The notes below the pieces were generated by a model, which saw only the letters and a list, made by a program, of their open reading frames with translations, searched no databases and was not told where the DNA came from. Shown one piece after another: positions 1 through 64,000 of a DNA stretch of 64,000 nt (position 1 is the stretch's first letter; each line of letters begins with the position of its first letter). The position numbers and the translations under genes are program-made. This stretch comes from Bacillus sp. KH172YL63 (lineage in GTDB: Bacteria; Bacillota; Bacilli; Bacillales; Bacillaceae_B): NCBI RefSeq assembly GCF_011398925.1, contig NZ_AP022842.1, positions 856,001 to 920,000 on the forward strand, written 5' to 3'.

Positions 1-68
1 TTCTTCAATTACGTAATGAGGCAGACGCGGATTTTGAACATGAAAAGCTGGTTCAGTGGTTGGCATAA
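1..68 (+). CDS. C-terminal end of an unidentified protein (partial)
   Basis: An open frame enters from the left edge in frame 3 and stops with TAA at 66-68. The last residues read LRNEADADFEHEKLVQWLA, charged and helical as in an ordinary cytoplasmic C-terminus. The other two forward frames are less protein-like. A hairpin repeat follows 31 bp downstream. Too little is visible to name a family, and the call rests only on composition and position. Confidence 0.4.
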   Translation, partial: LQLRNEADADFEHEKLVQWLA

Positions 69-99
69 TCATGTGGGAATGGTAAAGAGAGGGTAAAAA

Positions 100-162
100 G
101 AGGGACGGACCTCCGACAGGGCTTTTCAGGTTGAAAAAAGCACTGCTGGAGGTCCGTCCCTC
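100..162. repeat. GGACGGACC hairpin repeat, copy 1
   Basis: Perfect 15-bp inverted arms GAGGGACGGACCTCC (100-114) and its complement (148-162) around a 33-nt loop. It lies 6 bp past the stop codon of the minus-strand ydcZ-like gene. It belongs to the dispersed family listed through this window; no long T-run follows either arm. Confidence 0.85.
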
Positions 163-168
163 ATTACG

Positions 169-648
169 TTAAGATGCTAAAGACTGGTCGGAATATTCAT
201 CCCGGCTTTTTTTATTCCCAATATAGATGAAGCGAAGGGCGATCATCATAAGGATGATGGCTGCGATTCGTTTGAAGTCGAAGGGAACGTGAAGGCCTCC
301 AAACCAGCCAAAGTGGTCAATCAGCATCCCCATGGACAGCTGTCCGATCACGGTTGAGACGTTGGCGGCGATGACCCCGATCTTTGGAACGGCGAGAATT
401 GTCAGGAACAAATACCCCACTCCGAACCAGACGGCACTTAGCTGCCAGGTTGGGGCATCCAGTATCGCGAGGATATCTCCGTGACCAAAGAATAAGACAA
501 TGATTGATAACATCAGGGCCCCGGTGCCGAAAGTCAAAAAGGTGCTTTCATAGGTCCCGGCTTTTTTGCTGAATGCACCGTTGATGGAGGACTGTGCACT
601 CAAGGTGATACCCCCGATGACGGATGCAAGTAAAATCAAGATACTCAT
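169..648 (-). CDS. DMT-superfamily (YdcZ/DUF606) membrane protein
   Basis: A 159-aa hydrophobic protein with about five membrane helices that begins directly with a membrane segment (MSILILLASVIGGITL). The small size, the AxxxINGAFSKKAG stretch after helix 1 and the IGQLSMGMLIDHFGWFG stretch match the YdcZ (DUF606) half-size drug/metabolite transporter family. It lies 12 bp downstream of a second, divergent member, and both lie downstream of an ArsR-type regulator on the same strand. Two half-size paralogues side by side suggest a heteromeric exporter, as in paired SMR-type transporters. The substrate is unknown. Confidence 0.8.
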   Translation of the reverse strand: MSILILLASVIGGITLSAQSSINGAFSKKAGTYESTFLTFGTGALMLSIIVLFFGHGDILAILDAPTWQLSAVWFGVGYLFLTILAVPKIGVIAANVSTVIGQLSMGMLIDHFGWFGGLHVPFDFKRIAAIILMMIALRFIYIGNKKSRDEYSDQSLAS

Positions 649-660
649 GTTGTCAACTCC

Positions 661-1089
661 TTAATAGATTAGGACCAATGAAATGGCCATCAACACTGCG
701 GCCGTGATTTTTTCTTTGTTCATTTTGACTTGGCGGCTTCCGAGCCATCCTTTATGCTCGATCACCATGCTCATCACCATCTGACCGACAATGACGCTGA
801 TCATCGACAACCCGACACCTACGATCGGTACGCTGATGATGAGGATGGTAAGGTAGATGATTCCAAGGAACCCACCCGACAGCTGCCATTTAGGGGCCTT
901 GAATGTATATGATAATGAACCTCTTCCAAGAAAAAGCAACACGATGGAAAGAATGATTGTCCCGACAAAAAAGTTGTAGAAACTGCTCTCCAATTTTCCA
1001 ATCGATTTGCCCAGTTCCCCGTATATCGCCCCTTCAATGCTCAAGGACGCACCTGCCAATAATGCTACAATGTAAACCCAAACTTTCAT
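661..1089 (-). CDS. DMT-superfamily (YdcZ/DUF606) membrane protein, second paralogue
   Basis: A 142-aa membrane protein homologous to its downstream neighbour: same helix layout, with GELGKSIGKLESSF and VGQMVMSMVIEHKGWLG in the equivalent places. A GGAGGG ribosome site precedes the ATG. It is the middle gene of arsR-ydcZ-ydcZ. A 12-bp dyad at 1129-1140, just upstream, repeats the core of the palindrome in front of the regulator, so the pair is probably controlled by that regulator. Exporter or uptake direction cannot be told from sequence. Confidence 0.8.
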   Translation of the reverse strand: MKVWVYIVALLAGASLSIEGAIYGELGKSIGKLESSFYNFFVGTIILSIVLLFLGRGSLSYTFKAPKWQLSGGFLGIIYLTILIISVPIVGVGLSMISVIVGQMVMSMVIEHKGWLGSRQVKMNKEKITAAVLMAISLVLIY

Positions 1090-1128
1090 TTGGTATCCCT
1101 CCTGTTTTATATATCTATAATTCGAAAA

Positions 1129-1140
1129 ACATCGATATGT
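1129..1140. promoter_or_regulatory. Second candidate operator of the ArsR-type regulator
   Basis: ACATCGATATGT lies between the regulator and the first ydcZ-like gene. Its 10-nt core CATCGATATG is identical to 1499-1508, part of the palindrome in front of the regulator. Two copies flanking one regulator gene suggest one binding protein, inferred to be the ArsR-type product. Confidence 0.45.
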
Positions 1141-1159
1141 TATCTAAAAAAAAGAGAGC

Positions 1160-1477
1160 TTAAAGCTCCTTTTTCATAAACTCTGCGACTCGTTGGATGT
1201 TGGCTTCATGTCGTCGGTAATAGGTCCATTTTCCATGGCGCTCCGACTCCAATAACCCAGCCTTTTGCATCATCGATAAATAATGAGAAACCGTGGATTG
1301 TGACATATTCGCTTTTTCCTGAATGTCACCTACACACACGCCCCCTTTTTCATTTATGGTCCTTGAAAGATGTGCAGAAGATTTGTCGAAGTGGACATAA
1401 GGCTCCTTCAACCACAGTAACATTTCCAAACGCGTCTCGTTTGCCAGCACCTTAAAAACATCTACGTAGTTTTCCAT
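1160..1477 (-). CDS. ArsR-family winged-helix regulator
   Basis: A 105-aa protein with the ArsR fold: N-terminal helix FKVLANETRLEMLLWL, recognition segment MSQSTVSHYLSMMQKAGLL at about residues 58-76, then the wing GKWTYYRRH. An insertion of about 20 residues (HFDKSSAHLSRTINEKGG) separates the first helices. Only one cysteine (CVGDI) is present and no metal-binding cysteine pair is visible, so it may be a non-metal sensor. It heads a three-gene cluster with two YdcZ-type transporters and has a perfect 16-bp palindrome at its promoter, consistent with an autoregulated repressor of an efflux pair. Confidence 0.85.
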   Translation of the reverse strand: MENYVDVFKVLANETRLEMLLWLKEPYVHFDKSSAHLSRTINEKGGVCVGDIQEKANMSQSTVSHYLSMMQKAGLLESERHGKWTYYRRHEANIQRVAEFMKKEL

Positions 1478-1489
1478 GACTGTATACTA

Positions 1490-1505
1490 ATCGATGATCA
1501 TCGAT
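1490..1505. promoter_or_regulatory. Perfect 16-bp palindrome upstream of arsR-type gene
   Basis: ATCGATGATCATCGAT is self-complementary over all 16 bases and begins 12 bp upstream of the regulator start at 1477, where promoter and operator would overlap. The sequence just right of it extends a 10-nt core repeated at 1130-1139. Likely the autoregulatory operator (inference). Confidence 0.6.
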
Positions 1506-1533
1506 ATGTCAAACGGAAGGGGGTGAGGTTGAT

Positions 1534-1596
1534 GAGGGACGGACCTCCAACAGGGGCAGAAATGCCACTTTTATACCCTTTTGGAGGTCCGTCCCC
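1534..1596. repeat. GGACGGACC hairpin repeat, copy 2
   Basis: Arms at 1534-1550 (GAGGGACGGACCTCCAA) and 1581-1596 (TTGGAGGTCCGTCCCC) pair almost fully around a 30-nt loop. It occupies the space between the arsR-type promoter and the end of the hxlR-type gene. Confidence 0.85.
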
Positions 1597-1642
1597 ATAA
1601 AGACTCCCCCAAAAGGTTTCCCACAAATCCCTCAACAAACCG

Positions 1643-1975
1643 TCAAAAATCCCCATGCTCCATCCCCCATGAATGCATTTGTTTCAGGATCGGCATGAGG
1701 GTCGTTCCCAACGGTGTCATGGAGTATTCAACTTTTGGCGGGATGGTGTCGTATTGGGTGCGGAGGATGAAGCCGTCTTCTTCGAGCTCCTTTAACTGCT
1801 GGCTGAGCACTTTATGGGCAACGCCGGGCAATAATTTCCGCAATTCGTTGTAGCGAAGCGTTCCGTCGGTCCCGAGGTGCCAGAGGATGACGGTCTTCCA
1901 CTTGCCGCCGATTTTCTTCAGTGTATATTCAATGGAACATTTTAGTTTCCCGTTGTGGTCGGTCGGTGTATTCAA
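1643..1975 (-). CDS. HxlR-family winged-helix regulator
   Basis: A 110-aa protein with the HxlR signature: CSIEYTLKKIGGKWKTVILW at the N-terminus, FNELRKLL-like helix RYNELRKLLPGVAHKVLSQQ (recognition), then LKELEEDGFILR and the wing PPKVEYSMTPLG. It is transcribed divergently from a VOC-family gene, with 127 bp between. HxlR proteins usually control the divergent neighbour and often respond to electrophiles or aldehydes, which fits a glyoxalase-fold neighbour. No cysteine is conserved beyond the one in the CSIEY motif, which in YodB-type members is redox-active. Confidence 0.88.
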   Translation of the reverse strand: MNTPTDHNGKLKCSIEYTLKKIGGKWKTVILWHLGTDGTLRYNELRKLLPGVAHKVLSQQLKELEEDGFILRTQYDTIPPKVEYSMTPLGTTLMPILKQMHSWGMEHGDF

Positions 1976-2028
1976 GTCTCTCAGTCCTTTCTTACTTCCA
2001 GGTTAGTTTCTCACAAAAAAGTGCATTC

Positions 2029-2057
2029 TTACATCGGGAAGTCCTGACCCGTATAAT
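2029..2057 (+). promoter_or_regulatory. Promoter of the VOC gene
   Basis: TTACAT (2029-2034), a 17-bp spacer and TATAAT (2052-2057) form a good sigma-A promoter about 45 bp before the VOC start. The region is shared with the divergent HxlR-type regulator. Confidence 0.6.
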
Positions 2058-2102
2058 GGGGGCATGTTAGATTACACTAAACGAAAACAGGAGTGATGAA
2101 CG

Positions 2103-2597
2103 ATGTTACCATATCCACGATCTTTTTCACATATCGGACTATCGGTCCCGAATTTAGAAGAGGCGATTTCATTTTATACGAAAGTGTTCGGATGGTATAC
2201 GATCATGGAACCTTCCGACGTTGAAAACGATGATACGGCAATCGGCCAGATGTGCCGTGATGTATTCGGTGATGATTGGGAAAAGTTCAGAATTGCCCAC
2301 CTTGCAACCGGGGACAAAATCGGGGTGGAACTATTTGAGTTTCCACATAATGAAAAGCCAGAAAACAACTTCGAGTATTGGAAAACAGGATTATTCCATT
2401 TCTGTATCCAGGATCCGGACGTAGAAGGCATGGTGGAGAAAATCAAAGAGCATGGCGGGAAACAGCGCATGCCGATCCGTGAGTATTATCCAGGTGAAAA
2501 GCCTTATCGGATGGTCTATGTGGAAGACCCATTCGGCAATATATTTGAAATCTACTCCCACAGTTATGAATTGACATACTCTGACGGAGCGTATTAA
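2103..2597 (+). CDS. VOC-family (glyoxalase-fold) protein
   Basis: A 164-aa vicinal-oxygen-chelate protein. It opens with FSHIGLSVPNLEEAISFYTK, whose His is the usual first metal ligand. A second half contains GLFHFCIQDPDVEGMVEKIK, and the C-terminal strand is MVYVEDPFGNIFEIYSHS, whose Glu is the usual last ligand. These features suggest a metal-dependent dioxygenase, lyase or isomerase on a small substrate; the substrate cannot be read. A ribosome site precedes the ATG. It is divergent from the HxlR-type regulator and ends in a strong terminator, so it is monocistronic. Confidence 0.8.
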   Translation: MLPYPRSFSHIGLSVPNLEEAISFYTKVFGWYTIMEPSDVENDDTAIGQMCRDVFGDDWEKFRIAHLATGDKIGVELFEFPHNEKPENNFEYWKTGLFHFCIQDPDVEGMVEKIKEHGGKQRMPIREYYPGEKPYRMVYVEDPFGNIFEIYSHSYELTYSDGAY

Positions 2598-2604
2598 CAG
2601 CACG

Positions 2605-2639
2605 ATGGCATGTTCAACAAAGAACATGCCATTTTTTTT
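2605..2639 (+). terminator. Rho-independent terminator after the VOC gene
   Basis: Perfect 11-bp stem ATGGCATGTTC/GAACATGCCAT followed by eight T. Confidence 0.9.
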
Positions 2640-2713
2640 ATGAAAAAGGGTTTCCACTTCATTTGGAGAACATATTAACGAGACACAAGCATCGAGGGAA
2701 GAGGGGAGACGCA

Positions 2714-3169
2714 GTGAAGATATTGGAACTGGAAAGAACATCTGCATGGTTTGAGGAAGCGGTGAAAACATTTTGGGGACAATGGGGGAATGAGGACAAC
2801 TATCCATTCTACTATGACTGTATGTTTCAGTCGTGCCGTACAGATGAAGACCTTCCGCGATTTTATATCGCGCTGAAAGATGATGTCATCATCGGTACAT
2901 ACGCCCTCCTCAGGAATGATTTGAACAGCCGGCAGGATCTTTACCCCTGGCTTGGCTGCCTTTACGTGGAAAAAAGTCAAAGAGGCAGCGGGGTCGGTCC
3001 CATGCTGATGGATCATGGCCTGCAAGAAGCACGAAAAAAAGGTTATCACCAGCTGTATCTTTCGACTGACCTAGACGGCTTCTATGAAAAATATGGGTGG
3101 ATTCACGATGGGAAAGCGATTGGACTGGGCGGCGGAGCTTTAAAGGTATACCGGAAATCGACTGATTAA
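2714..3169 (+). CDS. GNAT-family N-acetyltransferase
   Basis: A 151-aa acetyltransferase. GTG at 2714 is preferred because GAGGGGAG lies 6-7 nt upstream; a longer in-frame start at 2663 has no ribosome site and codes an unlikely basic leader. Motif A is clear at about residues 85-105: LGCLYVEKSQRGSGVGPMLM, where Q/RxxGxG binds acetyl-CoA. The C-terminal strand-helix DGFYEKYGW is typical of GNATs acting on small amines. The substrate is unknown. The stop codon merges with the arm of a hairpin repeat. Confidence 0.85.
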   Translation: MKILELERTSAWFEEAVKTFWGQWGNEDNYPFYYDCMFQSCRTDEDLPRFYIALKDDVIIGTYALLRNDLNSRQDLYPWLGCLYVEKSQRGSGVGPMLMDHGLQEARKKGYHQLYLSTDLDGFYEKYGWIHDGKAIGLGGGALKVYRKSTD

Positions 3170-3219
3170 GAAAGGGGGACGGACCTCACATTAACAATGT
3201 GAGGTCCGTCCCCCTTCTT
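3168..3219. repeat. GGACGGACC hairpin repeat, copy 3
   Basis: A near-perfect stem of about 24 bp: AAAGGGGGACGGACCTCACATT pairs with AATGTGAGGTCCGTCCCCCTTCTT-type complement across a 3-nt loop. The first arm starts inside the TAA stop codon of the acetyltransferase gene. It is the longest stem of the family in this window. Confidence 0.85.
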
Positions 3220-3284
3220 TCAGGTCTGCCCTCCCTGCAACTAGAATAAACATGAACAAAGGAATGCAATAGGGAGGGGAGACT

Positions 3285-3470
3285 TTGAAACAAGTAGCGG
3301 CGGCGGTTTATTTATCTTTTGGGATGCTGTTCGTATTTTTGCAGGGGTTTGACGGATATACGGCTCCTGACAATATGAATTTCATTATTTTCCTTTTCTT
3401 TATGGCCGGTATTTTGAATGTGTATCATGAGGTGAAAACCCACTTTGAGAACAAAATGAAAGAAAAATAA
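3285..3470 (+). CDS. Small two-helix membrane protein
   Basis: A 61-aa protein starting with TTG after a strong GGGAGGGGAG ribosome site. Two hydrophobic segments (about 5-20 and 31-47) are joined by GFDGYTAPDNMN, followed by a charged tail EVKTHFENKMKEK. No family is recognised. It has its own terminator and is probably a real monocistronic small membrane protein. Confidence 0.65.
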   Translation: MKQVAAAVYLSFGMLFVFLQGFDGYTAPDNMNFIIFLFFMAGILNVYHEVKTHFENKMKEK

Positions 3471-3505
3471 GGCACGCCTGAGAAACAGCGTGCCTTACTC
3501 TTTTT
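3469..3505. terminator. Bidirectional terminator
   Basis: Stem AAGGCACGC/GCGTGCCTT with A-rich DNA on the left and CTTTTT on the right. It serves the small membrane gene (+) and the convergent aldehyde dehydrogenase (-). Confidence 0.8.
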
Positions 3506-4922
3506 AAAGTCCCACGGAAATGTACTTCACTTCTAAATACTCCTCGATTCCATGGTGACCGCCTTCACGGCCGAGTCCGCTTTGCTTGAATCCGCCAAAT
3601 GGTGCCTGCGGGGTGGAAGGCAAACCGTCATTTAAACCGACGATGCCATATTCCAACTGTTCGCTGATGCGGATGCCGTTGGTGATGTTTTCGGTGAATA
3701 CATAAGCAGCAAGTCCGTAAATGGAGTCATTTGCCCGCTGAATTGCTTCCTCTTCCGTTTTGAATGAGGTGATCGGAGCGACTGGACCGAACGTTTCGTC
3801 CTTCATGCAAAGCATGTCGTCATTAACGTTGGTAAGGACGGTCGGTTCGAAATACAATCCGTTTTTTCCATTGCCGCCGCAGGCGATGGAAGCTCCTTTG
3901 CTCACGGCATCTTCCACATGTTTCTCCACTTTCTCAACTGCATGCTCATCGATCAACGGTCCGATGTCGACCCCTTCTTCCAAGCCGTTCCCGACTTTCA
4001 GCTCCTTGACCTTTTCCACGAGCTTTTCTGAGAAGGCCTGCTGGATTGATTCATGAACGTAAATGCGGTTGGAGCACACGCATGTCTGTCCGGCGTTCCG
4101 GAATTTCGAGGCGACGACGCCATCCACTGCTTTATCAAGATCCGCATCTGCCATCACGATCACAGGCGCGTGACCTCCGAGCTCCAGTGAAATCTTCTTG
4201 ACCGTCTCAGCAGATCCCTTCATCAGCACCTTGCCGACTTCGGTTGAACCGGTGAAGGTCAATTTCCGTACCCGGGCATCTTCCATCCACGCTTCGCCGA
4301 TCGCTTTCGAATCACCGGTCACCACGTTGATGACCCCTTTGGGGATTCCCGCTTCTTCCGCAAGGGCCGCCATTTTTAAAGCCGTCAGAGGTGTTTGGTT
4401 GGCTGGCTTGACCACGACGGTACATCCTGTAGCAAGTGCAGGCGCCACTTTTCGTGTGATCATTGCAGCAGGGAAATTCCAAGGTGTGATGACTGCCACG
4501 ACCCCAACCGGCTGCTTGTGGACAAATAACCGCTTGTTTCGCTGAGTGGCCGGAATTTGTTCACCATACACCCGTTTCCCTTCTTCGGCGTACCAGGAAA
4601 TGAAGCCGTTGGCGTATTGGATTTCACCGCTTGCTTCTTTTAACGGTTTTCCTTGCTCGATAGTCATGGTACGGGCAAGATCTTCCTTGTTTTCGTTAAT
4701 CAGATCATGCCATTTGCGGATAAGTTCACTCCGTTCGTATGCTGAGTACTGGGACCAGTCCTTAAACGCATCATATGCTGCGTCGACGGCACGTTCCGCC
4801 TCCTTTTTCCCGCCGTATGGAATCGTAGCGACGACTTCAGAGGTGGCAGGGCTCGTCACATCCCTCTGCGACAGATCCGATCCGACTTGTTCTCCATTGA
4901 TAATCATATTGTAATGTTGCAT
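3504..4922 (-). CDS. gabD: NAD(P)-dependent succinate-semialdehyde dehydrogenase-type aldehyde dehydrogenase
   Basis: A 472-aa aldehyde dehydrogenase of usual family length. Visible motifs are TPWNFPAAMITRK and KPANQTPLTAL (cofactor binding), FTGSTEVGK (Rossmann loop), LELGGHAPVIV with the general-base Glu, and NAGQTCVCSNR with the catalytic Cys followed by a second Cys two residues later, as in redox-sensitive succinate-semialdehyde dehydrogenases. The C-terminal PFGGFKQSGLGREGG is typical of GabD. It would oxidise succinate semialdehyde to succinate in GABA degradation; related semialdehydes are possible. It has no GabT or GABA permease beside it and appears monocistronic. Confidence 0.82.
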   Translation of the reverse strand: MQHYNMIINGEQVGSDLSQRDVTSPATSEVVATIPYGGKKEAERAVDAAYDAFKDWSQYSAYERSELIRKWHDLINENKEDLARTMTIEQGKPLKEASGEIQYANGFISWYAEEGKRVYGEQIPATQRNKRLFVHKQPVGVVAVITPWNFPAAMITRKVAPALATGCTVVVKPANQTPLTALKMAALAEEAGIPKGVINVVTGDSKAIGEAWMEDARVRKLTFTGSTEVGKVLMKGSAETVKKISLELGGHAPVIVMADADLDKAVDGVVASKFRNAGQTCVCSNRIYVHESIQQAFSEKLVEKVKELKVGNGLEEGVDIGPLIDEHAVEKVEKHVEDAVSKGASIACGGNGKNGLYFEPTVLTNVNDDMLCMKDETFGPVAPITSFKTEEEAIQRANDSIYGLAAYVFTENITNGIRISEQLEYGIVGLNDGLPSTPQAPFGGFKQSGLGREGGHHGIEEYLEVKYISVGL

Positions 4923-5088
4923 CGTGTTCCTCCTTTTAAAAAATAGATTCCCATATGCTGATGACTATGTAGGTTTGTCTTAAATTTACAATAGTGGAAA
5001 GCAGGAATCCAGCAATTCACCCTTTAATCATATATACGTCCTTCCTACAGTTAAATTACCCACATCGGATGGGGATATAAACAGAGGA

Positions 5089-5123
5089 GGGGGACGGACC
5101 TTTGTGTCAAAGGTCCGTCCCCC
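5089..5123. repeat. GGACGGACC hairpin repeat, copy 4
   Basis: Arms GGGGGACGGACCTTTG (5089-5104) and CAAAGGTCCGTCCCCC (5108-5123) are fully complementary around a 3-nt loop. It lies 10 bp past the stop of the broken gene at 5133-5744. Confidence 0.85.
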
Positions 5124-5132
5124 CCGTTCTGC

Positions 5133-5744
5133 TTATTTATGGATCAGTAAATAACGTTGTACACCCCTTGAAGCACTGATTGCGTTTTGTCTGTGAAGAC
5201 GTGCTTGATCGTGCCGGCCTTTCGCTTCTGCTGCCGTGGATAAGATGTCCTCTTTCATCCATTTCTTTGAGAGGGAATTCGCGATTTGCTCGGCTTCGGT
5301 CATGTGATTTTCTTTTATTAGAAGCAAAGCTTCATAGTAAGCCCTCACATGTTCTTGTTTAATCTTCGAGATTTCTGCTTTCACCGTTTCTAATTGAGAC
5401 TGAAATGCAGCATAGGTAACGATCAAAGGGGCCTGGATGTGAGGCGATGTGTATTTTTTCTTTGCCACATCTAAAGCAGCTTTTAATGCCGTTTCATCTT
5501 TTTGAGCCAGCTGTTAATAAAAGTCAAAGTAAGGGTGCTTCTTTCTGCTTTGTAAATAGCGTTTTACCGTTTCCGTGTTTTTGGTAAGGTACACGGCCCA
5601 CACAAGTGGGAGGATGACGATCCCAAGGATACCGACGAAAATGGTGACGCCGATGGTCCAAAAAGGCAGTTGCATGATTCCGCCAAGCAATCCTGCAGAC
5701 ACTCCGATGAAGATGATAAGGAGGTATTGTGTTTTAGCCAGCAT
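5133..5744 (-). pseudogene. Membrane-anchored helical protein split by an in-frame TAA
   Basis: The reading frame starts with ATG at 5744 and codes two membrane helices, then KRYLQSRKKHPYFDFY, and meets TAA at 5514-5516. The same frame continues without interruption as QLAQKDETALKAALDVAKKK and a further 110 or so residues of helical, protein-like sequence to 5133. No ribosome site precedes any start codon in the second half; GTG at 5468 is unsupported. FDFY-stop-QLAQ reads naturally as a Tyr-Tyr pair with one Tyr codon (TAC/TAT) mutated to TAA. The intact product would be about 203 aa: two membrane segments plus a TPR-like cytoplasmic helical domain. Family not recognised. A sequencing error at one base is the alternative. 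Confidence 0.7.
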
Positions 5745-5832
5745 AATCCTTCGTTCCTTCTTCCTGCATAAAATGGAAAATAGTATTGAGATCAGTATAA
5801 TAAAAGGTTGGAAGTAAAGATAGCTTTTATTA

Positions 5833-5869
5833 AGAGGGACGGACCTTGCCTGGCAAGGTCCGTCCCTCT
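5833..5869. repeat. GGACGGACC hairpin repeat, copy 5
   Basis: Perfect 18-bp arms AGAGGGACGGACCTTGCC / GGCAAGGTCCGTCCCTCT with a single-base loop. It lies 4 bp past the stop of the 50-residue membrane protein gene. Confidence 0.88.
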
Positions 5870-5873
5870 CACT

Positions 5874-6026
5874 TTATTTCTTTTTCACTATGTGTTTCCC
5901 ATCGATGCCATCATAGATGAGCAGGAATAGGATGGCTCCGAGGAGGGCGCACATGGCCACCGGTGGACCTATAAATGCGAAAATCCCGCCAAGGATGAAC
6001 CCAAGCAGGATAAACAGTAATCTCAC
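5874..6026 (-). CDS. Small (about 50 aa) two-helix membrane protein
   Basis: A short frame: GTG at 6026, placed 8 nt after GGGAG, codes RLLFILLGFILGGIFAFI, then GPPVAMCALLGAILFLLIY and the tail DGIDGKHIVKKK. An alternative ATG at 6041 would add five residues (MGDDE) but would swallow the ribosome site. Two hydrophobic segments joined by GPP suggest a membrane hairpin with a basic cytoplasmic tail. The composition is coding-like and the gene is co-directional with the small gene upstream at 6101-6313. Function unknown. Confidence 0.6.
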   Translation of the reverse strand: MRLLFILLGFILGGIFAFIGPPVAMCALLGAILFLLIYDGIDGKHIVKKK

Positions 6027-6100
6027 TTCATCATCTCCCATTTGTTTCTGCCCATAAATGGTAACATGGCAGGGGAGGAGAGAGAAGGGGCAGCAGCGAC

Positions 6101-6313
6101 TTATTTATTTCCCTCTCCTTGATCTTCGTCTTCCGCAATGATTTCTTGTTCCTCATGAAAGGACACCTCTGTCTGACCGGTAACTTGATCGAAAGGTGTA
6201 TAAAAGAGAGAAATGCTCTTCTTTTTGATAAATACTTTATAAAAGCCGATCAGGACAAGGAGGGTGATTGCCAGAGGAAATCCGACGGCAAACATGTTGA
6301 TGCCATTCATCAT
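6101..6313 (-). CDS. Small single-pass membrane protein (DUF3951-like)
   Basis: A 70-aa protein with one membrane helix (about 8-27), the basic stop FIKKK, then LFYTPFDQVTGQTEVSF and an acidic tail EEQEIIAEDEDQGEG. The helix-KKK-FYTPFD-GQ layout resembles small Bacillus proteins annotated as DUF3951; that assignment is from memory. Its ATG overlaps the stop of the upstream DUF4003-like gene by 4 bp, so the two are translationally coupled and probably act together. Confidence 0.65.
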   Translation of the reverse strand: MMNGINMFAVGFPLAITLLVLIGFYKVFIKKKSISLFYTPFDQVTGQTEVSFHEEQEIIAEDEDQGEGNK

Positions 6314-7284
6314 GCATCACCCCCTGTCGTTGATGCGCTTACCGCTGAAACAGTGGCGATCATTGTTGCCTGTTGGGCCTGGATGAGCGTTTCAATCGCT
6401 GTCGATAATTTTGCCTGCAATAGATCAGTATGCTCAATTTTATCACTCATCAAAAAAGTCACTGCCATCATCCCATTCAGGTCTTTTTGCCACTTAAACA
6501 GCTTTTCAGAATTGAGTTCATCCCATAATGCCTTCACTTCAGTGACGAGACCAGGATTTACGTCGACGTAGGAAAGAAGGGCGATATGTGGATAGAACAT
6601 TGCCTTCGTCTTTATGCCTTCCTTCTTGAACAGGTCGAATAACCGTGCGCATCGACTGACGAGTTCATCTGGATTCGTTCCGTTGTGAAGGGAGAGGATG
6701 TGACTCATGCTCTGCAGGTCGTTTCCTTTCCTGAACCCGGCTGCATGCAATTGTGTGTAGAAGTCTTCAATGGTTTCAATCAACGATTCATGATCCTCTT
6801 CCCGTTGAGCGAGCAGCAATGCAAACGGGTAATCACTGTGACCGGTTAAAAAGAAATGCTTTTCCCGCATTTTTTTATACACATTCATCCCGTGCTCGGC
6901 GAGGGGTGTTGGGGCATCTTCAGAGAGCATTGTCATCGCACCGATATAGGAAAAAGCCCCCCTGGAAAACCCGGCATCTATCAATGAATCGTAAACCGCA
7001 TGAAAATCATGGAACTTGGTGTGTGGATCGTCATATCGTATATCAAGCATCGCCGCGATGGTATAGCGGAGGTCATGTTTCAAGGTTGAAAATGTGCCTA
7101 CTTCGCTTTTTATATAGTCACTGATCTCAAGGAAACGATCGAGATGAAAAGGGCGTTGACTCGTGACGTACAACGAGGCGACCATCATAATGGAACGGGA
7201 ATCGGCCACTTTCCATCGCAGGGATTTTTTCAATTGGCCGTAAATGTCCTTGTACTGATCAACCTTGTGATTCACAGCTTCCAC
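6310..7284 (-). CDS. DUF4003-family protein
   Basis: A 324-aa soluble, mostly helical protein that looks like the Bacillus DUF4003 family: repeated helix pairs with landmarks such as SIMMVASLYVTSQRPF, RYTIAAMLDIRYDDP and THPFALLLA-like DYPFALLLAQRE. The function of the family is not known. The C-terminus is Ala/Thr-rich and low in complexity. It is the first gene of a two-gene unit with the DUF3951-like membrane protein, and it is divergent from the xre-type gene. Confidence 0.72.
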   Translation of the reverse strand: MEAVNHKVDQYKDIYGQLKKSLRWKVADSRSIMMVASLYVTSQRPFHLDRFLEISDYIKSEVGTFSTLKHDLRYTIAAMLDIRYDDPHTKFHDFHAVYDSLIDAGFSRGAFSYIGAMTMLSEDAPTPLAEHGMNVYKKMREKHFFLTGHSDYPFALLLAQREEDHESLIETIEDFYTQLHAAGFRKGNDLQSMSHILSLHNGTNPDELVSRCARLFDLFKKEGIKTKAMFYPHIALLSYVDVNPGLVTEVKALWDELNSEKLFKWQKDLNGMMAVTFLMSDKIEHTDLLQAKLSTAIETLIQAQQATMIATVSAVSASTTGGDA

Positions 7285-7341
7285 TCCTTCATTTTACTGT
7301 TGATACATATACGGATGAAACGGAAGAAAGTTTCGTCTTTA

Positions 7342-7379
7342 AATGTAAAGGGTGCTTGACGTTAAGTTTCCTTTACATT
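7342..7379. promoter_or_regulatory. 10-bp inverted repeat over the xre-type promoter
   Basis: AATGTAAAGG (7342-7351) and CCTTTACATT (7370-7379) are perfect complements, 18 bp apart, and bracket the -35 box. The second arm touches the -10. This fits a dimeric repressor site, most simply for the XRE protein encoded downstream (inference). Confidence 0.55.
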
Positions 7380-7384
7380 ATGAT
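7356..7384 (+). promoter_or_regulatory. Strong sigma-A promoter of the xre-membrane pair
   Basis: TTGACG (7356-7361), 17-bp spacer, TATGAT (7379-7384), followed by a GGAGGGA ribosome site before the TTG start at 7411. Confidence 0.75.
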
Positions 7385-7410
7385 ATGGAAATATAAGGAG
7401 GGATCCTGCT

Positions 7411-7620
7411 TTGGAAAATAGACTGGTGGAATACCGCAAAACATTTGGTTTCTCCCAGGAACGGCTGGCAGCTGTTTTAGGCGTTTCAAGACAAACCATC
7501 ATTTCAATTGAAAAGGGGAAGTATGATCCTTCGCTGAATCTCGCTTTTCAATTGGCCAAAGTATTTGATACGTCAATTGAAGAGCTTTTTGTTTATGAAG
7601 AGAAAGGGGGAAAGAAATGA
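7411..7620 (+). CDS. Small XRE-family regulator (YozG-like)
   Basis: A 69-aa protein that is almost only the Cro/C1 helix-turn-helix: KTFGFSQERLAAVLGVSRQT as the two DNA-binding helices, then ISIEKGKYDPSLNLAFQLAK and the family ending FDTSIEELFVYEE. TTG start after GGAGGGATCC. It overlaps the next membrane-protein gene by 4 bp. Small XRE regulators coupled to a membrane protein are common in Bacillus (yozG-yoaS resembles this arrangement). A self-complementary site spans its promoter, so autorepression is likely. Confidence 0.85.
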   Translation: MENRLVEYRKTFGFSQERLAAVLGVSRQTIISIEKGKYDPSLNLAFQLAKVFDTSIEELFVYEEKGGKK

Positions 7621-7988
7621 TGTATACAAAGGCATATTTGTATTTAGGCTGGATATTGGCGGTGCAAACGGCATTTTTGTTCTTCGTCGGAATCTCTGCC
7701 GGGGAATTTCCGTACTTCGCCCTCACACCGTTGTCGATGACGGTGTTAAGCTTCTGCATGTATTTCCTTCATCCGCAGTTTAAAGAAAAAGATGAGCGGA
7801 TGAAACTCATCCGGGAAAAGGGAATGTTCTACTCTTATTTTGTCATTCTAGCCTTTCATATTGTGTTCATGATGATCCTGCAATTTGATGTGATTGAGCT
7901 GACAGCAATGAATCTATTAAACATCCTCACAAGCCTCACCATTATGACAGTCTTCATTTCCATGGTGGTCATGTCGAAGGTTTACTAG
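7617..7988 (+). CDS. Four-helix membrane protein coupled to XRE regulator
   Basis: A 123-aa protein with four membrane helices (about 7-24, 33-52, 73-92, 100-118) and a charged loop PQFKEKDERMKLIREKGMFY between helices 2 and 3. The KDER-KLIREK loop is like that of small membrane proteins found beside XRE regulators (DUF2178 or YoaS-type). The start codon overlaps the regulator's stop (ATGA). No enzymatic motif. Probably the effector that the XRE protein controls; function unknown. Confidence 0.68.
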   Translation: MMYTKAYLYLGWILAVQTAFLFFVGISAGEFPYFALTPLSMTVLSFCMYFLHPQFKEKDERMKLIREKGMFYSYFVILAFHIVFMMILQFDVIELTAMNLLNILTSLTIMTVFISMVVMSKVY

Positions 7989-7989
7989 A

Positions 7990-8026
7990 AGAGGGACGGA
8001 CCTTGCAAGGCAAGGTCCGTCCCTCT
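7990..8026. repeat. GGACGGACC hairpin repeat, copy 6
   Basis: Arms AGAGGGACGGACCTTG and CAAGGTCCGTCCCTCT close over a short loop. It fills almost exactly the 42 bp between two convergent genes, starting 2 bp after the TAG of the membrane gene and ending 4 bp before the amine oxidase stop. Confidence 0.88.
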
Positions 8027-8030
8027 GGAT

Positions 8031-9509
8031 TCAGTCGGTTCTGTTGTTCACTTCGTAGGCAGCGCGGATGGCGGATTCGATGGCGCCCTCGACCCAGCCG
8101 TGGAAGGGGGAAGTGTGTTCGCCGGCGAAGTGGATGCGGTGTTCTGGCAGGTAGAGGTGGTCTGAGAAGTCGGACGCCTGATTCGGGGCGAAGAGTGTGA
8201 AGCACCCTGCCGAGAACTGATTTTCTCCCCAGCTGTAGGAAGCCCCCTTCGAAAATTCTTTGTACACCTGTTCCCCGTATATGCGATAAAGCCCTTGCAG
8301 TGCCTCCCGGATCCGTTCGTCCTCCGGGAGACTGTTCCAGAGGTTCGCATTCTGCCCCCAGCTGTAGCTGCCGAGCATGACGCCGGGTCCTGCCTGCCCT
8401 ATATTATGACTCGGACGAAACGTATAGCGTATCGGAAGGTCTGTGATGATATTCCCGATGTTGACCGCTTCCCAGAATTTTGTTTTAAACTCCAAACCGA
8501 TTTTCACTGACGAGACATAATTCAATTCCCTGATCGCTTTCCATTTTTGAAAAGAAAGAGATTGATAGGGCTGGATGTCGATGAATTGAAAGACAGAATA
8601 GGGGACCGTGACGACTGTATAGTCCCCTTCAAAACGGTGATAGCGGTTTGTTCTCCGGTCACGTGTGATGACCGTGACCCCGTCGTCTTTCTGGATGATC
8701 TGGTGGACCTTTTGTTCAAACAGTATGTCTGACTGGAGCTCCGGCATAAAAGCTTCGGGGAGCTGATCATTCCCGCCGGTGATCTCATAAAACGTTAAAT
8801 CTTTGTTAAATACGGTTCGGACGATGTCCAATAAAATATCCACAAACGATAACTCCGGAAAGCCCTCGATGCCCAAAATTACCTTCACAATCCGGATCGC
8901 CTCAGGGGAGAGTGAAGTGCCGAGCGGGTTGACCCGCAAGAATACATCGAAAGAATAGTGATCAAATTTCTTTCTCAACCGTTCCTGCTCTTCAGGGTCT
9001 GCTCTATCATATAAATCCAAAAAGGGCTGAACGGCGGAAGAAAGCAGTTCAACGGCGGTTTTCCCCTGTTCTTCAGGGGGCAGGGGGTAGTTGAATACAT
9101 CCGGATTTTGACTGTAATAAGTGTTTGTCGTCTTAATTCCATTCACGAGGTACAGGTCGCTTTCGTTGAAAAATTCATTGATGGGTAAATGGAATTTCCG
9201 GATGTACTCTAATACCAATTCATGTGTATCCGGAAAGCGCATCGCCCCGACATCCAAATACTGCCCTTCGGAGAAAGGTTCCCTGAGTGTATATACCCTG
9301 CCCCCGATCCGGTCGTTCCCTTCAAGGATGGTGACGGAGTGGCCGGCTTGCTTTAATAGGGAAGCTGCTACCAGCCCAGCCATGCCGGCGCCGATGATGA
9401 TCACATTTTTGGGATTCTTGCTCGGTTCCAGCCCATTCCTGATGATCGACCTCATATCGTCCGGATAGGAAAGGTCACCGTAACTATAAGTATCTGCTCT
9501 ATTCCTCAT
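8031..9509 (-). CDS. Flavin amine oxidase (L-amino-acid/monoamine oxidase family, YobN-like)
   Basis: A 492-aa FAD enzyme. The ADP-binding fold VIIIGAGMAGLVAASLL begins at about residue 36 with the acidic end LEGNDRIGGRV, and LDVGAMRFPDTHELVLEYI follows. The C-terminal HFAGEHTSPFHGWVEGAIES is the second FAD-binding block of amine oxidases. Substrates would be L-amino acids or primary amines, giving the imine and H2O2. B. subtilis YobN is the nearest kind I recall. No signal peptide. It stands alone, convergent with the xre-linked membrane gene. Confidence 0.82.
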   Translation of the reverse strand: MRNRADTYSYGDLSYPDDMRSIIRNGLEPSKNPKNVIIIGAGMAGLVAASLLKQAGHSVTILEGNDRIGGRVYTLREPFSEGQYLDVGAMRFPDTHELVLEYIRKFHLPINEFFNESDLYLVNGIKTTNTYYSQNPDVFNYPLPPEEQGKTAVELLSSAVQPFLDLYDRADPEEQERLRKKFDHYSFDVFLRVNPLGTSLSPEAIRIVKVILGIEGFPELSFVDILLDIVRTVFNKDLTFYEITGGNDQLPEAFMPELQSDILFEQKVHQIIQKDDGVTVITRDRRTNRYHRFEGDYTVVTVPYSVFQFIDIQPYQSLSFQKWKAIRELNYVSSVKIGLEFKTKFWEAVNIGNIITDLPIRYTFRPSHNIGQAGPGVMLGSYSWGQNANLWNSLPEDERIREALQGLYRIYGEQVYKEFSKGASYSWGENQFSAGCFTLFAPNQASDFSDHLYLPEHRIHFAGEHTSPFHGWVEGAIESAIRAAYEVNNRTD

Positions 9510-9670
9510 TGCATCATCCCTCCTTACGCCAAACTATATTACCCATATATATGAGGGAGGGAGGGTGGAATAGACGATTTCTATAAAGAACCGGCTTCAT
9601 TTTAAGCCTTTAGTTGCACGTCAGGCTGCTGTATCGCCCCGTCCTCTTGAAGATGGGGCAATACCAGAAA

Positions 9671-10111
9671 TCACTTTCCAGGCGTCTTCAATGCGTTCAA
9701 TATCACTTCCTTCAATGTCGGTGTCATGTCTCGTAAAGCATCGGCACTGTATACACCGAGGAAGTATTGAACGACCAATCCATCCACCATTGACACCAGG
9801 ATGGAAGCGCCATGCTTTGAATGAAGGAGTGGATAGTCATGAGTGTGATCCAATGCTGCCAACTGATGCTGCAAGTGTTCCACCATCCTGTTAAAAGAAT
9901 CCCGGAAAGTTGGAGTCGTGATCTCCCCCCGGCTGTAACGGCTCATCACAGTAGTGATTAAATCCATATTCTGCTCATTATAATCCCATGAGTCATAGAG
10001 GAAAGAGTCAATGAATTCCTCAACCGTGCTGCTCCCATTTGAATCGAGCGCCTCTATATAGTCATCCTCTAATTTCTTCAAATTTTTATCCATACTGTCT
10101 TTAGGATTCAT
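9671..10111 (-). CDS. TetR-like ligand-binding domain without a helix-turn-helix
   Basis: A 146-aa all-helical protein. The pattern TVEEFIDSFLYDSWDYNEQN ... and the ending SILVSMVDGLVVQYFLGVYS ... PTLKEVILNAL is that of the C-terminal ligand-binding half of TetR-family regulators. The N-terminal DNA-binding helices are absent. The ATG at 10111 has a good AAAGGCGG ribosome site. The same frame is closed by TGA about ten codons upstream, and no frame of the upstream 150 bp codes a TetR-type helix-turn-helix. It is either a truncated regulator or a stand-alone ligand sensor. Confidence 0.6.
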   Translation of the reverse strand: MNPKDSMDKNLKKLEDDYIEALDSNGSSTVEEFIDSFLYDSWDYNEQNMDLITTVMSRYSRGEITTPTFRDSFNRMVEHLQHQLAALDHTHDYPLLHSKHGASILVSMVDGLVVQYFLGVYSADALRDMTPTLKEVILNALKTPGK

Positions 10112-10335
10112 TGTTTCGACCGCCTTTCACTTTGATGGGAGTTGAATTCCCTTTATTCCAATCAATAAACATTTTATGCGGCAAAGCTTTAAACAGGAGG
10201 AGTCGGCAGGGAGAATGTAGAAGTAGGAGGGGGATGTAATCGAAAGGGTGATTCTTCCGGTCATACAAGCGCACGAAATGACAGGAGAATGATCATTCAG
10301 GATGATACATTGGTTGTGAGGGGAGGAAGTAAGCG

Positions 10336-11193
10336 ATGGAAATGCTTAACAGAATGAATGACTGCATTCAATATATCGAGGACAATCTTGAAGGGGATAT
10401 CCGTATGGAGGAGCTTGCCAGGCTGTCACTCAGCTCGAAGTTCCACTTTCAGCGACTGTTCTCACTCGTAACCGGCTGTACAGTCGCTGAATATATCCGT
10501 AAGCGAAGACTGACACGGGCTGCCCAGGATCTGCTCAACACAGATGCAAAGGTCATCGATGTGGCTTTCACCTACGGATACGAAACGCCGGAATCTTTTT
10601 CAAAAGCCTTCCGGAGGGCCCACGGCGTTTCACCATCACAGGTGAGGGCACCTGGGACGTCCCTTAAAGCATTCCCGCGCATTTCCTTCCAAATCCAGCT
10701 AAAAGGAGAAGTCGAAATGAATTATAAAATTGTGGACAAAGAAGCATTCCAGGTAATCGGAAAAGGGAAAAGGGTATCCACCCGGGACGGGGAGAATCTG
10801 ACTGATATTCCTGCCTTTTGGGGAGAAGTGAACAGTTCAGGTCTCGACAGGAAAATCTGTGAAGCAGCAGGGACTGAGGAAATGCTCGGGATTTGTATGG
10901 AGTTTGATCATCCGAACGAAGCATTCACATATTTCATCGGAGCGGGCAAGAAGGGCAGCGGTGATCCATCTCTTGTGGTAAAAGAGATCCCAGCAGCAAC
11001 ATGGGCCGTATTCGAATCGGTCGGCCCGATGCCAAATGCGATCCAGGCTGTATGGAAGAGGATTTTCTCAGAATGGTTCCCGTCAACAGGTTATGAACAT
11101 GCCGGCGGACCGGAATTTGAATTGTATCCGCCAGGGAACCCCAACAGTAAAGACTACCGCTGTGAAGTGTGGGTGCCGATTGTAAAAAAATAA
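10336..11193 (+). CDS. AraC-type regulator with GyrI-like effector domain
   Basis: A 285-aa two-domain protein. Residues 1-105 carry two helix-turn-helix units: MEELARLSLSSKFHFQRLF and VAFTYGYETPESFSKAFRRA. From about residue 130 (NYKIVDKEAFQVIGKGKRVS) there is a GyrI/BmrR-like small-molecule-binding domain ending in EFELYPPGNPNSKDYRCEVW, with the Glu-containing WVPI strand typical of the fold. Such proteins sense hydrophobic cations or antibiotics and activate efflux or detoxification genes. Monocistronic, with its own terminator. A paralogue lies at 49867-50802. Confidence 0.88.
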   Translation: MEMLNRMNDCIQYIEDNLEGDIRMEELARLSLSSKFHFQRLFSLVTGCTVAEYIRKRRLTRAAQDLLNTDAKVIDVAFTYGYETPESFSKAFRRAHGVSPSQVRAPGTSLKAFPRISFQIQLKGEVEMNYKIVDKEAFQVIGKGKRVSTRDGENLTDIPAFWGEVNSSGLDRKICEAAGTEEMLGICMEFDHPNEAFTYFIGAGKKGSGDPSLVVKEIPAATWAVFESVGPMPNAIQAVWKRIFSEWFPSTGYEHAGGPEFELYPPGNPNSKDYRCEVWVPIVKK

Positions 11194-11200
11194 GAAAGTG

Positions 11201-11230
11201 AGCCTCCGATGAGCATCGGGGGCTTTTTTA
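11201..11230 (+). terminator. Terminator after the AraC-GyrI gene
   Basis: Stem AGCCTCCGATG/CATCGGGGGCT (one G-T pair) with a 2-nt loop and seven T. Confidence 0.88.
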
Positions 11231-11447
11231 TAGGGGGGATAGAGGAGGGGAATTGAATTTTGGTGGCTTGGATGTGGTGTGCCTTATCGTGGTAGAAGCC
11301 AGGAAATGCTGAGAACTAGCGTATTTAATTGTGGTTGTCGGTATAAATGGGTGATTTCTAGCGTATGATGACCCTGTTGCCTGTTTGGGGATCGAATCTG
11401 AAAAATTAATATCGCTTTCAGCTGGGATCTGTTCTAGTTTGAAGGTT
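11231..11447. other. Intergenic DNA without a gene
   Basis: No convincing frame or ribosome site. A short phrase CTAGCGTAT recurs about 52 bp apart (near 11316 and 11368), possibly decayed units of the array that follows. Confidence 0.5.
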
Positions 11448-11567
11448 ATATTATCGACTTCGCCTGGGATATTATCGAGTTTCAGGATATATTATCGACT
11501 TCGGCCAGAATATTATCGAGTTTCATCATATATTATCGACTTCGCCCAATATATTATCAACTTTCAA
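11448..11567. repeat. Phased repeat array A, 20/21-bp period
   Basis: The phrase ATATTATCGA starts at 11448, 11469, 11489, 11510, 11530 and (as ATATTATCAA) 11551. Steps are 21, 20, 21, 20, 21. Units alternate between ...CGACTTCG and ...CGAGTTTC endings, giving a 41-bp higher-order period. Six to seven variable bases separate phrases. A weaker unit (AATATCGCTTTC) precedes it. It lies between two convergent genes. The alternating step breaks any reading frame, so it is not coding. Confidence 0.88.
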
Positions 11568-11630
11568 AATCCATAAGGAATCCCCCACCGGTCGCAAGAA
11601 TCTGCAGTATAATTGAATCTTTAGTGAAAG

Positions 11631-11675
11631 AAATCCGCACGGTATTGGTTTTCAATACCATGCGGATTTTTTAGG
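11631..11675. terminator. Bidirectional terminator, mainly for cotA
   Basis: A 17-bp stem with one mismatch (AAATCCGCACGGTATTG / CAATACCATGCGGATTT) and T-rich tails on both strands. Confidence 0.82.
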
Positions 11676-11707
11676 GCCCTCTTTTGGTCCACCCTCATCC
11701 TTTTCCC

Positions 11708-13240
11708 TCACCTCACCACCACATAAGGCCGCATCATCTCTTCATCTTCATGCTCCAGAATGTGACAATGCCAGACGTAGAGCCCTGTATAAGGTCCGAA
11801 CGGCACGATGATCCTAGTCATTTCCCATGGATTGGCGCAAACGGTATCCTTCCAGCCTTGTTCGGTTTGGGGTGGCTTTTTCCGCGGAGAAACCGGGACG
11901 AATCTGCCTTCCCTCCGGTAGATATCCTGATCGAAACGCTGCCTGTCGAGGATTTGAAAGCGGACTAAGTGTAAATGAATCGGATGGGATTCTTCGGTGA
12001 CGTTCATCAGGTTCCAGATTTCCATGCTCCACAGCCTGGGCATTTCCGTGATCGGATCCGACCATTTCTGGTCATTTAAAAGGTGTATTTCCCGGTTGTA
12101 CTGGTCCCGCCTCATATTTAACAGGAGGGTCCTTGTTACTGTCGCATGGTGCTCGGGTAATCGGGGGACAGCGGATAGCACTTTAGGAATGTCACGATTC
12201 TTTTTTTCTGACAAAGCTTTCACGACACGGAACTGCATCACGGATCCTGTCGTATCGGGATCAGGGGCGGGGCCATTAGGGAACGGGGCCCGTGCATGAT
12301 TCTCGAGGGTGATGCTTTTTCCTTCCATAGAAGAGAAATCGATGATCACATCGGCACGTTCTGCAGGAGCAAGGAGGATTTCCCGGACAGGGACCGGAGC
12401 AGACAGAAGCCCCTGGTCGGAGCCGATCTGGATGAAAGAAGCGCTGTTTGACAATGAAAAGCGGTATGTCCGGGAGTTGGATCCATTGATCAGCCTGAAA
12501 CGGTAACGGCGGTTTTCCACTTCCAAATAGGGCCAGACCATCCCATTCACAAGGATGGTGTCTCCGAAGAAATGGGGGACGAAAGAGGGATCGATTTCAG
12601 GGACAGGCGGGTCCGGCTGGGAAGGATAGTAGAGTGAACCATCTTCGTTAAAGGAGCGGTCCATGATCAGCAAGGGAATATCGTATGGTTCATCAGGCAG
12701 TTGTAAAGCGTCTTCTTCATCGTCATGGATGATATATGCCCCTGCCAAACCTGCGTAAATATTAAGTCGGGTGATCCCGATGGCATGATCGTGGTACCAG
12801 AGGGTGGTGGCCCGCTGCTGATTTGGGTAGACGTACGTTTCGGAATTGAAGAATGGACCGACTTCTTGAAAGCCTTTTGTAAACCATGCGTCAGGATATC
12901 CATCGCTCGTATCCGGCGTCACGCCTCCATGAAGGTGAACGACGGTGCGCACCTCAGGCTTATCCTTTTCCGCTCCGTGGACGGTGGTGTCGACCGGTAA
13001 TAGGTGACGTTCAGGAAGATCATTTTTCCATGTGACATAGACCGGTTGATTCCGTTTTACTTGGAACAGAGGGCCGGGAAATCGACCGTTGTATCCCCAG
13101 ATCCTTGTCGGAGGCAGATCCCGGTGCAGTTTCTGCATGTTTTCGGTCATTGTGACTTCATAATATTGACCGTCCCTCCCGATTGATGTGGGAGAAAGAG
13201 TTTCCATGATCGGCAGTGGATCCACGAATTTTTCCAACAT
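11708..13240 (-). CDS. cotA: CotA-type multicopper oxidase (spore-coat laccase)
   Basis: A 510-aa three-cupredoxin protein, almost the length of B. subtilis CotA (513 aa). Copper ligands are visible in all four expected blocks: VVHLHGG near residue 103, WYHDHAIG near 152, HPIHLH and the terminal VWHCHILEHEDEEMMRP holding the type-1 Cys. The N-terminal segment KFVDPLPIMETL is typical of CotA. It oxidises phenolics, bilirubin or Mn(II) with reduction of O2 to water, in the outer spore coat. No signal peptide, as expected for a coat protein made in the mother cell. I cannot identify a sigma-K promoter with confidence. Confidence 0.92.
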   Translation of the reverse strand: MLEKFVDPLPIMETLSPTSIGRDGQYYEVTMTENMQKLHRDLPPTRIWGYNGRFPGPLFQVKRNQPVYVTWKNDLPERHLLPVDTTVHGAEKDKPEVRTVVHLHGGVTPDTSDGYPDAWFTKGFQEVGPFFNSETYVYPNQQRATTLWYHDHAIGITRLNIYAGLAGAYIIHDDEEDALQLPDEPYDIPLLIMDRSFNEDGSLYYPSQPDPPVPEIDPSFVPHFFGDTILVNGMVWPYLEVENRRYRFRLINGSNSRTYRFSLSNSASFIQIGSDQGLLSAPVPVREILLAPAERADVIIDFSSMEGKSITLENHARAPFPNGPAPDPDTTGSVMQFRVVKALSEKKNRDIPKVLSAVPRLPEHHATVTRTLLLNMRRDQYNREIHLLNDQKWSDPITEMPRLWSMEIWNLMNVTEESHPIHLHLVRFQILDRQRFDQDIYRREGRFVPVSPRKKPPQTEQGWKDTVCANPWEMTRIIVPFGPYTGLYVWHCHILEHEDEEMMRPYVVVR

Positions 13241-13360
13241 TGAATTCCTCCTTATAAGGCCGTTTATTGATATGTATGATTCAGGTGGGTGAATGATCGA
13301 TTTTTTATGAAAAAGTTTAAATCCGCGATAATAGATGATGAATTTGTTACACTATGATAG

Positions 13361-13394
13361 TTGCCAAATTCTTTTGAGACAATACTATTGGCAA
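13361..13394. promoter_or_regulatory. 7-bp inverted repeat upstream of EamA transporter gene
   Basis: TTGCCAA (13361-13367) and TTGGCAA (13388-13394) are complementary and lie within 50 bp of the exporter start at 13413. Possible operator; weak because the arms are short. Confidence 0.3.
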
Positions 13395-13412
13395 AAGGTA
13401 TTGGAGGATCAT

Positions 13413-14279
13413 ATGTCAAATCGAAATAAAGGAATACTTCTATTACTTCTGTCTGCGCTCGGTTTCTCGTTGATGGCAGCATGTGTGAAGCTGTCGGGAG
13501 ATGTGCCAACGATTCAAAAAACATTTTTCCGGAACATCGTATCCGCATTCATCGCATTCGGGTTTGTCCGGTATCATAAAGAACGACTATTTGGTAAAAA
13601 GGAGAACCAGAAGCTGTTATTGCTCCGGTCTGCACTCGGCGCGGTAGGAATCGTATTATTCTTCTATGCGATCGATCACCTCGTTTTATCCGATGCCGAT
13701 ATGCTGAACAAGCTGAGTCCATTTCTGACGATCATTTTCTCGGCACTATTTTTGAAGGAGCGGACACGGGTGTTTCAGGTAGTGGCAATTATCATTGCAT
13801 TCATCGGAACGCTGTTCATCATCAAACCGGCCTTCTCATTTGATATCATCCCGTATCTTGCAGGCGTGTTCTCTGCCATCTTTGCGGCGGGTGCCTACAC
13901 CGTACTCCGGGTATTGGGAAGCAGGGAGAAATTTTACACGGTCGTCTTTTACTTTTCATTCTTCACCACCGTCGTCCTTCTCCCGTTTGTCATCGGATTT
14001 TACGAGCCGATGAGTGTAGAGCAGTGGATTTATCTGCTGGCGGCAGGTGTGTTTGCGACAGTTGGTCAATTCGGGATCACGATTGCCTACAAGTTCGCCC
14101 CGGCAAGGGAAATTTCGATATTCTTCTACTCAACCGTCGTATATTCAGCCATGATCAGCATCCTCCTGTTCGGACAGGTTCCTGATGTATACAGCATCAT
14201 CGGCTATATCATCATCTTTGCGGCTTCGTTATATATGTTCTTGAAAAATAATCAAGAGGGTAAAAAACAGGAAGCGTAA
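13413..14279 (+). CDS. EamA-family (DMT) transporter
   Basis: A 288-aa membrane protein with ten helices in two EamA repeats. The ATG at 13413 is chosen because TTGGAGG ends 6 nt upstream; the frame extends 26 codons further up but without ribosome site and with non-membrane sequence. Landmarks are GFSLMAACVKLSGDVPTIQK and LLRSALGAVGIVLFFYAID in repeat 1 and QFGITIAYKFAPAREISIFF in repeat 2, ending in a short Lys-rich tail. Such proteins export amino acids, purines or drugs; substrate unknown. Monocistronic between cotA (divergent) and a terminator. Confidence 0.88.
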   Translation: MSNRNKGILLLLLSALGFSLMAACVKLSGDVPTIQKTFFRNIVSAFIAFGFVRYHKERLFGKKENQKLLLLRSALGAVGIVLFFYAIDHLVLSDADMLNKLSPFLTIIFSALFLKERTRVFQVVAIIIAFIGTLFIIKPAFSFDIIPYLAGVFSAIFAAGAYTVLRVLGSREKFYTVVFYFSFFTTVVLLPFVIGFYEPMSVEQWIYLLAAGVFATVGQFGITIAYKFAPAREISIFFYSTVVYSAMISILLFGQVPDVYSIIGYIIIFAASLYMFLKNNQEGKKQEA

Positions 14280-14282
14280 GGG

Positions 14283-14318
14283 AAAAACCATCCATTGTTT
14301 TTAATGGGTGGTTTTTTA
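14283..14318 (+). terminator. Terminator after EamA gene
   Basis: Stem AAAAACCATCCATT/AATGGGTGGTTTTTT with a 6-nt loop and a T-tract. Confidence 0.85.
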
Positions 14319-14482
14319 AAATGAAATATTTCGGAGCGTGAAGGGTTAAGCCTGAAAAATATACGACGACCCGCTTTGACGGGGCATCGCCAATCTATCA
14401 CATCTACAATTCCAATCCCTTTCCTTTCACCACCCATTCCTTTATCCTTAAACCATACATTCTGACTAAATGAGGGTTTAAT

Positions 14483-15544
14483 ATGAAAACAATACATAGC
14501 GATGTGATCCAGTTCCGCGGATCTCATTACGATTTCGGTTATATGCAGGGAGAGAGGATAAAGGATTCTGTGACGGTGCGGAATCGGGAGAATCAGTGGA
14601 AGGTGAGGAAGCCACGTTTCTCCATCTCAGTGGAGGAAACGAATGAAGCGATCAAGAGGTTTGCGCCGGGTATCTGGGATGAACTTCTCGGTTTGCAGGA
14701 GGCCCTTCAATGGCCGATGGAAAGGGTGCTGCAGGAGTTTGGCGGCTATCGGGTCGATTATGTGAAGTCGGGCTGTTCGATCATGACAGGTGAGGATTAT
14801 TTGATCAGGAATTACGATTATCATCCGAAAACATATGAAGGAAGATATACGTTTTATCAGCCGACCGACGGAGGCTACAGCATCATCGGGCCGAGTCAGC
14901 GGGTAACCGGACGGATGGACGGGATGAACGAAAAGGGTCTTGCGGTCGGATATAATTTCATGCACAGGAAGAACCCGGGTGACGGGTTCATCTGCTGTAT
15001 GATCGGGCGGCTGATTTTGGAATCATGCGGGGATGTGTCTGAGGCCGTTTCGATGCTGAAAGAGATTCCTCACAGACACTCTTTCAGCTATGTTGTGTAT
15101 GACAGGAGCGGGGAAACGTTCATTGTCGAAACGTCCCCACGTGGCGTGGAGGTCCGTCAATCCCATGCGTGTACGAATCACTTTGAAGTGATGACACATG
15201 AAAACAGGCATCATCTTGTTGATTCGAAACGAAGATTGAGCATCATCGAAGAATATGGACAGGCTGATGCCCATCAAGCTTTCCGGTTGATGAACGACAG
15301 GGATAAGGGGATCTTCTCCGAATTATACGGAAGCTGGGCAGGGACGATCCACACATCGGCATATTTTCCTAAAGAACTGAAAGCCTGGTTCTCCCTCGGC
15401 GGAGACAGGCAGCCGGTTGTGTTTGATTTTGCCCAGTGGCTGAACGGGAAAGATAGCGATCGTGAGAAGATTGTCGGGGAAGTCGAGACCGATATTCCCT
15501 TTGTCCATATGGATGAGGGTGCGGATTGGTTTACGAATAAGTAG
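14483..15544 (+). CDS. C45-type autoproteolytic acyltransferase/amidohydrolase
   Basis: A 353-aa Ntn-hydrolase of the acyl-CoA:6-aminopenicillanate acyltransferase/choloylglycine hydrolase superfamily. The N-terminus FRGSHYDFGYMQGERI is the family opening. Residues near 98 read KSGCSIMTGED, with the Cys expected to become the N-terminal nucleophile after self-cleavage before it. YLIRNYDYHP follows, and GMNEKGLAVGYN supplies the conserved Asn. It would hydrolyse or transfer acyl groups on linear amides; the natural substrate is unknown. Monocistronic, no signal peptide. Confidence 0.8.
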   Translation: MKTIHSDVIQFRGSHYDFGYMQGERIKDSVTVRNRENQWKVRKPRFSISVEETNEAIKRFAPGIWDELLGLQEALQWPMERVLQEFGGYRVDYVKSGCSIMTGEDYLIRNYDYHPKTYEGRYTFYQPTDGGYSIIGPSQRVTGRMDGMNEKGLAVGYNFMHRKNPGDGFICCMIGRLILESCGDVSEAVSMLKEIPHRHSFSYVVYDRSGETFIVETSPRGVEVRQSHACTNHFEVMTHENRHHLVDSKRRLSIIEEYGQADAHQAFRLMNDRDKGIFSELYGSWAGTIHTSAYFPKELKAWFSLGGDRQPVVFDFAQWLNGKDSDREKIVGEVETDIPFVHMDEGADWFTNK

Positions 15545-15546
15545 GT

Positions 15547-15579
15547 AGCTTCAGGGTAAAACCTGAGGCTCTTTTTTTT
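15547..15579 (+). terminator. Terminator after the C45 gene
   Basis: Stem AGCTTCAGG/CCTGAGGCT followed by eight T. Confidence 0.85.
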
Positions 15580-15679
15580 GGAAAAACCTTCGAGGTTATC
15601 ATGCTATTTAACTAGAAATATTTTCTGTATTTTTCCTTATTTATAAGTCTTTTAGGTGATTTTACGGTATTTTGCAATA

Positions 15680-15695
15680 GTGACAAAATAGTCAC
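15680..15695. promoter_or_regulatory. Dyad GTGAC-N6-GTCAC upstream of XRE-PAS gene
   Basis: GTGAC (15680-15684) and GTCAC (15691-15695) are complementary and lie just upstream of a TATAAT (15719-15724) that can act as the -10 for the XRE-PAS/kinase pair. Possible autoregulatory site. Confidence 0.4.
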
Positions 15696-15758
15696 ATAGT
15701 TTTTGATTTTCGAATCAGTATAATAGAACTAGTAAGGTTTTTTGTTGGAGGAATGCGA

Positions 15759-16328
15759 ATGAATTATCAGAAGAGGATTTGGCTTGAGAGGTTGAGAAAG
15801 TTAAAGGGTTATAGCCAAGAAGACATTGCGGCTTTCATTCATATTGACAGATCCTACTATTCAAAGATTGAAAATGGTGTCAGGGTACCGAGCAGAAAGC
15901 TGGCAGAGAATCTGGCAGAATTATTGAGTTTCCATGTGTCCATCTTCGAAATAGAGGATAGTCCGTTTTATTTTGCCCTGCAGGACTCCCCCATGGTCAT
16001 CGCCCATTTTGACTTAGAACTTAGATACACATGGATATTCAATCCCCATCAGGACGTTGACCCTGATTTTATGATAGGTAAGCGGGATGCGGAAATAGAG
16101 GATAATGCGGGGACGAGGGCTTTGATGGAGATGAAGCAAGAAGTCATCAACATCCGTCAATCTCTAAGAAAAAAAATTTCCTTAACCGTAGCGGATGCCA
16201 CATTCGAGTATGACATCACTTGTCATCCGTTGTTTAATCATAAAGGAGAGCTGATCGGTGGAAGTTCGGCTTCCATTCAACTGCTTCAAGAAGAGATATC
16301 AGATACCAATCATGAAATTCACTCCTGA
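15759..16328 (+). CDS. XRE-type regulator with PAS-like sensor domain
   Basis: A 189-aa protein. ATG at 15759 is preferred over 15753 because GGAGG lies 7 nt away; from 15753 the gap would be one base. Residues about 8-65 are a helix-turn-helix: LRKLKGYSQEDIAAFIHIDR, YYSKIENGVRVPSR. From about 75 a PAS-like domain follows (MVIAHFDLELRYTWIFNPHQ, IGKRDAEI, then FEYDITCHPLFNHKGELIGG). It resembles a cytosolic sensor-regulator. It lies 29 bp upstream of an orphan sensor kinase and is probably co-transcribed; such a regulator in place of a response regulator is unusual. Confidence 0.78.
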   Translation: MNYQKRIWLERLRKLKGYSQEDIAAFIHIDRSYYSKIENGVRVPSRKLAENLAELLSFHVSIFEIEDSPFYFALQDSPMVIAHFDLELRYTWIFNPHQDVDPDFMIGKRDAEIEDNAGTRALMEMKQEVINIRQSLRKKISLTVADATFEYDITCHPLFNHKGELIGGSSASIQLLQEEISDTNHEIHS

Positions 16329-16357
16329 CAGATCGTACGAAAGATAGGGGCGTTCAT

Positions 16358-17590
16358 ATGGATAGTTCTATACTGACCAATTTACTGTTAAATTTCCTAT
16401 TCATTATAATAGGACTGTTATTTCTCGCCCTTTATTATGATTTCACGAAGAAGCCGCCCGCTAAAGGAATCGTGATCCTGACTTCAGCCATCACGATTCT
16501 GCTGTGTGTGCTGTTCAGCATTAAATTGACCAACGGTGTGTACATAGATTTAAGGATGATCCCGTTTTTCCTAAGCAGTTTATACTTCGGTCCTGTTGTC
16601 TCGTTTGTGTTGATGATCGCCATCATCGGATTCCGGTACTTGATACTCGGCGGTGAACTCATTTATTTGGTTATGTTAAATTATGCGGTGGCATTTATGA
16701 TTTTATGGTTATTTTCCAAAAGGTTTCAACGGGCTGACCGAAATGAAAAATTGATGTTCATGGTGATGGTTTGTGCAAGTATGACAACATTGAACCTGGC
16801 ATTGGGCTCGATTCATCAGGCGGAGATTACGGTCGATGAGTGGGTGTATCTTGTGCTCATCCCGTTAACGGCAGGAATTATCAGTGTCCTTGTTGCAGAA
16901 ATGATGCGGAAGTTAATGGTGATGAAAAGAAAGGTCAATCAAGAAGAAAAACTTCAGGTTGTAAGTCGACTGGCAGCGAGCATATCCCATGAAATACGGA
17001 ATCCCCTGACCACCTCGAAAGGGTTCTTGCAGCTAATGAAGGAAGAAAAGAATGAAGAGATGCAGAGGGAATTTGTGGATTTGTCGTTAAGCGGGATTGA
17101 ACAGGCTACAAATGTTATCGAAGAATACCTGACCTTTACCCGCTCTTCTCCTGAAGAACAAGAGCGGATCGATGTGAGGCAAGCCATTGTTGAGCTCTTC
17201 GAAAATTTACGGCCGCTGTCACCGCACATTTCATTTCACTCTCAGCTTATGGAAGGCATCTATGTAGATGGCCATCCCCACAGTTTCCGAAAATGCATGG
17301 GGAATATTATGAGAAATGCAATTGAGGCAATGCCCCGTGGTGGCGAGTTGACTGTCAATATGACAATGGAGAAAAACTTGACCATTGCCATTTCTGATTC
17401 CGGCTGGGGCATGACGAAGGAACAAATCGCCCGTTTCGGTGAACCGTTTTTCTCCACTAAAGATGAGGGAACGGGTCTTGGAGTAATGGCAGCAAACATC
17501 ATCGTACATTCCATGGAGGGAAATATCCGGGTGAAAAGTGAACTGAATAAAGGGACAACTGTATATATTGAATTGCAGGCTCACGTCTGA
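16358..17590 (+). CDS. Membrane sensor histidine kinase (5TMR-LYT type, KinB-like)
   Basis: A 410-aa kinase. The first 185 residues carry about six membrane helices of the 5TMR-LYT kind (DLRMIPFFLSSLYFGPVVSF, IIGFRYLILGGE). The dimerisation and phosphoacceptor box is SISHEIRNPLTTSKGFLQLM with His211. The N box is NIMRNAIEAMPRGG, G1 is DSGWGM and G2 is GTGLGV, so the ATPase is complete. No response regulator gene lies nearby. In spore-formers such orphan kinases (KinB type) often feed the Spo0F-Spo0A relay, an inference here. It ends in a strong bidirectional terminator. Confidence 0.88.
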   Translation: MDSSILTNLLLNFLFIIIGLLFLALYYDFTKKPPAKGIVILTSAITILLCVLFSIKLTNGVYIDLRMIPFFLSSLYFGPVVSFVLMIAIIGFRYLILGGELIYLVMLNYAVAFMILWLFSKRFQRADRNEKLMFMVMVCASMTTLNLALGSIHQAEITVDEWVYLVLIPLTAGIISVLVAEMMRKLMVMKRKVNQEEKLQVVSRLAASISHEIRNPLTTSKGFLQLMKEEKNEEMQREFVDLSLSGIEQATNVIEEYLTFTRSSPEEQERIDVRQAIVELFENLRPLSPHISFHSQLMEGIYVDGHPHSFRKCMGNIMRNAIEAMPRGGELTVNMTMEKNLTIAISDSGWGMTKEQIARFGEPFFSTKDEGTGLGVMAANIIVHSMEGNIRVKSELNKGTTVYIELQAHV

Positions 17591-17599
17591 CCAATCAAA

Positions 17600-17640
17600 A
17601 AGAAGGAATCTGGATTCGTGTCCAGATTCCTTCTTTTATT
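17600..17640. terminator. Bidirectional terminator between kinase and nitroreductase
   Basis: Perfect 15-bp stem AAGAAGGAATCTGGA/TCCAGATTCCTTCTT with A and T tracts on either side. Confidence 0.9.
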
Positions 17641-18313
17641 ATACAAACTTCACGATATCTTCATAAGGTCGTCGTGATTTTGGTGCAGGATCCTTGACCC
17701 GGTAACCGAATGCGACCATGACGGAAATACTGAAGCTTCCGTTTTCGAGTAAGCCTTCCCCGTCCAACAGCTCATTCATCTTTTCGATATCAAAGCCTTC
17801 GATCGGGCAGGAATCGATGCCGATCTGGGCAGCGGCGGTCATCATGTTACCGAGGGCGATATAGGTCTGCTTTCCGGCCCAATCGTATAGTGGACGCTCC
17901 CCTTCCAGCAGATCGAAATCTTCTTTCTGGAACTGTTCGATTCTTTCCAGGTATTTCTTCATATGCTCTTCCGGCAGGTTTTTTACCCTTTTAAAATGAT
18001 CCTGCAAGTAGTCGGAATCGTATTTCGTATCTTTCTTTGTCCGTGCGAGGATGACGACGAAATGACTCGCTTCAGGAAGCTTTCCGTATGCACCCCAGGC
18101 AGCCTGTTTGATTTTCTCCCGCAATGCAGGACTCTGGATAACGACAAACCTCCAAGGTTCAAATCCGAAGGAACTCGGTGACAGGCGTGCCGTCTCCATG
18201 ATGAAATGAAAATCCTCATCGGTTACTTTCTTGTCTGGATCGAACTCCTTTGTCGCATGTCTGAAATGATAAGCATCTAAAATGTCCTGCTTGCGTTTTT
18301 CTTTGTCGGCCAT
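17639..18313 (-). CDS. NAD(P)H nitroreductase (YfkO-like)
   Basis: A 224-aa flavin reductase of the nitroreductase fold. The FMN-binding opening is FRHATKEFDPDKKVTDEDF, followed by ARLSPSSFGFEPWRFVVIQS. Further on are TYIALGNMMTAAAQIGIDSC and IEGFDIEKMNELL, and the C-terminal ISVMVAFGYRVKDPA is the second FMN contact. The length and the FGFEPWRFVV form match YfkO-type NADPH reductases, which use nitroaromatics, quinones or NAD(P)H-linked acceptors. Monocistronic; divergent from the feo genes. Confidence 0.85.
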   Translation of the reverse strand: MADKEKRKQDILDAYHFRHATKEFDPDKKVTDEDFHFIMETARLSPSSFGFEPWRFVVIQSPALREKIKQAAWGAYGKLPEASHFVVILARTKKDTKYDSDYLQDHFKRVKNLPEEHMKKYLERIEQFQKEDFDLLEGERPLYDWAGKQTYIALGNMMTAAAQIGIDSCPIEGFDIEKMNELLDGEGLLENGSFSISVMVAFGYRVKDPAPKSRRPYEDIVKFV

Positions 18314-18537
18314 CGACCATTCACTCCTTATCCATTGATTTCAACATACTTAACGTACCACAAAACCTGGAAGATAATCATGTTCTGCATCTCGGGAATC
18401 TCTCTTTTGACAGAACTCTATGAAGATATAAAACTTTGATTGACATTTCGGTGGGGAAGGGAATAAGATGAACATATAATTTGCGTATAGGAAACTTTTT
18501 AACATAAAGACAATATACTTTACCGGAGGAATGAAAC

Positions 18538-18789
18538 ATGTCCGAAGTCAAGACAATGCTTCTTTCAGAGTGCAAGCCAGGGGAACGGGTCCTTATTACA
18601 TCATTATCATTAGAAGGTACGATGAGGAGAAGATTATTGGATTTAGGCTTTGTGAAAGGGTCAGAAGTATACGTGATCCAGAAAAGCCCGCTTGGCGATC
18701 CGATGGCATTTCGTGTAAGTGATACGACGATCGCCCTCAGAAAAGAAGAAAGCTCAAAGATTCATGTACAGAAACTTGGAGGTGTGTGA
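18538..18789 (+). CDS. feoA: Ferrous iron transport protein A
   Basis: An 83-aa SH3-like FeoA protein: LLSECKPGERVLITSLSLEG, RRRLLDLGFVKGSEVYVIQK, SPLGDPMAFRVSDTTIALRK, the three standard blocks. It binds the FeoB transporter on the cytosolic side. GGAGGAATGAAACATG supplies the ribosome site. The next gene starts 1 bp after its stop, so feoA and the two feoB parts form one operon. I see no clear Fur or Fnr box upstream; the promoter is unresolved. Confidence 0.92.
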   Translation: MSEVKTMLLSECKPGERVLITSLSLEGTMRRRLLDLGFVKGSEVYVIQKSPLGDPMAFRVSDTTIALRKEESSKIHVQKLGGV

Positions 18790-18790
18790 C

Positions 18791-19516
18791 ATGAGCTCAT
18801 ACAGAATTGCGCTTGCCGGCAATCCGAATACCGGAAAAAGCACCTTGTTCAACCTGTTGACGGGATTGCGCCAGCATACAGGGAACTGGCCGGGGAAGAC
18901 GGTCATCCATGCGGAAGGTGAATTCAGGCATCTTGATACGGATTTCACCATCATCGATCTGCCTGGTACGTATTCCCTCTATTCCAATTCAGCCGATGAA
19001 GAAGTAGCCAGGGATTATATCATTTTTGATAAACCGGATGTGACACTCGTCGTACTGGATGCGACTTCACTCGAGAGAAACATGAACCTTGCCCTTCAAG
19101 TGATGGAAATGACAGACCGGGTGATCGTATGCCTGAACTTGATCGATGAAGCGAAGAAAAAGGGCATCGAAGTGGACAGTGATCTTCTCAGCAAAAAGCT
19201 CGGCGTCCCTGTTTTGAAAACCTCAGCGAGAAACAAGACAGGCATCAAGGAACTGCTCGATACCGTCCACGAAATGGCCAAGGGGAATATAAAGACGAAT
19301 CCGTATCGCATGACCTACTCAGACGAAATCGAAGCGAAAATCGAAGAACTCGCTCCTAAAGTGAGGGGGATGATCGGCGACGAATTCCCGGTCCGCTGGA
19401 TTTCCTTACGGCTGCTGGATGGAGATGAAAGCATCCTGCATTCGTTGAATAACCATTTTAAAAAGGAACGAACGAAGGGAGGCTACTCCAATGTCTCAAT
19501 CAATGCAACCACCTGA
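18791..19516 (+). CDS. feoB: FeoB N-terminal G-protein domain (separate gene)
   Basis: A 241-aa protein equal to the cytosolic part of FeoB: G1 GNPNTGKST, G2 region HTGNWPGKTV, G3 DLPGTYSLY, G4 NLID and G5 TSARNKTGIKEL, then the helical GDI-like segment. The ATG at 18791 follows the feoA stop; the frame runs open further upstream only inside feoA. It ends at TGA 19514-19516, 26 bp inside the next gene, which holds the membrane half. FeoB is normally one polypeptide of 660-770 residues, so here it is encoded as two proteins. Confidence 0.9.
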   Translation: MSSYRIALAGNPNTGKSTLFNLLTGLRQHTGNWPGKTVIHAEGEFRHLDTDFTIIDLPGTYSLYSNSADEEVARDYIIFDKPDVTLVVLDATSLERNMNLALQVMEMTDRVIVCLNLIDEAKKKGIEVDSDLLSKKLGVPVLKTSARNKTGIKELLDTVHEMAKGNIKTNPYRMTYSDEIEAKIEELAPKVRGMIGDEFPVRWISLRLLDGDESILHSLNNHFKKERTKGGYSNVSINATT

Positions 19517-20894
19517 GGGGGATCAGGCACTCGTTCATTTATTCAATCATGCCAAAGGGATGTCGAGTGCCAATCTCCGGGATGAGATCGTGGAAAACAT
19601 CTACTCTACAAGCAGGGGGATCTGCAGGGAAGCTGTCACCTACAAAAGCAAGGAACGTATCCACTCAGAAAAACTCGATAAAGTGCTGACTTCCCCGATC
19701 TGGGGATTCCCGATCATGCTTGCCATGCTCGGAGCCGTCTTCTACCTGACGATAGCAGGTGCGAACGTTCCGTCAGGCATGCTTGCAGAAAGCTTCGCAT
19801 GGATGGAGGGCAAGCTGACACTGCTCTTTACCGCCATGAACGCACCGGAGTGGCTCCATGGCATCCTTGTCCTTGGCTTCTTCCGTGGAACCGGCTGGGT
19901 GATCAGCGTCATGCTCCCGCCGATGGCCATATTCTTCCCGGCGTTTGCACTCCTTGAAAATTACGGATATTTACCAAGGGTCGCATTCAACATGGACCGC
20001 CTGTTCAAAAAAGCGGGAGGTCACGGCAAGCAGTCACTGACGATGGCAATGGGGTTCGGCTGTAACGCAGCAGCAATCATGTCGACCCGGATCATCGAAT
20101 CACCCAGAGAACGTATGCTTGCGATTCTGACGAATAACTTTGTTCCGTGCAATGGACGGTGGCCGACGCTCATCCTCCTTGCGTCACTGTTTATGGCAGC
20201 AGGATACGCAGGCGGGATCGCCTCACTCGTGACGGCAGCAACCGTCATGTCGATGGTGCTGATCGGAATCGTCGTGACCATCACCGTTTCATGGATCCTT
20301 TCCAAAACGGCACTTAAAGGAGTCCCGACCCACTATACGCTGGAACTGCCGCCATACCGTCGCCCTAAAATATGGAACACAGTGCTGCGCTCAAGCATCG
20401 ACAAATCATGGTATGTACTAAAAAGAGCCGTGATCGTTGCAGCACCGGCGTCGATCATCACATGGATCATCGCCAATATTTACATCGGTGACACGAGCAT
20501 CCTGATGCATTTCGTCAACTTCCTGGATCCATTCGGTCAGGCGCTTGGCATGGACGGCTTCATCATGGCAGCCTTCATCATCGGGCTTCCTGCCAATGAA
20601 ATCGTCGTCCCGATCCTGATCATGGCCTACTTGTCACAGGGTGCGATGCTCGAACTTGATGACCTGACAGAATTGAAGGCAGTATTCGTCAGCCACGGCT
20701 GGACCTGGCTGACGGCCCTGAATATGATGCTCTTTTCACTGCTCCATTTCCCATGTGGAACGACACTTGTGAATATATACAAAGAAACCAAAAGCAAGAA
20801 ATGGACGTTCCTCGCATTTGCGATTCCGACCGCGATTGCCATCGGCGTCACCTTCCTGGTCGCAACGATCGTCAAAGCGATGGGCTGGGTATAA
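19491..20894 (+). CDS. feoB: FeoB membrane domain (separate gene; Gate/nucleoside-recognition repeats)
   Basis: A 467-aa protein with its own AAGGGAGG ribosome site and ATG at 19491, in a different frame from the G-domain gene it overlaps by 26 bp. Residues 1-65 continue the FeoB helical domain (ALVHLFNHAKGMSSANLRDE). Then come about eight membrane helices with the two Gate motifs, including TMAMGFGCNAAAIMSTRIIE (conserved Cys of the first pore motif), NNFVPCNGRWPTLILL and HFPCGTTLVNIYKETKS (second). It moves Fe(II) across the membrane together with the G-protein and FeoA. Annotators may name it a nucleoside recognition protein. Confidence 0.9.
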   Translation: MSQSMQPPEGDQALVHLFNHAKGMSSANLRDEIVENIYSTSRGICREAVTYKSKERIHSEKLDKVLTSPIWGFPIMLAMLGAVFYLTIAGANVPSGMLAESFAWMEGKLTLLFTAMNAPEWLHGILVLGFFRGTGWVISVMLPPMAIFFPAFALLENYGYLPRVAFNMDRLFKKAGGHGKQSLTMAMGFGCNAAAIMSTRIIESPRERMLAILTNNFVPCNGRWPTLILLASLFMAAGYAGGIASLVTAATVMSMVLIGIVVTITVSWILSKTALKGVPTHYTLELPPYRRPKIWNTVLRSSIDKSWYVLKRAVIVAAPASIITWIIANIYIGDTSILMHFVNFLDPFGQALGMDGFIMAAFIIGLPANEIVVPILIMAYLSQGAMLELDDLTELKAVFVSHGWTWLTALNMMLFSLLHFPCGTTLVNIYKETKSKKWTFLAFAIPTAIAIGVTFLVATIVKAMGWV

Positions 20895-20902
20895 AATCTA
20901 TG

Positions 20903-20940
20903 AAAGCAAATCCTCTCTCCGACGAGGATTTGCTTTTTAT
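20903..20940 (+). terminator. Terminator of the feo operon
   Basis: 13-bp stem AAAGCAAATCCTC/GAGGATTTGCTTT followed by a T-run. Confidence 0.85.
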
Positions 20941-21006
20941 ATTCTCACTGAAAGAAACAGTGAAAAATGATACGATAATAAAAGATAAACCCACAAGGAG
21001 TCAAAA

Positions 21007-21615
21007 ATGAAAGAATACTACTACGATAAATTATTGAATATCAAAACCGCACAGCAGCAAAAGGGGTTCCACCAATCCCTCCACTACCACCGCTATGAAC
21101 CCACACCCTACGCTGCGCTCGAACAACTATTCCAACAATACGAGCTGAGCAGCACCGACAGCATCGTCGACTTCGGGTGCGGAAAAGGACGCCTGAATTT
21201 CTTCATCCACCACCAATTCCAATCCGGGGTCGTCGGTGTCGAAATGAATGAAGGATTCTACGAAGACGCCATGAAAAATCTCGCAAGCTATCAACAAAAA
21301 ACAAAAGTGAGAGAAGGGACACTCACATTCCAACACTGCCTGGCAGAAGAGTATCTCATACAGAAACAGGACAACCGCTTCTACTTCTTCAATCCCTTTT
21401 CCCTTCAAATCTTCATGAAAGTCGTCAACAACATCCTCCAATCGGTGGAAACCTTCCCCCGGGACATTGAAATCCTGCTGTACTACAGCTCGGATGAATA
21501 CGTTCATTACATGGAGGATCACCCGTTATTTCAATTGAGAAAAGAGATCGATCTGACAGGGGAGTATGAGAAGAATGAGTATGAGCGGTTTTTGGTGTAT
21601 GGGTTGGGGTATTGA
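21007..21615 (+). CDS. Class I SAM-dependent methyltransferase
   Basis: A 202-aa protein with motif I SIVDFGCGKGRLNFFIHH near residue 55, the acidic motif II end VVGVEMNEGFYEDA, and a catalytic-type NPF in YFFNPFSLQIFMKVV. NPF/NPPY motifs are typical of N-methyltransferases. Coding strand composition is A/C-rich compared with neighbours. Single gene with a ribosome site AAGGAG. The substrate cannot be assigned; no ribosomal or tRNA-specific domain is present. Confidence 0.8.
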   Translation: MKEYYYDKLLNIKTAQQQKGFHQSLHYHRYEPTPYAALEQLFQQYELSSTDSIVDFGCGKGRLNFFIHHQFQSGVVGVEMNEGFYEDAMKNLASYQQKTKVREGTLTFQHCLAEEYLIQKQDNRFYFFNPFSLQIFMKVVNNILQSVETFPRDIEILLYYSSDEYVHYMEDHPLFQLRKEIDLTGEYEKNEYERFLVYGLGY

Positions 21616-21619
21616 CTGA

Positions 21620-21795
21620 GGTTTGTCAGTTTGTTGAATTGTCGGGGTTATTTGTCAGTTGAAAAACGGACTTTAGTTGTCTGTTAAAAAGACGAATACT
21701 TTTGTCTGTTAAATATTCCGGTTTATTTGTCAGGCAAATAGCGGGTGAGATTTAACAGGCAAAATCCGTTTGGGATTTAATAGTCAAAACAATCA
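21620..21795. repeat. Phased repeat array E, 25-bp period with orientation switch
   Basis: TTGTC starts at 21652, 21677, 21702 and 21727, each 25 bp apart, in phrases such as TTTGTCTGTTAAA. The opposite-strand form follows: GATTTAACAGGCAAAA and GATTTAATAGTCAAAA, with TTTAA at 21751 and 21776, again 25 bp. Extra phrases occur irregularly near 21623 and 21639. The array switches strand midway, so it can fold into a long imperfect hairpin. It follows the methyltransferase gene directly. Confidence 0.82.
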
Positions 21796-21980
21796 ATGGA
21801 ATCAACATTTATTTCTGGCAAAATCAGCAGTTGTTTGTGTTTTATGTGCCGTCTAACATTGGGTATATTAGTGAAATTAAAGTTTATGTATTATTAAATC
21901 TTATTGAAATTTAATTTCGTCATCGCATATAATCATAGTGAATTAAAAGCCTTTTCATGACATATCTTTGGGAGGTGACC

Positions 21981-22844
21981 ATGAAGGAGTTTCAGGTTCT
22001 AAAACACATCAAGGGTCAAATGGTCAACTATACTCCGTCTGAAATGGCGGTTGCTCAGTACGTGTTGGAGTATCCGGAGAAAGTGATGGAGATGACGACC
22101 AAGCAGCTGTCACAGGCATGCGGCAGCAGTGAGGCAGCCATCATCCGGTTCTGCAAACGGATCGGTATCAACAGTTTCAGCGGCTTGAAGATCGAGCTTG
22201 CGAAAAGCACGAACGGCGAAGAAATGCCGGGGCATGACATCAATACGCTTCTTCATTTTGAAGACGATCTTGAAACCGTCTTTAACAAAGTGCTCGTCAA
22301 CACCCATCAGGCAATTAAAAATACGGAAAAGCTTTTTTCCATCTCTGAACTTGATCGTGCCGTCGAGGCGTTTCATCAAGCGGAGAGGGTTTATCTGTAC
22401 GGGGTGGGCGGTTCAGCAATCGTCGCCGAGGATTTTACCCAGAAGTTGCTGCGGCTTAATTATCTGGCGTTTCAAGCGAGTGACAGCCATGTGCAAATGA
22501 TGATGGCGGCCAATATGACCGAGCGTGACGTCCTGTTCGTCGTCTCTACTTCTGGTCAGACGAAGGAAATATTGAAGCTGATGAATGTCGCCGGGGAAAA
22601 GGGGGCGACCATCGTTCTGTTAACACAGCATGGCAAATCACCTGCACGGAAGCTTGCCGACATCGTGTTGACGATTTCAGAAGAAGAACACAATATCCGG
22701 ATCGGGACGATGACGGCAAGGATTGCTCAACTCGTCGTAATCGATGCGCTGTTCGTCGCTTTATGCATGAAAAAAGGACATGGTGTCTACGAGCAAATCA
22801 TTCATACACACGAAGTCGTTCAACGATTGAAAGAGAAGGAATAA
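21981..22844 (+). CDS. MurR/RpiR-family regulator with SIS domain
   Basis: A 287-aa regulator. ATG at 21981 follows GGGAGGTGACC; an in-frame ATG at 21957 lacks a site. The N-terminal RpiR helix-turn-helix spans about residues 1-75 (VNYTPSEMAVAQYVLEYPEK, SQACGSSEAAIIRFCKRIG). The SIS sugar-phosphate domain runs from about 115: VYLYGVGGSAIVAEDFTQKL, LFVVSTSGQTKEILKLM, ATIVLLTQHGKSPARKLAD. Such proteins sense sugar phosphates such as N-acetylmuramate 6-phosphate. No sugar operon adjoins it, so its targets are elsewhere. The long 3' region holds two repeat arrays before a terminator. Confidence 0.87.
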   Translation: MKEFQVLKHIKGQMVNYTPSEMAVAQYVLEYPEKVMEMTTKQLSQACGSSEAAIIRFCKRIGINSFSGLKIELAKSTNGEEMPGHDINTLLHFEDDLETVFNKVLVNTHQAIKNTEKLFSISELDRAVEAFHQAERVYLYGVGGSAIVAEDFTQKLLRLNYLAFQASDSHVQMMMAANMTERDVLFVVSTSGQTKEILKLMNVAGEKGATIVLLTQHGKSPARKLADIVLTISEEEHNIRIGTMTARIAQLVVIDALFVALCMKKGHGVYEQIIHTHEVVQRLKEKE

Positions 22845-22920
22845 GGGATTGAGTATTATTCGCATGCTCAGGGAGCTTCTCTGAGGAAGAAGTGGATAGG
22901 TTTTTACAATTATATTTGTA

Positions 22921-23052
22921 AGTTGGTGATATATTGGTGGAAGTCGATAATAAATCGGAAGAAGTCGATAATATAATGGGAAAGTCAATAATATTTCGGC
23001 CGAACCCGATAATATATTGTCCAAAGTCGATAATATATCTATTGGGCCCGAT
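22921..23052. repeat. Phased repeat array B, 21-bp period (reverse complement of array A phrase)
   Basis: The phrase GAAGTCGATAATAT recurs with CGAT (or its variant) at 22945, 22966, 22986, 23007, 23028 and 23049, steps 20-21, with a degenerate unit at 22921. It is the reverse complement of the array A phrase ATATTATCGACTTC. Alternate units read AAGTCGATAAT and ACCCGATAAT. It lies 76 bp past the RpiR-type gene. Confidence 0.86.
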
Positions 23053-23115
23053 CATAACTCATGAAAAATGGTATAAAAGCAGGCGCGAGGGTTCCAAAAT
23101 GGGCTCATGTGGGTT

Positions 23116-23212
23116 GTTTATTTTCAAATTGATCTTACTTATTTTCAAAAATAGCGTATTATTTTCAAAACCGGCCAACTTATTTTCAAAAACAGCAATA
23201 TATTTTCAAAAC
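23116..23212. repeat. Phased repeat array C, 20/21-bp period
   Basis: ATTTTCAAA starts at 23120, 23141, 23161, 23182 and 23202; steps 21, 20, 21, 20. Flanking positions are usually TT before and AA after, with about nine variable bases between. It is separate in sequence from array B, which ends only 65 bp earlier, but keeps the same spacing. Confidence 0.86.
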
Positions 23213-23253
23213 CAGAAACTTAAGCCTAAAACCTACCACTGCCATAACCAAAC

Positions 23254-23287
23254 AAAGAGCGTTCCCAAAAAGGGACGCTCTTTCTAT
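23254..23287 (+). terminator. Terminator after arrays B and C
   Basis: Stem AAAGAGCGTTCCC/GGGACGCTCTTT with an AAAAA loop and TTTCTATT tail. No gene ends nearby, so the transcript most simply comes from the RpiR-type gene and carries both arrays in its 3' untranslated region. Confidence 0.75.
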
Positions 23288-23340
23288 TCACCTAACCCTT
23301 ACCGCACGCGCATCCATACTTACAACGCCGGCTGCGATTA

Positions 23341-23548
23341 AATCTATATATTTGTGTAAATAAAAAGGGCCTTTTAATTCCCATGATACAATGTTTTCGA
23401 CCAAGAAAATCTGTATATGGAAGAATTAAAAATGACCCAACTTAATCTTACTTTAAATATCGAAGAATTAAAAGACCAGGTAGCTAACTCTGACCTAGAT
23501 GCCCTTGTTAAATCTTCCCTCGTTTTAGATATAAAACATTCTTACTAA
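23341..23548 (+). pseudogene. 5' remnant of an IS256-family transposase
   Basis: ATG at 23432 after GGAAGAATTAAAA codes MTQLNLTLNIEELKDQVANS followed by DLDALVKSSLVL, the opening I recall for IS256-family transposases of Bacillus. Six unrelated residues and TAA at 23546-23548 follow. The usual 400-residue protein is about 90% missing. The AT-rich leader with TTTGTGTAAATAAAAAGG (from about 23347) resembles the left end of such elements. No right end is visible. A dead scrap, probably left by deletion. Confidence 0.65.
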
Positions 23549-23647
23549 GAGAGGGATGTAACACACCCCTTTTTGTCCAAACTTATTAAAAAGAAATTGA
23601 CCCTGCAGTGCACCACATAGTTTAAAATGCAATTGTGAGGTGATCAG

Positions 23648-24007
23648 GTGTACAAGGTAAGTGAGTTTTCAAAAATGACCGGACTCAGCAAGGAAACGCT
23701 CCGTTATTATGCAGACATCAAGCTGCTGGAGCCGGTCTATATCGATCCTGCCAATCACTACCGCTATTATGATAATGGATCCTATCTTGTCGGCAGGTTG
23801 CTGGTTTATTTGAGGCGGTTCAACTTCACCATCCAGGAAATGCTGGAAGTGGTGAATGATGAATCCTTTGAAAATTTAGAGGAATTGATCCGGGCGAAGC
23901 GGCGGGATCTGCAAGCTGAAATACAGCGAATACAAACCGTGATCGAAGAAATGGATGATTTCTTTGAGATGGGAATAGGAGAGGGAAAAGATGATCACAT
24001 GGCATGA
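23648..24007 (+). CDS. MerR-family regulator
   Basis: A 119-aa protein starting with GTG after TGAGGTGATCAG. The MerR winged helix is clear: YKVSEFSKMTGLSKETLRYY, LLEPVYIDPANHYRYYDNGS, then LLVYLRRFNFTIQEMLEVV and the coiled coil RAKRRDLQAEIQRIQTVIEE. The C-terminal part is short and without a recognisable ligand domain. It overlaps the SRPBCC gene by 17 bp and presumably controls it. Confidence 0.87.
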   Translation: MYKVSEFSKMTGLSKETLRYYADIKLLEPVYIDPANHYRYYDNGSYLVGRLLVYLRRFNFTIQEMLEVVNDESFENLEELIRAKRRDLQAEIQRIQTVIEEMDDFFEMGIGEGKDDHMA

Positions 24008-24446
24008 AGAACGCATCATTCCAGTCAACATCGAGAAAGTTTGGCATTTGTTTGAACTTGAGAACATTCAACGCATTATGCCGAATGTTGTGGAGAATAA
24101 GGTGCTGGAGCAAAAAGAGGGCGTGGTCGGCTCGACTTATCAACAGAAATACAAAGAAGGCAAGAGGATTGAAACGTATATCGTGGAAGATCTTGAGTAT
24201 GAAAATACGCCGGAGAAAAAGCATAACAAGATCGGTTTCACACTGGCCAAGGCCTTTGACATAAAAGCCGAGTTCACTCTCCATAAGATCGATGAACATC
24301 AAACGAGATTCATTTACAAAGGAGAAAACAAGGGACTGAACTTCCTCGGAAAAGTACTCCTCAAGCTCGGCGGCGAAAAAAACAACCACAAAGTCGTCAC
24401 TGAATTCATGGACCGTGTAGAGCAGGAAGCCTTGAAAGAAGCGTAG
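23991..24446 (+). CDS. SRPBCC-family (START-like) protein
   Basis: A 151-aa helix-grip protein: ERIIPVNIEKVWHLFELENI and IMPNVVENKVLEQKEGVVGS at the start, TYQQKYKEGKRIETYIVEDL in the sheet, and the long C-terminal helix HKVVTEFMDRVEQEALKEA. This fold binds hydrophobic ligands. It is coupled to a MerR-type regulator by a 17-bp overlap. The TAG stop is followed at once by a GGACGGACC repeat arm. Confidence 0.82.
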   Translation: MITWHEERIIPVNIEKVWHLFELENIQRIMPNVVENKVLEQKEGVVGSTYQQKYKEGKRIETYIVEDLEYENTPEKKHNKIGFTLAKAFDIKAEFTLHKIDEHQTRFIYKGENKGLNFLGKVLLKLGGEKNNHKVVTEFMDRVEQEALKEA

Positions 24447-24462
24447 GAGGGACGGACCTTGC
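24446..24462 (+). repeat. GGACGGACC half-element, left
   Basis: GGAGGGACGGACCTTGCC starts on the last base of the SRPBCC stop codon. No complementary arm is close; the nearest unpaired one is at 24901-24915. See the nested-element finding. Confidence 0.75.
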
Positions 24463-24744
24463 CTTCAGGGCTCATTAAAGTACGCTTCCACGAGAAAAGA
24501 ATGGGAATAAATTCAAAATTCCTGAATATTGTATAGAAAAGGAATTTTCGGTGCATGTGTACATGGTGGGGAAAGGTGCAGAGTATGGATATCAAAGAAA
24601 GCCCTTGAAGATCACTCATACAGGCTTCCCAGGGCCAGGTGAGGTAATAAAGAAAGGAAAGATTCTCCAAGGGCTTCCTGATATAAATAGTATTGGCCTA
24701 CATAAGTAATTATGTCTGGGAATATATACCTAACAATATTCAAA
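24463..24744. other. Intergenic DNA without a supported gene
   Basis: Contains an imperfect inverted repeat AAGCCCTTG (24599-24607) / CAAGGGCTT (24668-24676). A frame of about 70 codons without a ribosome site runs to TAA near 24709; it matches nothing I recognise. Confidence 0.4.
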
Positions 24745-24789
24745 AAGAGGGACGGACCTCCGAAAAGTTTCGGAAGGTCCGTCCCTCTT
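24745..24789. repeat. GGACGGACC hairpin repeat, copy 7
   Basis: AAGAGGGACGGACCTCCGAAA pairs with the complement ending at 24789 with one bulged base and a short loop. It lies between two unpaired half-elements at 24446 and 24901. Confidence 0.85.
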
Positions 24790-24900
24790 CACTATGGTTT
24801 GATTAGGCAAAAATCAGGGAATAGAAGAACAGTTTAAGGTTCTTTAACCTAATATTATTCCATCGGTGGGTCTCAGCAGGCATGTTTACTACATAAAAAC

Positions 24901-24915
24901 GGAGGTCCGTCCCTC
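24901..24915 (-). repeat. GGACGGACC half-element, right
   Basis: GGAGGTCCGTCCCTC without a close partner. It can pair over 13 bases with the half at 24446. Confidence 0.75.
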
Positions 24916-25194
24916 GAACGAAAGGCATGAAAACATGCAAATTTTTGTATGTAAAAAAATTTTTTTTAGTTATCATTTTGCATGAAAATTCATGTGGGAT
25001 GGGCTGGATTTTGTTTCGGTTGCCAAAATATTGTAAGCGATTTCTTTATTATTTTATCAAGCTTTTAAACATTCTGAATATTGAGTGAAACGAAGTATTT
25101 ACATAGGGGGACCCCACTCGTGTGTTCCATATATATTTTGAAAATATGCGGTTCTGCAGTTAACAAAATTTTTCGTTTTTTCTAAATTTCATGG
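24916..25194. other. Long AT-rich leader upstream of gltA
   Basis: No gene. CATGCAAA (24934-24941) and TTTGCATG (24977-24984) form an inverted repeat, and GCATGAAAA occurs twice nearby. It may hold GltC- or TnrA-type control sites, but I cannot match a full consensus. Confidence 0.4.
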
Positions 25195-25200
25195 TATACT
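25191..25200 (+). promoter_or_regulatory. Extended -10 promoter of gltA
   Basis: ATGGTATACT supplies an extended -10 (TGGTATACT); the -35 position (TTCGTT at 25172-25177) is poor, as expected for a promoter that needs an activator such as GltC in Bacillus. Confidence 0.55.
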
Positions 25201-25274
25201 AACGAAAATTAAGAAAATTTAATTAATCGGTTAATTATTCAAAAAATATACACGTCAGTAGAGGAGGACAATGG

Positions 25275-28200
25275 ATGAAAACGAATCTTCCTGTCGCGCA
25301 GGGGATGTATGATCCTGCACAAGAACATGAAGCATGCGGTATTGGCATGATCGCCAATATCGACGGGACGAAGAGCCATAATATCGTCCAGAACGCCATT
25401 AATATTCTATGTAACTTAGAGCACCGCGGAGGACAATCCGCTGATACAAGTACCGGTGACGGTGCCGGTATCCTTACACAAATCCCTCATCATTTCTTCA
25501 AAAAACAATGTGAGAAAGAAGACATTATCCTTCCACGTAAAGGTGAATACGGAATCGGGATGGTATTTTTACCCGAGAATTATGAGAAGCGCTTGAAGAG
25601 TAAGGAAATCTTCGAACGCATCATCGCAGAAGAAGGTCAGAAGACGCTTGGCTGGAGACCTGTACCGCTGAATGATTCCTTTGTCGGGAAAGTCGCTTCA
25701 AAATCTAAGCCTTTCATTCGCCAGGTTTTCATCGGGGCATCTGAAGATATGGAAAACCGGATGGATTTCGAACGTAAACTTTATGTGATCCGGAAGCGGA
25801 TTGAAAAGGAAGTTGGGACTGTCGAAGGGCAGGAGGATGTTTATCTTTGCAGCCTTTCGTCTACGACCATCGTGTACAAAGGGATGCTCATCCCGGAACA
25901 GCTCGATTCTTTTTATATCGACCTCAATCACCCAGAGTTTCGTTCCGCATTGGCGCTTGTGCATTCCCGCTTTAGTACAAACACTTTCCCAAGCTGGCAG
26001 CGGTCCCATCCAAACCGATATACGATCCACAATGGAGAATTCAATACGCTGCGGGGGAATGTAAACTGGATGCGTGCAAGGGAAAAACTGTGCCATTCAA
26101 GTGCGTTCAAAGAAGAAGATCTGGAAAAGATCCTTCCTGTCATCGATGAAACCGGAAGTGATTCATCCATGTTCGATAACTGTTTTGAATTCCTGCATTT
26201 ATCAGGAAGATCCCTTGCTCATACAGCGATGATGATGGTTCCCGAACCTTGGGAGAATGATGACACGATCCATCCGAAGAAAAGGGATTTCTATGAATAC
26301 CACAGCTGCTTGATGGAGCCTTGGGACGGACCGGCAGCCCTTGTCTTTACGGACGGAAACCAGATCGGTGCCTGCCTCGACCGGAATGGACTGCGTCCTG
26401 CCCGTTATTACGTCACGAAGGGCGGCATGATTGTCCTCGGTTCTGAAGTGGGGGCCCTGGATATTTTCGCCGATGATATTGTGTACAAAGACCGCCTGCA
26501 GCCAGGAAAGATGCTGCTCGTAGATTTGGAAAAGGGACGAATCATCCCGGATGAAGAAATCAAGCTTCGGGTCGCTTCAGAGCAGCCGTACAGACACTGG
26601 CTTGATAATAATAAATTTAAGCTTGAAGACCTGCCTGAGTCACTTCACGAACCGGTACACTATGATGCCGAAGAAGTGCTCCAGCAGCAACAGGCATTCG
26701 GCTACACAACGGAAGAGCTGAACAAAATCATCAAACCGATGGTGACGGACGGGAAAGATCCTGTCGGTTCCATGGGATATGATTCACCTCTAGCCGTTCT
26801 GTCCAAGAAGCCGCAGCTTCTTTATAACTACTTCAAACAATTGTTTGCCCAAGTGACCAACCCGCCGATCGATGCAATCCGTGAGCAGATCATCACGTCG
26901 GTCGGAACCACGATCGGGGCAGAGGGGAACCTGGTTCATCCAGGTCCGGAAAGCTGCAGGCATATTCATCTCGATACACCGATTATCACCGGTGAAGAGC
27001 TTGAAAAGCTGCGCCATCAAAACGAAAAAGGCTTTAAAGCGGAGACGCTGTCGATTTTATTTGATGTCACGGATGAAGAGAATCAGCTGGATGATACACT
27101 CAATGCCCTTTTTGAAAAAGCAGACGAAGCCGTCAGCGACGGCGCGACGCTCTTGATTTTATCTGACAGGGGCGTGACGAAGGAGAGAGCTGCAATTCCT
27201 GCCCTTCTTGCCGTATCCGGTCTGCATCATCATTTGATCCGCAAGGGGACACGTACGACGGTCAGCATCCTGCTGGAATCAGGTGAACCGAGGGAGGTCC
27301 ACCATTTCGCCTCCCTGCTCGGCTACGGTGCTGAAGCCATCAGTCCATATCTCGCATTTGAAACACTGCGTGATCTCATTGAAAAAGGTGAGCTCCAAGG
27401 TGTCACCTATGAAGAAGCGGTGAATGCATTTGTGAAATCCGGGACAGACGGGGTCATCAAGGTTCTCTCGAAAATGGGGATTTCCACGATCCAGAGTTAC
27501 CGTGGTGCGCAAATTTTCGAAGCAGTCGGAATCCATAAAGACGTCATTGATAAATATTTCACCCGTACCGCATCAAGGCTCGGCGGCATCGGGATGGACA
27601 TCATCGAGAAAGAAGTGCTCATGCGTCACCGTAAAGCGTTCAATGAGCGTAAAGACCATCAGCAGACGCTGGAATCGGGTGACGAATTCCAATATCGCAA
27701 AAACGGTGAAGATCATGCGTACAATCCAAGCACGATCCATACCCTTCAGCATGCATGCCGGACGAATAATTATGAATTATTCAAGAAGTATTCCAGCATG
27801 CTGACAGATGAAAAGCAGAATCTCCAATCTTTACGCGGTCTGCTTTCTTTTAAAGAAACGAAGCCGATACCAATTGAAGAGGTAGAGTCTGTGGAAGAGA
27901 TCTGCCGCAGATTCAAGACAGGCGCCATGTCGTTCGGATCCATCAGTCAGGAAGCCCACGAGGCGTTGGCGATTGCCATGAATAAAATCGGCGGACGCAG
28001 TAACTCCGGGGAAGGCGGGGAGCACCCGAGCCGATTCACACCTGATGAGAACGGAGATTCACGACGCAGTTCCATCAAGCAGGTCGCATCAGGCCGTTTC
28101 GGTGTTACAAGCCATTACCTGGTGAACGCCGATGAAATACAAATCAAAGTGGCACAAGGGGCGAAGCCTGGTGAAGGGGGACATCTCCCTGGTAAAAAGG

Positions 28201-29873
28201 TGTATCCATGGGTGGCAGAAGTCCGTGGCTCGACGCCTGGTGTGGAATTGATTTCACCTCCTCCACATCATGATATCTACTCGATCGAAGACCTTGCTGA
28301 GCTAATCTATAATTTGAAAAACGCCAATCCACAGGCACGCATCAGTGTAAAACTCGTTTCAGCTGTCGGAGTCGGCACGATCGCTGCCGGTGTGGCAAAA
28401 GGCCGCGCCGATGTGGTACTGATCAGCGGTTATGATGGCGGGACAGGTGCTGCACCGCGGACCAGCCTGAAGCATACGGGTCTTCCATGGGAAATCGGCC
28501 TTGCCGAAGCCCATCAGACGCTGTTGCTGAACCGCCTACGTGACCGGATCGTCGTGGAGACAGACGGCAAGATGATGACCGGACGGGATGTTGTCGTAGC
28601 TTCGCTTCTCGGAGCCGAAGAATATGGATTCTCGACGGCACCGCTCGTTGTACTTGGATGTGTCATGATGCGCGTCTGCCATATGAATACATGCCCGGTT
28701 GGGATTGCGACGCAAGATCCAGAGCTCCGTAAGAAATACACAGGTGATCCTGAACACGTTGCGAACTTCATGCGCTTTGTCGCCCAGGAAACAAGGGAGC
28801 TGATGGCTCAACTCGGTTTCCGCACAATCAATGAAATGATCGGAAGGACCGATATCCTTGAGGCGAACGAAGCGATCGATCATTGGAAAGGGAAGGGGAT
28901 CGACTTATCGGCCCTCCTCTATCAGCCGGATGTACCGGAGAAAGTAAGCCGTTACGCAACCCGGAAACAAAATCATGAGCTGGAGAAGACGCTTGATTAT
29001 CAAGAGCTCATCCCGCGCTGCCGTCAGGCGATCGAAACCGGTGAACCGGTTGAGTGGACGACGGCAATCCGGAACATTCACCGGGTGACGGGCACGATGC
29101 TCGGCAGCGAAATCACTAAGCGCTACGGCGCAGAAGGACTGCCGGAAGATACGATCCGGTTGACATTTAAGGGATCTGCCGGCCAGAGCTTTGGTGCTTA
29201 CATCCCGAAAGGACTCACCCTTCGCCTTGTCGGGGATTCGAATGATTTCGTCGGAAAAGGATTGTCAGGCGGAAAGATCATCGTCCATCCGGATCCGACG
29301 GCCACATTCATTCCTGAAAGGAATACCATCATCGGAAACGTATCCTTCTACGGTGCTTCCGGTGGGGAAGCGTACATTTACGGTGTAGCCGGGGAACGTT
29401 TCTGTGTCCGTAACAGCGGTGCACAGGTAGTGGTGGAAAGCGTCGGGGATCACGGCTGTGAATATATGACCGGAGGAAAAGTCGTAGTCCTTGGACTGAC
29501 AGGCCGGAATTTTGCCGCAGGTATGTCTGGCGGGGTGGCCTATGTCCTTGATGAAGATGAAAACTTCCGTTCAAGATGCAACCATGAACTTGTCCTCGTC
29601 CAGCCGTTGTTCGATCCGGAAGAAATGAAGGAAGTTTACGGTATGATCGAGCAATACGTTCATTACACAAACAGTACGAATGGTAAAAAAATCTTAGCGA
29701 ACTGGGATTCATACGTGTCCAGATTTGTCCGTGTGATTCCGAAATCGTACCTCAAGATGAGAGAACGGATCAGTGAGCTTGAAAATAGCGGATTGGAAAA
29801 ATTCGATGCAGAAATGGCAGCATTCGAAGAAGGTACGAAAGAAGAGAAAAAAATATTAGAAACAGCGAAATAA
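25275..29873 (+). CDS. gltA: Glutamate synthase large subunit
   Basis: A 1532-aa protein, close to the 1520 aa of B. subtilis GltA. ATG at 25275 is 7 nt after GAGGAGG; ATG at 25271 is out of frame. The class II amidotransferase follows a short propeptide, with Cys21 in [10 protein letters not shown] as the expected N-terminal nucleophile. The central and FMN domains carry [15 protein letters not shown] and [16 protein letters not shown]. The 3Fe-4S cysteines are in [20 protein letters not shown]. The C-terminal GXGXG beta-helix follows ([15 protein letters not shown]). It makes two glutamates from glutamine and 2-oxoglutarate with GltB. No gltC lies beside it. Confidence 0.96.
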
Positions 29874-29891
29874 AAAGGGGAGGGGGATACG

Positions 29892-31379
29892 ATGGGAAAA
29901 GCAACTGGATTCATGGAATACAGTAGACAAACGATGGCTGAAAGGCCACCGGCAGAACGGACGAAAGATTGGAAGGATTACACATCTCCTCTTTCAGAAG
30001 CGGAAGTCAAAAAACAGGGGGCACGCTGCATGGACTGCGGCGTTCCCACTTGTCAGTCGGGAATGGAAATCAACGGCGTGACGACCGGTTGTCCCGTTTA
30101 TCACTTAATACCGGAATGGAACGACCTCGTCTATCAAGGACAATGGAAGGAAGCGCTCAAGCGGGAGCATCAGATGAATAACTTCCCGGAGTTCACAGGT
30201 TTTGCCTGTCCGGCACCATGCGAGGGAGCATGTGTGCTCGGTATCAATGAACCCCCGGTGGCAATCAGGACCGTGGAGCGTTCGATCATTGAAAAGGGGT
30301 TTGCAGAAGGCTGGGTCGTCCCGGAGCCTCCTGAACACCGCACCGGCAAACGGGTCGCTGTCGTTGGATCCGGTCCTGCCGGATTGGCATCTGCCGCTCA
30401 ATTGAACAAAGCCGGTCATCTGGTGACCGTATTTGAAAAAAATGACCGGGTAGGCGGACTGTTGACGTACGGAATACCGGAAATGAAGCTTCCATACTCT
30501 GTCGTCAAGCGCCGCGTCGATATTTTGGAAGAAGAGGGAATTGAATTTGTCACGAATACGGAAGTCGGCAAGGACTACACGGTGGAAAATCTCCGTGAGA
30601 ACTTCGATGCTGTCATCCTTTGCGGGGGAGCAGCCGTCCACCGTGACATCCAAGTAGATGGAAGGGATTTGAAGGGCGTCCATTATGCAATGGAATTCCT
30701 TCATGCCAATACGAAAAGCTTATTGGATTCCAATTTGCAGGATGGAAACTACATCTCTGCAGAAGGGAAAAATGTCATCGTCATCGGCGGTGGTGATACA
30801 GGTACAGACTGTCTGGCCACATCCATCAGACATAATTGCAAAAGTCTGACCCAGTTCGATATTTATGATAAAAAGGGAAGCATCCGTGATGAAGTGGGCA
30901 ATCCCTGGCCACAATACCCGGTCATCCACCGGGTGGAGTACGGTCAGAAAGAAGCAGCCGAAGTCCTCGGTGAAGATCCCCGTGCATACGCTGTGCAGAC
31001 AAAGAAATTTGTCGGGGATGAATATGGCTACATCAAGGAAGTACACACGGTGAATGTGAAGCTTCGATATGATGAAGAAGGAAACAAGATCCGTGAAGAA
31101 ATCCCTGGCACAGAACAGGTGTGGCCGGCGGACCTGGTGCTGCTTGCAATCGGGTTCAGCGGTCCGGAACAAGACCTGATCAAAGGGCTGGAAGTCGAAA
31201 CAAACAGCAATTCCACCGTCAAAGCCGAGTACGGTGACTACAAGACGAGCGTAGAAGGTGTCTTCGCTGCAGGAGACATGCGCCGCGGCCAGAGCCTCAT
31301 CGTCTGGGCCATCAACGAAGGACGTGAAGCAGCCCGCGAATGCGACCGCTACCTCATGGGCACAACCGAACTACCTTAA
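29892..31379 (+). CDS. gltB: Glutamate synthase small subunit
   Basis: A 495-aa iron-sulfur flavoprotein. Cysteine motifs for 4Fe-4S clusters are [12 protein letters not shown] with GCPV and [14 protein letters not shown] in the first 110 residues. The FAD site is [20 protein letters not shown] with [20 protein letters not shown], and the NADPH site is [13 protein letters not shown]. The C-terminal [19 protein letters not shown] is the second FAD contact. It passes electrons from NADPH to GltA. It begins 18 bp after gltA with GGGGAGGGGG and ends in a terminator. Confidence 0.96.
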
Positions 31380-31394
31380 CCAAAAAACCAACCA

Positions 31395-31430
31395 ACCTCC
31401 GCCAGGTCTGTACAAATGGCGGAGTTTTTG
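31395..31430 (+). terminator. Terminator of gltAB
   Basis: Stem CTCCGCCA/TGGCGGAG with a 12-nt loop and TTTTT. Confidence 0.82.
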
Positions 31431-31437
31431 TATGGAA

Positions 31438-31532
31438 GAAGAGGGACGGACCTCCCCTGCATCGTACAGGGATGCCGTCAAATCAAGGTTTCTGCCTCGA
31501 AGAATGGCGTATATGGAGGTCCGTCCCTCTTC
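31438..31532. repeat. GGACGGACC hairpin repeat, copy 8 (long loop)
   Basis: Perfect 18-bp arms GAAGAGGGACGGACCTCC (31438-31455) and GGAGGTCCGTCCCTCTTC (31515-31532) around a 59-nt loop. It starts 8 bp after the gltB terminator. Confidence 0.86.
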
Positions 31533-31674
31533 ATCAGCCCCGCTGGGGAAAATGTACTTAACCGTACGCTTCTAAACCCTTCCCACCCGGAATATTTTAG
31601 TTGGGAGGGGTGTTGTCCGCATTTTTAGACAAAGTAGTGAGATAGGAACATAGACTGATAGGGGGAAAAACAAA

Positions 31675-33120
31675 ATGATGAATTATTTACAGCGTATTGG
31701 TCGATCATTGATGCTTCCGGTTGCCGTCTTGCCGGCAGCGGCGATCCTGATGGGGGTCGGGTATTGGATCGATCCGAGTGGCTGGGGGGCTGACAGTCCG
31801 CTTGCCGCATTCCTGATCAAGGCAGGGGCGTCGATCATTGATAATATGGCGATCCTGTTCGCAGTCGGTGTCGCACTCGGGATGGCAAAAGCAAAGGACG
31901 GTTCCGCAGCGCTGAGTGGTCTTGTTGCGTTCCTGGTAATCAAGACGCTGCTGTCGACTGATTCGGTCGCACTGCTGCAAGGAGTGGATGCAGCGACGGT
32001 GAATCCGGCCTTTGACAAAATCGGGAATCAGTTTGTCGGGATCCTCTCAGGGCTTGTGGCAGCTGCCATGTATAATCGCTTCAGTGCTGTGAAGCTGCCC
32101 GATGCCCTGGCGTTCTTCAGTGGCAAGCGCCTCGTCCCGATCATGTCTGCCGTGGCGATGATGGCCGTTTCCGGCGTAATGCTGTTCGTGTGGCCGGTCA
32201 TTTATACTGCGCTTGTGTCATTCGGTGAGCAGATCAGTTCTCTGAGCTTTACGGGTGCCGGTCTTTATGGATTCTTTAATCGACTGCTGATTCCGACAGG
32301 ATTGCATCATGCCCTGAATTCTGTATTCTGGTTCGACGTCGCCGGTATCAATGACATCGGGAACTTCTGGTCCGGGAATGGCGAAAAAGGTGTAACGGGG
32401 ATGTATCAGGCTGGCTTCTTCCCGGTGATGATGTTCGGTCTCCCGGCAGCGGGGCTCGCGATTTACCATGCAGCCAAGCCTCATAAGAAGAAACAAGTGG
32501 CTTCACTCATGCTGGCAGCAGGTTTTGCCTCGTTCTTTACAGGGGTGACAGAGCCGCTTGAGTTTGCGTTCATGTTTGTGGCACCGGCCCTTTATGTTGC
32601 CCATGCCGTGTTGACAGGGCTGTCACTGGCCATCGCATCCTTTTTCCACTGGACAGCAGGCTTCGGTTTCAGCGCAGGCTTCGTCGATTTCTTCCTGAGT
32701 TCAAGGCTTCCGTTAGCCAACATGCCGTATATGCTCCTTCTTCAAGGTGTCGTATTTGCCCTGCTTTATTATTTCTTATTCCGTTTCATGATCGCTAAAT
32801 TCAATCTGATGACGCCTGGACGTGAAGAGGAGGGCGAACTAGCATCAGAAGAGGTTGCCGCCCTTTCTTCCGATGAAAAAATGGCTGCCATGGCAGCTGA
32901 CATTTACGGAGGGCTCGGCGGGGATGAAAATGTCACGAGTATTGATAACTGCATTACACGATTGAGGGTGGAAGTGAAGGATATGGACGCTGTGGATCAG
33001 GAACGGATCAAGGCGACGGGCGTTCCGGGGATTCATATTGTAGGAGACAACAGCATCCAGGTGATCGTAGGGACGTCTGTCCAGTTCGTGGCCGATGAGA
33101 TTGAGAGACTCCGACACTAG
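31675..33120 (+). CDS. nagP: PTS N-acetylglucosamine-type EIICB
   Basis: A 481-aa sugar transporter of the glucose/GlcNAc PTS family. The EIIC part (about 1-390) opens with YLQRIGRSLMLPVAVLPAAA and has about ten helices, with GLHHALNSVFWFDV and FFTGVTEPLEFAFMF as landmark loops. The EIIB domain (about 400-481) carries the phosphorylated Cys in NCITRLRVEVKD. No EIIA domain is fused. HALNSVFWFDV and the short EIIB favour N-acetylglucosamine over glucose. Preceded by GGGGG-rich ribosome site; monocistronic with a terminator. No nagA or nagB adjoins. Confidence 0.9.
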   Translation: MMNYLQRIGRSLMLPVAVLPAAAILMGVGYWIDPSGWGADSPLAAFLIKAGASIIDNMAILFAVGVALGMAKAKDGSAALSGLVAFLVIKTLLSTDSVALLQGVDAATVNPAFDKIGNQFVGILSGLVAAAMYNRFSAVKLPDALAFFSGKRLVPIMSAVAMMAVSGVMLFVWPVIYTALVSFGEQISSLSFTGAGLYGFFNRLLIPTGLHHALNSVFWFDVAGINDIGNFWSGNGEKGVTGMYQAGFFPVMMFGLPAAGLAIYHAAKPHKKKQVASLMLAAGFASFFTGVTEPLEFAFMFVAPALYVAHAVLTGLSLAIASFFHWTAGFGFSAGFVDFFLSSRLPLANMPYMLLLQGVVFALLYYFLFRFMIAKFNLMTPGREEEGELASEEVAALSSDEKMAAMAADIYGGLGGDENVTSIDNCITRLRVEVKDMDAVDQERIKATGVPGIHIVGDNSIQVIVGTSVQFVADEIERLRH

Positions 33121-33177
33121 TATTCATACTTTGAAGAAGATGATGCGCAATGTCAGTTGAACATATCAGCCCCTCCC

Positions 33178-33212
33178 ACCCCGGACCCTCTTGCAGGATC
33201 CGGGGTTTCTTT
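33178..33212 (+). terminator. Terminator after nagP
   Basis: 12-bp stem ACCCCGGACCCT/AGGATCCGGGGT with one mismatch, then TTTCTTTCTC. Confidence 0.75.
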
Positions 33213-33287
33213 CTCTTAAACTGCAAAAATCCCTGCGATGGTCTATACTTTACTTAATAGAAATTATTCCGGAAAGGTTTTATCACT

Positions 33288-33995
33288 ATGAAGCTAAAAG
33301 AATCGGATCTTTACCAACCGATCCAGAAACATTTTCATAAACAGGGTTATCAGGTGAACGGCGAAGTAAATGACTGTGATGTAACGGCCGTGAAGGAAGA
33401 TGAGCTGATCATTGTGGAGCTGAAGCTTTCGTTGAATGTGGAACTCCTGATTCAGGCGGCAAAGCGTCAGCGTCTGACGGATCTTGTGTATATCGCCATC
33501 CCGAAACCGAAGCGTAAGGGGGCGAAACGCTGGACAGACGTTTGTCATTTAGTCAGGAGGCTCGAGCTCGGCTTGATCACCGTTTCCTTTACTACGAAAA
33601 CACCAAAGCTTGATTTTGTCATCCACCCCCAACCCTTTGACCGAAAGAAAACCATGAACAACAGTAAGCGGAAGCGGGCGTCCCTCATCAAAGAGATCGA
33701 AGGGCGGAGTGCAGATTACAATGTGGGCGGAAGCAATAAGACGAAGATTATGACGGCCTATAAGGAAAATTGCATCCAGATCGCCTGTTACCTGGATCAG
33801 CACGGACCGATGTCCCCAAAGAACCTGGTCAAGATCGGTACAGGTAAAAAAACCCCTTCGATCCTTCAGAAAAACTACTATCGCTGGTTCGAGCGGGTGA
33901 AAAGGGGCGTATATGAGGTGAACGACCTCGGTAAGAAGGAACTCGAGAAGTACCCGGAACTTGTCAGCCATTATCTGAAGAAATTAGAAGAATAA
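33288..33995 (+). CDS. DUF2161-family PD-(D/E)XK phosphodiesterase-like protein
   Basis: A 235-aa protein. Residues 1-110 form a nuclease-like core: ESDLYQPIQKHFHKQGYQVN, then CDVTAVKEDELIIVELKLSL with the D...E-x-K catalytic set. The C-terminal part has a winged-helix look (IQIACYLDQHGPMSPKNLVK, GTGKKTPSILQKNYYRWFER). This arrangement matches DUF2161 proteins of Bacillus. DNA is the likely substrate, but no role is known. Monocistronic with a strong terminator; no restriction or phage gene adjoins. Confidence 0.78.
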   Translation: MKLKESDLYQPIQKHFHKQGYQVNGEVNDCDVTAVKEDELIIVELKLSLNVELLIQAAKRQRLTDLVYIAIPKPKRKGAKRWTDVCHLVRRLELGLITVSFTTKTPKLDFVIHPQPFDRKKTMNNSKRKRASLIKEIEGRSADYNVGGSNKTKIMTAYKENCIQIACYLDQHGPMSPKNLVKIGTGKKTPSILQKNYYRWFERVKRGVYEVNDLGKKELEKYPELVSHYLKKLEE

Positions 33996-33999
33996 TAGA

Positions 34000-34038
34000 A
34001 AGAGCCTGCCTTCGGTTTGAAGGCAGGCTCTTCTTTAC
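34000..34038 (+). terminator. Terminator after the DUF2161 gene
   Basis: Perfect 14-bp stem AAGAGCCTGCCTTC/GAAGGCAGGCTCTT plus TCTTTACTT. Confidence 0.85.
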
Positions 34039-34106
34039 TTCCACTACTAGCCGATCCTTTCTTCACATATATATGACAGCAGGGAAGGTGATGGGAGGCT
34101 CGATGA

Positions 34107-35990
34107 ATGAAGAAGAAAATAGAGGAACGTATCCGGAAGCTGGTGAGTGATCTTCAAGAGAGACAGGATAAAGAGGGAAGCTGGCATTTTTGCTTTGAGA
34201 ATAGTGTGTTGACCGATGCATATATGATCATTCTCCTCTGTTCACTTGAAACGGGGGATGAGGAACTTGTCGGGAGGCTTGTCGGTCGCCTATGGAAGCT
34301 TCAGACCCGGGAAGGGACATGGAAGCTCTTTGAAGATGAGGAGGAAGGGAATCTTTCCTCTACGGTTGAAGCCTGTTTTGCCCTCACGTACAGCGGACTG
34401 GTGGAGGAAGGTGATAAGAGGCTGATAAAAGCCAAGCAGTTCATCGAGAAAAAGGGCGGATTCCACAAAGCCCATTCCATGACGAAATTCATGCTTGCCA
34501 TCCATGGTCAATATGAGTGGAAGCATTTATTGCCGGTGCCGATTGAATTGTTGCTGCTCCCGAAATCATCTCCACTGAGTTTCTGGGATTTCAGCAGTTA
34601 TGGCCGGGGACATATCGCACCGTTGATGTTGCTGAAAGACCGGGGCTATTCCTTCAAAAGCCCCCGTACACCGGACATACAGCATTTATCCAGGGCGCCG
34701 GAGGAGATTGGGTACAGCAGCAGGGAGATCGCCTTATTGAAGAAAATCAATGAGGGGCTCCAAAGCCTGCCGGACATTCCAGCTCATCTCCATCAGCAGG
34801 CACAGCAGTTTGCCCTGCACTATATGCTTCAGCGGATTGAATCAGACGGGACGTATCTCAGTTATTTCACTACGACTTTTTACATGATTTATGCCCTGCT
34901 CTCTTTAGGGTATGAGAAAAGTGACCCAATCATCGTGAAGGCGGTGGATGGCGTCAAAAAGATGGCCTGTGAAACGAAGAAAGGCACTCACATCCAGAAT
35001 TCCCCTTCAACGGTGTGGGATACAGCCCTGATCAGCCATTCCCTTCAGGAGGCCGGTGTCGATGTGGGCGGAGGAACGGTACGGGAATCGGTTGACTTTA
35101 TAATGAAGAAACAGCAATTCAAGTACGGGGACTGGGCGGTTGAAAGTGGCGTCACGCCTGGGGGATGGGGATTCTCCATCAGCAACAGCTTTCATCCGGA
35201 TGTGGACGATACGACTGCCGCACTCAGGGCGGTCACCTATTCGGCAGCTAAAAAACCATTCGTACGGGAAGCATGGGAGCGGGGGACAGAGTGGGTCCTT
35301 GCCATGCAGAACCGTGACGGCGGATGGCCTGCCTTTGAAAAGAATAAAACGAAAGACATTCTTACTTCCTTTCCGCTGGACGGTGCGGAAGCAGCGGCGA
35401 TCGATCCTTCCACCCCTGATCTGACAGGGAGGACACTGGAGTTTCTTGGGGGAAGTGCCGGATTGACACAGGAGCATCCCGGTGTGGAAAAGGCGGTCCG
35501 CTGGCTGAACCGGATGCAAAATGAAGACGGCTCGTGGTACGGGAGATGGGGAGTCTGCTACATTTATGGAACATGGTCAGCCATCACGGGGATGAGGGCT
35601 GCAGGCGTGCCATCCACCGACAGGTCTCTCCAAAGAGCTAAATCATGGCTCGAGGACATTCAGCAAAGGGACGGCGGCTGGGGGGAATCATGCTACAGCG
35701 ACCAGAAAAAGACGTATATCCCCCTCCCATTCAGCACCGTGTCCCAAACGGCCTGGGCACTCGAAGCCCTCATTCACCTGGAAGATAAACCGACCCCGGC
35801 CATCGACCTTGGCATCACCGCACTTCTTGGTATGCTGGACGGAGCAGGGGACGCCCTTTCATGCACATATCCGACCGGCATCGGCCTTCCCGGACAATTT
35901 TACGTTCACTACCACAGCTATCAGTCCCTCTGGCCATTGCTGACTCTGAGCCTCTACCAGAAGAAATACGTGGAGGGACGGACCTCTTGA
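34107..35990 (+). CDS. sqhC: Squalene-hopene/sporulenol cyclase
   Basis: A 627-aa class II triterpene cyclase, the usual length. The protonating DXDD is D365-V-D-D368 in SFHPDVDDTTAALRAV. QW-type repeats are visible, for example LAMQNRDGGWPAFEKNKTKD, LNRMQNEDGSWYGRWG and IQQRDGGWGES. GTWSAITGMRAAGV is the conserved late block. In Bacillus the enzyme makes sporulenol from tetraprenyl-beta-curcumene in the spore membrane and can also cyclise squalene. ATG at 34107 follows GGGAGG; ATG at 34103 is out of frame. The last codons (VEGRTS and TGA) are supplied by a hairpin repeat. Confidence 0.92.
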   Translation: MKKKIEERIRKLVSDLQERQDKEGSWHFCFENSVLTDAYMIILLCSLETGDEELVGRLVGRLWKLQTREGTWKLFEDEEEGNLSSTVEACFALTYSGLVEEGDKRLIKAKQFIEKKGGFHKAHSMTKFMLAIHGQYEWKHLLPVPIELLLLPKSSPLSFWDFSSYGRGHIAPLMLLKDRGYSFKSPRTPDIQHLSRAPEEIGYSSREIALLKKINEGLQSLPDIPAHLHQQAQQFALHYMLQRIESDGTYLSYFTTTFYMIYALLSLGYEKSDPIIVKAVDGVKKMACETKKGTHIQNSPSTVWDTALISHSLQEAGVDVGGGTVRESVDFIMKKQQFKYGDWAVESGVTPGGWGFSISNSFHPDVDDTTAALRAVTYSAAKKPFVREAWERGTEWVLAMQNRDGGWPAFEKNKTKDILTSFPLDGAEAAAIDPSTPDLTGRTLEFLGGSAGLTQEHPGVEKAVRWLNRMQNEDGSWYGRWGVCYIYGTWSAITGMRAAGVPSTDRSLQRAKSWLEDIQQRDGGWGESCYSDQKKTYIPLPFSTVSQTAWALEALIHLEDKPTPAIDLGITALLGMLDGAGDALSCTYPTGIGLPGQFYVHYHSYQSLWPLLTLSLYQKKYVEGRTS

Positions 35991-36004
35991 GGTCCGTCCC
36001 TCCA
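35971..36004. repeat. GGACGGACC hairpin repeat, copy 9, overlapping the cyclase stop codon
   Basis: Perfect 15-bp arms TGGAGGGACGGACCT (35971-35985) and AGGTCCGTCCCTCCA (35990-36004) with a 4-nt loop. The TGA stop of the cyclase (35988-35990) lies in the loop, so the first arm is translated as part of the protein. Confidence 0.9.
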
Positions 36005-36050
36005 TCGGGTAGAATGAAAGTAAGAATTTTCAAAAAAAGGTGGTGGTTGG

Positions 36051-36989
36051 ATGGGAGGAGTTGGATCGTTTCCTTATCCTTTCAAGGGGGATGTGTACCG
36101 GTACTCGAATAATTCGATTCCTTTGAAGGACGGCTGCTGCGTGGAGGTGACCTCGAGGTACAGGGAGGAGATCGAACTGAAACGGACATTACTCAAGCGT
36201 CATCCTGAAAGGTGCTATCAGTCTCAGCCCCATACATTGAAGGCTCAATGGGAAATCCTCGAGCTGATCGCAGAACAGTTGGTTTCACAATACCCCGACC
36301 ACTTTTCCCTTCTGAAAACCGGGACGGAATGGACATTCCATAACCGCTTATTACGTGAAAAGCATTCCTTTACGTTCGGGGATGAAGCGACTTTACCTTT
36401 AGAACCGCTCGACTTTATCGGTCGCCATGTACAAGAGGATGTGATCCTCATGATGCAGCGGGATGGGGATCTGTACCTGGACGGGGGGCAGCTGTGTTTT
36501 CCTGCGAATTGGTCCCTTGCCTTCAATACGGGGATGAGTTTCAGGGAAATCCATCATCCGATCCCCGGGTTTAAAGAGGAAGGGTTGGATCAACGGATTT
36601 CGACGTTTCTGATGAGAATGGAGGCGGGAGACCCGTGGGTCCGTCGCAATTGGTCGCTGATGGCGGGTGACAGGCTTGATTCGTCCCTGGAAACCTTCGA
36701 TGAATGGGGAAAAGGGCGCACCGAAGTCACCGATGAAAATGTCGGGAAGTTCGTTCATATGAGGGTGGAAGTGCAGAAGCTCTTCCGGCTGCCAGGCAGC
36801 AATGCCATCCTCTTCACGATTCATACCCACCTTCTTTCGCTTGAAGCGTTGTCGGCCAATCAAGTGCGGAGAAATCAATTCCTTCATATCCTTGAGGAGC
36901 TTCCAGATGAAATTGCAACGTACAAAGGCATCACCCTTTTCAAAGATAAAGTCATACATTATTTGAGAAAAAAGCAGGTGATCAGTTGA
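36051..36989 (+). CDS. Heme-dependent oxidative N-demethylase (DUF3445) subunit
   Basis: A 312-aa soluble protein of the DUF3445 family, to which dimethylamine monooxygenase-type heme enzymes belong. Landmarks are FPYPFKGDVYRYSNNSIPL at the start, RCYQSQPHTLKAQWEILELI, LDFIGRHVQEDVILMMQRDG, LCFPANWSLAFNTGMSFREI with HHPIPGF, and RRNWSLMAGDRLDS. These are the family blocks; the heme ligand cannot be fixed by eye. It would oxidatively remove methyl groups from a secondary or tertiary amine. It starts an overlapping three-gene operon with a DmmA-like protein and a flavin/2Fe-2S reductase, the expected partners. Confidence 0.82.
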   Translation: MGGVGSFPYPFKGDVYRYSNNSIPLKDGCCVEVTSRYREEIELKRTLLKRHPERCYQSQPHTLKAQWEILELIAEQLVSQYPDHFSLLKTGTEWTFHNRLLREKHSFTFGDEATLPLEPLDFIGRHVQEDVILMMQRDGDLYLDGGQLCFPANWSLAFNTGMSFREIHHPIPGFKEEGLDQRISTFLMRMEAGDPWVRRNWSLMAGDRLDSSLETFDEWGKGRTEVTDENVGKFVHMRVEVQKLFRLPGSNAILFTIHTHLLSLEALSANQVRRNQFLHILEELPDEIATYKGITLFKDKVIHYLRKKQVIS

Positions 36990-37465
36990 AAGCTTCAACA
37001 TCACCAACATATGTGCCGAATAAGCGGAAATATTTATTCGTTGGCGATCAAGCGGGCATGTCGATCCTCATGCCCCTGATGCAAAAGGCATTGAAGGAGG
37101 ATACGCCCTTTGAAGCTGTGTTTACAGGGGACAGGGAAGAAACGGATCTCACCTCATGGCTTCAAAGTCAAAAAATGGGGTGTTATTTATACATAGCAAT
37201 GAACTGGGATGCGCTGACGTTGATGATGAAGACAGCGGGGGCATGCGGGTTTTCGGAAGAGGAAGCCCAATATATCGGTCACGGTGTGAAGGAGATCCGG
37301 GTGTTCTGCTGCCGCTGTCATCATGTCACGACCGTGTATGAACACCTTTCTGGTGGAAAAGTGACGTGCAGGTCGTGCCAGGTTTTGCTGACGGTATCTG
37401 ATCATTATTCCCCGCGAAGGGAGTCTTATCTTGGATATATAACGAGCGGAGGGGCTAAGGAGTGA
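36986..37465 (+). CDS. DmmA-like accessory subunit of the amine demethylase
   Basis: A 159-aa protein starting with TTG that overlaps the previous stop (TTGA). The middle part has a Rossmann-like KYLFVGDQAGMSILMPLMQK and YLYIAMNWDALTLMMKTA. The C-terminus holds a cysteine pair set, RVFCCRCHHVTT and KVTCRSCQVLL, a probable zinc ribbon. Proteins with this layout next to DUF3445 enzymes are named dimethylamine monooxygenase subunit DmmA family in common annotation. Its exact role, electron relay or assembly, is not certain. Confidence 0.72.
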   Translation: MKASTSPTYVPNKRKYLFVGDQAGMSILMPLMQKALKEDTPFEAVFTGDREETDLTSWLQSQKMGCYLYIAMNWDALTLMMKTAGACGFSEEEAQYIGHGVKEIRVFCCRCHHVTTVYEHLSGGKVTCRSCQVLLTVSDHYSPRRESYLGYITSGGAKE

Positions 37466-37472
37466 TGGACCG

Positions 37473-38426
37473 TTGAATCCACAGGAGAGAATATCTGTGC
37501 AGATCGATAGAATCATAGAGGAAACAAAGGGAGTGAAGCGGTTCTCCCTCGTTCCTGCATACGGTACCGGACCGCTTCCCCGTTTCAGCGGCGGTTCCCA
37601 TATTACGACTTTTATAGAATCCGGGAATCAACTCATTGCCAGATCCTATTCCTTAACGAATTCCCCAAGTGAGAGGGAGTCTTATGAAATCGCCATTTCA
37701 TTAAGCAAAACATCCCAGGGCGGCTCCAAGTACTGGCATGAGCAGGTGAAGAAGGGGGACGTACTGCAAATCAGCCATCCGAGAAATCATTTCCCATTAA
37801 GCTTCAAAGCCAAGCACCATGCCTTCTATGCAGCGGGAATCGGCATCACCCCCTTTCTGTCCATGATGGCAGAACTTAAGAGGGACGGACCTTCCTTCGA
37901 GCTCCACTATGTGACGAAATCCTGTCAGGATTGCCCATTTTATTCGTACCTGATGGAAACCTATCCTAAAGAAACACGTTTTTATTTTTCAGAGGAGAAA
38001 AGATTGACCGGCTCGAGCCTGTGGGAGCATCGGATCGGGACCCATGTCTATTTCTGCGGGCCGTCTTCGTTTATCGAAGCATTCACGAACACAGCATTGT
38101 CAATTGGCTACCCGGCCTCCGCGATTCATTTCGAGCGATTCACCCCACCGGAAACCTTGCACAGCCACGCTTTCATCGCAGAAGTGAGCAGCGGGTCCAT
38201 CGCTGTCTCTGAAGGGGAAACACTGCTGGATGCACTGCTTGCAGCGGGGGTGGATGCCCCGTATTCATGCAGGGCAGGCAGGTGCGGTACGTGTGAGGTG
38301 AACGTATTGGAGGGGGAAATCCTCCACGGGGATTCATTTTTGAGTGAACAAGAACGGGAAGAAGGGCGATCGATTCTCACCTGTGTCTCCCGTGCGAAGA
38401 GGGAAAGAATCGTCATTGAGCTGTGA
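37473..38426 (+). CDS. PDR/VanB-type reductase (flavin and 2Fe-2S)
   Basis: A 317-aa electron-transfer protein. The flavin-binding barrel includes LIARSYSLTNSPSERESYEI and the GGSKYWHE loop. The NAD(P)H half opens with HAFYAAGIGITPFLSMMAEL. The C-terminal plant-type ferredoxin domain has the 2Fe-2S cysteines in YSCRAGRCGTCEVNVLEG and ILTCVS. It would deliver electrons from NAD(P)H to the heme demethylase. TTG at 37473 is used; GTG at 37497 has a better-placed GGAGAG and may be the real start. Codons at 37878-37893 match the GGACGGACC repeat arm exactly. Confidence 0.88.
   Translation: MNPQERISVQIDRIIEETKGVKRFSLVPAYGTGPLPRFSGGSHITTFIESGNQLIARSYSLTNSPSERESYEIAISLSKTSQGGSKYWHEQVKKGDVLQISHPRNHFPLSFKAKHHAFYAAGIGITPFLSMMAELKRDGPSFELHYVTKSCQDCPFYSYLMETYPKETRFYFSEEKRLTGSSLWEHRIGTHVYFCGPSSFIEAFTNTALSIGYPASAIHFERFTPPETLHSHAFIAEVSSGSIAVSEGETLLDALLAAGVDAPYSCRAGRCGTCEVNVLEGEILHGDSFLSEQEREEGRSILTCVSRAKRERIVIEL
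37878..37893 (+). repeat. GGACGGACC half-element inside a coding region
   Basis: AAGAGGGACGGACCTT, 16 bases identical to the common arm, in frame as KRDGP within the reductase. No second arm is near. It may be chance or an old insertion. Confidence 0.45.
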
Positions 38427-38482
38427 GAGATGATGGAATTGGCGTCTAAGAAACAATGAAACTTTAAAGGTGGTCGTTCATT

Positions 38483-38791
38483 TTGCAACAATGCAGCAAC
38501 TGTGCTTCCTCATTTACATGGAAAAGCATCTACCGTTATATGCTGGGGCATTTATTCACCCCCCTGTCCTGCAGTCACTGTGGACAGGAGCATACAATCA
38601 CAATAAGGGGACGGTTCATAAATAGCATACTGACCATATGCCCGGCGTTGTTATTCATGCTGTTCCTTTCCCCCTTCCATTCTATGTTTGCAACACTCGG
38701 CATCGGATTGTCACTGATATTCGCCGGAACGCTTCTGACACCTTTCATGGTGACATTTAAGAAAGCTGAAGAAAGTGTGGCAGATAAATGA
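38483..38791 (+). CDS. Small zinc-finger membrane protein (cxxc_20_cxxc type)
   Basis: A 102-aa protein, TTG start after AAAGGTGG. Two CxxC pairs, CSNC at residues 4-7 and CSHC at about 30-33, bracket FTWKSIYRYMLGHLFTPL and suggest the TIGR04104 (cxxc_20_cxxc) family. Two membrane helices follow (about 48-64 and 67-88), and the tail is basic then acidic. Function unknown. The next gene starts inside its stop codon, so the two are coupled. Confidence 0.72.
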   Translation: MQQCSNCASSFTWKSIYRYMLGHLFTPLSCSHCGQEHTITIRGRFINSILTICPALLFMLFLSPFHSMFATLGIGLSLIFAGTLLTPFMVTFKKAEESVADK

Positions 38792-39093
38792 GCAGCACCA
38801 ATATTATTTTCACTATGTACCTCATGGTGTTTGTGTTGGCTGCTGTCATAAATGCTGTGTACTGTTCCATCATGATGAAAAGGACAGGTTTATTTTTCTC
38901 CCCTGCAGTGATTGGCGGATTGATCAATGGGTTATTGGTACTGGGAGCACTCTGGGGGTGGTTTTACTTCGCGTGGCCCCTAAATGAATTCCTGTTCTTT
39001 GGAGGAATGGTTCTGGGTGTGTGTATGTTTGTGGCAGGGGAATTCATCATAGTTGTCAGTTTGGTGATTAAAAAGAAAAAATCGTCATTGTAA
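38788..39093 (+). CDS. Three-helix membrane protein
   Basis: A 101-aa hydrophobic protein with helices at about 6-27, 38-64 and 69-94 and a Lys-rich end IKKKKSSL. It overlaps the zinc-finger gene by 4 bp (ATGA). No family recognised. It sits in a run of four small genes (38483-39669) that look co-transcribed. Confidence 0.65.
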   Translation: MSSTNIIFTMYLMVFVLAAVINAVYCSIMMKRTGLFFSPAVIGGLINGLLVLGALWGWFYFAWPLNEFLFFGGMVLGVCMFVAGEFIIVVSLVIKKKKSSL

Positions 39094-39121
39094 CAAAGAA
39101 ATCTAAACCGGAAGTGATCCA

Positions 39122-39325
39122 TTGTTAAAGAAAAGTTTCAAGTACCCTTTTATATATTTTGTTACAGCAATCATTTATCAAGTAATCGTATACAGACAAG
39201 TTCGTTGGATAGAAATTTTCAGCATCTTTTTTCTACTGTACCTGGCAGGTCTCTTCGTCCATTGGTCAGACAAGCCCTTCCAGTATAGGAGAAAAAAGCA
39301 GAATGAAAAGGAGGTAAAAGAATGA
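39122..39325 (+). CDS. Small two-helix membrane protein
   Basis: A 67-aa protein beginning with TTG after GGAAGTGATCC. Two membrane segments (about 8-26 and 30-47) are followed by a basic, charged tail RRKKQNEKEVKE. Its stop overlaps the start of the VOC gene by 4 bp. Not recognised. Confidence 0.6.
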   Translation: MLKKSFKYPFIYFVTAIIYQVIVYRQVRWIEIFSIFFLLYLAGLFVHWSDKPFQYRRKKQNEKEVKE

Positions 39326-39669
39326 TTAAAGGCATCGGCGGCATCTTTTGGAGAACGAAGAATATCGAAGTATTAAAGCAATGGTACAGTGACGTGTTGA
39401 AGATGGATATGGAAGCTTGGAATGGGACCATTATTCAACCTCAGCCGGAAACAGAAACGATTTTTTCTCTTTTTAAAGAGGACGACGATTACTTCCCGAC
39501 AGGACAGCAGGTGATGCTGAACTTCCAGGTGTATGATCTGGACGAGGTGATAGAGCATCTCGGGAAAGTGGGGGTGCCTCTTGAGAAGGAAAAAGAGGTG
39601 AGTGAATTTGGACAGTTCACCTGGATCAAAGACCCTGAAGGCAGATTGATTGAGCTGTGGGAGAAGTAG
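39322..39669 (+). CDS. VOC-family (glyoxalase-fold) protein, short form
   Basis: A 115-aa protein: IGGIFWRTKNIEVLKQWYSD as the first beta-alpha unit, VMLNFQVYDLDEVIEHLGKV in the second half, and FTWIKDPEGRLIELWEK at the end with the usual terminal Glu ligand. The first metal ligand, usually His, appears to be replaced in GIFWRTKN. It may bind rather than convert its ligand. Coupled to the small membrane gene upstream by a 4-bp overlap. Confidence 0.78.
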   Translation: MIKGIGGIFWRTKNIEVLKQWYSDVLKMDMEAWNGTIIQPQPETETIFSLFKEDDDYFPTGQQVMLNFQVYDLDEVIEHLGKVGVPLEKEKEVSEFGQFTWIKDPEGRLIELWEK

Positions 39670-39712
39670 GTCTTTGTCTTGATGCAATTCAATCGGGATG
39701 AGTGGATGCTAA

Positions 39713-39742
39713 AAAACACGCTCTAAAGGGCGTGTTTTTTTC
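39713..39742 (+). terminator. Terminator after the short VOC gene
   Basis: Stem AAAACACGC/GCGTGTTTT followed by a T-run. Confidence 0.82.
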
Positions 39743-39774
39743 GTATGTGAAAATTGATTTTCACCAAAATACGA
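39741..39774. promoter_or_regulatory. Extended palindrome upstream of the ECF sigma gene
   Basis: GTGAAAAT-TG-ATTTTCAC (39747-39764) is a perfect 8-bp dyad, and TCGTAT (39741-39746) with ATACGA (39769-39774) extends it. It lies 55-90 bp before the sigma gene; TATAAT at 39800-39805 may be the -10. Probably a repressor or activator site; it overlaps the terminator tail of the gene before. Confidence 0.5.
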
Positions 39775-39830
39775 ACGAATCAGCAAAAACTTACCAATAT
39801 ATAATATCCACACAAAAAGGGGGATGAAGA

Positions 39831-40400
39831 TTGGTAAAGGAAGAAGAGTTGAAGACAATCATTGCAAAAGTGAAATCCGGCAATCAAGAGGCATTCGAAG
39901 AGCTGTATGACGCGACGGTCGGCGATGTTTATAAAAACGTTTATTTTCTCCTGGATCATAAAGGCGTAATCGATGACCTTGTCCAGGATATTTACATCCA
40001 TGTTTATCGCAGCTTAAAGAAGTACAATCCTGACCGGCCGTTTAAGCCATGGCTCATCGGTGTGGCTGTCAACCAGGTCAAATCATATAGGAGAAAGGAC
40101 TGGATGCACGGACGTCTTTCGAGGAAAGCGGCAGAAAATGAGAGATGGAAGGAAACTAGAGCAGACATGATGGTAGAGGAAAACGATGACTTGTACAGGG
40201 CGGTCAACGCACTCCCATATAAGTTGAAGCAAGTCATCATTCTTCGCTACTTGAATGACTATACTCAAGAAGAAATCGCGGCCGTTCTCAATATCCCCCT
40301 CGGAACGGTAAAGTCCAGAATCCACGCTGGATTGAAAAGGTTAAGGACAGTATCCGGAGAACAGCAAATCCTGTTGAGAAGGGTGGATGAATTATCGTGA
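39831..40400 (+). CDS. ECF-type RNA polymerase sigma factor
   Basis: A 189-aa sigma-70-like protein, TTG start after GGGGGATGAAG. Region 2 spans about 18-85: NQEAFEELYDATVGDVYKNV, DDLVQDIYIHVYRSLKKYNP and PFKPWLIGVAVNQVKSYRRK. Region 4 is at about 125-175: NALPYKLKQVIILRYLNDYT, QEEIAAVLNIPLGTVKSRIH. It overlaps its neighbour, a membrane anti-sigma-like gene, by 4 bp. Controlled promoters are unknown; a palindrome precedes it in place of an obvious ECF autoregulated promoter. Confidence 0.88.
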   Translation: MVKEEELKTIIAKVKSGNQEAFEELYDATVGDVYKNVYFLLDHKGVIDDLVQDIYIHVYRSLKKYNPDRPFKPWLIGVAVNQVKSYRRKDWMHGRLSRKAAENERWKETRADMMVEENDDLYRAVNALPYKLKQVIILRYLNDYTQEEIAAVLNIPLGTVKSRIHAGLKRLRTVSGEQQILLRRVDELS

Positions 40401-41089
40401 CGATTGATGAAAAGTTGAAGAATTGTCTGCAGGAAAGGGGAAGTAGGGTCACGCCCCCACCGGGATTGAAAAGTGAAGTCATGGACCACATCAACAGCAG
40501 GCAGAAAAGATGGAAACGGAGATTGGCAACAGGTGCGGTACTGCTCATGTTCTTTGTCCCGACAACAACGATTGCATACCAGTCCTACGGGGCCGACAGC
40601 CTCTACGGGTCCTATGAAAATCTGAAAAAACATATTTCCACTGCGACAATGAAGGGCTATTTCCTCCTCGACGCCAAATTTGCACAGGCACAAGGGGAGT
40701 TGGAGGAAGAAGAGTATGAGGAATTTAAAGGATTGCTGAAGGAAGTCACCGAGGCAAAATTAACGTATGCCGATTCCTACGGGAACATCGACTACACAAA
40801 AATCCCTGCAGAACGTGTAAAGGAAATGCGGAACGTGCTTGTTGCGATCCAACCGTATTTTGATCAGTTGAACAGCCAGCCATCAAGCAAAGAAGTACTG
40901 ACGGCAGAGGAATACAGCACATACATTGATGCTCTTATGCTGTATGAAACCATTCTTTCGCAAAATGAAATCGATACTTCGAACGGAGTGAACGTGGAGG
41001 AGTTACCAGAGGGATCTCAAGAGATCTTCCTAGAAGTAAGAAATTATCTAGAATATGTTAATGACAAACAAATCGACTCCGCTGAGTGA
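40397..41089 (+). CDS. Membrane-anchored anti-sigma factor (DUF3600-like)
   Basis: A 230-aa single-pass protein with GTG start overlapping the sigma gene. Residues 1-40 are a cytosolic segment ending in INSRQKRWKRR, the membrane helix is about 42-60 (ATGAVLLMFFVPTTTIAY), and the outside part is an acidic helical domain (MKGYFLLDAKFAQAQGELEE, TYADSYGNIDYTKIPAERVK). The arrangement matches DUF3600 proteins, known from Bacillus as negative effectors of ECF sigma factors. It presumably holds the sigma factor at the membrane until an outside signal. Confidence 0.75.
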   Translation: MTIDEKLKNCLQERGSRVTPPPGLKSEVMDHINSRQKRWKRRLATGAVLLMFFVPTTTIAYQSYGADSLYGSYENLKKHISTATMKGYFLLDAKFAQAQGELEEEEYEEFKGLLKEVTEAKLTYADSYGNIDYTKIPAERVKEMRNVLVAIQPYFDQLNSQPSSKEVLTAEEYSTYIDALMLYETILSQNEIDTSNGVNVEELPEGSQEIFLEVRNYLEYVNDKQIDSAE

Positions 41090-41094
41090 AACCA

Positions 41095-41131
41095 ACAAAA
41101 AAAGACTCAGACAACATACATCTGAGTCTTC
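41095..41131. terminator. Terminator between convergent genes
   Basis: Stem AAGACTCAGA/TCTGAGTCTT preceded by seven A, which makes a U-tract on the minus strand. Confidence 0.82.
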
Positions 41132-41135
41132 CAGC

Positions 41136-41321
41136 TTACTTGCCAAGCATGGCCATGACGCCTTTAAAGATTAGGAAGAGAGAAAAAATTAGAATTGCTA
41201 AAATGCCGATGATGTCAGTGACAGGAGCAACACTTTCTAAGAACGTGCCATCCAATGGAACTTTTAATAATGCAAAACCGGAAACAATTCCCGCAAGCAG
41301 TAAAAGTATAAAACGATCCAT
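41136..41321 (-). CDS. Small two-helix membrane protein
   Basis: A 61-aa protein with two membrane segments (about 3-21 and 35-56) separated by KVPLDGTFLESVAPVTD. A GGAGGGATGACAAG ribosome site precedes the ATG and a terminator follows. Not recognised; composition and signals make it a real gene. Confidence 0.68.
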   Translation of the reverse strand: MDRFILLLLAGIVSGFALLKVPLDGTFLESVAPVTDIIGILAILIFSLFLIFKGVMAMLGK

Positions 41322-41412
41322 CTTGTCATCCCTCCTCTCAATGAATTATATGTATGTAAAGAGAGAAAGATGATGCCGGGAAAAAATAAATGCAAGATTT
41401 TCCGGAGGAGAT

Positions 41413-42078
41413 CTATATCTTCTTTATCTGCTCCTCTTCCAATTCTTCCTGAGCGTCTTTTACCAGTTGAGGGGAATCCTTGATGACCTTCCCGATATAG
41501 ATGAAGCCTGCCACAGCGATCCCTGTCATGATCCAGCTCAACGCCTGCTGCAGGATGATCCCTTTATCAAATGCTTCGACCCCGTATTCGATGATCAGCC
41601 ATGCTTTAATGGTCGCGAGGATCCCGCTTCTTAGCGCAAAGCTTAATGTGATCCATTGAAAGATACGGTACACAGGCTTTTTATAGTAAAGTCTCTTACT
41701 GAAAGCCCGGTCAAACCCCTGGAGTTCAGCAAAATCTATCCCGAAGTACAGGGGAAGGGGCCTTCTGATGATCATGGTGAATAAGAAAATCAAGCATAGT
41801 GCAGCAGCATAATACACTTGATTCCACAGCAGCTGCAGGGAAGATCCGGCGAGTACATCGATGAGGGTACCGGCAATCAGCGTGATTAATATAAACAGGC
41901 CGAACACATTCAACTTCTTCATTTCAATAAAGCGGTACACGGTATAAATGATTCCTGGAACAGAGGATAGAAGCATGGCATAATAATCCCCGGTGTAATC
42001 CCGCGTTACATTCCACATGAACAACGGCAGGGCTACATAAATCATCAAATCAAGCAGTATGATATTTTTCTTCAACAT
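41413..42078 (-). CDS. VC0807-family-like membrane protein
   Basis: A 221-aa membrane protein with about six helices (LLDLMIYVALPLFMWNV, MLLSSVPGIIYTVYRFIEM, FGLFILITLIAGTLIDV, AALCLIFLFTMIIRRPLPLY and two more) and an acidic-basic tail ELEEEQIKKI. I use ATG at 42078: a TATAAT on this strand (42166-42171) puts transcription start near the longer ATG at 42159, leaving no leader for it. The RRPLPLYFG motif and layout suggest the VC0807 group; function unknown. Confidence 0.6.
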   Translation of the reverse strand: MLKKNIILLDLMIYVALPLFMWNVTRDYTGDYYAMLLSSVPGIIYTVYRFIEMKKLNVFGLFILITLIAGTLIDVLAGSSLQLLWNQVYYAAALCLIFLFTMIIRRPLPLYFGIDFAELQGFDRAFSKRLYYKKPVYRIFQWITLSFALRSGILATIKAWLIIEYGVEAFDKGIILQQALSWIMTGIAVAGFIYIGKVIKDSPQLVKDAQEELEEEQIKKI

Positions 42079-42257
42079 AAACAGCCTTTCATATTGGGAT
42101 GATACTATCGAAACGGTTGAAACGCTCATAAGTTTCAAAATGTTGTCGATTATTTCCATATGCTTATTATAACAGGATGGTATGATGGATAGTGGAGAGT
42201 GTGGTCAATGTCACTTGTACAGACAGCAGGCCATTTCCTAAATTGTTAAAATTCTTA

Positions 42258-42286
42258 TTGAGATTCCTTCTCAATTACACTATACT
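42258..42286 (+). promoter_or_regulatory. Promoter of the lipoprotein-cytochrome operon
   Basis: TTGAGA (42258-42263), 17-bp spacer, TATACT (42281-42286). The Fur-like box begins 8 bp downstream, on the transcription start. Confidence 0.75.
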
Positions 42287-42293
42287 AGTGAAT

Positions 42294-42312
42294 AGTAATG
42301 AGAATCATTATC
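42294..42312. promoter_or_regulatory. Fur box
   Basis: AGTAATGAGAATCATTATC matches the 19-bp Fur consensus GATAATGATAATCATTATC at 16 positions by my count. It covers the expected transcription start, so iron-loaded Fur would block transcription. Confidence 0.72.
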
Positions 42313-42346
42313 GGATGATTCGGAATGTTGAGAGGGGTTACATAGA

Positions 42347-44419
42347 ATGAAAAGACCATGGAAAGTATTATCTGCATCTGTACTGGCTTCTTCACTGGTG
42401 CTTGCAGGTTGTATTAATGACAAAGAAGATACAAAAAAAGACGAACAAAAGGCAGAGGAAACGAGCAAGTCAGCAAGCAAAGTCGGTGTATCGGATTACT
42501 CATTCGATACGGCGGGCAATATGTTTGCGTATGCAGAGTTTGAATTATCAGGAGAGCCGCTTGCAGAAAGCCTTGGCCTGGATTTGGATATATTGGATAT
42601 CAATGCGATCGATGAACCGACACCATTTGATTACACAGCAGGTGTTGAGTCCTATGAGTACTCAGAAGAAGCGATGTATGAAGTAGTCGAAAAATCAGGA
42701 CTCGGCCTTCACCTGATCAATGGTCCTGCGGTGGGGACGCTTCAAAATGGCGCGACGGCCGAGGAAAAGCTGGGCAACCGTTTTTATGAGTTGGCAGATG
42801 CAGTCGGCTATCCAAAGGAAGAGATTTTCCGTAATATGTTCCCGACATTCATTGAATACTCAAAAGGTGATCCACACTATGCTGGCAAAGTCGATACGAG
42901 TGAGTACGCATCGAATGATGATGGCAGTTATGTACCTATGTATCAAGTAAACTTCGAATCTCTCCGCTGGGATCGGGATAAAATGGAGAAAACCCTCGTC
43001 CCTTCAGCGTACGGTGCAACTTTCCTTAAGCAGGCGCTGTGGGCTGGAGACTTCATGGGCGGATTCCATACAGTCGACGGAGATGAAGAACTTGCAGGTG
43101 AAACATCCAAAGATGATGACGATGCAAATGTTGCCCTTGGGGTAAGCTCGGCGGATGGATTCCAGGGTGCGGTCCTGACGGAAGAAATCTGGAATAAAGT
43201 GAATTACATTTCAAATGAACTGTTTGTGGATGGTTCGACAGGTGCATTGACGGCTGCCGGATCAGGAAGTCAATATGACCCTGCAAAAGGTTTCGTCTAC
43301 CTGCCTCACAGTATAGAAGTGACGGAAGACGGGAAGCAGGCCCCGATGGCTAAGTCTCTTTCTGTCAAAGATTCAAACAGTATGCTTCAGGATCAATGGA
43401 TGATGCTGTGGCCAAGCTCCGAGTTCTTTGGCATCACGGACCAACGGGAAAGCAATCCAAACAAGGTCCCTTCGTTCCAAGCATTATTTGACGGTGCCCC
43501 GTATCCTTCTGCACCAAAGGAAAATACGGATGACTCAGCTGATAACGACGTGAAAGGGACGGACCCGTTCACAGCAAATCAGAACGTCATGCTCCATGTG
43601 TTTAAAAATATCGATGCCATGCATTTCAACGATGAGTTGGGTGTGTTCGTCAACGAACATGATGGAAAAGAGCAAGGGACGTATATGGATACATTCCAGG
43701 CAGGTTACACAATGGAATCGATGCGTATCTTCCAGCGTGCCATTGATGGACTTCCAGTCGGATATGCTTCAGGTGAATCCGCGGAAGGATTAAAGACGTC
43801 TGAAGGCAAACGTGCACTTGATATGATCAGCAAGCAGGCAGACTTCATCATGAATGAATTGATGTTGGATTCAGGGCTTGTCGCAAAAGGCTATGATGTG
43901 AAAGACGGTGCCGACAAAGACGTAACGTTAGATGCCCAATTAGGTGCAATCAGAGGCCTGACAGCTGCTTACCTGGCAACAGATGAAGAGAAGTACCGTG
44001 AAGCGGCACGCTCAATCTACGCTGCGATGGATTCACAATTATGGGACAATGAAATGAAAGCATACGAAACATCGAAAGGGAAAATGGATTATACGCCTTA
44101 TACAGCAGGTGCCCTTTCTGCAACGTACCGTGTTGCCCTGCAAAACTTAAGCAACAAGGAATCGGACGCTGAAGCGCCGGAAAGCCTGGAAATCGATGCA
44201 ATCACGTCACGATACAGTGATTTTTACAATACAGTCATTGACGGTCCAAGCCTTGAAGAAGGCATGCAGGCAAGTGAATTCTGGGATACGGGAGATTACT
44301 ATGAGAGTGACAATGCATCCGGAAATACTGATGGAGACAATGTCCCTCAGATTCAAGCCGGTCATGGTGAAAATGGCATCGCCCCAGTGTTGCTTCCTGT
44401 AACAGTCGAAAAACGATAA
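42347..44419 (+). CDS. Large lipoprotein of unknown family, iron-regulated
   Basis: A 690-aa secreted lipoprotein. Signal peptide VLSASVLASSLVLAGC puts the lipidated Cys at about residue 22, followed by a Lys/Glu/Asp-rich linker. The body is acidic and I recognise no family. Residues about 500-600 look like an alpha-helical repeat domain (LDAQLGAIRGLTAAYLATDE, EKYREAARSIYAAMDSQLWD), reminiscent of six-hairpin or thioredoxin-like partner proteins. It starts an operon with a di-heme MauG-like lipoprotein 12 bp downstream, under a Fur box. It may be the substrate or partner of that enzyme, or an iron-binding surface protein; both are guesses. Confidence 0.7.
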   Translation: MKRPWKVLSASVLASSLVLAGCINDKEDTKKDEQKAEETSKSASKVGVSDYSFDTAGNMFAYAEFELSGEPLAESLGLDLDILDINAIDEPTPFDYTAGVESYEYSEEAMYEVVEKSGLGLHLINGPAVGTLQNGATAEEKLGNRFYELADAVGYPKEEIFRNMFPTFIEYSKGDPHYAGKVDTSEYASNDDGSYVPMYQVNFESLRWDRDKMEKTLVPSAYGATFLKQALWAGDFMGGFHTVDGDEELAGETSKDDDDANVALGVSSADGFQGAVLTEEIWNKVNYISNELFVDGSTGALTAAGSGSQYDPAKGFVYLPHSIEVTEDGKQAPMAKSLSVKDSNSMLQDQWMMLWPSSEFFGITDQRESNPNKVPSFQALFDGAPYPSAPKENTDDSADNDVKGTDPFTANQNVMLHVFKNIDAMHFNDELGVFVNEHDGKEQGTYMDTFQAGYTMESMRIFQRAIDGLPVGYASGESAEGLKTSEGKRALDMISKQADFIMNELMLDSGLVAKGYDVKDGADKDVTLDAQLGAIRGLTAAYLATDEEKYREAARSIYAAMDSQLWDNEMKAYETSKGKMDYTPYTAGALSATYRVALQNLSNKESDAEAPESLEIDAITSRYSDFYNTVIDGPSLEEGMQASEFWDTGDYYESDNASGNTDGDNVPQIQAGHGENGIAPVLLPVTVEKR

Positions 44420-44431
44420 AGAAGGGATCCT

Positions 44432-46402
44432 ATGAAAAAGTTGATAGGATATGCAGCGGCGTTTCTCTTAGCAGGAACGCTTGTTGCATGTTCCGTTCAA
44501 ACCATAACCGATGACAAACCAAGCTTCGATTCAGTAAGAAAAGAAGCTGTGAACAGCGATAACATCCTTCAAAATCAAGAAGGCACAAAACTGTATGTCG
44601 CCAATCTTGATGCCAATACGGTTTCCATAGTGGATCAGGCGGGCAGGAAGGTAGAGAGGGAGATTCCGGTCGGAAGAGAGCCGGTGCAGGTGGCACTATC
44701 ACCTGATGAAGACAGGCTCTATGTATCTTGCCGCTACGATAACCGGATCGACGTCATTTCCCTGAAAGAAGGGAAGGTCATAGATTCCTATGAAGTGGGC
44801 TCTGAACCGTTTGGGCTCACAACCAGTCAAGATGGAAAAACCTTATATGTGTCGAATTTTCGTGAAAGCACCATCATGCTCATTGATGTGGCAAGTGGAG
44901 AGGTGACAGATACGATCCCCGTCCACGATCGCCCGAGGACGCTGGCATTGACAGCTGACGGCAAAAAATTATACATTCCCCATTACCTAACCGGGGAAAT
45001 ATCGGTTATGGATACCGAAAAGAAAAAAGTGATGAAAACAATCAAACTGGCAGACTCGCCTGATGTATCAGACCGGAAAAAAAGCCAGGGAATCCCGAAT
45101 ACGCTTGAACAATTCGTGATCGCCCCTGACGGAAAAACGGCATGGGTCCCGCATCTTGTGACCAATGTAGATACGGCCATTCATTTTGAAGAAACAATCT
45201 TTCCCGCCATTTCAATTATCGACCTTGAAAAAGATGTGGAAATAGTGGATAAGAGGAAAGAACTCTTTGATGAAATCAATGTACTCGATTCCAAAAATGA
45301 AACTATGATCGTGTCTAACCCATACGATATCGCCTTTCAAAACGATGGTTCAAAGGCATATGCCATCATGTCGGGAAGTGAAGATCTGGTCGTCTTCGAT
45401 CTAAAGCGGGGAGGAAATGCGACCCAGATCTTACGGAGAATCGACGGGGATAATCCCCGGGGAATTGCATTGAGTAAGGACGGGGAAACCCTTTTTGTCC
45501 ATAATGCCATGAGCCATGATATTGCAACCATCGATTCAGGTGGTGCATCCACCCATTCAAGGGCGAGGAAATTGGACGACAATCTATCCCTGATCGAGAA
45601 AGATCCCCTTGATCCACAGGTGAGAAAAGGGAAAACGATTTTCTACAGTGCCAACAGCGACGAGTTTGAAGCAGACATCACAGGGAACAACTGGATGAGC
45701 TGTGCCTCTTGTCACAGTGACGGTGAAATCAACGGATTGACCCTGATGACCGGAAAGGGCCAGAGAAATGTCCCTACAAACACACGGACCGCCGAAACCG
45801 GCCTGTTCCTGTGGGACGGGAGCCGGGACGACTTCACCGATTATCTCTTGACCGTCCAGGGGGAAATGGGGGGCATGATGGATTATGAACCAGGTGAAGC
45901 ATTGCCTCCGGAAGTCGAGAAGATGTATGACGATCTGTTCGCCTTCCTGAAAGAGCCGACATCTTTCCCTGTACCCCAAAGCCCGTATAAGGAAGACGGG
46001 GCATTGACAGCTTCTGCTAAAGAAGGAAAGGCTCTGTTTGAAGGGAAAGCATCTTGCATCTCCTGCCACAGCGGGAGCCAGTTCACAGACAGCGTAAAAG
46101 CGGTCGACGATGACGGAAAGCTGACAACGGACATAACCGCATACCTTCATGATATCGGGACGTCAAATCAGTATGATGTCTCATCAAAAGGGGACGCACG
46201 GGCAAAGTTTACCAATCCGCGGGATGGATTAAGCTTTGACACGCCAAGCCTTGTCGGCGTCTGGGCCACCGCTCCCTACTTCCACGACGGAAGCGCCGCA
46301 ACAATCCAAGAATCGATCGAACGTCACCAATACGAAGAAAAAGCAGAACTAAGCAAAATCGAAATGTCCAAGATCGCTGATTATGTGCGGTCGCTGGATT
46401 GA
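44432..46402 (+). CDS. Lipoprotein with beta-propeller and di-heme MauG/cytochrome c peroxidase domain
   Basis: A 656-aa secreted lipoprotein (FLLAGTLVACS, lipidated Cys at residue 20). Residues 50-390 form a YncE/YVTN-type beta-propeller, with repeats such as LYVANLDANTVSIVDQAGRK and LYVSNFRESTIMLIDVASGE. The C-terminal 250 residues are a di-heme cytochrome c domain with CASCH (424-428) and CISCH (542-546), plus TRTAETGLFLWDGSRDD and APYFHDGSAATIQESIERH as in MauG/CCP proteins. It could oxidise a protein partner or peroxide at the cell surface. Such propeller-MauG fusions are rare in Bacillaceae in my experience. Needs the cytochrome c maturation system, not seen here. Confidence 0.82.
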   Translation: MKKLIGYAAAFLLAGTLVACSVQTITDDKPSFDSVRKEAVNSDNILQNQEGTKLYVANLDANTVSIVDQAGRKVEREIPVGREPVQVALSPDEDRLYVSCRYDNRIDVISLKEGKVIDSYEVGSEPFGLTTSQDGKTLYVSNFRESTIMLIDVASGEVTDTIPVHDRPRTLALTADGKKLYIPHYLTGEISVMDTEKKKVMKTIKLADSPDVSDRKKSQGIPNTLEQFVIAPDGKTAWVPHLVTNVDTAIHFEETIFPAISIIDLEKDVEIVDKRKELFDEINVLDSKNETMIVSNPYDIAFQNDGSKAYAIMSGSEDLVVFDLKRGGNATQILRRIDGDNPRGIALSKDGETLFVHNAMSHDIATIDSGGASTHSRARKLDDNLSLIEKDPLDPQVRKGKTIFYSANSDEFEADITGNNWMSCASCHSDGEINGLTLMTGKGQRNVPTNTRTAETGLFLWDGSRDDFTDYLLTVQGEMGGMMDYEPGEALPPEVEKMYDDLFAFLKEPTSFPVPQSPYKEDGALTASAKEGKALFEGKASCISCHSGSQFTDSVKAVDDDGKLTTDITAYLHDIGTSNQYDVSSKGDARAKFTNPRDGLSFDTPSLVGVWATAPYFHDGSAATIQESIERHQYEEKAELSKIEMSKIADYVRSLD

Positions 46403-46410
46403 TTTATTAG

Positions 46411-46437
46411 AACCTGAGGAGAAATCCTCAGGTTTTT
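46411..46437 (+). terminator. Terminator of the lipoprotein-cytochrome operon
   Basis: Perfect 10-bp stem AACCTGAGGA/TCCTCAGGTT, GTTTTT tail. Confidence 0.85.
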
Positions 46438-46471
46438 GTTATGTGCGGTGGAGTCTGTGCATGGAGATCCA

Positions 46472-46610
46472 AATTTTATCGGTGAGCGGGAGTTTTTTAG
46501 GGGAATCGTCATGAAGAGTGACACTTTATGAGCGGCAATTGTGACCTGTTGAATGGCTAGAGCCTTTTCAAGAGTTATAATCCGTCCTGCGATGAGCTTA
46601 TCGGCGAAAT
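46472..46610. repeat. First copy of a roughly 140-bp direct repeat flanking array D
   Basis: Runs from AATTTTATCGGTGAGCGGGA through GTCATGAAGAGTGACACTT and TTTTCAAGAGTTATAATC to CTTATCGGCGAAAT. The same order of landmarks recurs at 46694-46832 with about 80% identity by eye. Confidence 0.75.
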
Positions 46611-46708
46611 AATCAATATAACGGCGAAATCCTCGATTTAACGGCGAAATTTCCAATATAACGGCGAAATACAGAATATAACGGCGAAATCCCAATTTTA
46701 TCGGCGAA
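46601..46708. repeat. Phased repeat array D, exact 20-bp period
   Basis: CGGCGAA starts at 46602, 46622, 46642, 46662, 46682 and 46702, every step exactly 20 bp. Most units read ATATAACGGCGAAAT with five variable bases between. It connects the two copies of the flanking direct repeat. Confidence 0.9.
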
Positions 46709-46850
46709 CGGGGGTTTTTGGGGAATCATCATGAAGAGTGACACTTGGTATGAGCGGAAAATGTGATCTATTTAATGTCTACGGCCTGTTCAAGAGTTAT
46801 AATCAGTCCTGCGAAGAGCTCATCGGCGAAATCCCGATTTTATCAGCGAA
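46694..46850. repeat. Second copy of the direct repeat flanking array D
   Basis: Starts AATTTTATCGGCGAACGGGG, passes ATCATGAAGAGTGACACTT and TGTTCAAGAGTTATAATC, and ends CATCGGCGAAAT, followed by one more 20-bp unit (CAGCGAACG at 46844). Confidence 0.75.
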
Positions 46851-46918
46851 CGCCCCATTTTCAGCAGCTCACCCCAAAGAAATATCCTCAGGATGAGCAG
46901 CTCAATATAACAATCCTT

Positions 46919-47386
46919 TTATAGAATAAGTGCCCGGTTCTTCCTATGCTCTTTCCGCAACGGGGCCGTTCTGTGGAGCCTTTTCTCTTCGTCCGATTGT
47001 GGGATGACTTTCGGGACGGGTTTCGGTTTTCCTTCCTCATCAACGGCGACCATCGTGAGGAATGATTCGGTTGTCAATGTTTTGACACCTGTCACCAGGT
47101 TGGTGGAGTGTACTTTCACATACACTTCCATGGAGGTTCTCCCAGTGGAAGTGACATAGGCTTCCAGGCTTAAGGCATCACCCACGGTAGCAGATGACAG
47201 AAAATCGACTGAATCGATCGATGCCGTGACAACGACCGAGCTGGAATGCTTCATGGCGGATAATGCCGCGATTTCGTCAATATAGGAAAGGACTTTTCCT
47301 CCAAAGATGGTTTGCATATGATTGGTGTCCGGAGGCAGCACCAACTTGGTTTGGACGGTTCTCGAACGTTCTGCAGAATGAGCCAT
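46919..47386 (-). CDS. Acyl-CoA thioesterase, hotdog fold (YkhA-like)
   Basis: A 155-aa hotdog protein: VLPPDTNHMQTIFGGKVLSY, IDEIAALSAMKHSSSVVVTA, SIDSVDFLSSATVGDALSLE and YVKVHSTNLVTG are the blocks of the YkhA/BACH group, with Asn and Asp residues of the active site in TNHM and YIDE. It hydrolyses acyl-CoAs. AGGAGATG ribosome site precedes the ATG. The IS element begins 37 bp upstream and has probably replaced its original promoter region. Confidence 0.88.
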   Translation of the reverse strand: MAHSAERSRTVQTKLVLPPDTNHMQTIFGGKVLSYIDEIAALSAMKHSSSVVVTASIDSVDFLSSATVGDALSLEAYVTSTGRTSMEVYVKVHSTNLVTGVKTLTTESFLTMVAVDEEGKPKPVPKVIPQSDEEKRLHRTAPLRKEHRKNRALIL

Positions 47387-47452
47387 GTTTTCATCTCCTA
47401 TAAGTAGATTTGAAATAAAAAAGAGGCTGGGACATAACTAGCTTCTAATTAA

Positions 47453-47493
47453 AAAAAGATGAAATTGAGCTCGCTCAATTTCATCTTTTTCTA
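47453..47493. terminator. Hairpin terminator inside the left end of the IS
   Basis: Perfect 18-bp stem AAAAAGATGAAATTGAGC/GCTCAATTTCATCTTTTT with a 2-nt loop; works in both directions. Confidence 0.85.
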
Positions 47494-47520
47494 TTTTCAC
47501 GTGATCATTCTTCTATACCA

Positions 47521-49072
47521 TTAGCTATTGGCAGTGAATTTTCTCAAATTCACTGCCAATAATGCCATGCCCATTTCATTTTCGACCTTCGATTTTCCTC
47601 GTACAGAAAATCGAGTGAAACGCAAATTAGCTTTCAAAAATCCAAAAACTGGCTCGACATCGATTTTACGTTTTCGATAGATGGCCCCAGTTTTTTCTTC
47701 TGAAAGCTTAGATTTTACATATTCTTTTTGTTGTTCCCACAGTTCATTCACCATGAGTTTTCGATTATTTCCTTCTTTTGCTTTCGTACATGATGAACGA
47801 AATGGACACCCAAAACAGTCTTCGCACTCATAAATTTTGAACTTCCGTTCATAGCCACTGCGATCACTGCGGAGAGAATGATTTTTAAATTGAAGACGCT
47901 TATGATTTGGACATGTATATGTATCCGTCTCCTCATCATACTCCCAGTTCTCAGGATTAAGTATACTTTGTTTGTACTTTTTCTTTTGTTCCTTTTGATA
48001 CATGTTATACGTAATAAGCGCTTCGCGTTTCACTATAGTTTTGTTCGCTGCCATAACCCGCATCCGCGACGATGTGTTTTGGCAACTCGAAATAATCCTG
48101 CTCAATCTTATCAAGGAATGGAATTAATGTACGGGTATCTGTTGGATTTGAAAACAAACTATAGGCTAGCGTGTATTGACCTTCTGTGGCAATTTGTACA
48201 TTATAACCAGCTTTCAATTGTCCGTTCTTCATATAATCATCTTTCATTCGCATGAATGTCGCATCGATATCTGTTTTAGAATAGCTATTTCGTGTTCCGA
48301 AGGTCTTAAAATCTTGTTGGTATTTCTGTTTGCGTATGAGAAAATCTATCAGTTTTTTTCGGACTTGCTTTGGATATTTACGCTCACTTCTTAATGCTTT
48401 TCGTTCTGAAGTATCAGAGGTAGCTTCAATGTGTTGATCATATTCATTTACGACTTCGTCTACTTTTCGAACTAATTGAGCGAGTTCTTCCACAGACAAT
48501 TGTTCCGAGGTTTCACGTTCAATTTCGGGAATAATTTCATTTTTAAGCAGCTCAGTATATAACTCATTTGATTTTTCGATCAAACCTGTATGATATTTTT
48601 CGATGGACTTTTTCCATACAAATGTGAATTTATTGGCGTTCGCTTCAATTTTTGTACCATCAATAAAAATCGCTTCTTGGTCAATCAATTTTTCTTCAAC
48701 CAATTGACAACGGAATTGGACGAAACATTCACGAATGACATCTTTCACTTCAGGCTGGACACGGAATCGGTTGATGGTGCGATAACTTGGTTCATATCCT
48801 TGTGCTAGCCACTTCATACGGATACTGTCTTTTAAAAGTGCTTCAATTTTACGTCCTGAAAAGACAGATTGTGTGTAGGCGCACAGAATAATCTTAAGCA
48901 TCATGCGAGGATGGTAGGCAGGACACCCTTCATTTCGAAGAAATGGTTCAAATACTTCATGAGGGATGCTTTCAACTAAATGATGAACATGGAATGCAAT
49001 ATCATTTTTTTGCAAATTCACTTCTAAATCTAAAGGCAAAACAATTTGATTCATGTTATAATTTTTAAACAT
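47521..49072 (-). pseudogene. IS1182-family transposase with a +1 frameshift
   Basis: The N-terminal frame starts with ATG at 49072 ([60 protein letters not shown] with the first catalytic Asp) and reads to [12 protein letters not shown], then goes off into SETRSAYYV and stops at 48005. The C-terminal part continues in the +1 frame from about 48045: [20 protein letters not shown], the zinc-knuckle-like CEDCFGCPFRSSC, and VEPVFGFLKANLRFTRFSVR to 47521. One base is inserted or two lost between NYS and KREALITY. A +1 shift is not the usual programmed type, so the transposase is probably dead. Confidence 0.85.
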
Positions 49073-49153
49073 AAGGACCCTCTTTTCGGATGGAATTTTG
49101 TGTGGTAACTTTATTTTATCAGAAGAGGTCCTTATTTTAATTTAAAAATAATC

Positions 49154-49199
49154 AAAGCCGGTGAAATTTTACTTGTCGTAAAATTTCACCGGCTTTTTC
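49154..49199. terminator. Hairpin terminator inside the right end of the IS
   Basis: Perfect 19-bp stem AAAGCCGGTGAAATTTTAC with its complement ending at 49196, loop TTGTC, then TTTTT. It would stop transcripts coming from the cobalamin riboswitch side if A/T tails permit on the minus strand (AAAGCC...). Confidence 0.8.
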
Positions 49200-49321
49200 A
49201 TATCAGAGGAGGGTTTTGTCCCAGCCTCGGCTATTCCATCGGAACGATCAGGACCGTTTGGATTTCTGATCGATGTACCATTAGCGCAACACCCTCCTAT
49301 CTCCCGTAGGATTTTCTGTGT

Positions 49322-49498
49322 TCTTCCCGATTGGCAGGTCTCCTGGCTCGGCTTCACCGCTCCCATATCCCTTCCCATTCCGAATCGGAACAGTGGTTTC
49401 ATATGTGAACTCAGCCTTACAGTGGCGGGACCGCGCTGGATTTACACCAGCTTCCCTTTTAAGAAAATGATATAAGCATCATTTCCACCAATGAGCAA
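49322..49498 (-). ncRNA. Cobalamin (B12) riboswitch aptamer, orphaned
   Basis: Read on the minus strand, the conserved order is present: AAAGGGAAGCTGGTGTAAA, TCCAGCGCGGTCCCGCCACT, then GAAGCCGAGCCAGGAGACCT and GCC (B12 box). The 5' end has ATTGGTGG near 49490. This is a full class I cobalamin aptamer. Downstream (49229-49320) is GGAGGGTGTTGCGCTAATG, a possible ribosome site and start, but the frame stops after 16 codons right at the IS edge. No B12-related gene follows; the next gene beyond the IS is a thioesterase. Confidence 0.92.
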
Positions 49499-49520
49499 TG
49501 ATTAAATTGTGAACACTATC

Positions 49521-49567
49521 ATTTTATCATAGAAATGCAAGGTGAGTGTGGCGTCCTATGATAAAAT
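49521..49567. promoter_or_regulatory. Symmetric divergent promoter region
   Basis: ATTTTATCATAG (49521-49532) and CTATGATAAAAT (49556-49567) are perfect 12-bp complements. Each arm contains TATGAT, a good -10, one facing the riboswitch and one facing the zinc ribbon gene. No strong -35 is seen on either side. Confidence 0.5.
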
Positions 49568-49590
49568 AAACCAAAAGGAGGCAGTCTAAA

Positions 49591-49842
49591 ATGAAAACAT
49601 ATAAGAAATGCCAAAGCTGCAGCATGCCTATGAAAAAGGCGGAAGACCGTGGAACAGAAGCGAGCCTTGAGGTCAGTCCGATGTATTGCAAACATTGTTA
49701 TCAAGAAGGGAAGTTTCAACAGGATGTTTCGGTTGATGAAATGAAAGCATTCGTCAAAGGGAAATGCATAGAAATGGGTGTGCCGTCTTTTTTATCAGGT
49801 ATGTTTGTGAGAAATCTCCACAAACTTGAAAGATGGAAGTAA
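49591..49842 (+). CDS. Zinc-ribbon-domain protein
   Basis: An 83-aa protein with CQSCSMPMKK near residue 8 and YCKHCYQEGKF near residue 32, a four-cysteine zinc ribbon of the kind called putative zinc ribbon domain. The rest is helical (SVDEMKAFVKGKCIEMGVPS, MFVRNLHKLERW). AAAGGAGGC ribosome site. These small proteins often accompany AraC/GyrI or transcription genes; here an AraC-GyrI regulator follows by 24 bp, so they may be co-transcribed. Confidence 0.8.
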   Translation: MKTYKKCQSCSMPMKKAEDRGTEASLEVSPMYCKHCYQEGKFQQDVSVDEMKAFVKGKCIEMGVPSFLSGMFVRNLHKLERWK

Positions 49843-49866
49843 ACCTTTCGGGGGTGTGGAAATCAC

Positions 49867-50802
49867 ATGTTGTACAGTGAACAACAGAGACAAATCAATA
49901 AAGTAGTCCATTACATAGATCATCATCTGACAGAAGACCTTTCTTTAACACGATTGGCAGAGGTCTCTACTTATTCCTCCTACCATTTTCAACGTTTGTT
50001 TAAAGAAATCATCGGGGAAACGCCGGCAGGATATGTGAAGAGAATCCGATTGGAGCTCGCTGCACATATGCTCATTTATGAACCGCAGCTTGGGGTTACA
50101 GACATTGCCATGAGCTGTGGTTTTTCTTCCCTCTCCTATTTCACTTACTCATTTAACGCATATTTCAAGGAGAGTCCAAGAAGCTGGAGGGAAGGAGCGT
50201 ATTTGGAACGGTTTCCCCGGGAGTACTTCAACCGCAAGAAATCTAAACTTTTCAGCACAAAAACGAAAGAACCTGATCAGAAAGAATCTTATAATGAATT
50301 TAAATGGCTGGAGCTATCGAAAGTGAAGACGGTTGGTTTTCCGGAATGTGATACCGTCAATCGTTATCATCAGGGCTCGTACATCGATGCGATCCCGGAA
50401 ACGTGGCAAGAGCTGTACCGCTGGGGGAATGCCAGAAATCGGATGAACGAAACTTCGTTCATATTCGGTGTCCCGAAGAGCAACCCTTATATCACCCCGC
50501 CGGAAAAAAGCAGATATGAGTGCCGGCTGGCGGTCAGTGACTTGGACCCGGCAGAAGGAGAAGACCTTGTGCATTTTCCAGGCGGGCTGCATGTGGTATA
50601 TGAGTTCGATGAACCTGTGGGCTATGAGGAGAGAGGCATGCTGATTGAATGCTACTCAGAGCTTTACAGCTACTGGCTGCCGCAAAGCGGGTACAGGTAT
50701 CTTGGTAATCCGGTTGAACTCATAATCTTTGATACGAAAAAAGGGACCCTTGAGGTTGACTGCAGGATTAAAGCGATCGCTTTGGCCATTGAACCGAATT
50801 AA
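49867..50802 (+). CDS. AraC-type regulator with GyrI-like effector domain
   Basis: A 311-aa paralogue of the protein at 10336-11193. The DNA-binding part holds LAEVSTYSSYHFQRLFKEII and IAMSCGFSSLSYFTYSFNAY. A basic linker (about 110-140) leads to the GyrI-like domain: LSKVKTVGFPECDTVNRYHQ, YECRLAVSDLDPAEGEDLVH, PGGLHVVYEFDEPVGYEERG and the end GNPVELIIFDTKKGTLEVDC. It probably senses a drug or hydrophobic amine. It lies directly upstream of a DUF1761 membrane gene. Confidence 0.87.
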   Translation: MLYSEQQRQINKVVHYIDHHLTEDLSLTRLAEVSTYSSYHFQRLFKEIIGETPAGYVKRIRLELAAHMLIYEPQLGVTDIAMSCGFSSLSYFTYSFNAYFKESPRSWREGAYLERFPREYFNRKKSKLFSTKTKEPDQKESYNEFKWLELSKVKTVGFPECDTVNRYHQGSYIDAIPETWQELYRWGNARNRMNETSFIFGVPKSNPYITPPEKSRYECRLAVSDLDPAEGEDLVHFPGGLHVVYEFDEPVGYEERGMLIECYSELYSYWLPQSGYRYLGNPVELIIFDTKKGTLEVDCRIKAIALAIEPN

Positions 50803-50815
50803 TGGAGGAATTGTC

Positions 50816-51184
50816 ATGATGTTTGATGTGAATGTGTCCGCTTGGATAGCGGGAGCCGTGCTGTATATGGTGTACGGGGGAATTTATTATTCGATATTAC
50901 TGGGGAAGAAAGACCAAGCGCAGGGCGGTGCGGTCAAATACGTGGTTGCCGTGTTGGTCGCCTTCATCAGTTCATTCTCAGTCGGCCTGCTTATACAGAT
51001 GACAGGAGGAGAGAATGCCGCTGAAGGAGCTTTGGTTGGGGGAATCATTGGCCTGCTTATCGGGCTTGTTTATTTGAAAAATGCACTGTTTGGCATGATC
51101 ACCAGACGTATGTTTATAGTCGCCATAGGTGATCACCTCGTCATTTTTACGCTGCTTGGAACGCTGCACGGATTATTTTTATAG
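50816..51184 (+). CDS. DUF1761-family membrane protein
   Basis: A 122-aa protein with four membrane helices. ATG at 50816 follows TGGAGGAATTGTC and lies 13 bp after the regulator; the frame is open further upstream only inside the AraC gene. Landmarks are NVSAWIAGAVLYMVYGGIYY, the small-residue helix VVAVLVAFISSFSVGLLI and the terminal RRMFIVAIGDHLVIFTLLGT. This fits DUF1761. Function unknown; context suggests control by the AraC-GyrI protein. Confidence 0.78.
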   Translation: MMFDVNVSAWIAGAVLYMVYGGIYYSILLGKKDQAQGGAVKYVVAVLVAFISSFSVGLLIQMTGGENAAEGALVGGIIGLLIGLVYLKNALFGMITRRMFIVAIGDHLVIFTLLGTLHGLFL

Positions 51185-51252
51185 TATTTCAGTTTGAATC
51201 TATCAATGGTTCAGATTTTTTTATGGAAAATCAGGGAATCCGCCTAATTTTT

Positions 51253-51281
51253 TGAAACTTTCCCCTCTTTGGCTCCGTATA
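51253..51281 (+). promoter_or_regulatory. Sigma-W-type promoter of floT
   Basis: TGAAAC (51253-51258), 17-bp spacer, CGTATA (51276-51281). It matches the sigma-W consensus TGAAAC-N16/17-CGTA and stands upstream of a gene known to be in the sigma-W regulon in B. subtilis. Confidence 0.85.
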
Positions 51282-51363
51282 TAGTAGTGTAGCCAGCACT
51301 TTTATTTACGATTAAATCAGAGGAGAAGCTGATTTAAACAAAATGTCGAGAGGGGTTGTCAGA

Positions 51364-52875
51364 ATGCTAGAATCATTGAGTGTGATCGGATTTTTGATTT
51401 TCCTGATTCCGATCCTTATTATTGCGGCGATCGTAGGGGTGGCGTATTATTTCTGGATGAGATTCCGCTACCGTACTGCGAAGTCGAATCAGGCACTGAT
51501 TATCACAGGACCGAAACTTGGGGATCCTGAAAAAGAATCGAATATCTTCACCGACCAGGAAGGCCGTTCGATGAAAATCATCCGCGGCGGTGGTTACAGA
51601 TTAAGACGTTTCCAGACGTCCACACCTGTCAATCTTACTTCCTTCCAATTAAAATTATCGACTCCGAGAGTCTACACGAACGGCGGGGTGCCGATCGTCG
51701 CTGATGCGGTGGCGATGGTGAAGGTTGCCGATACGCTGAACGGAATCGCAAACTATGCCGAGCAGTTCCTTGGCAAAGATCAAAAAGAAATTGAAGATGA
51801 AATCATCGAGGTACTCGGAAGTAACCTCCGGGCGATCCTTTCGAAGATGACGGTTGAAGACATTAACAGCAATCGAGAAAAATTCAATGCCGATGTATCT
51901 GAAATCGCACAGCAGCAGCTTGATTTAATGGGCTTCAAAATCACGTCACTGGGTCTTACCGACATTCGGGATGCCGACGAAGAAAATGGATACTTAAAAA
52001 ACCTTGGGCGCCCACGTATCGCAGAGGTTCGCAAGCAGGCTGAGATAGCGGAAGCAAACACAGAGCGTGAAACTCGTATCCACCGGGCCCAGACCGATCA
52101 GGAAGCGAAGGAAGAAGAATACAAACGTCAAATCACGATTGCAGAATCGAAAAAAGAAAAAGATATCAAAGACGCTGCTTTCAAGGAAGAAACAGAGCGG
52201 GCAAGGGCGAAATCCGAACAGTCATATGAACTGGAAAGGGCAAAGCTTGCCAAGGAAGTAAAAGAAGAAGAATTGACCCTTCAATTCCTTGAGCGCGAAC
52301 GTGCCGTCAAATTGGAAGCGGAAGAGTCCAAGGTACGTAAAACAAAAGCAGATGCAGATTACTACGAAACAACACGCCGGGCAGAAGCAGAAGCCCGGAA
52401 ATCGGAAATTGATGGGGAAGCGAAAGCGAAGATCCGCAGGGAAGAAGGTTCTGCCGAAGCAGATGTCATCCGTGAACGTGGTAAAGCAGAAGCCGAATCC
52501 CGCAAGCTCCTGGCAGAGGCAATGGAAAAGCATGGAGATGTCATCATCACCGAGAAGCTGATCGAAATGCTGCCAATCTTCGCAGAGAAGATCGCCCAGC
52601 CGCTTAACAACATCGATTCAGTCAAGATCATCGATTCCGGAAATGGTCAGGGTGTGCCTTCCTTCGGGAAAAGCATCACGAGAACGATGCTCGATATGCA
52701 GGAACCACTCCGTGAAATGACTGGCATTGATGTAGGCGAATTGCTGAAGTCGTATGCAGGCAGAGCCAACGAAAGACCTTATCAGCCGGCCATTTCCGAG
52801 TCGGCAGACAATGAAGTGGCAGCAACGACCGAAGAGCAGGAAAAAGAGCCTGTGGAAGCAGGTCAGGGGAAGTAA
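51364..52875 (+). CDS. floT: Flotillin FloT (YuaG)
   Basis: A 503-aa membrane scaffold protein (510 if ATG at 51343 is used; GAGAGGGG sits 9 nt before 51364, so that start is preferred). One N-terminal membrane hairpin or helix (VIGFLIFLIPILIIAAIVGV), an SPFH/PHB domain at about 40-200 (ALIITGPKLGDPEKESNIFT, RGGGYRLRRFQTSTPVNL), a long Ala/Glu-rich coiled coil at about 210-390, and a C-terminal oligomerisation segment. It organises lipid-raft-like membrane domains and counters antibiotic stress. The usual nfeD (yuaF) partner is absent from the neighbourhood. Confidence 0.93.
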   Translation: MLESLSVIGFLIFLIPILIIAAIVGVAYYFWMRFRYRTAKSNQALIITGPKLGDPEKESNIFTDQEGRSMKIIRGGGYRLRRFQTSTPVNLTSFQLKLSTPRVYTNGGVPIVADAVAMVKVADTLNGIANYAEQFLGKDQKEIEDEIIEVLGSNLRAILSKMTVEDINSNREKFNADVSEIAQQQLDLMGFKITSLGLTDIRDADEENGYLKNLGRPRIAEVRKQAEIAEANTERETRIHRAQTDQEAKEEEYKRQITIAESKKEKDIKDAAFKEETERARAKSEQSYELERAKLAKEVKEEELTLQFLERERAVKLEAEESKVRKTKADADYYETTRRAEAEARKSEIDGEAKAKIRREEGSAEADVIRERGKAEAESRKLLAEAMEKHGDVIITEKLIEMLPIFAEKIAQPLNNIDSVKIIDSGNGQGVPSFGKSITRTMLDMQEPLREMTGIDVGELLKSYAGRANERPYQPAISESADNEVAATTEEQEKEPVEAGQGK

Positions 52876-52883
52876 ACCAGTAG

Positions 52884-52919
52884 AAAAAAGAGATGTCTCG
52901 TGGAGGCATCTCTTTTTTT
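52884..52919 (+). terminator. Terminator after floT
   Basis: Stem AAAAAGAGATG/CATCTCTTTTT with a long T-run. Confidence 0.87.
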
Positions 52920-52941
52920 ACATGTAAAGGGCAGCAGCTCC

Positions 52942-54687
52942 TCACTCTACAACCGCGACCTCAATATGCCTCGCTTCCTTCACATCAAATAACCCCATAT
53001 CGGTCAGCTTGAGCTCTGGAATAACCGGCAGTGTAAGGAAAGAGAGGGTTAGGAACGGGTTGAAATCCCCTCTGAACCCCAATTCACCAAACCCACGCTT
53101 CAATTGTTGAAGGCCTGCAGCCACATCTTTATACGATCCGTCAAACATCAATCCCCCAATCGGTAAAGGAAGGGATGAGAGGACCTTTCCGTCCTTGACC
53201 ATCACGAGACCGCCGTTCATTCCCTCCAGCTCAGAAATCGCTTTGAGGATATCGGCATCATTCGTACCTGAAGCCACGATGTTGTGGGAATCATGGGCAA
53301 TGGTCGTGGCGATGGCTCCTTCCTTCAGGCGGAACCCTTTTACGATACCAAGGCCGATGTGACCGGTCAGCTTATGTCTTTCAACGACAACCATCTTCAG
53401 CTGATCCTCTGTCGTAGAAGGGATGAAGTTGCCGCCATCCACCTGCATAGTGTCAGTCCGTTTGATCGTACTGAGCTGGTTTGGGATGATTTCAATCATA
53501 TGAGCTGAGTGAGAAGGACCAATCGGTATCATCAGGTCCTGTTCTGTGATATCCGGGATCTTCACCGTGGATGTAAGGGTTCGGGAAGGCTGCTGCTTCT
53601 TGATCTCCCCGCCTACCCAATGCCCGTGAAAGGCGACTTGTCTGCCGGCTTTATAGACTTCGGAAATGTCCAGTGTTTCAAGGTCATCAAGGAAGATGAA
53701 ATCGGCTTCGAATCCGGGGGCAATGGCCCCTTTTTGAAGTAAACCATAGCATTCTGCTGCATTGAGGGAAGCCATGGATATCGCCAATAATGGATCAAGC
53801 CCCTCGGCGATTGCCAGTCTGATGCAGTGATCGATGCTTCCTTCTTCGATTAAGTCGTCAAGATGCTTGTCATCGGTACAGAACAGGCATCGCCGGGCAT
53901 TTCGTTCATTCACGACGCCGATGAGTGAAGCCAAGTCTTTTGCAACAGAGCCTTCACGGATCAACACATACATCCCCCGCTGGAGGCGTTCCAACGCTTC
54001 AGACACGGTCGTGCACTCATGATCGGTCCGGATGCCAGCAGCCCTGTATACATTGATGGCGTTGGAGTCGAGTCCTGCCAGGTGCCCGTCCATGTGAGGG
54101 GAGGACGGTGTGGTGGCGATGATTTTATCCACGATATGGTCATCGCCCTTTTGCAGGGAAGGGTAGTCCATGACTTCCGCGAGACCGAGGACACGTTCAT
54201 GCTCGTAGAAGGGTTTCAAGTCGCTTGCGGATAACGTGGCACCTGAATGTTCAAAGGGAGTGGCAGGCACACAGGACGGGAGCATAATGAACACATCCAA
54301 CGGTATGCCTTCAGAATCGTCCAGCATAAATTGGATGCCTTTCTCACCGGCTACATTCCCAATTTCGTGTGGATCGGTGATGACCGTCGTGACGCCATGA
54401 GGCATGACGACTTTTGCGAATTCAGAAGGAGGGACCATCGAGGATTCGATATGGACGTGGGCATCGATGAAAGAAGGGCTCATATACCGTCCTTTTGCAT
54501 CGATGACCTCCCTGCCCTCATACTCGCCGATCCCGACAAACATGCCGTCGGTCATCGCCACATCCCCTTCGATGATGGATAGGTTGAACACATCGATGAT
54601 TTTTGCATTTTTTATCACGACGTCCGCCGGGATGGTTTTATTTGCAACTGCAATCTTTTTCTTCAGTGTTTCTTTTTTCGTACCCAT
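52942..54687 (-). CDS. ade: Adenine deaminase
   Basis: A 581-aa amidohydrolase of the AdeC type. Metal motif FIDAHVHIESSMVPPSEF near residue 90, then DPHEIGNVAGEKG, the HLAGLDSNAINVYRAAG stretch, and DHECTTVSEALERLQRGMYV. The C-terminal adenine deaminase domain has HMIEIIPNQLSTIKR and ATTIAHDSHNIVASGTNDAD. It converts adenine to hypoxanthine and ammonia with Mn or Fe. A purine riboswitch with a terminator lies in its leader. GGAGAGGATTTC ribosome site. Confidence 0.93.
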   Translation of the reverse strand: MGTKKETLKKKIAVANKTIPADVVIKNAKIIDVFNLSIIEGDVAMTDGMFVGIGEYEGREVIDAKGRYMSPSFIDAHVHIESSMVPPSEFAKVVMPHGVTTVITDPHEIGNVAGEKGIQFMLDDSEGIPLDVFIMLPSCVPATPFEHSGATLSASDLKPFYEHERVLGLAEVMDYPSLQKGDDHIVDKIIATTPSSPHMDGHLAGLDSNAINVYRAAGIRTDHECTTVSEALERLQRGMYVLIREGSVAKDLASLIGVVNERNARRCLFCTDDKHLDDLIEEGSIDHCIRLAIAEGLDPLLAISMASLNAAECYGLLQKGAIAPGFEADFIFLDDLETLDISEVYKAGRQVAFHGHWVGGEIKKQQPSRTLTSTVKIPDITEQDLMIPIGPSHSAHMIEIIPNQLSTIKRTDTMQVDGGNFIPSTTEDQLKMVVVERHKLTGHIGLGIVKGFRLKEGAIATTIAHDSHNIVASGTNDADILKAISELEGMNGGLVMVKDGKVLSSLPLPIGGLMFDGSYKDVAAGLQQLKRGFGELGFRGDFNPFLTLSFLTLPVIPELKLTDMGLFDVKEARHIEVAVVE

Positions 54688-54707
54688 GAAATCCTCTCCT
54701 TATCAAT

Positions 54708-54736
54708 GAAAAAACCCCGGGATGGCCCCGGGGTTT
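54708..54736 (-). terminator. Terminator of the purine riboswitch
   Basis: On the minus strand CCCCGGGGCCATCCCGGGG is followed by TTTTTTC, just before the ade ribosome site. It is the OFF structure of the riboswitch. Confidence 0.88.
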
Positions 54737-54778
54737 GACATATAGAGAGAAGAGCAGGGACTTCTGTCGCTGCTCTCT

Positions 54779-54848
54779 CTCGTAGTCAAACCATTTACGG
54801 TGGCTTGGTAGAAACTTTTGGACCATATTTCCAATATTATACGAGTTT
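54779..54848 (-). ncRNA. Purine riboswitch aptamer, guanine class
   Basis: On the minus strand AACTCGTATAATATTGGAAA opens P1-P2, GTTTCTACCAAGC is the conserved core, CCGTAAATGGTTTGACTACG closes P3 and P1. The base that reads the ligand is the C in GACTACG, which specifies guanine/hypoxanthine; adenine aptamers have U there. It controls the adenine deaminase gene by transcription termination. Confidence 0.92.
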
Positions 54849-55075
54849 ATAGATGAAAGTATTTATCAAGATTACCTCACATTTTATATGCACCGAAAGC
54901 ACTGTGTCAATGGTCAGTTGATCGTGAATCAGCGGGGGTGTTGTGTGTCCTTCACGGCATGGGTCCGGGGTAACGGCAAGGGAGGTGAACTTTTACCATA
55001 AAAATCCTTTACAGCTCATAGTTTTCCTTTACTATTAAAGATAGAGTTTTCTGATAAAATATCCTGGAGGTAAAC

Positions 55076-56464
55076 ATGAAGCTGAAAATTTTACATACCA
55101 ATGATGTGCATAGTCATTTCGATTCATTTTCAAAAGCAGCATCATTTATCAAGGAGAATACAGACGAACATACAATCATCCTGGACGGGGGAGACTTCGC
55201 AGACTTCCGGAGCATCGAGCTTCAGGGAACAAGGGGAATGGCCGCAATCGAACTGCTGAAAGAAGTGGGGTATGATGCTCTGACGGTCGGCAATAATGAA
55301 ATGTTTAACGGACCCGGGACGCTGCAGCATATGGCAGGGAACAGTCCTGTCCCCTTCATCAGCAATAACCTGTACTTGAAAGATCAATCAGAGATCAACG
55401 GGGTGAGTCGGAGCATCATCCTCGAGAAGAATGGCTTGCGCCTGTTCATCACAGGATCATCGCCTGATTTAGGGGTTTTCAATGATGGGCTCGGTGTACA
55501 TCTGACAGATTACAAAGCAGCCATTCAGGAGGAAATCGAACGGAATCGGGGGAAATATGATCTTGGCATCCTCCTTAATCATGTGGGCACGATGGCCGAT
55601 GAAGAGCTTGCAGAAGAGCTTGATGGGATCGATGTGATCATTTCTGCACATGATCACGTCCTGTATCCACAAGCAAAGATCGTGAACGGAACGGTGATGA
55701 ATAGTGCCGGCTGCTACGGGGAGCACGTTGGCGTCATTGAACTGGAGATCTCAGAGATTGGAATTGAACTGCTCCGGGGAGAGACGGTTTCCATCCAGTC
55801 CTATCCGGTTGATGAAGACATCACACACATCATGAAAAGAAATAAACAGCGGGCGATCGACGTATTAAGCGAGCCTCTGTATACATTGGCACAGCCTCTT
55901 TGGCATGATGTGATCGAAGAGAATCCCCTGAGTAACCTCATCGCAGACGGTCTCAAGGATATGCTGAAGTGTGACATTGGGTTGATTAACGGCGGGATCG
56001 TGAATGCCGGGATCTTTGATTACATCAGCAACAAGAAACTCATTGAAATCTGTCCATCACCGCTAAATCCGACGTCCTTTGAAATTCAAGGCAAACATCT
56101 TAAGCAGGCGATCGAGGAATCAATGGACAGCCAGGTGTGCTTGGCAGATGGAAAAGGACCGGGCTTCCGGGGCAAATTCGTCGGCAGCCTCCACCTGTCT
56201 GGGGCGGAGATCATTCATGACGGAAAAGAGGGAATCCGCATCCTGATTGGAAACGCACCTTTAGAAGAAGACACATGGTACTCTGTTGCATCTTCCGATT
56301 ATTTGCAGCGGGGATCAGGTTATCCATCTCTCGCTCATGGACGCAATGACCGCTATTTGCCTGAAGAAATCCGTGATGTGATCCGCCTGTATGCCGAGAA
56401 GAAAGAGTGTGTGGAAAAAGCGCAGGTGAAACGTTGGAAAAAGGCGAGTAACGTATTGGCATAG
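55076..56464 (+). CDS. 5'-nucleotidase-like metallophosphatase (YunD-like)
   Basis: A 462-aa two-domain phosphoesterase, the length of B. subtilis YunD. The N-terminal metallophosphatase domain holds LHTNDVHSHFDSF, ILDGGDFADFRSIELQG, VGNNEMFNG and VIISAHDHVLYPQ (dinuclear metal ligands). The C-terminal 5'-nucleotidase domain (from about 290) has NPLSNLIADGLKDMLKCDIG and SSDYLQRGSGYPSLAHGRND. There is no signal peptide, so it acts in the cytoplasm, perhaps on nucleotides. GGAGG ribosome site; independent of the ade operon. Confidence 0.87.
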   Translation: MKLKILHTNDVHSHFDSFSKAASFIKENTDEHTIILDGGDFADFRSIELQGTRGMAAIELLKEVGYDALTVGNNEMFNGPGTLQHMAGNSPVPFISNNLYLKDQSEINGVSRSIILEKNGLRLFITGSSPDLGVFNDGLGVHLTDYKAAIQEEIERNRGKYDLGILLNHVGTMADEELAEELDGIDVIISAHDHVLYPQAKIVNGTVMNSAGCYGEHVGVIELEISEIGIELLRGETVSIQSYPVDEDITHIMKRNKQRAIDVLSEPLYTLAQPLWHDVIEENPLSNLIADGLKDMLKCDIGLINGGIVNAGIFDYISNKKLIEICPSPLNPTSFEIQGKHLKQAIEESMDSQVCLADGKGPGFRGKFVGSLHLSGAEIIHDGKEGIRILIGNAPLEEDTWYSVASSDYLQRGSGYPSLAHGRNDRYLPEEIRDVIRLYAEKKECVEKAQVKRWKKASNVLA

Positions 56465-56497
56465 GTCAAAAGAAGAGAATGGACATGGAGGAGCATA

Positions 56498-57598
56498 ATG
56501 ATGGGAGAATTCACACTGATCGACGCATATCAAAAAGCCGAGCATTCACTGCAAGGCCATGGAAGACGAAATCTCGATGTGTTGAAAAGAGCATTGGAGT
56601 CCGTGGACGGAGAGATGGAAAGTGATATTTACGGCGCGGGTAAAATAATCGAAGACTTTCAAAAGAAGATGGCACAATACCTGGGAAAAGCGTCTGCTGT
56701 ATTTTTCCCAAGCGGGACGATGGCTCAGCAGATTGCCCTCAGGATCTGGTGTGATCAAAAGGAACTTTATAAAGTGGCATACCATCCGCTCAGTCATCTT
56801 GAAATCCATGAAGAAGATGGCTTGAAGAAATTACACGGTATCGAGCCGATCCTGCTTGCCGATAAGGACCAGGTGATCACTTTGGAAGACGTGGAGGATA
56901 TGGGGGAAGAGGTTGCCTGCCTGCTGCTTGAGCTTCCACAGAGGGAGATCGGGGGCCAGCTGCCGACATATGAGACACTCCAATCGATTTCAAGACACTG
57001 CAGGGAAAAGGGGATCAAGCTTCATTTGGATGGTGCCCGGCTCTATGAGATCCTTCCGTATTACAGGAAAACGGCGGAAGAGATCTGTTCCTTGTTTGAC
57101 AGCGTGTATATTTCATTTTACAAAGGAATCGGCGGACTTGCCGGGGCGGTCCTGGCGGGGGATGAGAAATTCACCGAAGAATCGAAGGTGTGGAAAAGGC
57201 GGCACGGGGGAGATTTGATCAGCCTTTACCCGTACATCATCAGTGCGGATTATTACTTTGACGAGCGGATCAGCAAAATGGAAGAATACTATGACGGGGC
57301 AAGGGAACTCTCTGCTCACTTCAATGCTTGCGAGGGCGTATCGACAGTACCTGAAATCCCTGTCTCCAACATGTTCCACGTCTTATTCCAATTTCCCAAA
57401 AAACAAATCGAAGAACTGTTAATTCAGTTGTACGAAGCAACAGGAATCGGTATGACCGGCTACGTAAAAGAAGTCAGCCAGCACGAATGTACCTATGAAG
57501 CCACCATAGGCGACCAATACGCACACATCCCAAAACAAAAACTGGAAAACTTCTTCACCCTGCTGGACAGAAAACTGAAAGAACTGCAGGCGGAATAA
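56498..57598 (+). CDS. Threonine aldolase/beta-eliminating lyase
   Basis: A 366-aa PLP enzyme of the aspartate-aminotransferase fold. SDIYGAGKIIEDFQKKMAQY and ASAVFFPSGTMAQQIALRIW are the opening; HPLSHLEIHEEDG holds the His that stacks on PLP; LHLDGARLYEILPYY holds the Asp, and VYISFYKGIGGLAGAVLAG holds the Schiff-base Lys. It cleaves L-threonine/allo-threonine to glycine and acetaldehyde, or another beta-hydroxy amino acid. ATG at 56498 or 56501 after ATGGAGGAG. It begins 34 bp after the YunD-like gene. Confidence 0.87.
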   Translation: MMGEFTLIDAYQKAEHSLQGHGRRNLDVLKRALESVDGEMESDIYGAGKIIEDFQKKMAQYLGKASAVFFPSGTMAQQIALRIWCDQKELYKVAYHPLSHLEIHEEDGLKKLHGIEPILLADKDQVITLEDVEDMGEEVACLLLELPQREIGGQLPTYETLQSISRHCREKGIKLHLDGARLYEILPYYRKTAEEICSLFDSVYISFYKGIGGLAGAVLAGDEKFTEESKVWKRRHGGDLISLYPYIISADYYFDERISKMEEYYDGARELSAHFNACEGVSTVPEIPVSNMFHVLFQFPKKQIEELLIQLYEATGIGMTGYVKEVSQHECTYEATIGDQYAHIPKQKLENFFTLLDRKLKELQAE

Positions 57599-57625
57599 AA
57601 ACAGTTATCAACATACCAATGAACA

Positions 57626-57658
57626 AAAAGCATCGGGAAAAGCCCGATGCTTTTTTGT
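57626..57658 (+). terminator. Terminator after the threonine aldolase gene
   Basis: Perfect 12-bp stem AAAAGCATCGGG/CCCGATGCTTTT with T-run. Confidence 0.9.
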
Positions 57659-57662
57659 TGGG

Positions 57663-57750
57663 TGAGGGACGGACCTCCTCATTTTTCACCCAAACTGCGC
57701 CATTAAAGGATTTCTTGGCTGAATAAGGGTGGGGAATGAGGTCCGTCCCC
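57663..57750. repeat. GGACGGACC hairpin repeat, copy 10 (long loop)
   Basis: Arms TGAGGGACGGACCTC (57663-57677) and GAGGTCCGTCCCC (57738-57750) are 60 nt apart. It lies 5 bp after a terminator. Confidence 0.82.
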
Positions 57751-57826
57751 AAAACAGGTATTGAAATATTCTGATTATTAGGTATAATCCGTTACAATAT
57801 ACATTTTTTTGAAGGGGAGAGGTTGT

Positions 57827-59236
57827 ATGGGTATGGGTGTGTACGGGAGTGGTGTAGGTCTGGTGGATGATTTGAGGGATGTTGTTGGAAGTGGGGGTGT
57901 AACGGTGAATGAGACGGTGTTGGAGCAGCATGGGAGGGATGAGTCGTATCACCGGCCAAGTTCCCCTGATGTGGTGGTGTTTCCGAAGAATGCGGGGGAG
58001 GTAAGCCGGATCGTGAAGTTGGCGACGGCCCATCGTACACCGATCATCCCGTTTGGTCTCGGGACGAGCCTTGAAGGACATGTGATTCCGTATGATAAAG
58101 GGATCACCATCGATTTCTCCCAGATGAATAAGATTCTTGAAGTCAGGGAGAAGGACTTCCTCGTGAAGGTTCAACCAGGGGTGACCCGCACTCAATTGAA
58201 TAAAGAATTGAAGAAGTACGGTCTCTTTTTCTCGGTGGATCCGGGGGCAGATGCAACGCTCGGAGGCATGGCTGCCACGAATGCGAGCGGGACGACATCT
58301 GTTAAATACGGCGTCATGCGGGATCAGGTAAGGGATCTGGAAGTGGTGCTGCCAAGCGGAGAAGTGATTCATACCGGGAATATGGCCCAGAAATCGTCGT
58401 CCGGATATCATCTGAACAGCTTGTTCGTCGGGTCAGAAGGGACATTGGGATGTATTACAGAATTGACCCTCCGAGTGTATGGGATTCCGGAGCATATCGT
58501 GGCAGCCCGTGCCTCTTTCCGTCACGTTGATGATGCAGTGGAAGCGGTCGTTTCCATCCTGCAGGCGGGAGTTCCGATCGCCAGGGTGGAACTGGTGGAT
58601 GAACCTTCCATGGTTCAGGCCAACCTGTTCAGCGACACAGATTATAAAGAAAAGCCGACTCTGTTCCTTGAGTTCCACGGAAATGAAGCGGGATTGAAAC
58701 AGGATGTTGAATTTACGAAGGACATTGTAGCAGACCATCGTTGTGAAGATATCATCTTTGAAGAAGATACGGCTGCCCGGAACAAACTGTGGGAAGCAAG
58801 GCATAACCTCGCTTATGCGTATGTACATGGAAATCCTGGAAGGAAGCTGATGGTGACAGATGTGTGTGTACCGATTTCAGAATTGTCCGGTGCGATCCAG
58901 TATGCGAGGAAGAGGCTCGATGAACTCGGGTTGATTGGAGGACTCCTTGGACATGTAGGAGACGGGAATTACCACACCTCCTTAATGATTAACCTTCAAG
59001 ATGAAGATGAAATGAAGAGAGCCGAAACCTATAACGAAGACATCGTGGAGTACGCCATTGAGAGAAACGGGACTTGTACAGGTGAACACGGAGTTGGGGT
59101 CGGAAAGATGAAATATCAGCAGCGGGAACACGGGGCTGCCCTCGGGGTGATGGAGCAGATCAAGCGTGCCATCGATCCCCATGAAATCTTCAATCCCAAT
59201 AAGCTCATACATAAAAAGAAGGAGGAACAGGCATGA
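57827..59236 (+). CDS. FAD-linked glycolate/D-lactate oxidase (GlcD-like)
   Basis: A 469-aa PCMH-type flavoprotein. ATG at 57827 is chosen: GGGGAGAGG ends a few nt before, and the in-frame TTG at 57809 would overlap that site. FAD binding: RTPIIPFGLGTSLEGHVIPY and PGADATLGGMAATNASGTTS, then GSEGTLGCITELTLRVYGIP. The C-terminal part has HVGDGNYHTSL and GTCTGEHGVGVGKMKY, the metal/substrate loops of the GlcD/D-LDH group. It oxidises a 2-hydroxy acid to a 2-oxo acid. A BASS-type carrier overlaps its stop, so uptake and oxidation are coupled. Codons near the start are unusually G-rich. Confidence 0.85.
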   Translation: MGMGVYGSGVGLVDDLRDVVGSGGVTVNETVLEQHGRDESYHRPSSPDVVVFPKNAGEVSRIVKLATAHRTPIIPFGLGTSLEGHVIPYDKGITIDFSQMNKILEVREKDFLVKVQPGVTRTQLNKELKKYGLFFSVDPGADATLGGMAATNASGTTSVKYGVMRDQVRDLEVVLPSGEVIHTGNMAQKSSSGYHLNSLFVGSEGTLGCITELTLRVYGIPEHIVAARASFRHVDDAVEAVVSILQAGVPIARVELVDEPSMVQANLFSDTDYKEKPTLFLEFHGNEAGLKQDVEFTKDIVADHRCEDIIFEEDTAARNKLWEARHNLAYAYVHGNPGRKLMVTDVCVPISELSGAIQYARKRLDELGLIGGLLGHVGDGNYHTSLMINLQDEDEMKRAETYNEDIVEYAIERNGTCTGEHGVGVGKMKYQQREHGAALGVMEQIKRAIDPHEIFNPNKLIHKKKEEQA

Positions 59237-60219
59237 AGCTACTCGAAACAATCAGTGATCTGGCAGGGAAGTATTTCGCTCTATGGGTCATCCTCGTAGC
59301 GGGAGTTGCTTATTTGGTACCTGCACCTTTCCTGTCTTTGGGGAGTTATATCACGATCCTCCTAGGTGTCGTGATGTTCGGGATGGGGCTGACGCTGAAG
59401 CCGGTAGACTTTCAGCTCATACTGAAAAAACCACTGCCAGTCATCACGGGGGTGACGGCGCAATTCCTTATCATGCCCCTTGGTGCCCTGTTGATTGCCT
59501 ATCTCCTTCGCTTGCCTGATGAGTTGGCGGCAGGGTTGGTTTTACTCGGATCGGTTCCGGGAGGCACGTCTTCCAATGTGATGGTGTATTTGGCAAGGGG
59601 CAATCTTGCCCTGTCTGTTGCGATGACATCCCTGTCTACACTTCTTGCGCCAATCCTGACTCCGCTCATATTGCTTGCCCTGGCAGGACAGTGGCTGCCG
59701 GTTGATCCGGTCGCCATGTTCCTTTCGATCGTTCAAGTGATCATCCTTCCGATTACGATTGGATTGGTCCTCAGAAAGCTGTTTCCGGCCACGGTGGAAA
59801 AAAGTCTGGGTGTCGTACCGCTCATCTCTGTACTGGCGATCATGATCATCGTATCAGCGGTCGTCTCGGCAAATGTAGAGAACATAGCAGCATCAGGTGC
59901 GCTCATCTTCACAGCCGTCATGTTGCATAATCTCTTTGGACTGGGGCTTGGGTATGGAACCGGAAGTCTCATGAAGCTGGATGAAGGGAGCAGGCGGGCG
60001 ATTTCAATCGAAGTGGGCATGCAGAACTCTGGTCTCGGCGTTGCACTCGCTTCTGCACACTTTGGTCCCCTTGCTGCCCTGCCGAGTGTGATTGCTGCAG
60101 TATGGCATAATATTTCCGGACCGATCCTGGCTACGCTTTGGAGCAAGAAGCCTGTGAGAGAGAAAGGGAAAACCGGAAGATCTATCAAATCTGCCGTCAG
60201 TACGACGACAGGACAGTAA
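59233..60219 (+). CDS. Bile acid:sodium symporter-family (BASS) transporter
   Basis: A 328-aa protein with about ten membrane helices overlapping the oxidase gene by 4 bp. Family marks: GVVMFGMGLTLKPVDFQLIL, AQFLIMPLGALLIAYLLRLP, LGSVPGGTSSNVMVYLARGN (the crossover region) and SIEVGMQNSGLGVALASAHF. BASS carriers in bacteria move 2-oxo acids such as pyruvate or ketopantoate with sodium. Next to a 2-hydroxy acid oxidase it probably imports or exports that acid or its product (inference). Basic C-terminal tail. Confidence 0.88.
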   Translation: MKLLETISDLAGKYFALWVILVAGVAYLVPAPFLSLGSYITILLGVVMFGMGLTLKPVDFQLILKKPLPVITGVTAQFLIMPLGALLIAYLLRLPDELAAGLVLLGSVPGGTSSNVMVYLARGNLALSVAMTSLSTLLAPILTPLILLALAGQWLPVDPVAMFLSIVQVIILPITIGLVLRKLFPATVEKSLGVVPLISVLAIMIIVSAVVSANVENIAASGALIFTAVMLHNLFGLGLGYGTGSLMKLDEGSRRAISIEVGMQNSGLGVALASAHFGPLAALPSVIAAVWHNISGPILATLWSKKPVREKGKTGRSIKSAVSTTTGQ

Positions 60220-60238
60220 AACAAAACAAAACAAAATC

Positions 60239-60268
60239 GATGCCGTCATCCACTGGGCATCGTTTTTG
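60239..60268 (+). terminator. Terminator after the BASS gene
   Basis: Stem CGATGCC/GGGCATCG with a TTTTTGC tail. Confidence 0.75.
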
Positions 60269-60339
60269 CTTGTGTAGAGTTGGTAAAGAGATGAAGAGTT
60301 TTCCTTTAATTGGATCAAAAGTAATAAGGAGAGATGACA

Positions 60340-60705
60340 ATGGTTGAAGTGAAAAAATTGATGAGGTTCACATTCTTCGAAGAAGTTGAGGTACCAGAAG
60401 ACATACAATCTCTGTTGATTGACGGAGAAAGGGCAGAAGCAGCCTACAAAACCATCAGGGATGTAGCGGTCGTGACGAATAAAAGAATTCTGATCGCAGA
60501 CCGGCAAGGCATCACAGGTGACAAAACAGAGATCTACACGATCCCTTTCAAATCAATCATCCTCTACTCAAGCGAAAACGGAGGGGCACTCGACATCGAC
60601 GCCGAACTCGAACTATGGACAAAAGTCGGCAAGCTCAAACTCAGCCTCAACAAAGGAGTCGACATCCGCAAACTCGACCGCCTCATCGCTTCCCATATTT
60701 TATAG
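60340..60705 (+). CDS. Bacterial PH-domain protein (bPH_1/DUF1696)
   Basis: A 121-aa protein: start at ATG 60340, 8 nt after AAGGAG (ATG 60334 is too near). The whole length fits a bacterial pleckstrin-homology domain: IQSLLIDGERAEAAYKTIRD, VAVVTNKRILIADRQGIT, IYTIPFKSIILYSSENGG, DAELELWTKVGKLKLSLNKG. Such proteins form ring-like oligomers; function is unknown, often stress-related. The last third uses C-ending codons heavily. It stands alone. Confidence 0.85.
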   Translation: MVEVKKLMRFTFFEEVEVPEDIQSLLIDGERAEAAYKTIRDVAVVTNKRILIADRQGITGDKTEIYTIPFKSIILYSSENGGALDIDAELELWTKVGKLKLSLNKGVDIRKLDRLIASHIL

Positions 60706-60710
60706 TTTTT

Positions 60711-60787
60711 TGAGGGACGGACCTCACTTTTTACAGCTGAAGGCCCGTCCTTAACACATTTCTTATGAAAAACAGAGGTCCGTCCCC
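60711..60787. repeat. GGACGGACC hairpin repeat, copy 11, abutting a stop codon
   Basis: Arms TGAGGGACGGACCTC (60711-60725) and GAGGTCCGTCCCC (60775-60787), with a third, decayed arm AAGGCCCGTCCTTA at 60740-60753 between them. The right arm ends on the base before the stop codon (60788-60790) of the minus-strand permease gene. Confidence 0.82.
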
Positions 60788-61795
60788 TTATTTCTTCAGC
60801 AGCAGGTACATGAAGTAGGGGGCGCCGATGAGGGCGATCATGATGCCTGCGGGGATGCCGTCTGGTTCAAGGATGTTGCGGCCGATTGTGTCGGCAAGGA
60901 GCAGGAGCCATCCTCCAAGCAGTATTGCGACCGGGATGAACAGTTGATTTCTCGGTCCGACCAGCGCTTTGGCCATATGGGGCGCCATCAATCCGATGAA
61001 GGCGATCCCGCCGGTGACGGAAACGGCTGAAGCGGCAAGGGCGACAGCAACTAAAAGCATGATGAAGCGCTCACGGTTGATGGATACCCCTACACCGATT
61101 GATACTGGCTCGCTTAGCCCCAACACATTGAGCATCTGCGCCTTATAGAGTGCAAGCGGGATCAGAATCAGTAACCACGGGAGGATGGCCCATATGAATG
61201 GCCAGTCGGTTCCCCAGATGTTACCTGCAAGCCATTTGGCGATGAAATCCACTTTCGCCCGTTCAGCACTTGAAATCAGGATGATCATGAGTCCTGAAAG
61301 GGCCATCGAGAATCCGACCCCGATCAGCACTAATCGGACCGGCTGGATCCCATTTCGTTTGCTGTAAGAAAATACATAAATCAAGCAGGCGGTTACAAGC
61401 GCACCTCCGAATGCGACGAGGGGCAGTGCATACGCAAATGAAGCCGCATCGATCGGGAAAAACAGAAAGAAGACGGCGATGGATACGCCTGCTCCTGCAT
61501 TGATTCCGATGATTCCAGGGTCAGCGAGATCATTGCGGGTGATGCCCTGCAGGATGGATCCTGAAAGAGAAAGGGCCATGCCGGCAAGGATCGTAATGAT
61601 GATCCTGGGCAGGCGGATTGAAAACAGGATGAATTCTTCTTTAAATGTGCCTTCCCCTAAAAGGGTGGGAAGGAGCCTGTCATATGATACCGATGAATAA
61701 CCTAATCCGATGCTGACAAAGGCAGTCGTGATGATCAGGATGAAAAGTGCGATTAAAAGATATCTTTGTTTTTTTATCAATTCTGGATGAATCAT
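60788..61795 (-). CDS. FecCD-type siderophore ABC transporter permease
   Basis: A 335-aa protein with about nine membrane helices and the FecCD marks: RLPRIIITILAGMALSLSGS, ILQGITRNDLADPGIIGINA, ITGGIAFIGLMAPHMAKALV and the ending LLLADTIGRNILEPDGIPAG. It forms a channel with the adjacent permease; the two overlap by 4 bp (61792-61795). Ligand is probably a ferric siderophore. Confidence 0.92.
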   Translation of the reverse strand: MIHPELIKKQRYLLIALFILIITTAFVSIGLGYSSVSYDRLLPTLLGEGTFKEEFILFSIRLPRIIITILAGMALSLSGSILQGITRNDLADPGIIGINAGAGVSIAVFFLFFPIDAASFAYALPLVAFGGALVTACLIYVFSYSKRNGIQPVRLVLIGVGFSMALSGLMIILISSAERAKVDFIAKWLAGNIWGTDWPFIWAILPWLLILIPLALYKAQMLNVLGLSEPVSIGVGVSINRERFIMLLVAVALAASAVSVTGGIAFIGLMAPHMAKALVGPRNQLFIPVAILLGGWLLLLADTIGRNILEPDGIPAGIMIALIGAPYFMYLLLKK

Positions 61796-62805
61796 GAGAA
61801 GCCTTTTCCTCCTTTATGTACGATGAATAGGAAGAACGGTAAGCCAAGCATCGCGACAATCGCGGCGACCGGCGTTTCGTACGGGGCATTGATTGTGCGC
61901 CCGAGCGTATCTGCAAGCAGCATGAACGAAGCACCAAGCAATGTCGCGACAGGGAGGATGAAGCGATAGTCGGTTCCGACGATCGCCCGCACGATATGAG
62001 GGATCATCAGCCCGATGAACACCATGTTCCCCACCAATGCCACTGCAGCACCTGCGAGCAGGACAATCACCACGAACAGAAGCGTTTTGACAAACGCTGT
62101 CCGCTGTCCCAAACCGATGGCGACTTCCTCATTCAGACTCAAGATCGTAAGCTGCCTCGATAAAAATAATGAAACAGCAATGCCGGTCAAGATGATTGGA
62201 CCGATTACCTGCAGCTGTTGCCAGGTTGTGCCGATCAGCCCGCCTGCGGTCCACATCGAAACATCCTTCGAAAGCTTGAAGAAGAGACCGACCCCTTCGG
62301 AAATAGCAAACAAAAAAGCAGATACGGCCGCACCGGCGAGGACGATCCGAAATGGGGAAAAGCCTCCCCTTTTCATCGAGCTGATCCCGAATACCATCAG
62401 AGCCCCGACGCCAGAGCCGATGAAGCAGGCAATCATGATTCCGTAGTAGCTCATGGAAGGGATAAAAGCGAGGGCAACGGCCAGAGCGGCGTTTGCACCG
62501 GCTGTCAGACCGAGCAGTCCGGGATCGGCAAGGGGATTTCGCGTCATCCCCTGCATGATCGCCCCTGAAACAGCTAACGATGCACCGACCACAACGGCTG
62601 CGACCTCACGGGGAAATCGGATTTCGTGCAATATTGTGATGGTACTCCCGGTACCGGACAATGTGAGGGCCTGAAAGACATCCTTCATGGAGGTGTCGGC
62701 AGCCCCGTACATAACTGAGATCAGAAAGGACGCAACAAATAGGAGGGACGTACCAATCATTTTATAGATAAAAGGGATTTTTGTGTTGTGGGTTGTCATC
62801 ATCAA
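61792..62805 (-). CDS. FecCD-type siderophore ABC transporter permease
   Basis: A 337-aa paralogue of the next gene: RFPREVAAVVVGASLAVSGA, MQGMTRNPLADPGLLGLTAG, VGNMVFIGLMIPHIVRAIVG and LLADTLGRTINAPYETPVAA. It is separated from the binding-protein gene upstream by 63 bp that hold a hairpin terminator, so it is probably made in smaller amount than the binding protein. Confidence 0.92.
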   Translation of the reverse strand: MMMTTHNTKIPFIYKMIGTSLLFVASFLISVMYGAADTSMKDVFQALTLSGTGSTITILHEIRFPREVAAVVVGASLAVSGAIMQGMTRNPLADPGLLGLTAGANAALAVALAFIPSMSYYGIMIACFIGSGVGALMVFGISSMKRGGFSPFRIVLAGAAVSAFLFAISEGVGLFFKLSKDVSMWTAGGLIGTTWQQLQVIGPIILTGIAVSLFLSRQLTILSLNEEVAIGLGQRTAFVKTLLFVVIVLLAGAAVALVGNMVFIGLMIPHIVRAIVGTDYRFILPVATLLGASFMLLADTLGRTINAPYETPVAAIVAMLGLPFFLFIVHKGGKGFS

Positions 62806-62830
62806 TCATCTTTTCTTTGATAGGATAGTA

Positions 62831-62862
62831 AAAGGGAATTCTCATCGAAAGAATTCCCTTTT
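62831..62862 (-). terminator. Internal terminator/attenuator between binding protein and permeases
   Basis: Perfect 11-bp stem AAAGGGAATTC/GAATTCCCTTT with T-tail on the minus strand (CCCTTTTACT). It lies inside the operon, and probably lets only part of the transcripts continue. Confidence 0.7.
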
Positions 62863-62868
62863 TGAAAG

Positions 62869-63795
62869 TTAGTTGCCTAGAAAGTTCTCTTTGAAGAAGT
62901 CCAGCTGATAATCCAGTGTAAGCGGATCGTTGAAGTAGAACTCCATCATATTGACTTCATACACATGGTTGTTTTTCACAGCAGGAATATTCTTGTAGGT
63001 GTCTGTGTCCATGAAAGAATTATCTGCATTTGGATCTTTACTTAAGATCAGGTAGTCACCGGCAAACTCAGGCATCACTTCTGTTGAAAGGGCGAAGTAT
63101 CCTGGTTCCAATGCTTCTTCTTTTACTTTTTCAGGCATCTTCAGGTCCATTTCCTGATAAAGGATCTCTGTGCCGCGCCCCCAGTTGTTACCATAAACAT
63201 ATAATTGCTTGTTGAAGCTTTCAATGACAGATACGGTCGCATCTTCACCGATTTTCGCTTTAATGTCTTCGCCTACTGTTGCTGCACGCTCTTTGAAATC
63301 ATCCACCCATTTTTGGGCTTCTTTTTCCTTGTTTAACAGTTTTCCAATTTCAATGTGCTGAGTTAAGTAATCTACTTTTCCATAAGTGTACGTAACCGTA
63401 GGGGCAATCTCATTCAGTTTATCCACATTTTTAATGTTGGATAGCCCAATGATCAAATCTGGATCAAGCTCGATAATCTTCTCCAGGTTCTCATCCGTCA
63501 CTTCTTCCACGTCTTTCAGATCTTCTTCCCAGCGTGGGTTCATTTTCGACCAAGTATCGACACCGACAAGGTTTACATCAAGTGCCATGACGTTACCGGC
63601 AAATGAAGATAGGACGATGACGCGCTGTGGATCAGCAGGTACTTCCACGTCTCCATTTTCAGATTGGTAGGTGATGGTATCTGATTTGCTTTCCTTTTCT
63701 TTTGAATCAGACCCTTCGTCTGATGTAGAGCTGTTGCTGCAGGCGCTAACAAGTAGCACCAATAGCAGAGTAAACGGGATTATCCATTTCTTCAT
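62869..63795 (-). CDS. Siderophore-binding lipoprotein
   Basis: A 308-aa substrate-binding protein. Signal peptide LLLVLLVSAC with the lipidated Cys at about residue 19 and a Ser/Asp/Lys-rich linker. The FhuD/BtuF-type fold follows: VEVPADPQRVIVLSSFAGNV, LDPDLIIGLSNIKNVDKLNE, IAPTVTYTYG and the end NNHVYEVNMMEFYFNDPL. It captures a ferric siderophore outside the membrane and hands it to the permeases. Its start lies 50 bp inside the ATPase gene. Confidence 0.92.
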   Translation of the reverse strand: MKKWIIPFTLLLVLLVSACSNSSTSDEGSDSKEKESKSDTITYQSENGDVEVPADPQRVIVLSSFAGNVMALDVNLVGVDTWSKMNPRWEEDLKDVEEVTDENLEKIIELDPDLIIGLSNIKNVDKLNEIAPTVTYTYGKVDYLTQHIEIGKLLNKEKEAQKWVDDFKERAATVGEDIKAKIGEDATVSVIESFNKQLYVYGNNWGRGTEILYQEMDLKMPEKVKEEALEPGYFALSTEVMPEFAGDYLILSKDPNADNSFMDTDTYKNIPAVKNNHVYEVNMMEFYFNDPLTLDYQLDFFKENFLGN

Positions 63796-64000
63796 GTTGA
63801 TTCTCTCCTTTTAGTAGGTTATATGTGATACACATTGGCTTGTTTGTTCGAGGATCTCTTCCGATTTCAGCATCGATTTGAAATACTTTTCTCAGTACCC
63901 CATGGGTGATGACATCTTCACAGCTGCCGGATTTAACGATTTCTCCTTCTTTCATGGCGACGATATGATCAGCGAACCGGGCAGCCTGATTTAAATCATG
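63746..64000 (-). CDS. Siderophore ABC transporter ATPase (partial, C-terminal part)
   Basis: The frame enters from the right edge with HDLNQAARFADHIVAMKEGE, which is the switch-His and following helix of an ABC ATPase, then IVKSGSCEDVITHGVLRKVF and DPRTNKPMCITYNLLKGENQ, as in FecE/FhuC/YusV types. The last 16 or so residues are read from the first bases of the binding-protein gene, a 50-bp overlap. Walker motifs lie outside the window. Confidence 0.87.
   Translation of the reverse strand, partial: HDLNQAARFADHIVAMKEGEIVKSGSCEDVITHGVLRKVFQIDAEIGRDPRTNKPMCITYNLLKGENQHEEMDNPVYSAIGATC

Follow-up and report, generated by a model that had tools for sequence, protein, structure and literature searches.

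Rows of short words at 20- and 21-bp steps between the genes of a Bacillus genome: candidate sites for a DNA-binding protein

Between its genes, the chromosome of Bacillus sp. KH172YL63 carries rows of a short word repeated at steps of 20 and 21 bp, and the array examined most closely here (the focal array), which lies in a stretch of 64,000 nucleotides that we call the window, is a member, presumably in Rossellomorea, of the 20-21-nt constant-size class of tandem repeats. The original prediction had found no repeat class to which the array could be assigned; it fits this published one (PMC8161180). Judging from sequence comparisons, we tentatively read the array as a candidate row of sequence-specific sites for a host DNA-binding protein that would assemble cooperatively every two turns of the helix, a reading to which we give just under an even chance. 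A binding array was among the original proposals and is also the likely reading here: Words that are conserved within an array but differ between species, spacers that vary freely, a step of two turns and helical phasing together fit a row of sites for a protein.

Results

Make-up and setting of the focal array

The focal array had been described as one phrase occurring six times. Five exact copies of ATATTATCGA (at 11448, 11469, 11489, 11510 and 11530) bear this out, but the sixth unit, ATATTATCAA, has one mismatch; the predicted steps are exact (Table 1) and their mean is 20.6. The alternation of endings that had been noted holds for units 1-4 (GACTTCG and GAGTTTC by turns) and breaks down at the end of the array, where unit 5 has GACTTCG and unit 6 has AACTTTC. 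Tandem Repeats Finder (TRF) reports periods of both 41 bp and 20/21 bp. The unit chain begins at 11432, further upstream than which the chain detector does not reach.

As predicted, the array lies between convergent genes, and because each of these is closed by a terminator of its own, it is also enclosed by two terminators; the one on the oxidase side was missed by one terminator scan and caught by a second search. On the minus strand, pairs of units look like promoters (TCGATA, 16-17 bases, GATAAT), and a promoter scan of that strand returned five matches where 1.4 were expected. Because the unit resembles correctly spaced -35 and -10 boxes, we do not take this excess as evidence for promoters within the array. 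Rfam matches within the window comprise two riboswitches only, for cobalamin and purine (49316-49507 and 54763-54864, both on the minus strand), with no known RNA family at the array.

Table 1. Features of the window, with positions counted from its first nucleotide
Feature	Position	Strand	Description
Left convergent gene	10336..11193	+	protein with AraC-type HTH and GyrI-like domain
Terminator of left gene	11200..11225	+	intrinsic; terminator scan
Putative ORF overlapping focal array	11385-11576		63 aa, TTG start; doubtful as a gene
Probable degenerate units preceding focal array in phase	11406..11447	+	read by eye
Focal array	11448..11567	+	six units, word TATTATC[G/A]A[C/G]TT, steps 21,20,21,20,21; final unit is the ATATTATCAAC variant
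Terminator of multicopper oxidase gene	11631..11669	.	hairpin, A-run before and T-run after, bidirectional in form; sequence reading
Right convergent gene	11708..13240	-	multicopper oxidase
Second array of the focal word family	22944..23056	-	GTCGATAATA read on +; 5-6 units
TTATTTTCAAAA word array	23116..23222	+	5 units, steps 21/20
TTA[AT]CGGCGAAAT word array	46598..46706	+	6 units, every step 20

Abundance across the genome

The window and 20 other stretches (464 kb, 239 intergenic regions), extended by 20 further stretches to 864 kb and 452 regions, were searched for chains of at least four units at 20- or 21-bp steps, with low-complexity words and words containing N filtered out. Chains occurred in 18 of the 239 regions and in none of the regions of three dinucleotide shuffles. 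Control steps of 17/18, 23/24, 26/27, 29/30 and 35/36 bp yielded no region, and those of 32/33 bp two regions with four units; an unfiltered version of the detector gave 18 real regions against one per shuffle and one to three at other steps. The larger sample held 40 arrays in 30 of its 452 intergenic regions, which extrapolates to about 150-200 arrays genome-wide, and the word ATATTATCGA occurs 77 times in the 4.25-Mb single-contig genome, as opposed to four times for its reversed control.

Autocorrelation of intergenic 7-mers (464 kb) gave 184 pairs at lag 20 and 189 at lag 21 against about 13 per lag, with further peaks at lags 40-42 and 60-63, whereas coding DNA was flat at lag 20 and no higher at lag 21 than at other multiples of three. 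The comparison with shuffled DNA, which had been named as a refuting test, did not refute the original prediction.

Arrays were present in 9 of 52 convergent regions, in 9 of 187 and 9 of 134 tandem regions of the two orientations, and in 3 of 79 divergent regions (864 kb), counts that are approximate since our gene calls were home-made; one divergent region with five arrays (in L172) may be affected. The arrays had been expected mainly between convergent genes. They are indeed over-represented there (9/52 vs. 21/400 for all other regions; Fisher p = 0.004), but 18 of the 30 array regions are tandem. Only 5 of 107 arrays at the loci of relatives, which were chosen for the word, fell in divergent regions, though 73 of the 414 regions were divergent. 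Inspected by eye, the neighboring genes of 14 array loci look unrelated, which does not favor a link to gene function.

Word families and free spacers

Six word families follow the same geometry: TTATTATCGAC, TTATTGCGT, TTATGCGTC, TTA[AT]CGGCGAAAT, TATGAGC and TTATTTTCAAA (TTAT strand), a grouping that is our own and in which the TATGAGC scan caught other words too. Arrays of the TATTATCGA family have 60 steps of 21 bp and 35 of 20 bp, and those of the CGGCGAAA family have steps of 20 bp only (25 of 25). Because its step is so strict, the CGGCGAAA family drifts around a relaxed helix of 10.5 bp per turn; the idea that all copies face the same side therefore holds, and roughly so, for the focal array but not for this family, whose misfit with relaxed DNA counts against a binding row. 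The predicted super-period of 41 bp is likewise confined: Steps of 20 and 21 bp alternate within TATTATCGA arrays (in 58 of 74 step pairs, i.e., 0.78 vs. 0.48 expected) and in relatives (0.66 vs. 0.50), but not when all word families of the KH172YL63 sample are pooled (0.43 vs. 0.48). In the TATTATCGA family, a variant with AAC forms the last unit in 14 of 19 arrays, compared with 6 of 93 other units, and because this variant marks the last unit, an array has a direction and an end.

Across these 19 arrays, the identity of equally long spacers is 0.48 if they come from one array and 0.46 if they come from different arrays, whereas the word is 0.93 identical within and 0.90 between, and the proposed combination of a conserved phrase with free spacers at about two helical turns is upheld. 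The arrays were gathered by a 7-letter core with one mismatch allowed, such that word identity is partly imposed and spacer identity is not. Since slippage or unequal crossing-over would make the spacers of one array alike, we reject both as the source; with spacers as unlike within an array as between loci, these are arrays of sites and not slippage satellites.

Persistence, turnover and changing words in relatives

Three phased copies of the word occur in at least 120 stretches of public genomes. Among the 80 matches listed, 46 bore the name Rossellomorea and 12 that of [Bacillus] enclensis; the others belonged to further Bacillus-like names, to Metabacillus, Fictibacillus, Alkalihalobacterium and Peribacillus, and to a small number of contigs of cyanobacteria and candidate phyla. 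(One of the cyanobacterial loci, L080 from Calothrix brevissima NIES-22, has fifteen units at exact 21-bp steps and looks like an ordinary tandem repeat.) A two-copy pattern was found in 23 of 36 genomes of the window's genus, with no control matches. By blastn, relatives carry arrays of 3-8 units with other spacers at orthologous positions, and the loss of phasing in close relatives that had been named as refuting the prediction was not seen there.

Persistence is clearest at a locus at 4.22 Mb (gene L020:3208-3621), where an array of three or more units is present in 14 of 16 syntenic genomes, and one of four or more in 13 of the 16; among 25 close orthologues of the gene, the downstream neighbor is present in 16, and none of the nine without it has an array. 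Depending on the species, the word at this locus is GTCGATAATA, GTTGAAAATAA, TTTTGAAAATAA or TTTTTGATAATA, at the same site and with the same steps, and because of this variation two families of one genome can be regarded as alternative states of one array.

Within a strain, the word is fairly homogeneous over many loci. TATTATC is followed by GACT in 45 of 57 units of strain JM7, and by AAAA in 75 of 85 units of SAMM, 48 of 75 of enclensis and 43 of 71 of AcN35-5. The loci of relatives were fetched by TATTATCRA, with the same pattern for JM7 and SAMM, which correspond by their identical arrays to our genomes G003 and G002 (relatives' loci and sampled genomes overlap and are not independent). 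In KH172YL63 it is followed by GACT, GAGT or AACT in 88 of 96 units, a figure biased toward G since these loci were fetched by ATATTATCGA. Core identity is 0.98 for units picked by a loose word pattern. When 100 kb of each of four relatives was sampled without regard to the word, arrays appeared in 0 of 46 regions (G019), 1 of 54 (G032), 3 of 52 (G007) and 2 of 54 (G029), small numbers to set beside 26 of 415 regions in 800 kb of KH172YL63. The word itself is plentiful in G000, G002, G003, G006 and G009 and absent from G008, G019 and G032.

At three of the four loci examined, arrays turn over. They are present at 2 of 30 spoVG-glmU loci (one locus being truncated and one containing a run of N), at 9 of 27 L009 loci (6 of 27 with at least four units) and at 2 of 30 DegV-yajQ loci, and because so few genomes carry them there, single arrays must be dispensable. 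One L009 locus (L286, from G023) has ten units, with steps of 21 and 20 bp followed by seven of 21 bp. In G007, the spoVG-glmU gap (L227) is filled by a GC-rich repeat in several copies (CCAGCTCCGGCGGC ... CTCGAGGTCATAAG), a shorter relative of which comes after the array in G000. The DegV-yajQ array brings about 300 bp of extra DNA, which follows the upstream terminator and precedes a promoter-like sequence in front of yajQ; no target-site duplication was seen in the single insertion that was aligned. At the focal locus, contig L128 of a relative aligns until position 11231 of the window and has a 5-unit array soon after, and G030 keeps the gene pair with less than 40 bp and one terminator between the two, relative to which the focal array comes with about 470 bp of extra DNA. 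None of the other eight oxidase relatives examined has an array of at least four units, and in most the neighboring gene is different.

Duplication of the DNA around an array is seen in several places. L164 has two TATGAGC arrays at a distance of 305 bp and L154 two GTCGATAATA arrays at a distance of 235 bp, and the TATGAGC arrays have a common end, TGTCGAAAAATC, in seven of seven copies listed. In L172 (8400-9520; genome about 408.4-409.5 kb), five arrays with the words GACGCATAA and GACGCAAT sit in about three direct copies of some 400 bp upstream of gatCAB-like genes, and by eye one array is preceded by promoter-like TTTACA-16-TATAAG. In the window, there are two copies, in the same orientation, of a composite of about 110 bp (GAATC.TCATGAAGAGTGACACTT ... 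CAAGAGTTATAATC) with CGGCGAAA units after it (46480-46860).

These duplications (L164, L154, L172 and 46.4-46.9 kb of the window), the common end of the TATGAGC arrays, the extra DNA at two loci and the turnover are what would be expected of dispersed repeat elements, satellite or REP/MITE-like, without host function and tolerated only between genes, and the duplications and the turnover speak against a binding row. Still, copying or slippage would carry spacers along, whereas here the word is kept and spacers are saturated even at orthologous sites; in addition, an array is maintained in most syntenic genomes at the 4.22-Mb locus, and neither a target duplication (in one insertion) nor complementarity of the flanks accompanies the arrays. 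We consider dispersed repeats unlikely, if a genuine contender.

Helical phasing

In each of the six word scans, AT content oscillates with a period of about 10-10.25 bp. At 10.25 bp, AT power is 10.25 in the KH172YL63 sample against 3.39 after shuffling, whose level is not exceeded at 6.8 and 5.1 bp. Relatives have 5.51 against 3.29, and there 6.8 bp is slightly raised (3.48 vs. 2.71). The phasing extends into the 100-bp flanks (2.84, n = 184, KH172YL63 and relatives, vs. 1.14 in array-less regions of KH172YL63, n = 288). Using assumed wedge-model values, the predicted bend is moderate: 63 against 40 for shuffled sequences in KH172YL63 (27 of 40 arrays above), and 84 against 43 in relatives (87 of 105). 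Six loci (L029, L038, L047, L064, L080 and L144), which we took for other organisms or for plain satellites, are left out of the statistics of relatives for folding, bend, phasing, step alternation and skew.

Phasing of AT and GC at 10-10.5 bp in array and flanks might be all that is used, in that gyrase, HU or a similar protein would wrap or bend the DNA and the words would matter only for phasing. Six units of 20.5 bp would make about 125 bp, arrays are in excess in convergent regions, and work on BIMEs offers a precedent for a topological insulator. Words with fixed G and C letters at about 20 loci, specific to the strain, exceed what phasing needs, and we regard wrapping by itself as improbable.

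Strand composition, terminators and RNA folding

On average, strand composition reverses at the array, from G- and T-rich before it to C- and A-rich after it. The reversal is seen in tandem regions of KH172YL63 (++ 0.62 vs. -0.04, p = 0.0004; -- 0.49 vs. 0.02, p = 0.001) and of relatives (++ 0.45 vs. 0.03, p = 1.6e-5; -- 0.37 vs. 0.06, p = 0.002) and in convergent regions of KH172YL63 (p = 0.011); it falls short of significance in the convergent regions of relatives (p = 0.16) and in divergent ones (p = 0.75 and 0.22). Being an average, it appears with both signs in only 23 of 40 single arrays. This flip suggests that an array separates two differently used stretches, as would arise from transcription stopping at the array from both sides, or from Rho-type termination beyond it.

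Counted strictly and once each, the gene 3' ends that face an array region number 36, of which 26 have a terminator before the nearest array, four have one beyond the array start and six have none (a looser count, 32 of 43, took ends once per array and allowed a 5-base overlap). Since array-less regions also have an intrinsic terminator at 103 of 151 gene ends, a position past a terminator is not a special property of the arrays, which are placed as any mid-intergenic DNA would be, and this control slightly lowers our confidence in a binding row.

The alternative in the original prediction, a structure at the 3' end of a transcript, finds no support: RNA folding is at z of about 0 on both strands, and each of the two genes has its terminator before the array is reached. 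Over 40 arrays, mean folding z is -0.02 and 0.23 on the two strands, which speaks against a hairpin or terminator in the array, and a giant stem formed by the flanks was discarded too, since true pairs of flanks have the same duplex energies as swapped ones. A role at the RNA level, either as a Rho-dependent two-way fail-safe terminator with C-rich, G-poor, rut-like exits or as small RNAs made from the repeats, would draw on the composition of the 80 bp after the arrays of KH172YL63 (C 0.27-0.32 vs. G 0.15-0.16), the average skew flip, the Rho encoded in the genome and, in the available text of PMC8625621 on transcription of the 52-nt class, the B. coagulans 52-nt satellites found in RNA-seq, but it is very improbable given words on both strands relative to genes, arrays lacking RNA structure and a helical spacing that it leaves unexplained.

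Discussion

If the arrays are rows of binding sites, their units would be bound either by a single host protein or by one related protein per word, which would assemble along bent or wrapped DNA with one unit per two helical turns. Rows would mostly occupy the DNA that separates a transcription unit, past its terminator, from the gene that follows, and there the complex could insulate against or block read-through, antisense transcription and the spread of supercoils or, alternatively, serve as an anchor for the nucleoid. Binding, polymerization of the protein and the role of the complex are all inferred.

A bolder version, which we think rather unlikely, is insulation throughout the genome by a filament-forming protein that co-evolves rapidly with its word and caps the gaps between transcription units in both directions, the different words marking paralogues. 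Transcription would then reach an array from both sides without passing it, giving flanks of mirror-image composition.

In print, the 20-21-nt class has been a catalogue without an explanation, and it can now be posed as a testable binding-site problem. Should the protein be found, it would point to a chromosome-organizing or transcription-insulating system in several Bacillaceae, one that model work on B. subtilis could not have revealed, as that species lacks the arrays: No 20-21-nt repeats are listed for it in the available text of PMC8161180. The handles for finding it are the strain-specific word, the two-turn spacing, the locus whose word differs between species and the relatives in which arrays of this word are scarce or absent.

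Comparison with known systems

REP and BIME sequences are palindromic, extragenic elements of many copies with a proposed role in supercoiling and termination. The present arrays also have many extragenic copies, but their units are repeated head to tail with constant helical spacing and are not palindromes, and their RNA folds no better than shuffled sequence. The centromeres of ParR-parC systems and the iterons of plasmids are direct repeats about two turns apart that are cooperatively bound by protein, at one or a few sites per replicon; the spacing is shared, whereas here many arrays are spread over a chromosome. CRISPR loci consist of near-identical repeats of about 23-50 bp with unique spacers, and the original prediction rightly set the array apart from them, the word here being about 10 bp, the step 20-21 bp and the arrays many and dispersed. 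AT phasing at 10-11 bp, i.e., A-tract periodicity and curved DNA, is described for bacterial DNA in the available texts of PMC516772 and PMC3940949. The arrays share this phasing but tie it to conserved words at a two-turn step.

The closest counterpart is the 20-21-nt constant-size class, with which a 2020 paper by Subirana and Messeguer in the Journal of Bacteriology is also said to deal. The available text of PMC8161180 (Subirana and Messeguer, IJMS 2021) describes 20-21-nt and 52-nt tandem repeats of Bacillus, constant in size and variable in sequence, with function unknown, and proposes for the 20-21-nt repeats a protein polymerizing on DNA, or small RNAs; it also includes a few 40-41-nt forms. 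Among the literature matches listed, only papers by these authors treat the class, and the words convergent, terminator, aquimaris, marisflavi and vietnamensis do not occur in the text of PMC8161180. The arrays of KH172YL63 have the defining features of the class, i.e., a repeat length of 20-21 nt with at least four repeats, several families unlike in sequence but of equal length in one genome (the six word families), a non-coding location (by home-made gene calls, the 20/21-bp signal is intergenic and not coding) and a short, conserved, species-specific signal. To these they add, relative to the available text of PMC8161180, the 20/21 alternation, the saturation of spacers, a locus that is kept as its word changes, the strand flip and the 10-bp phasing of the flanks.
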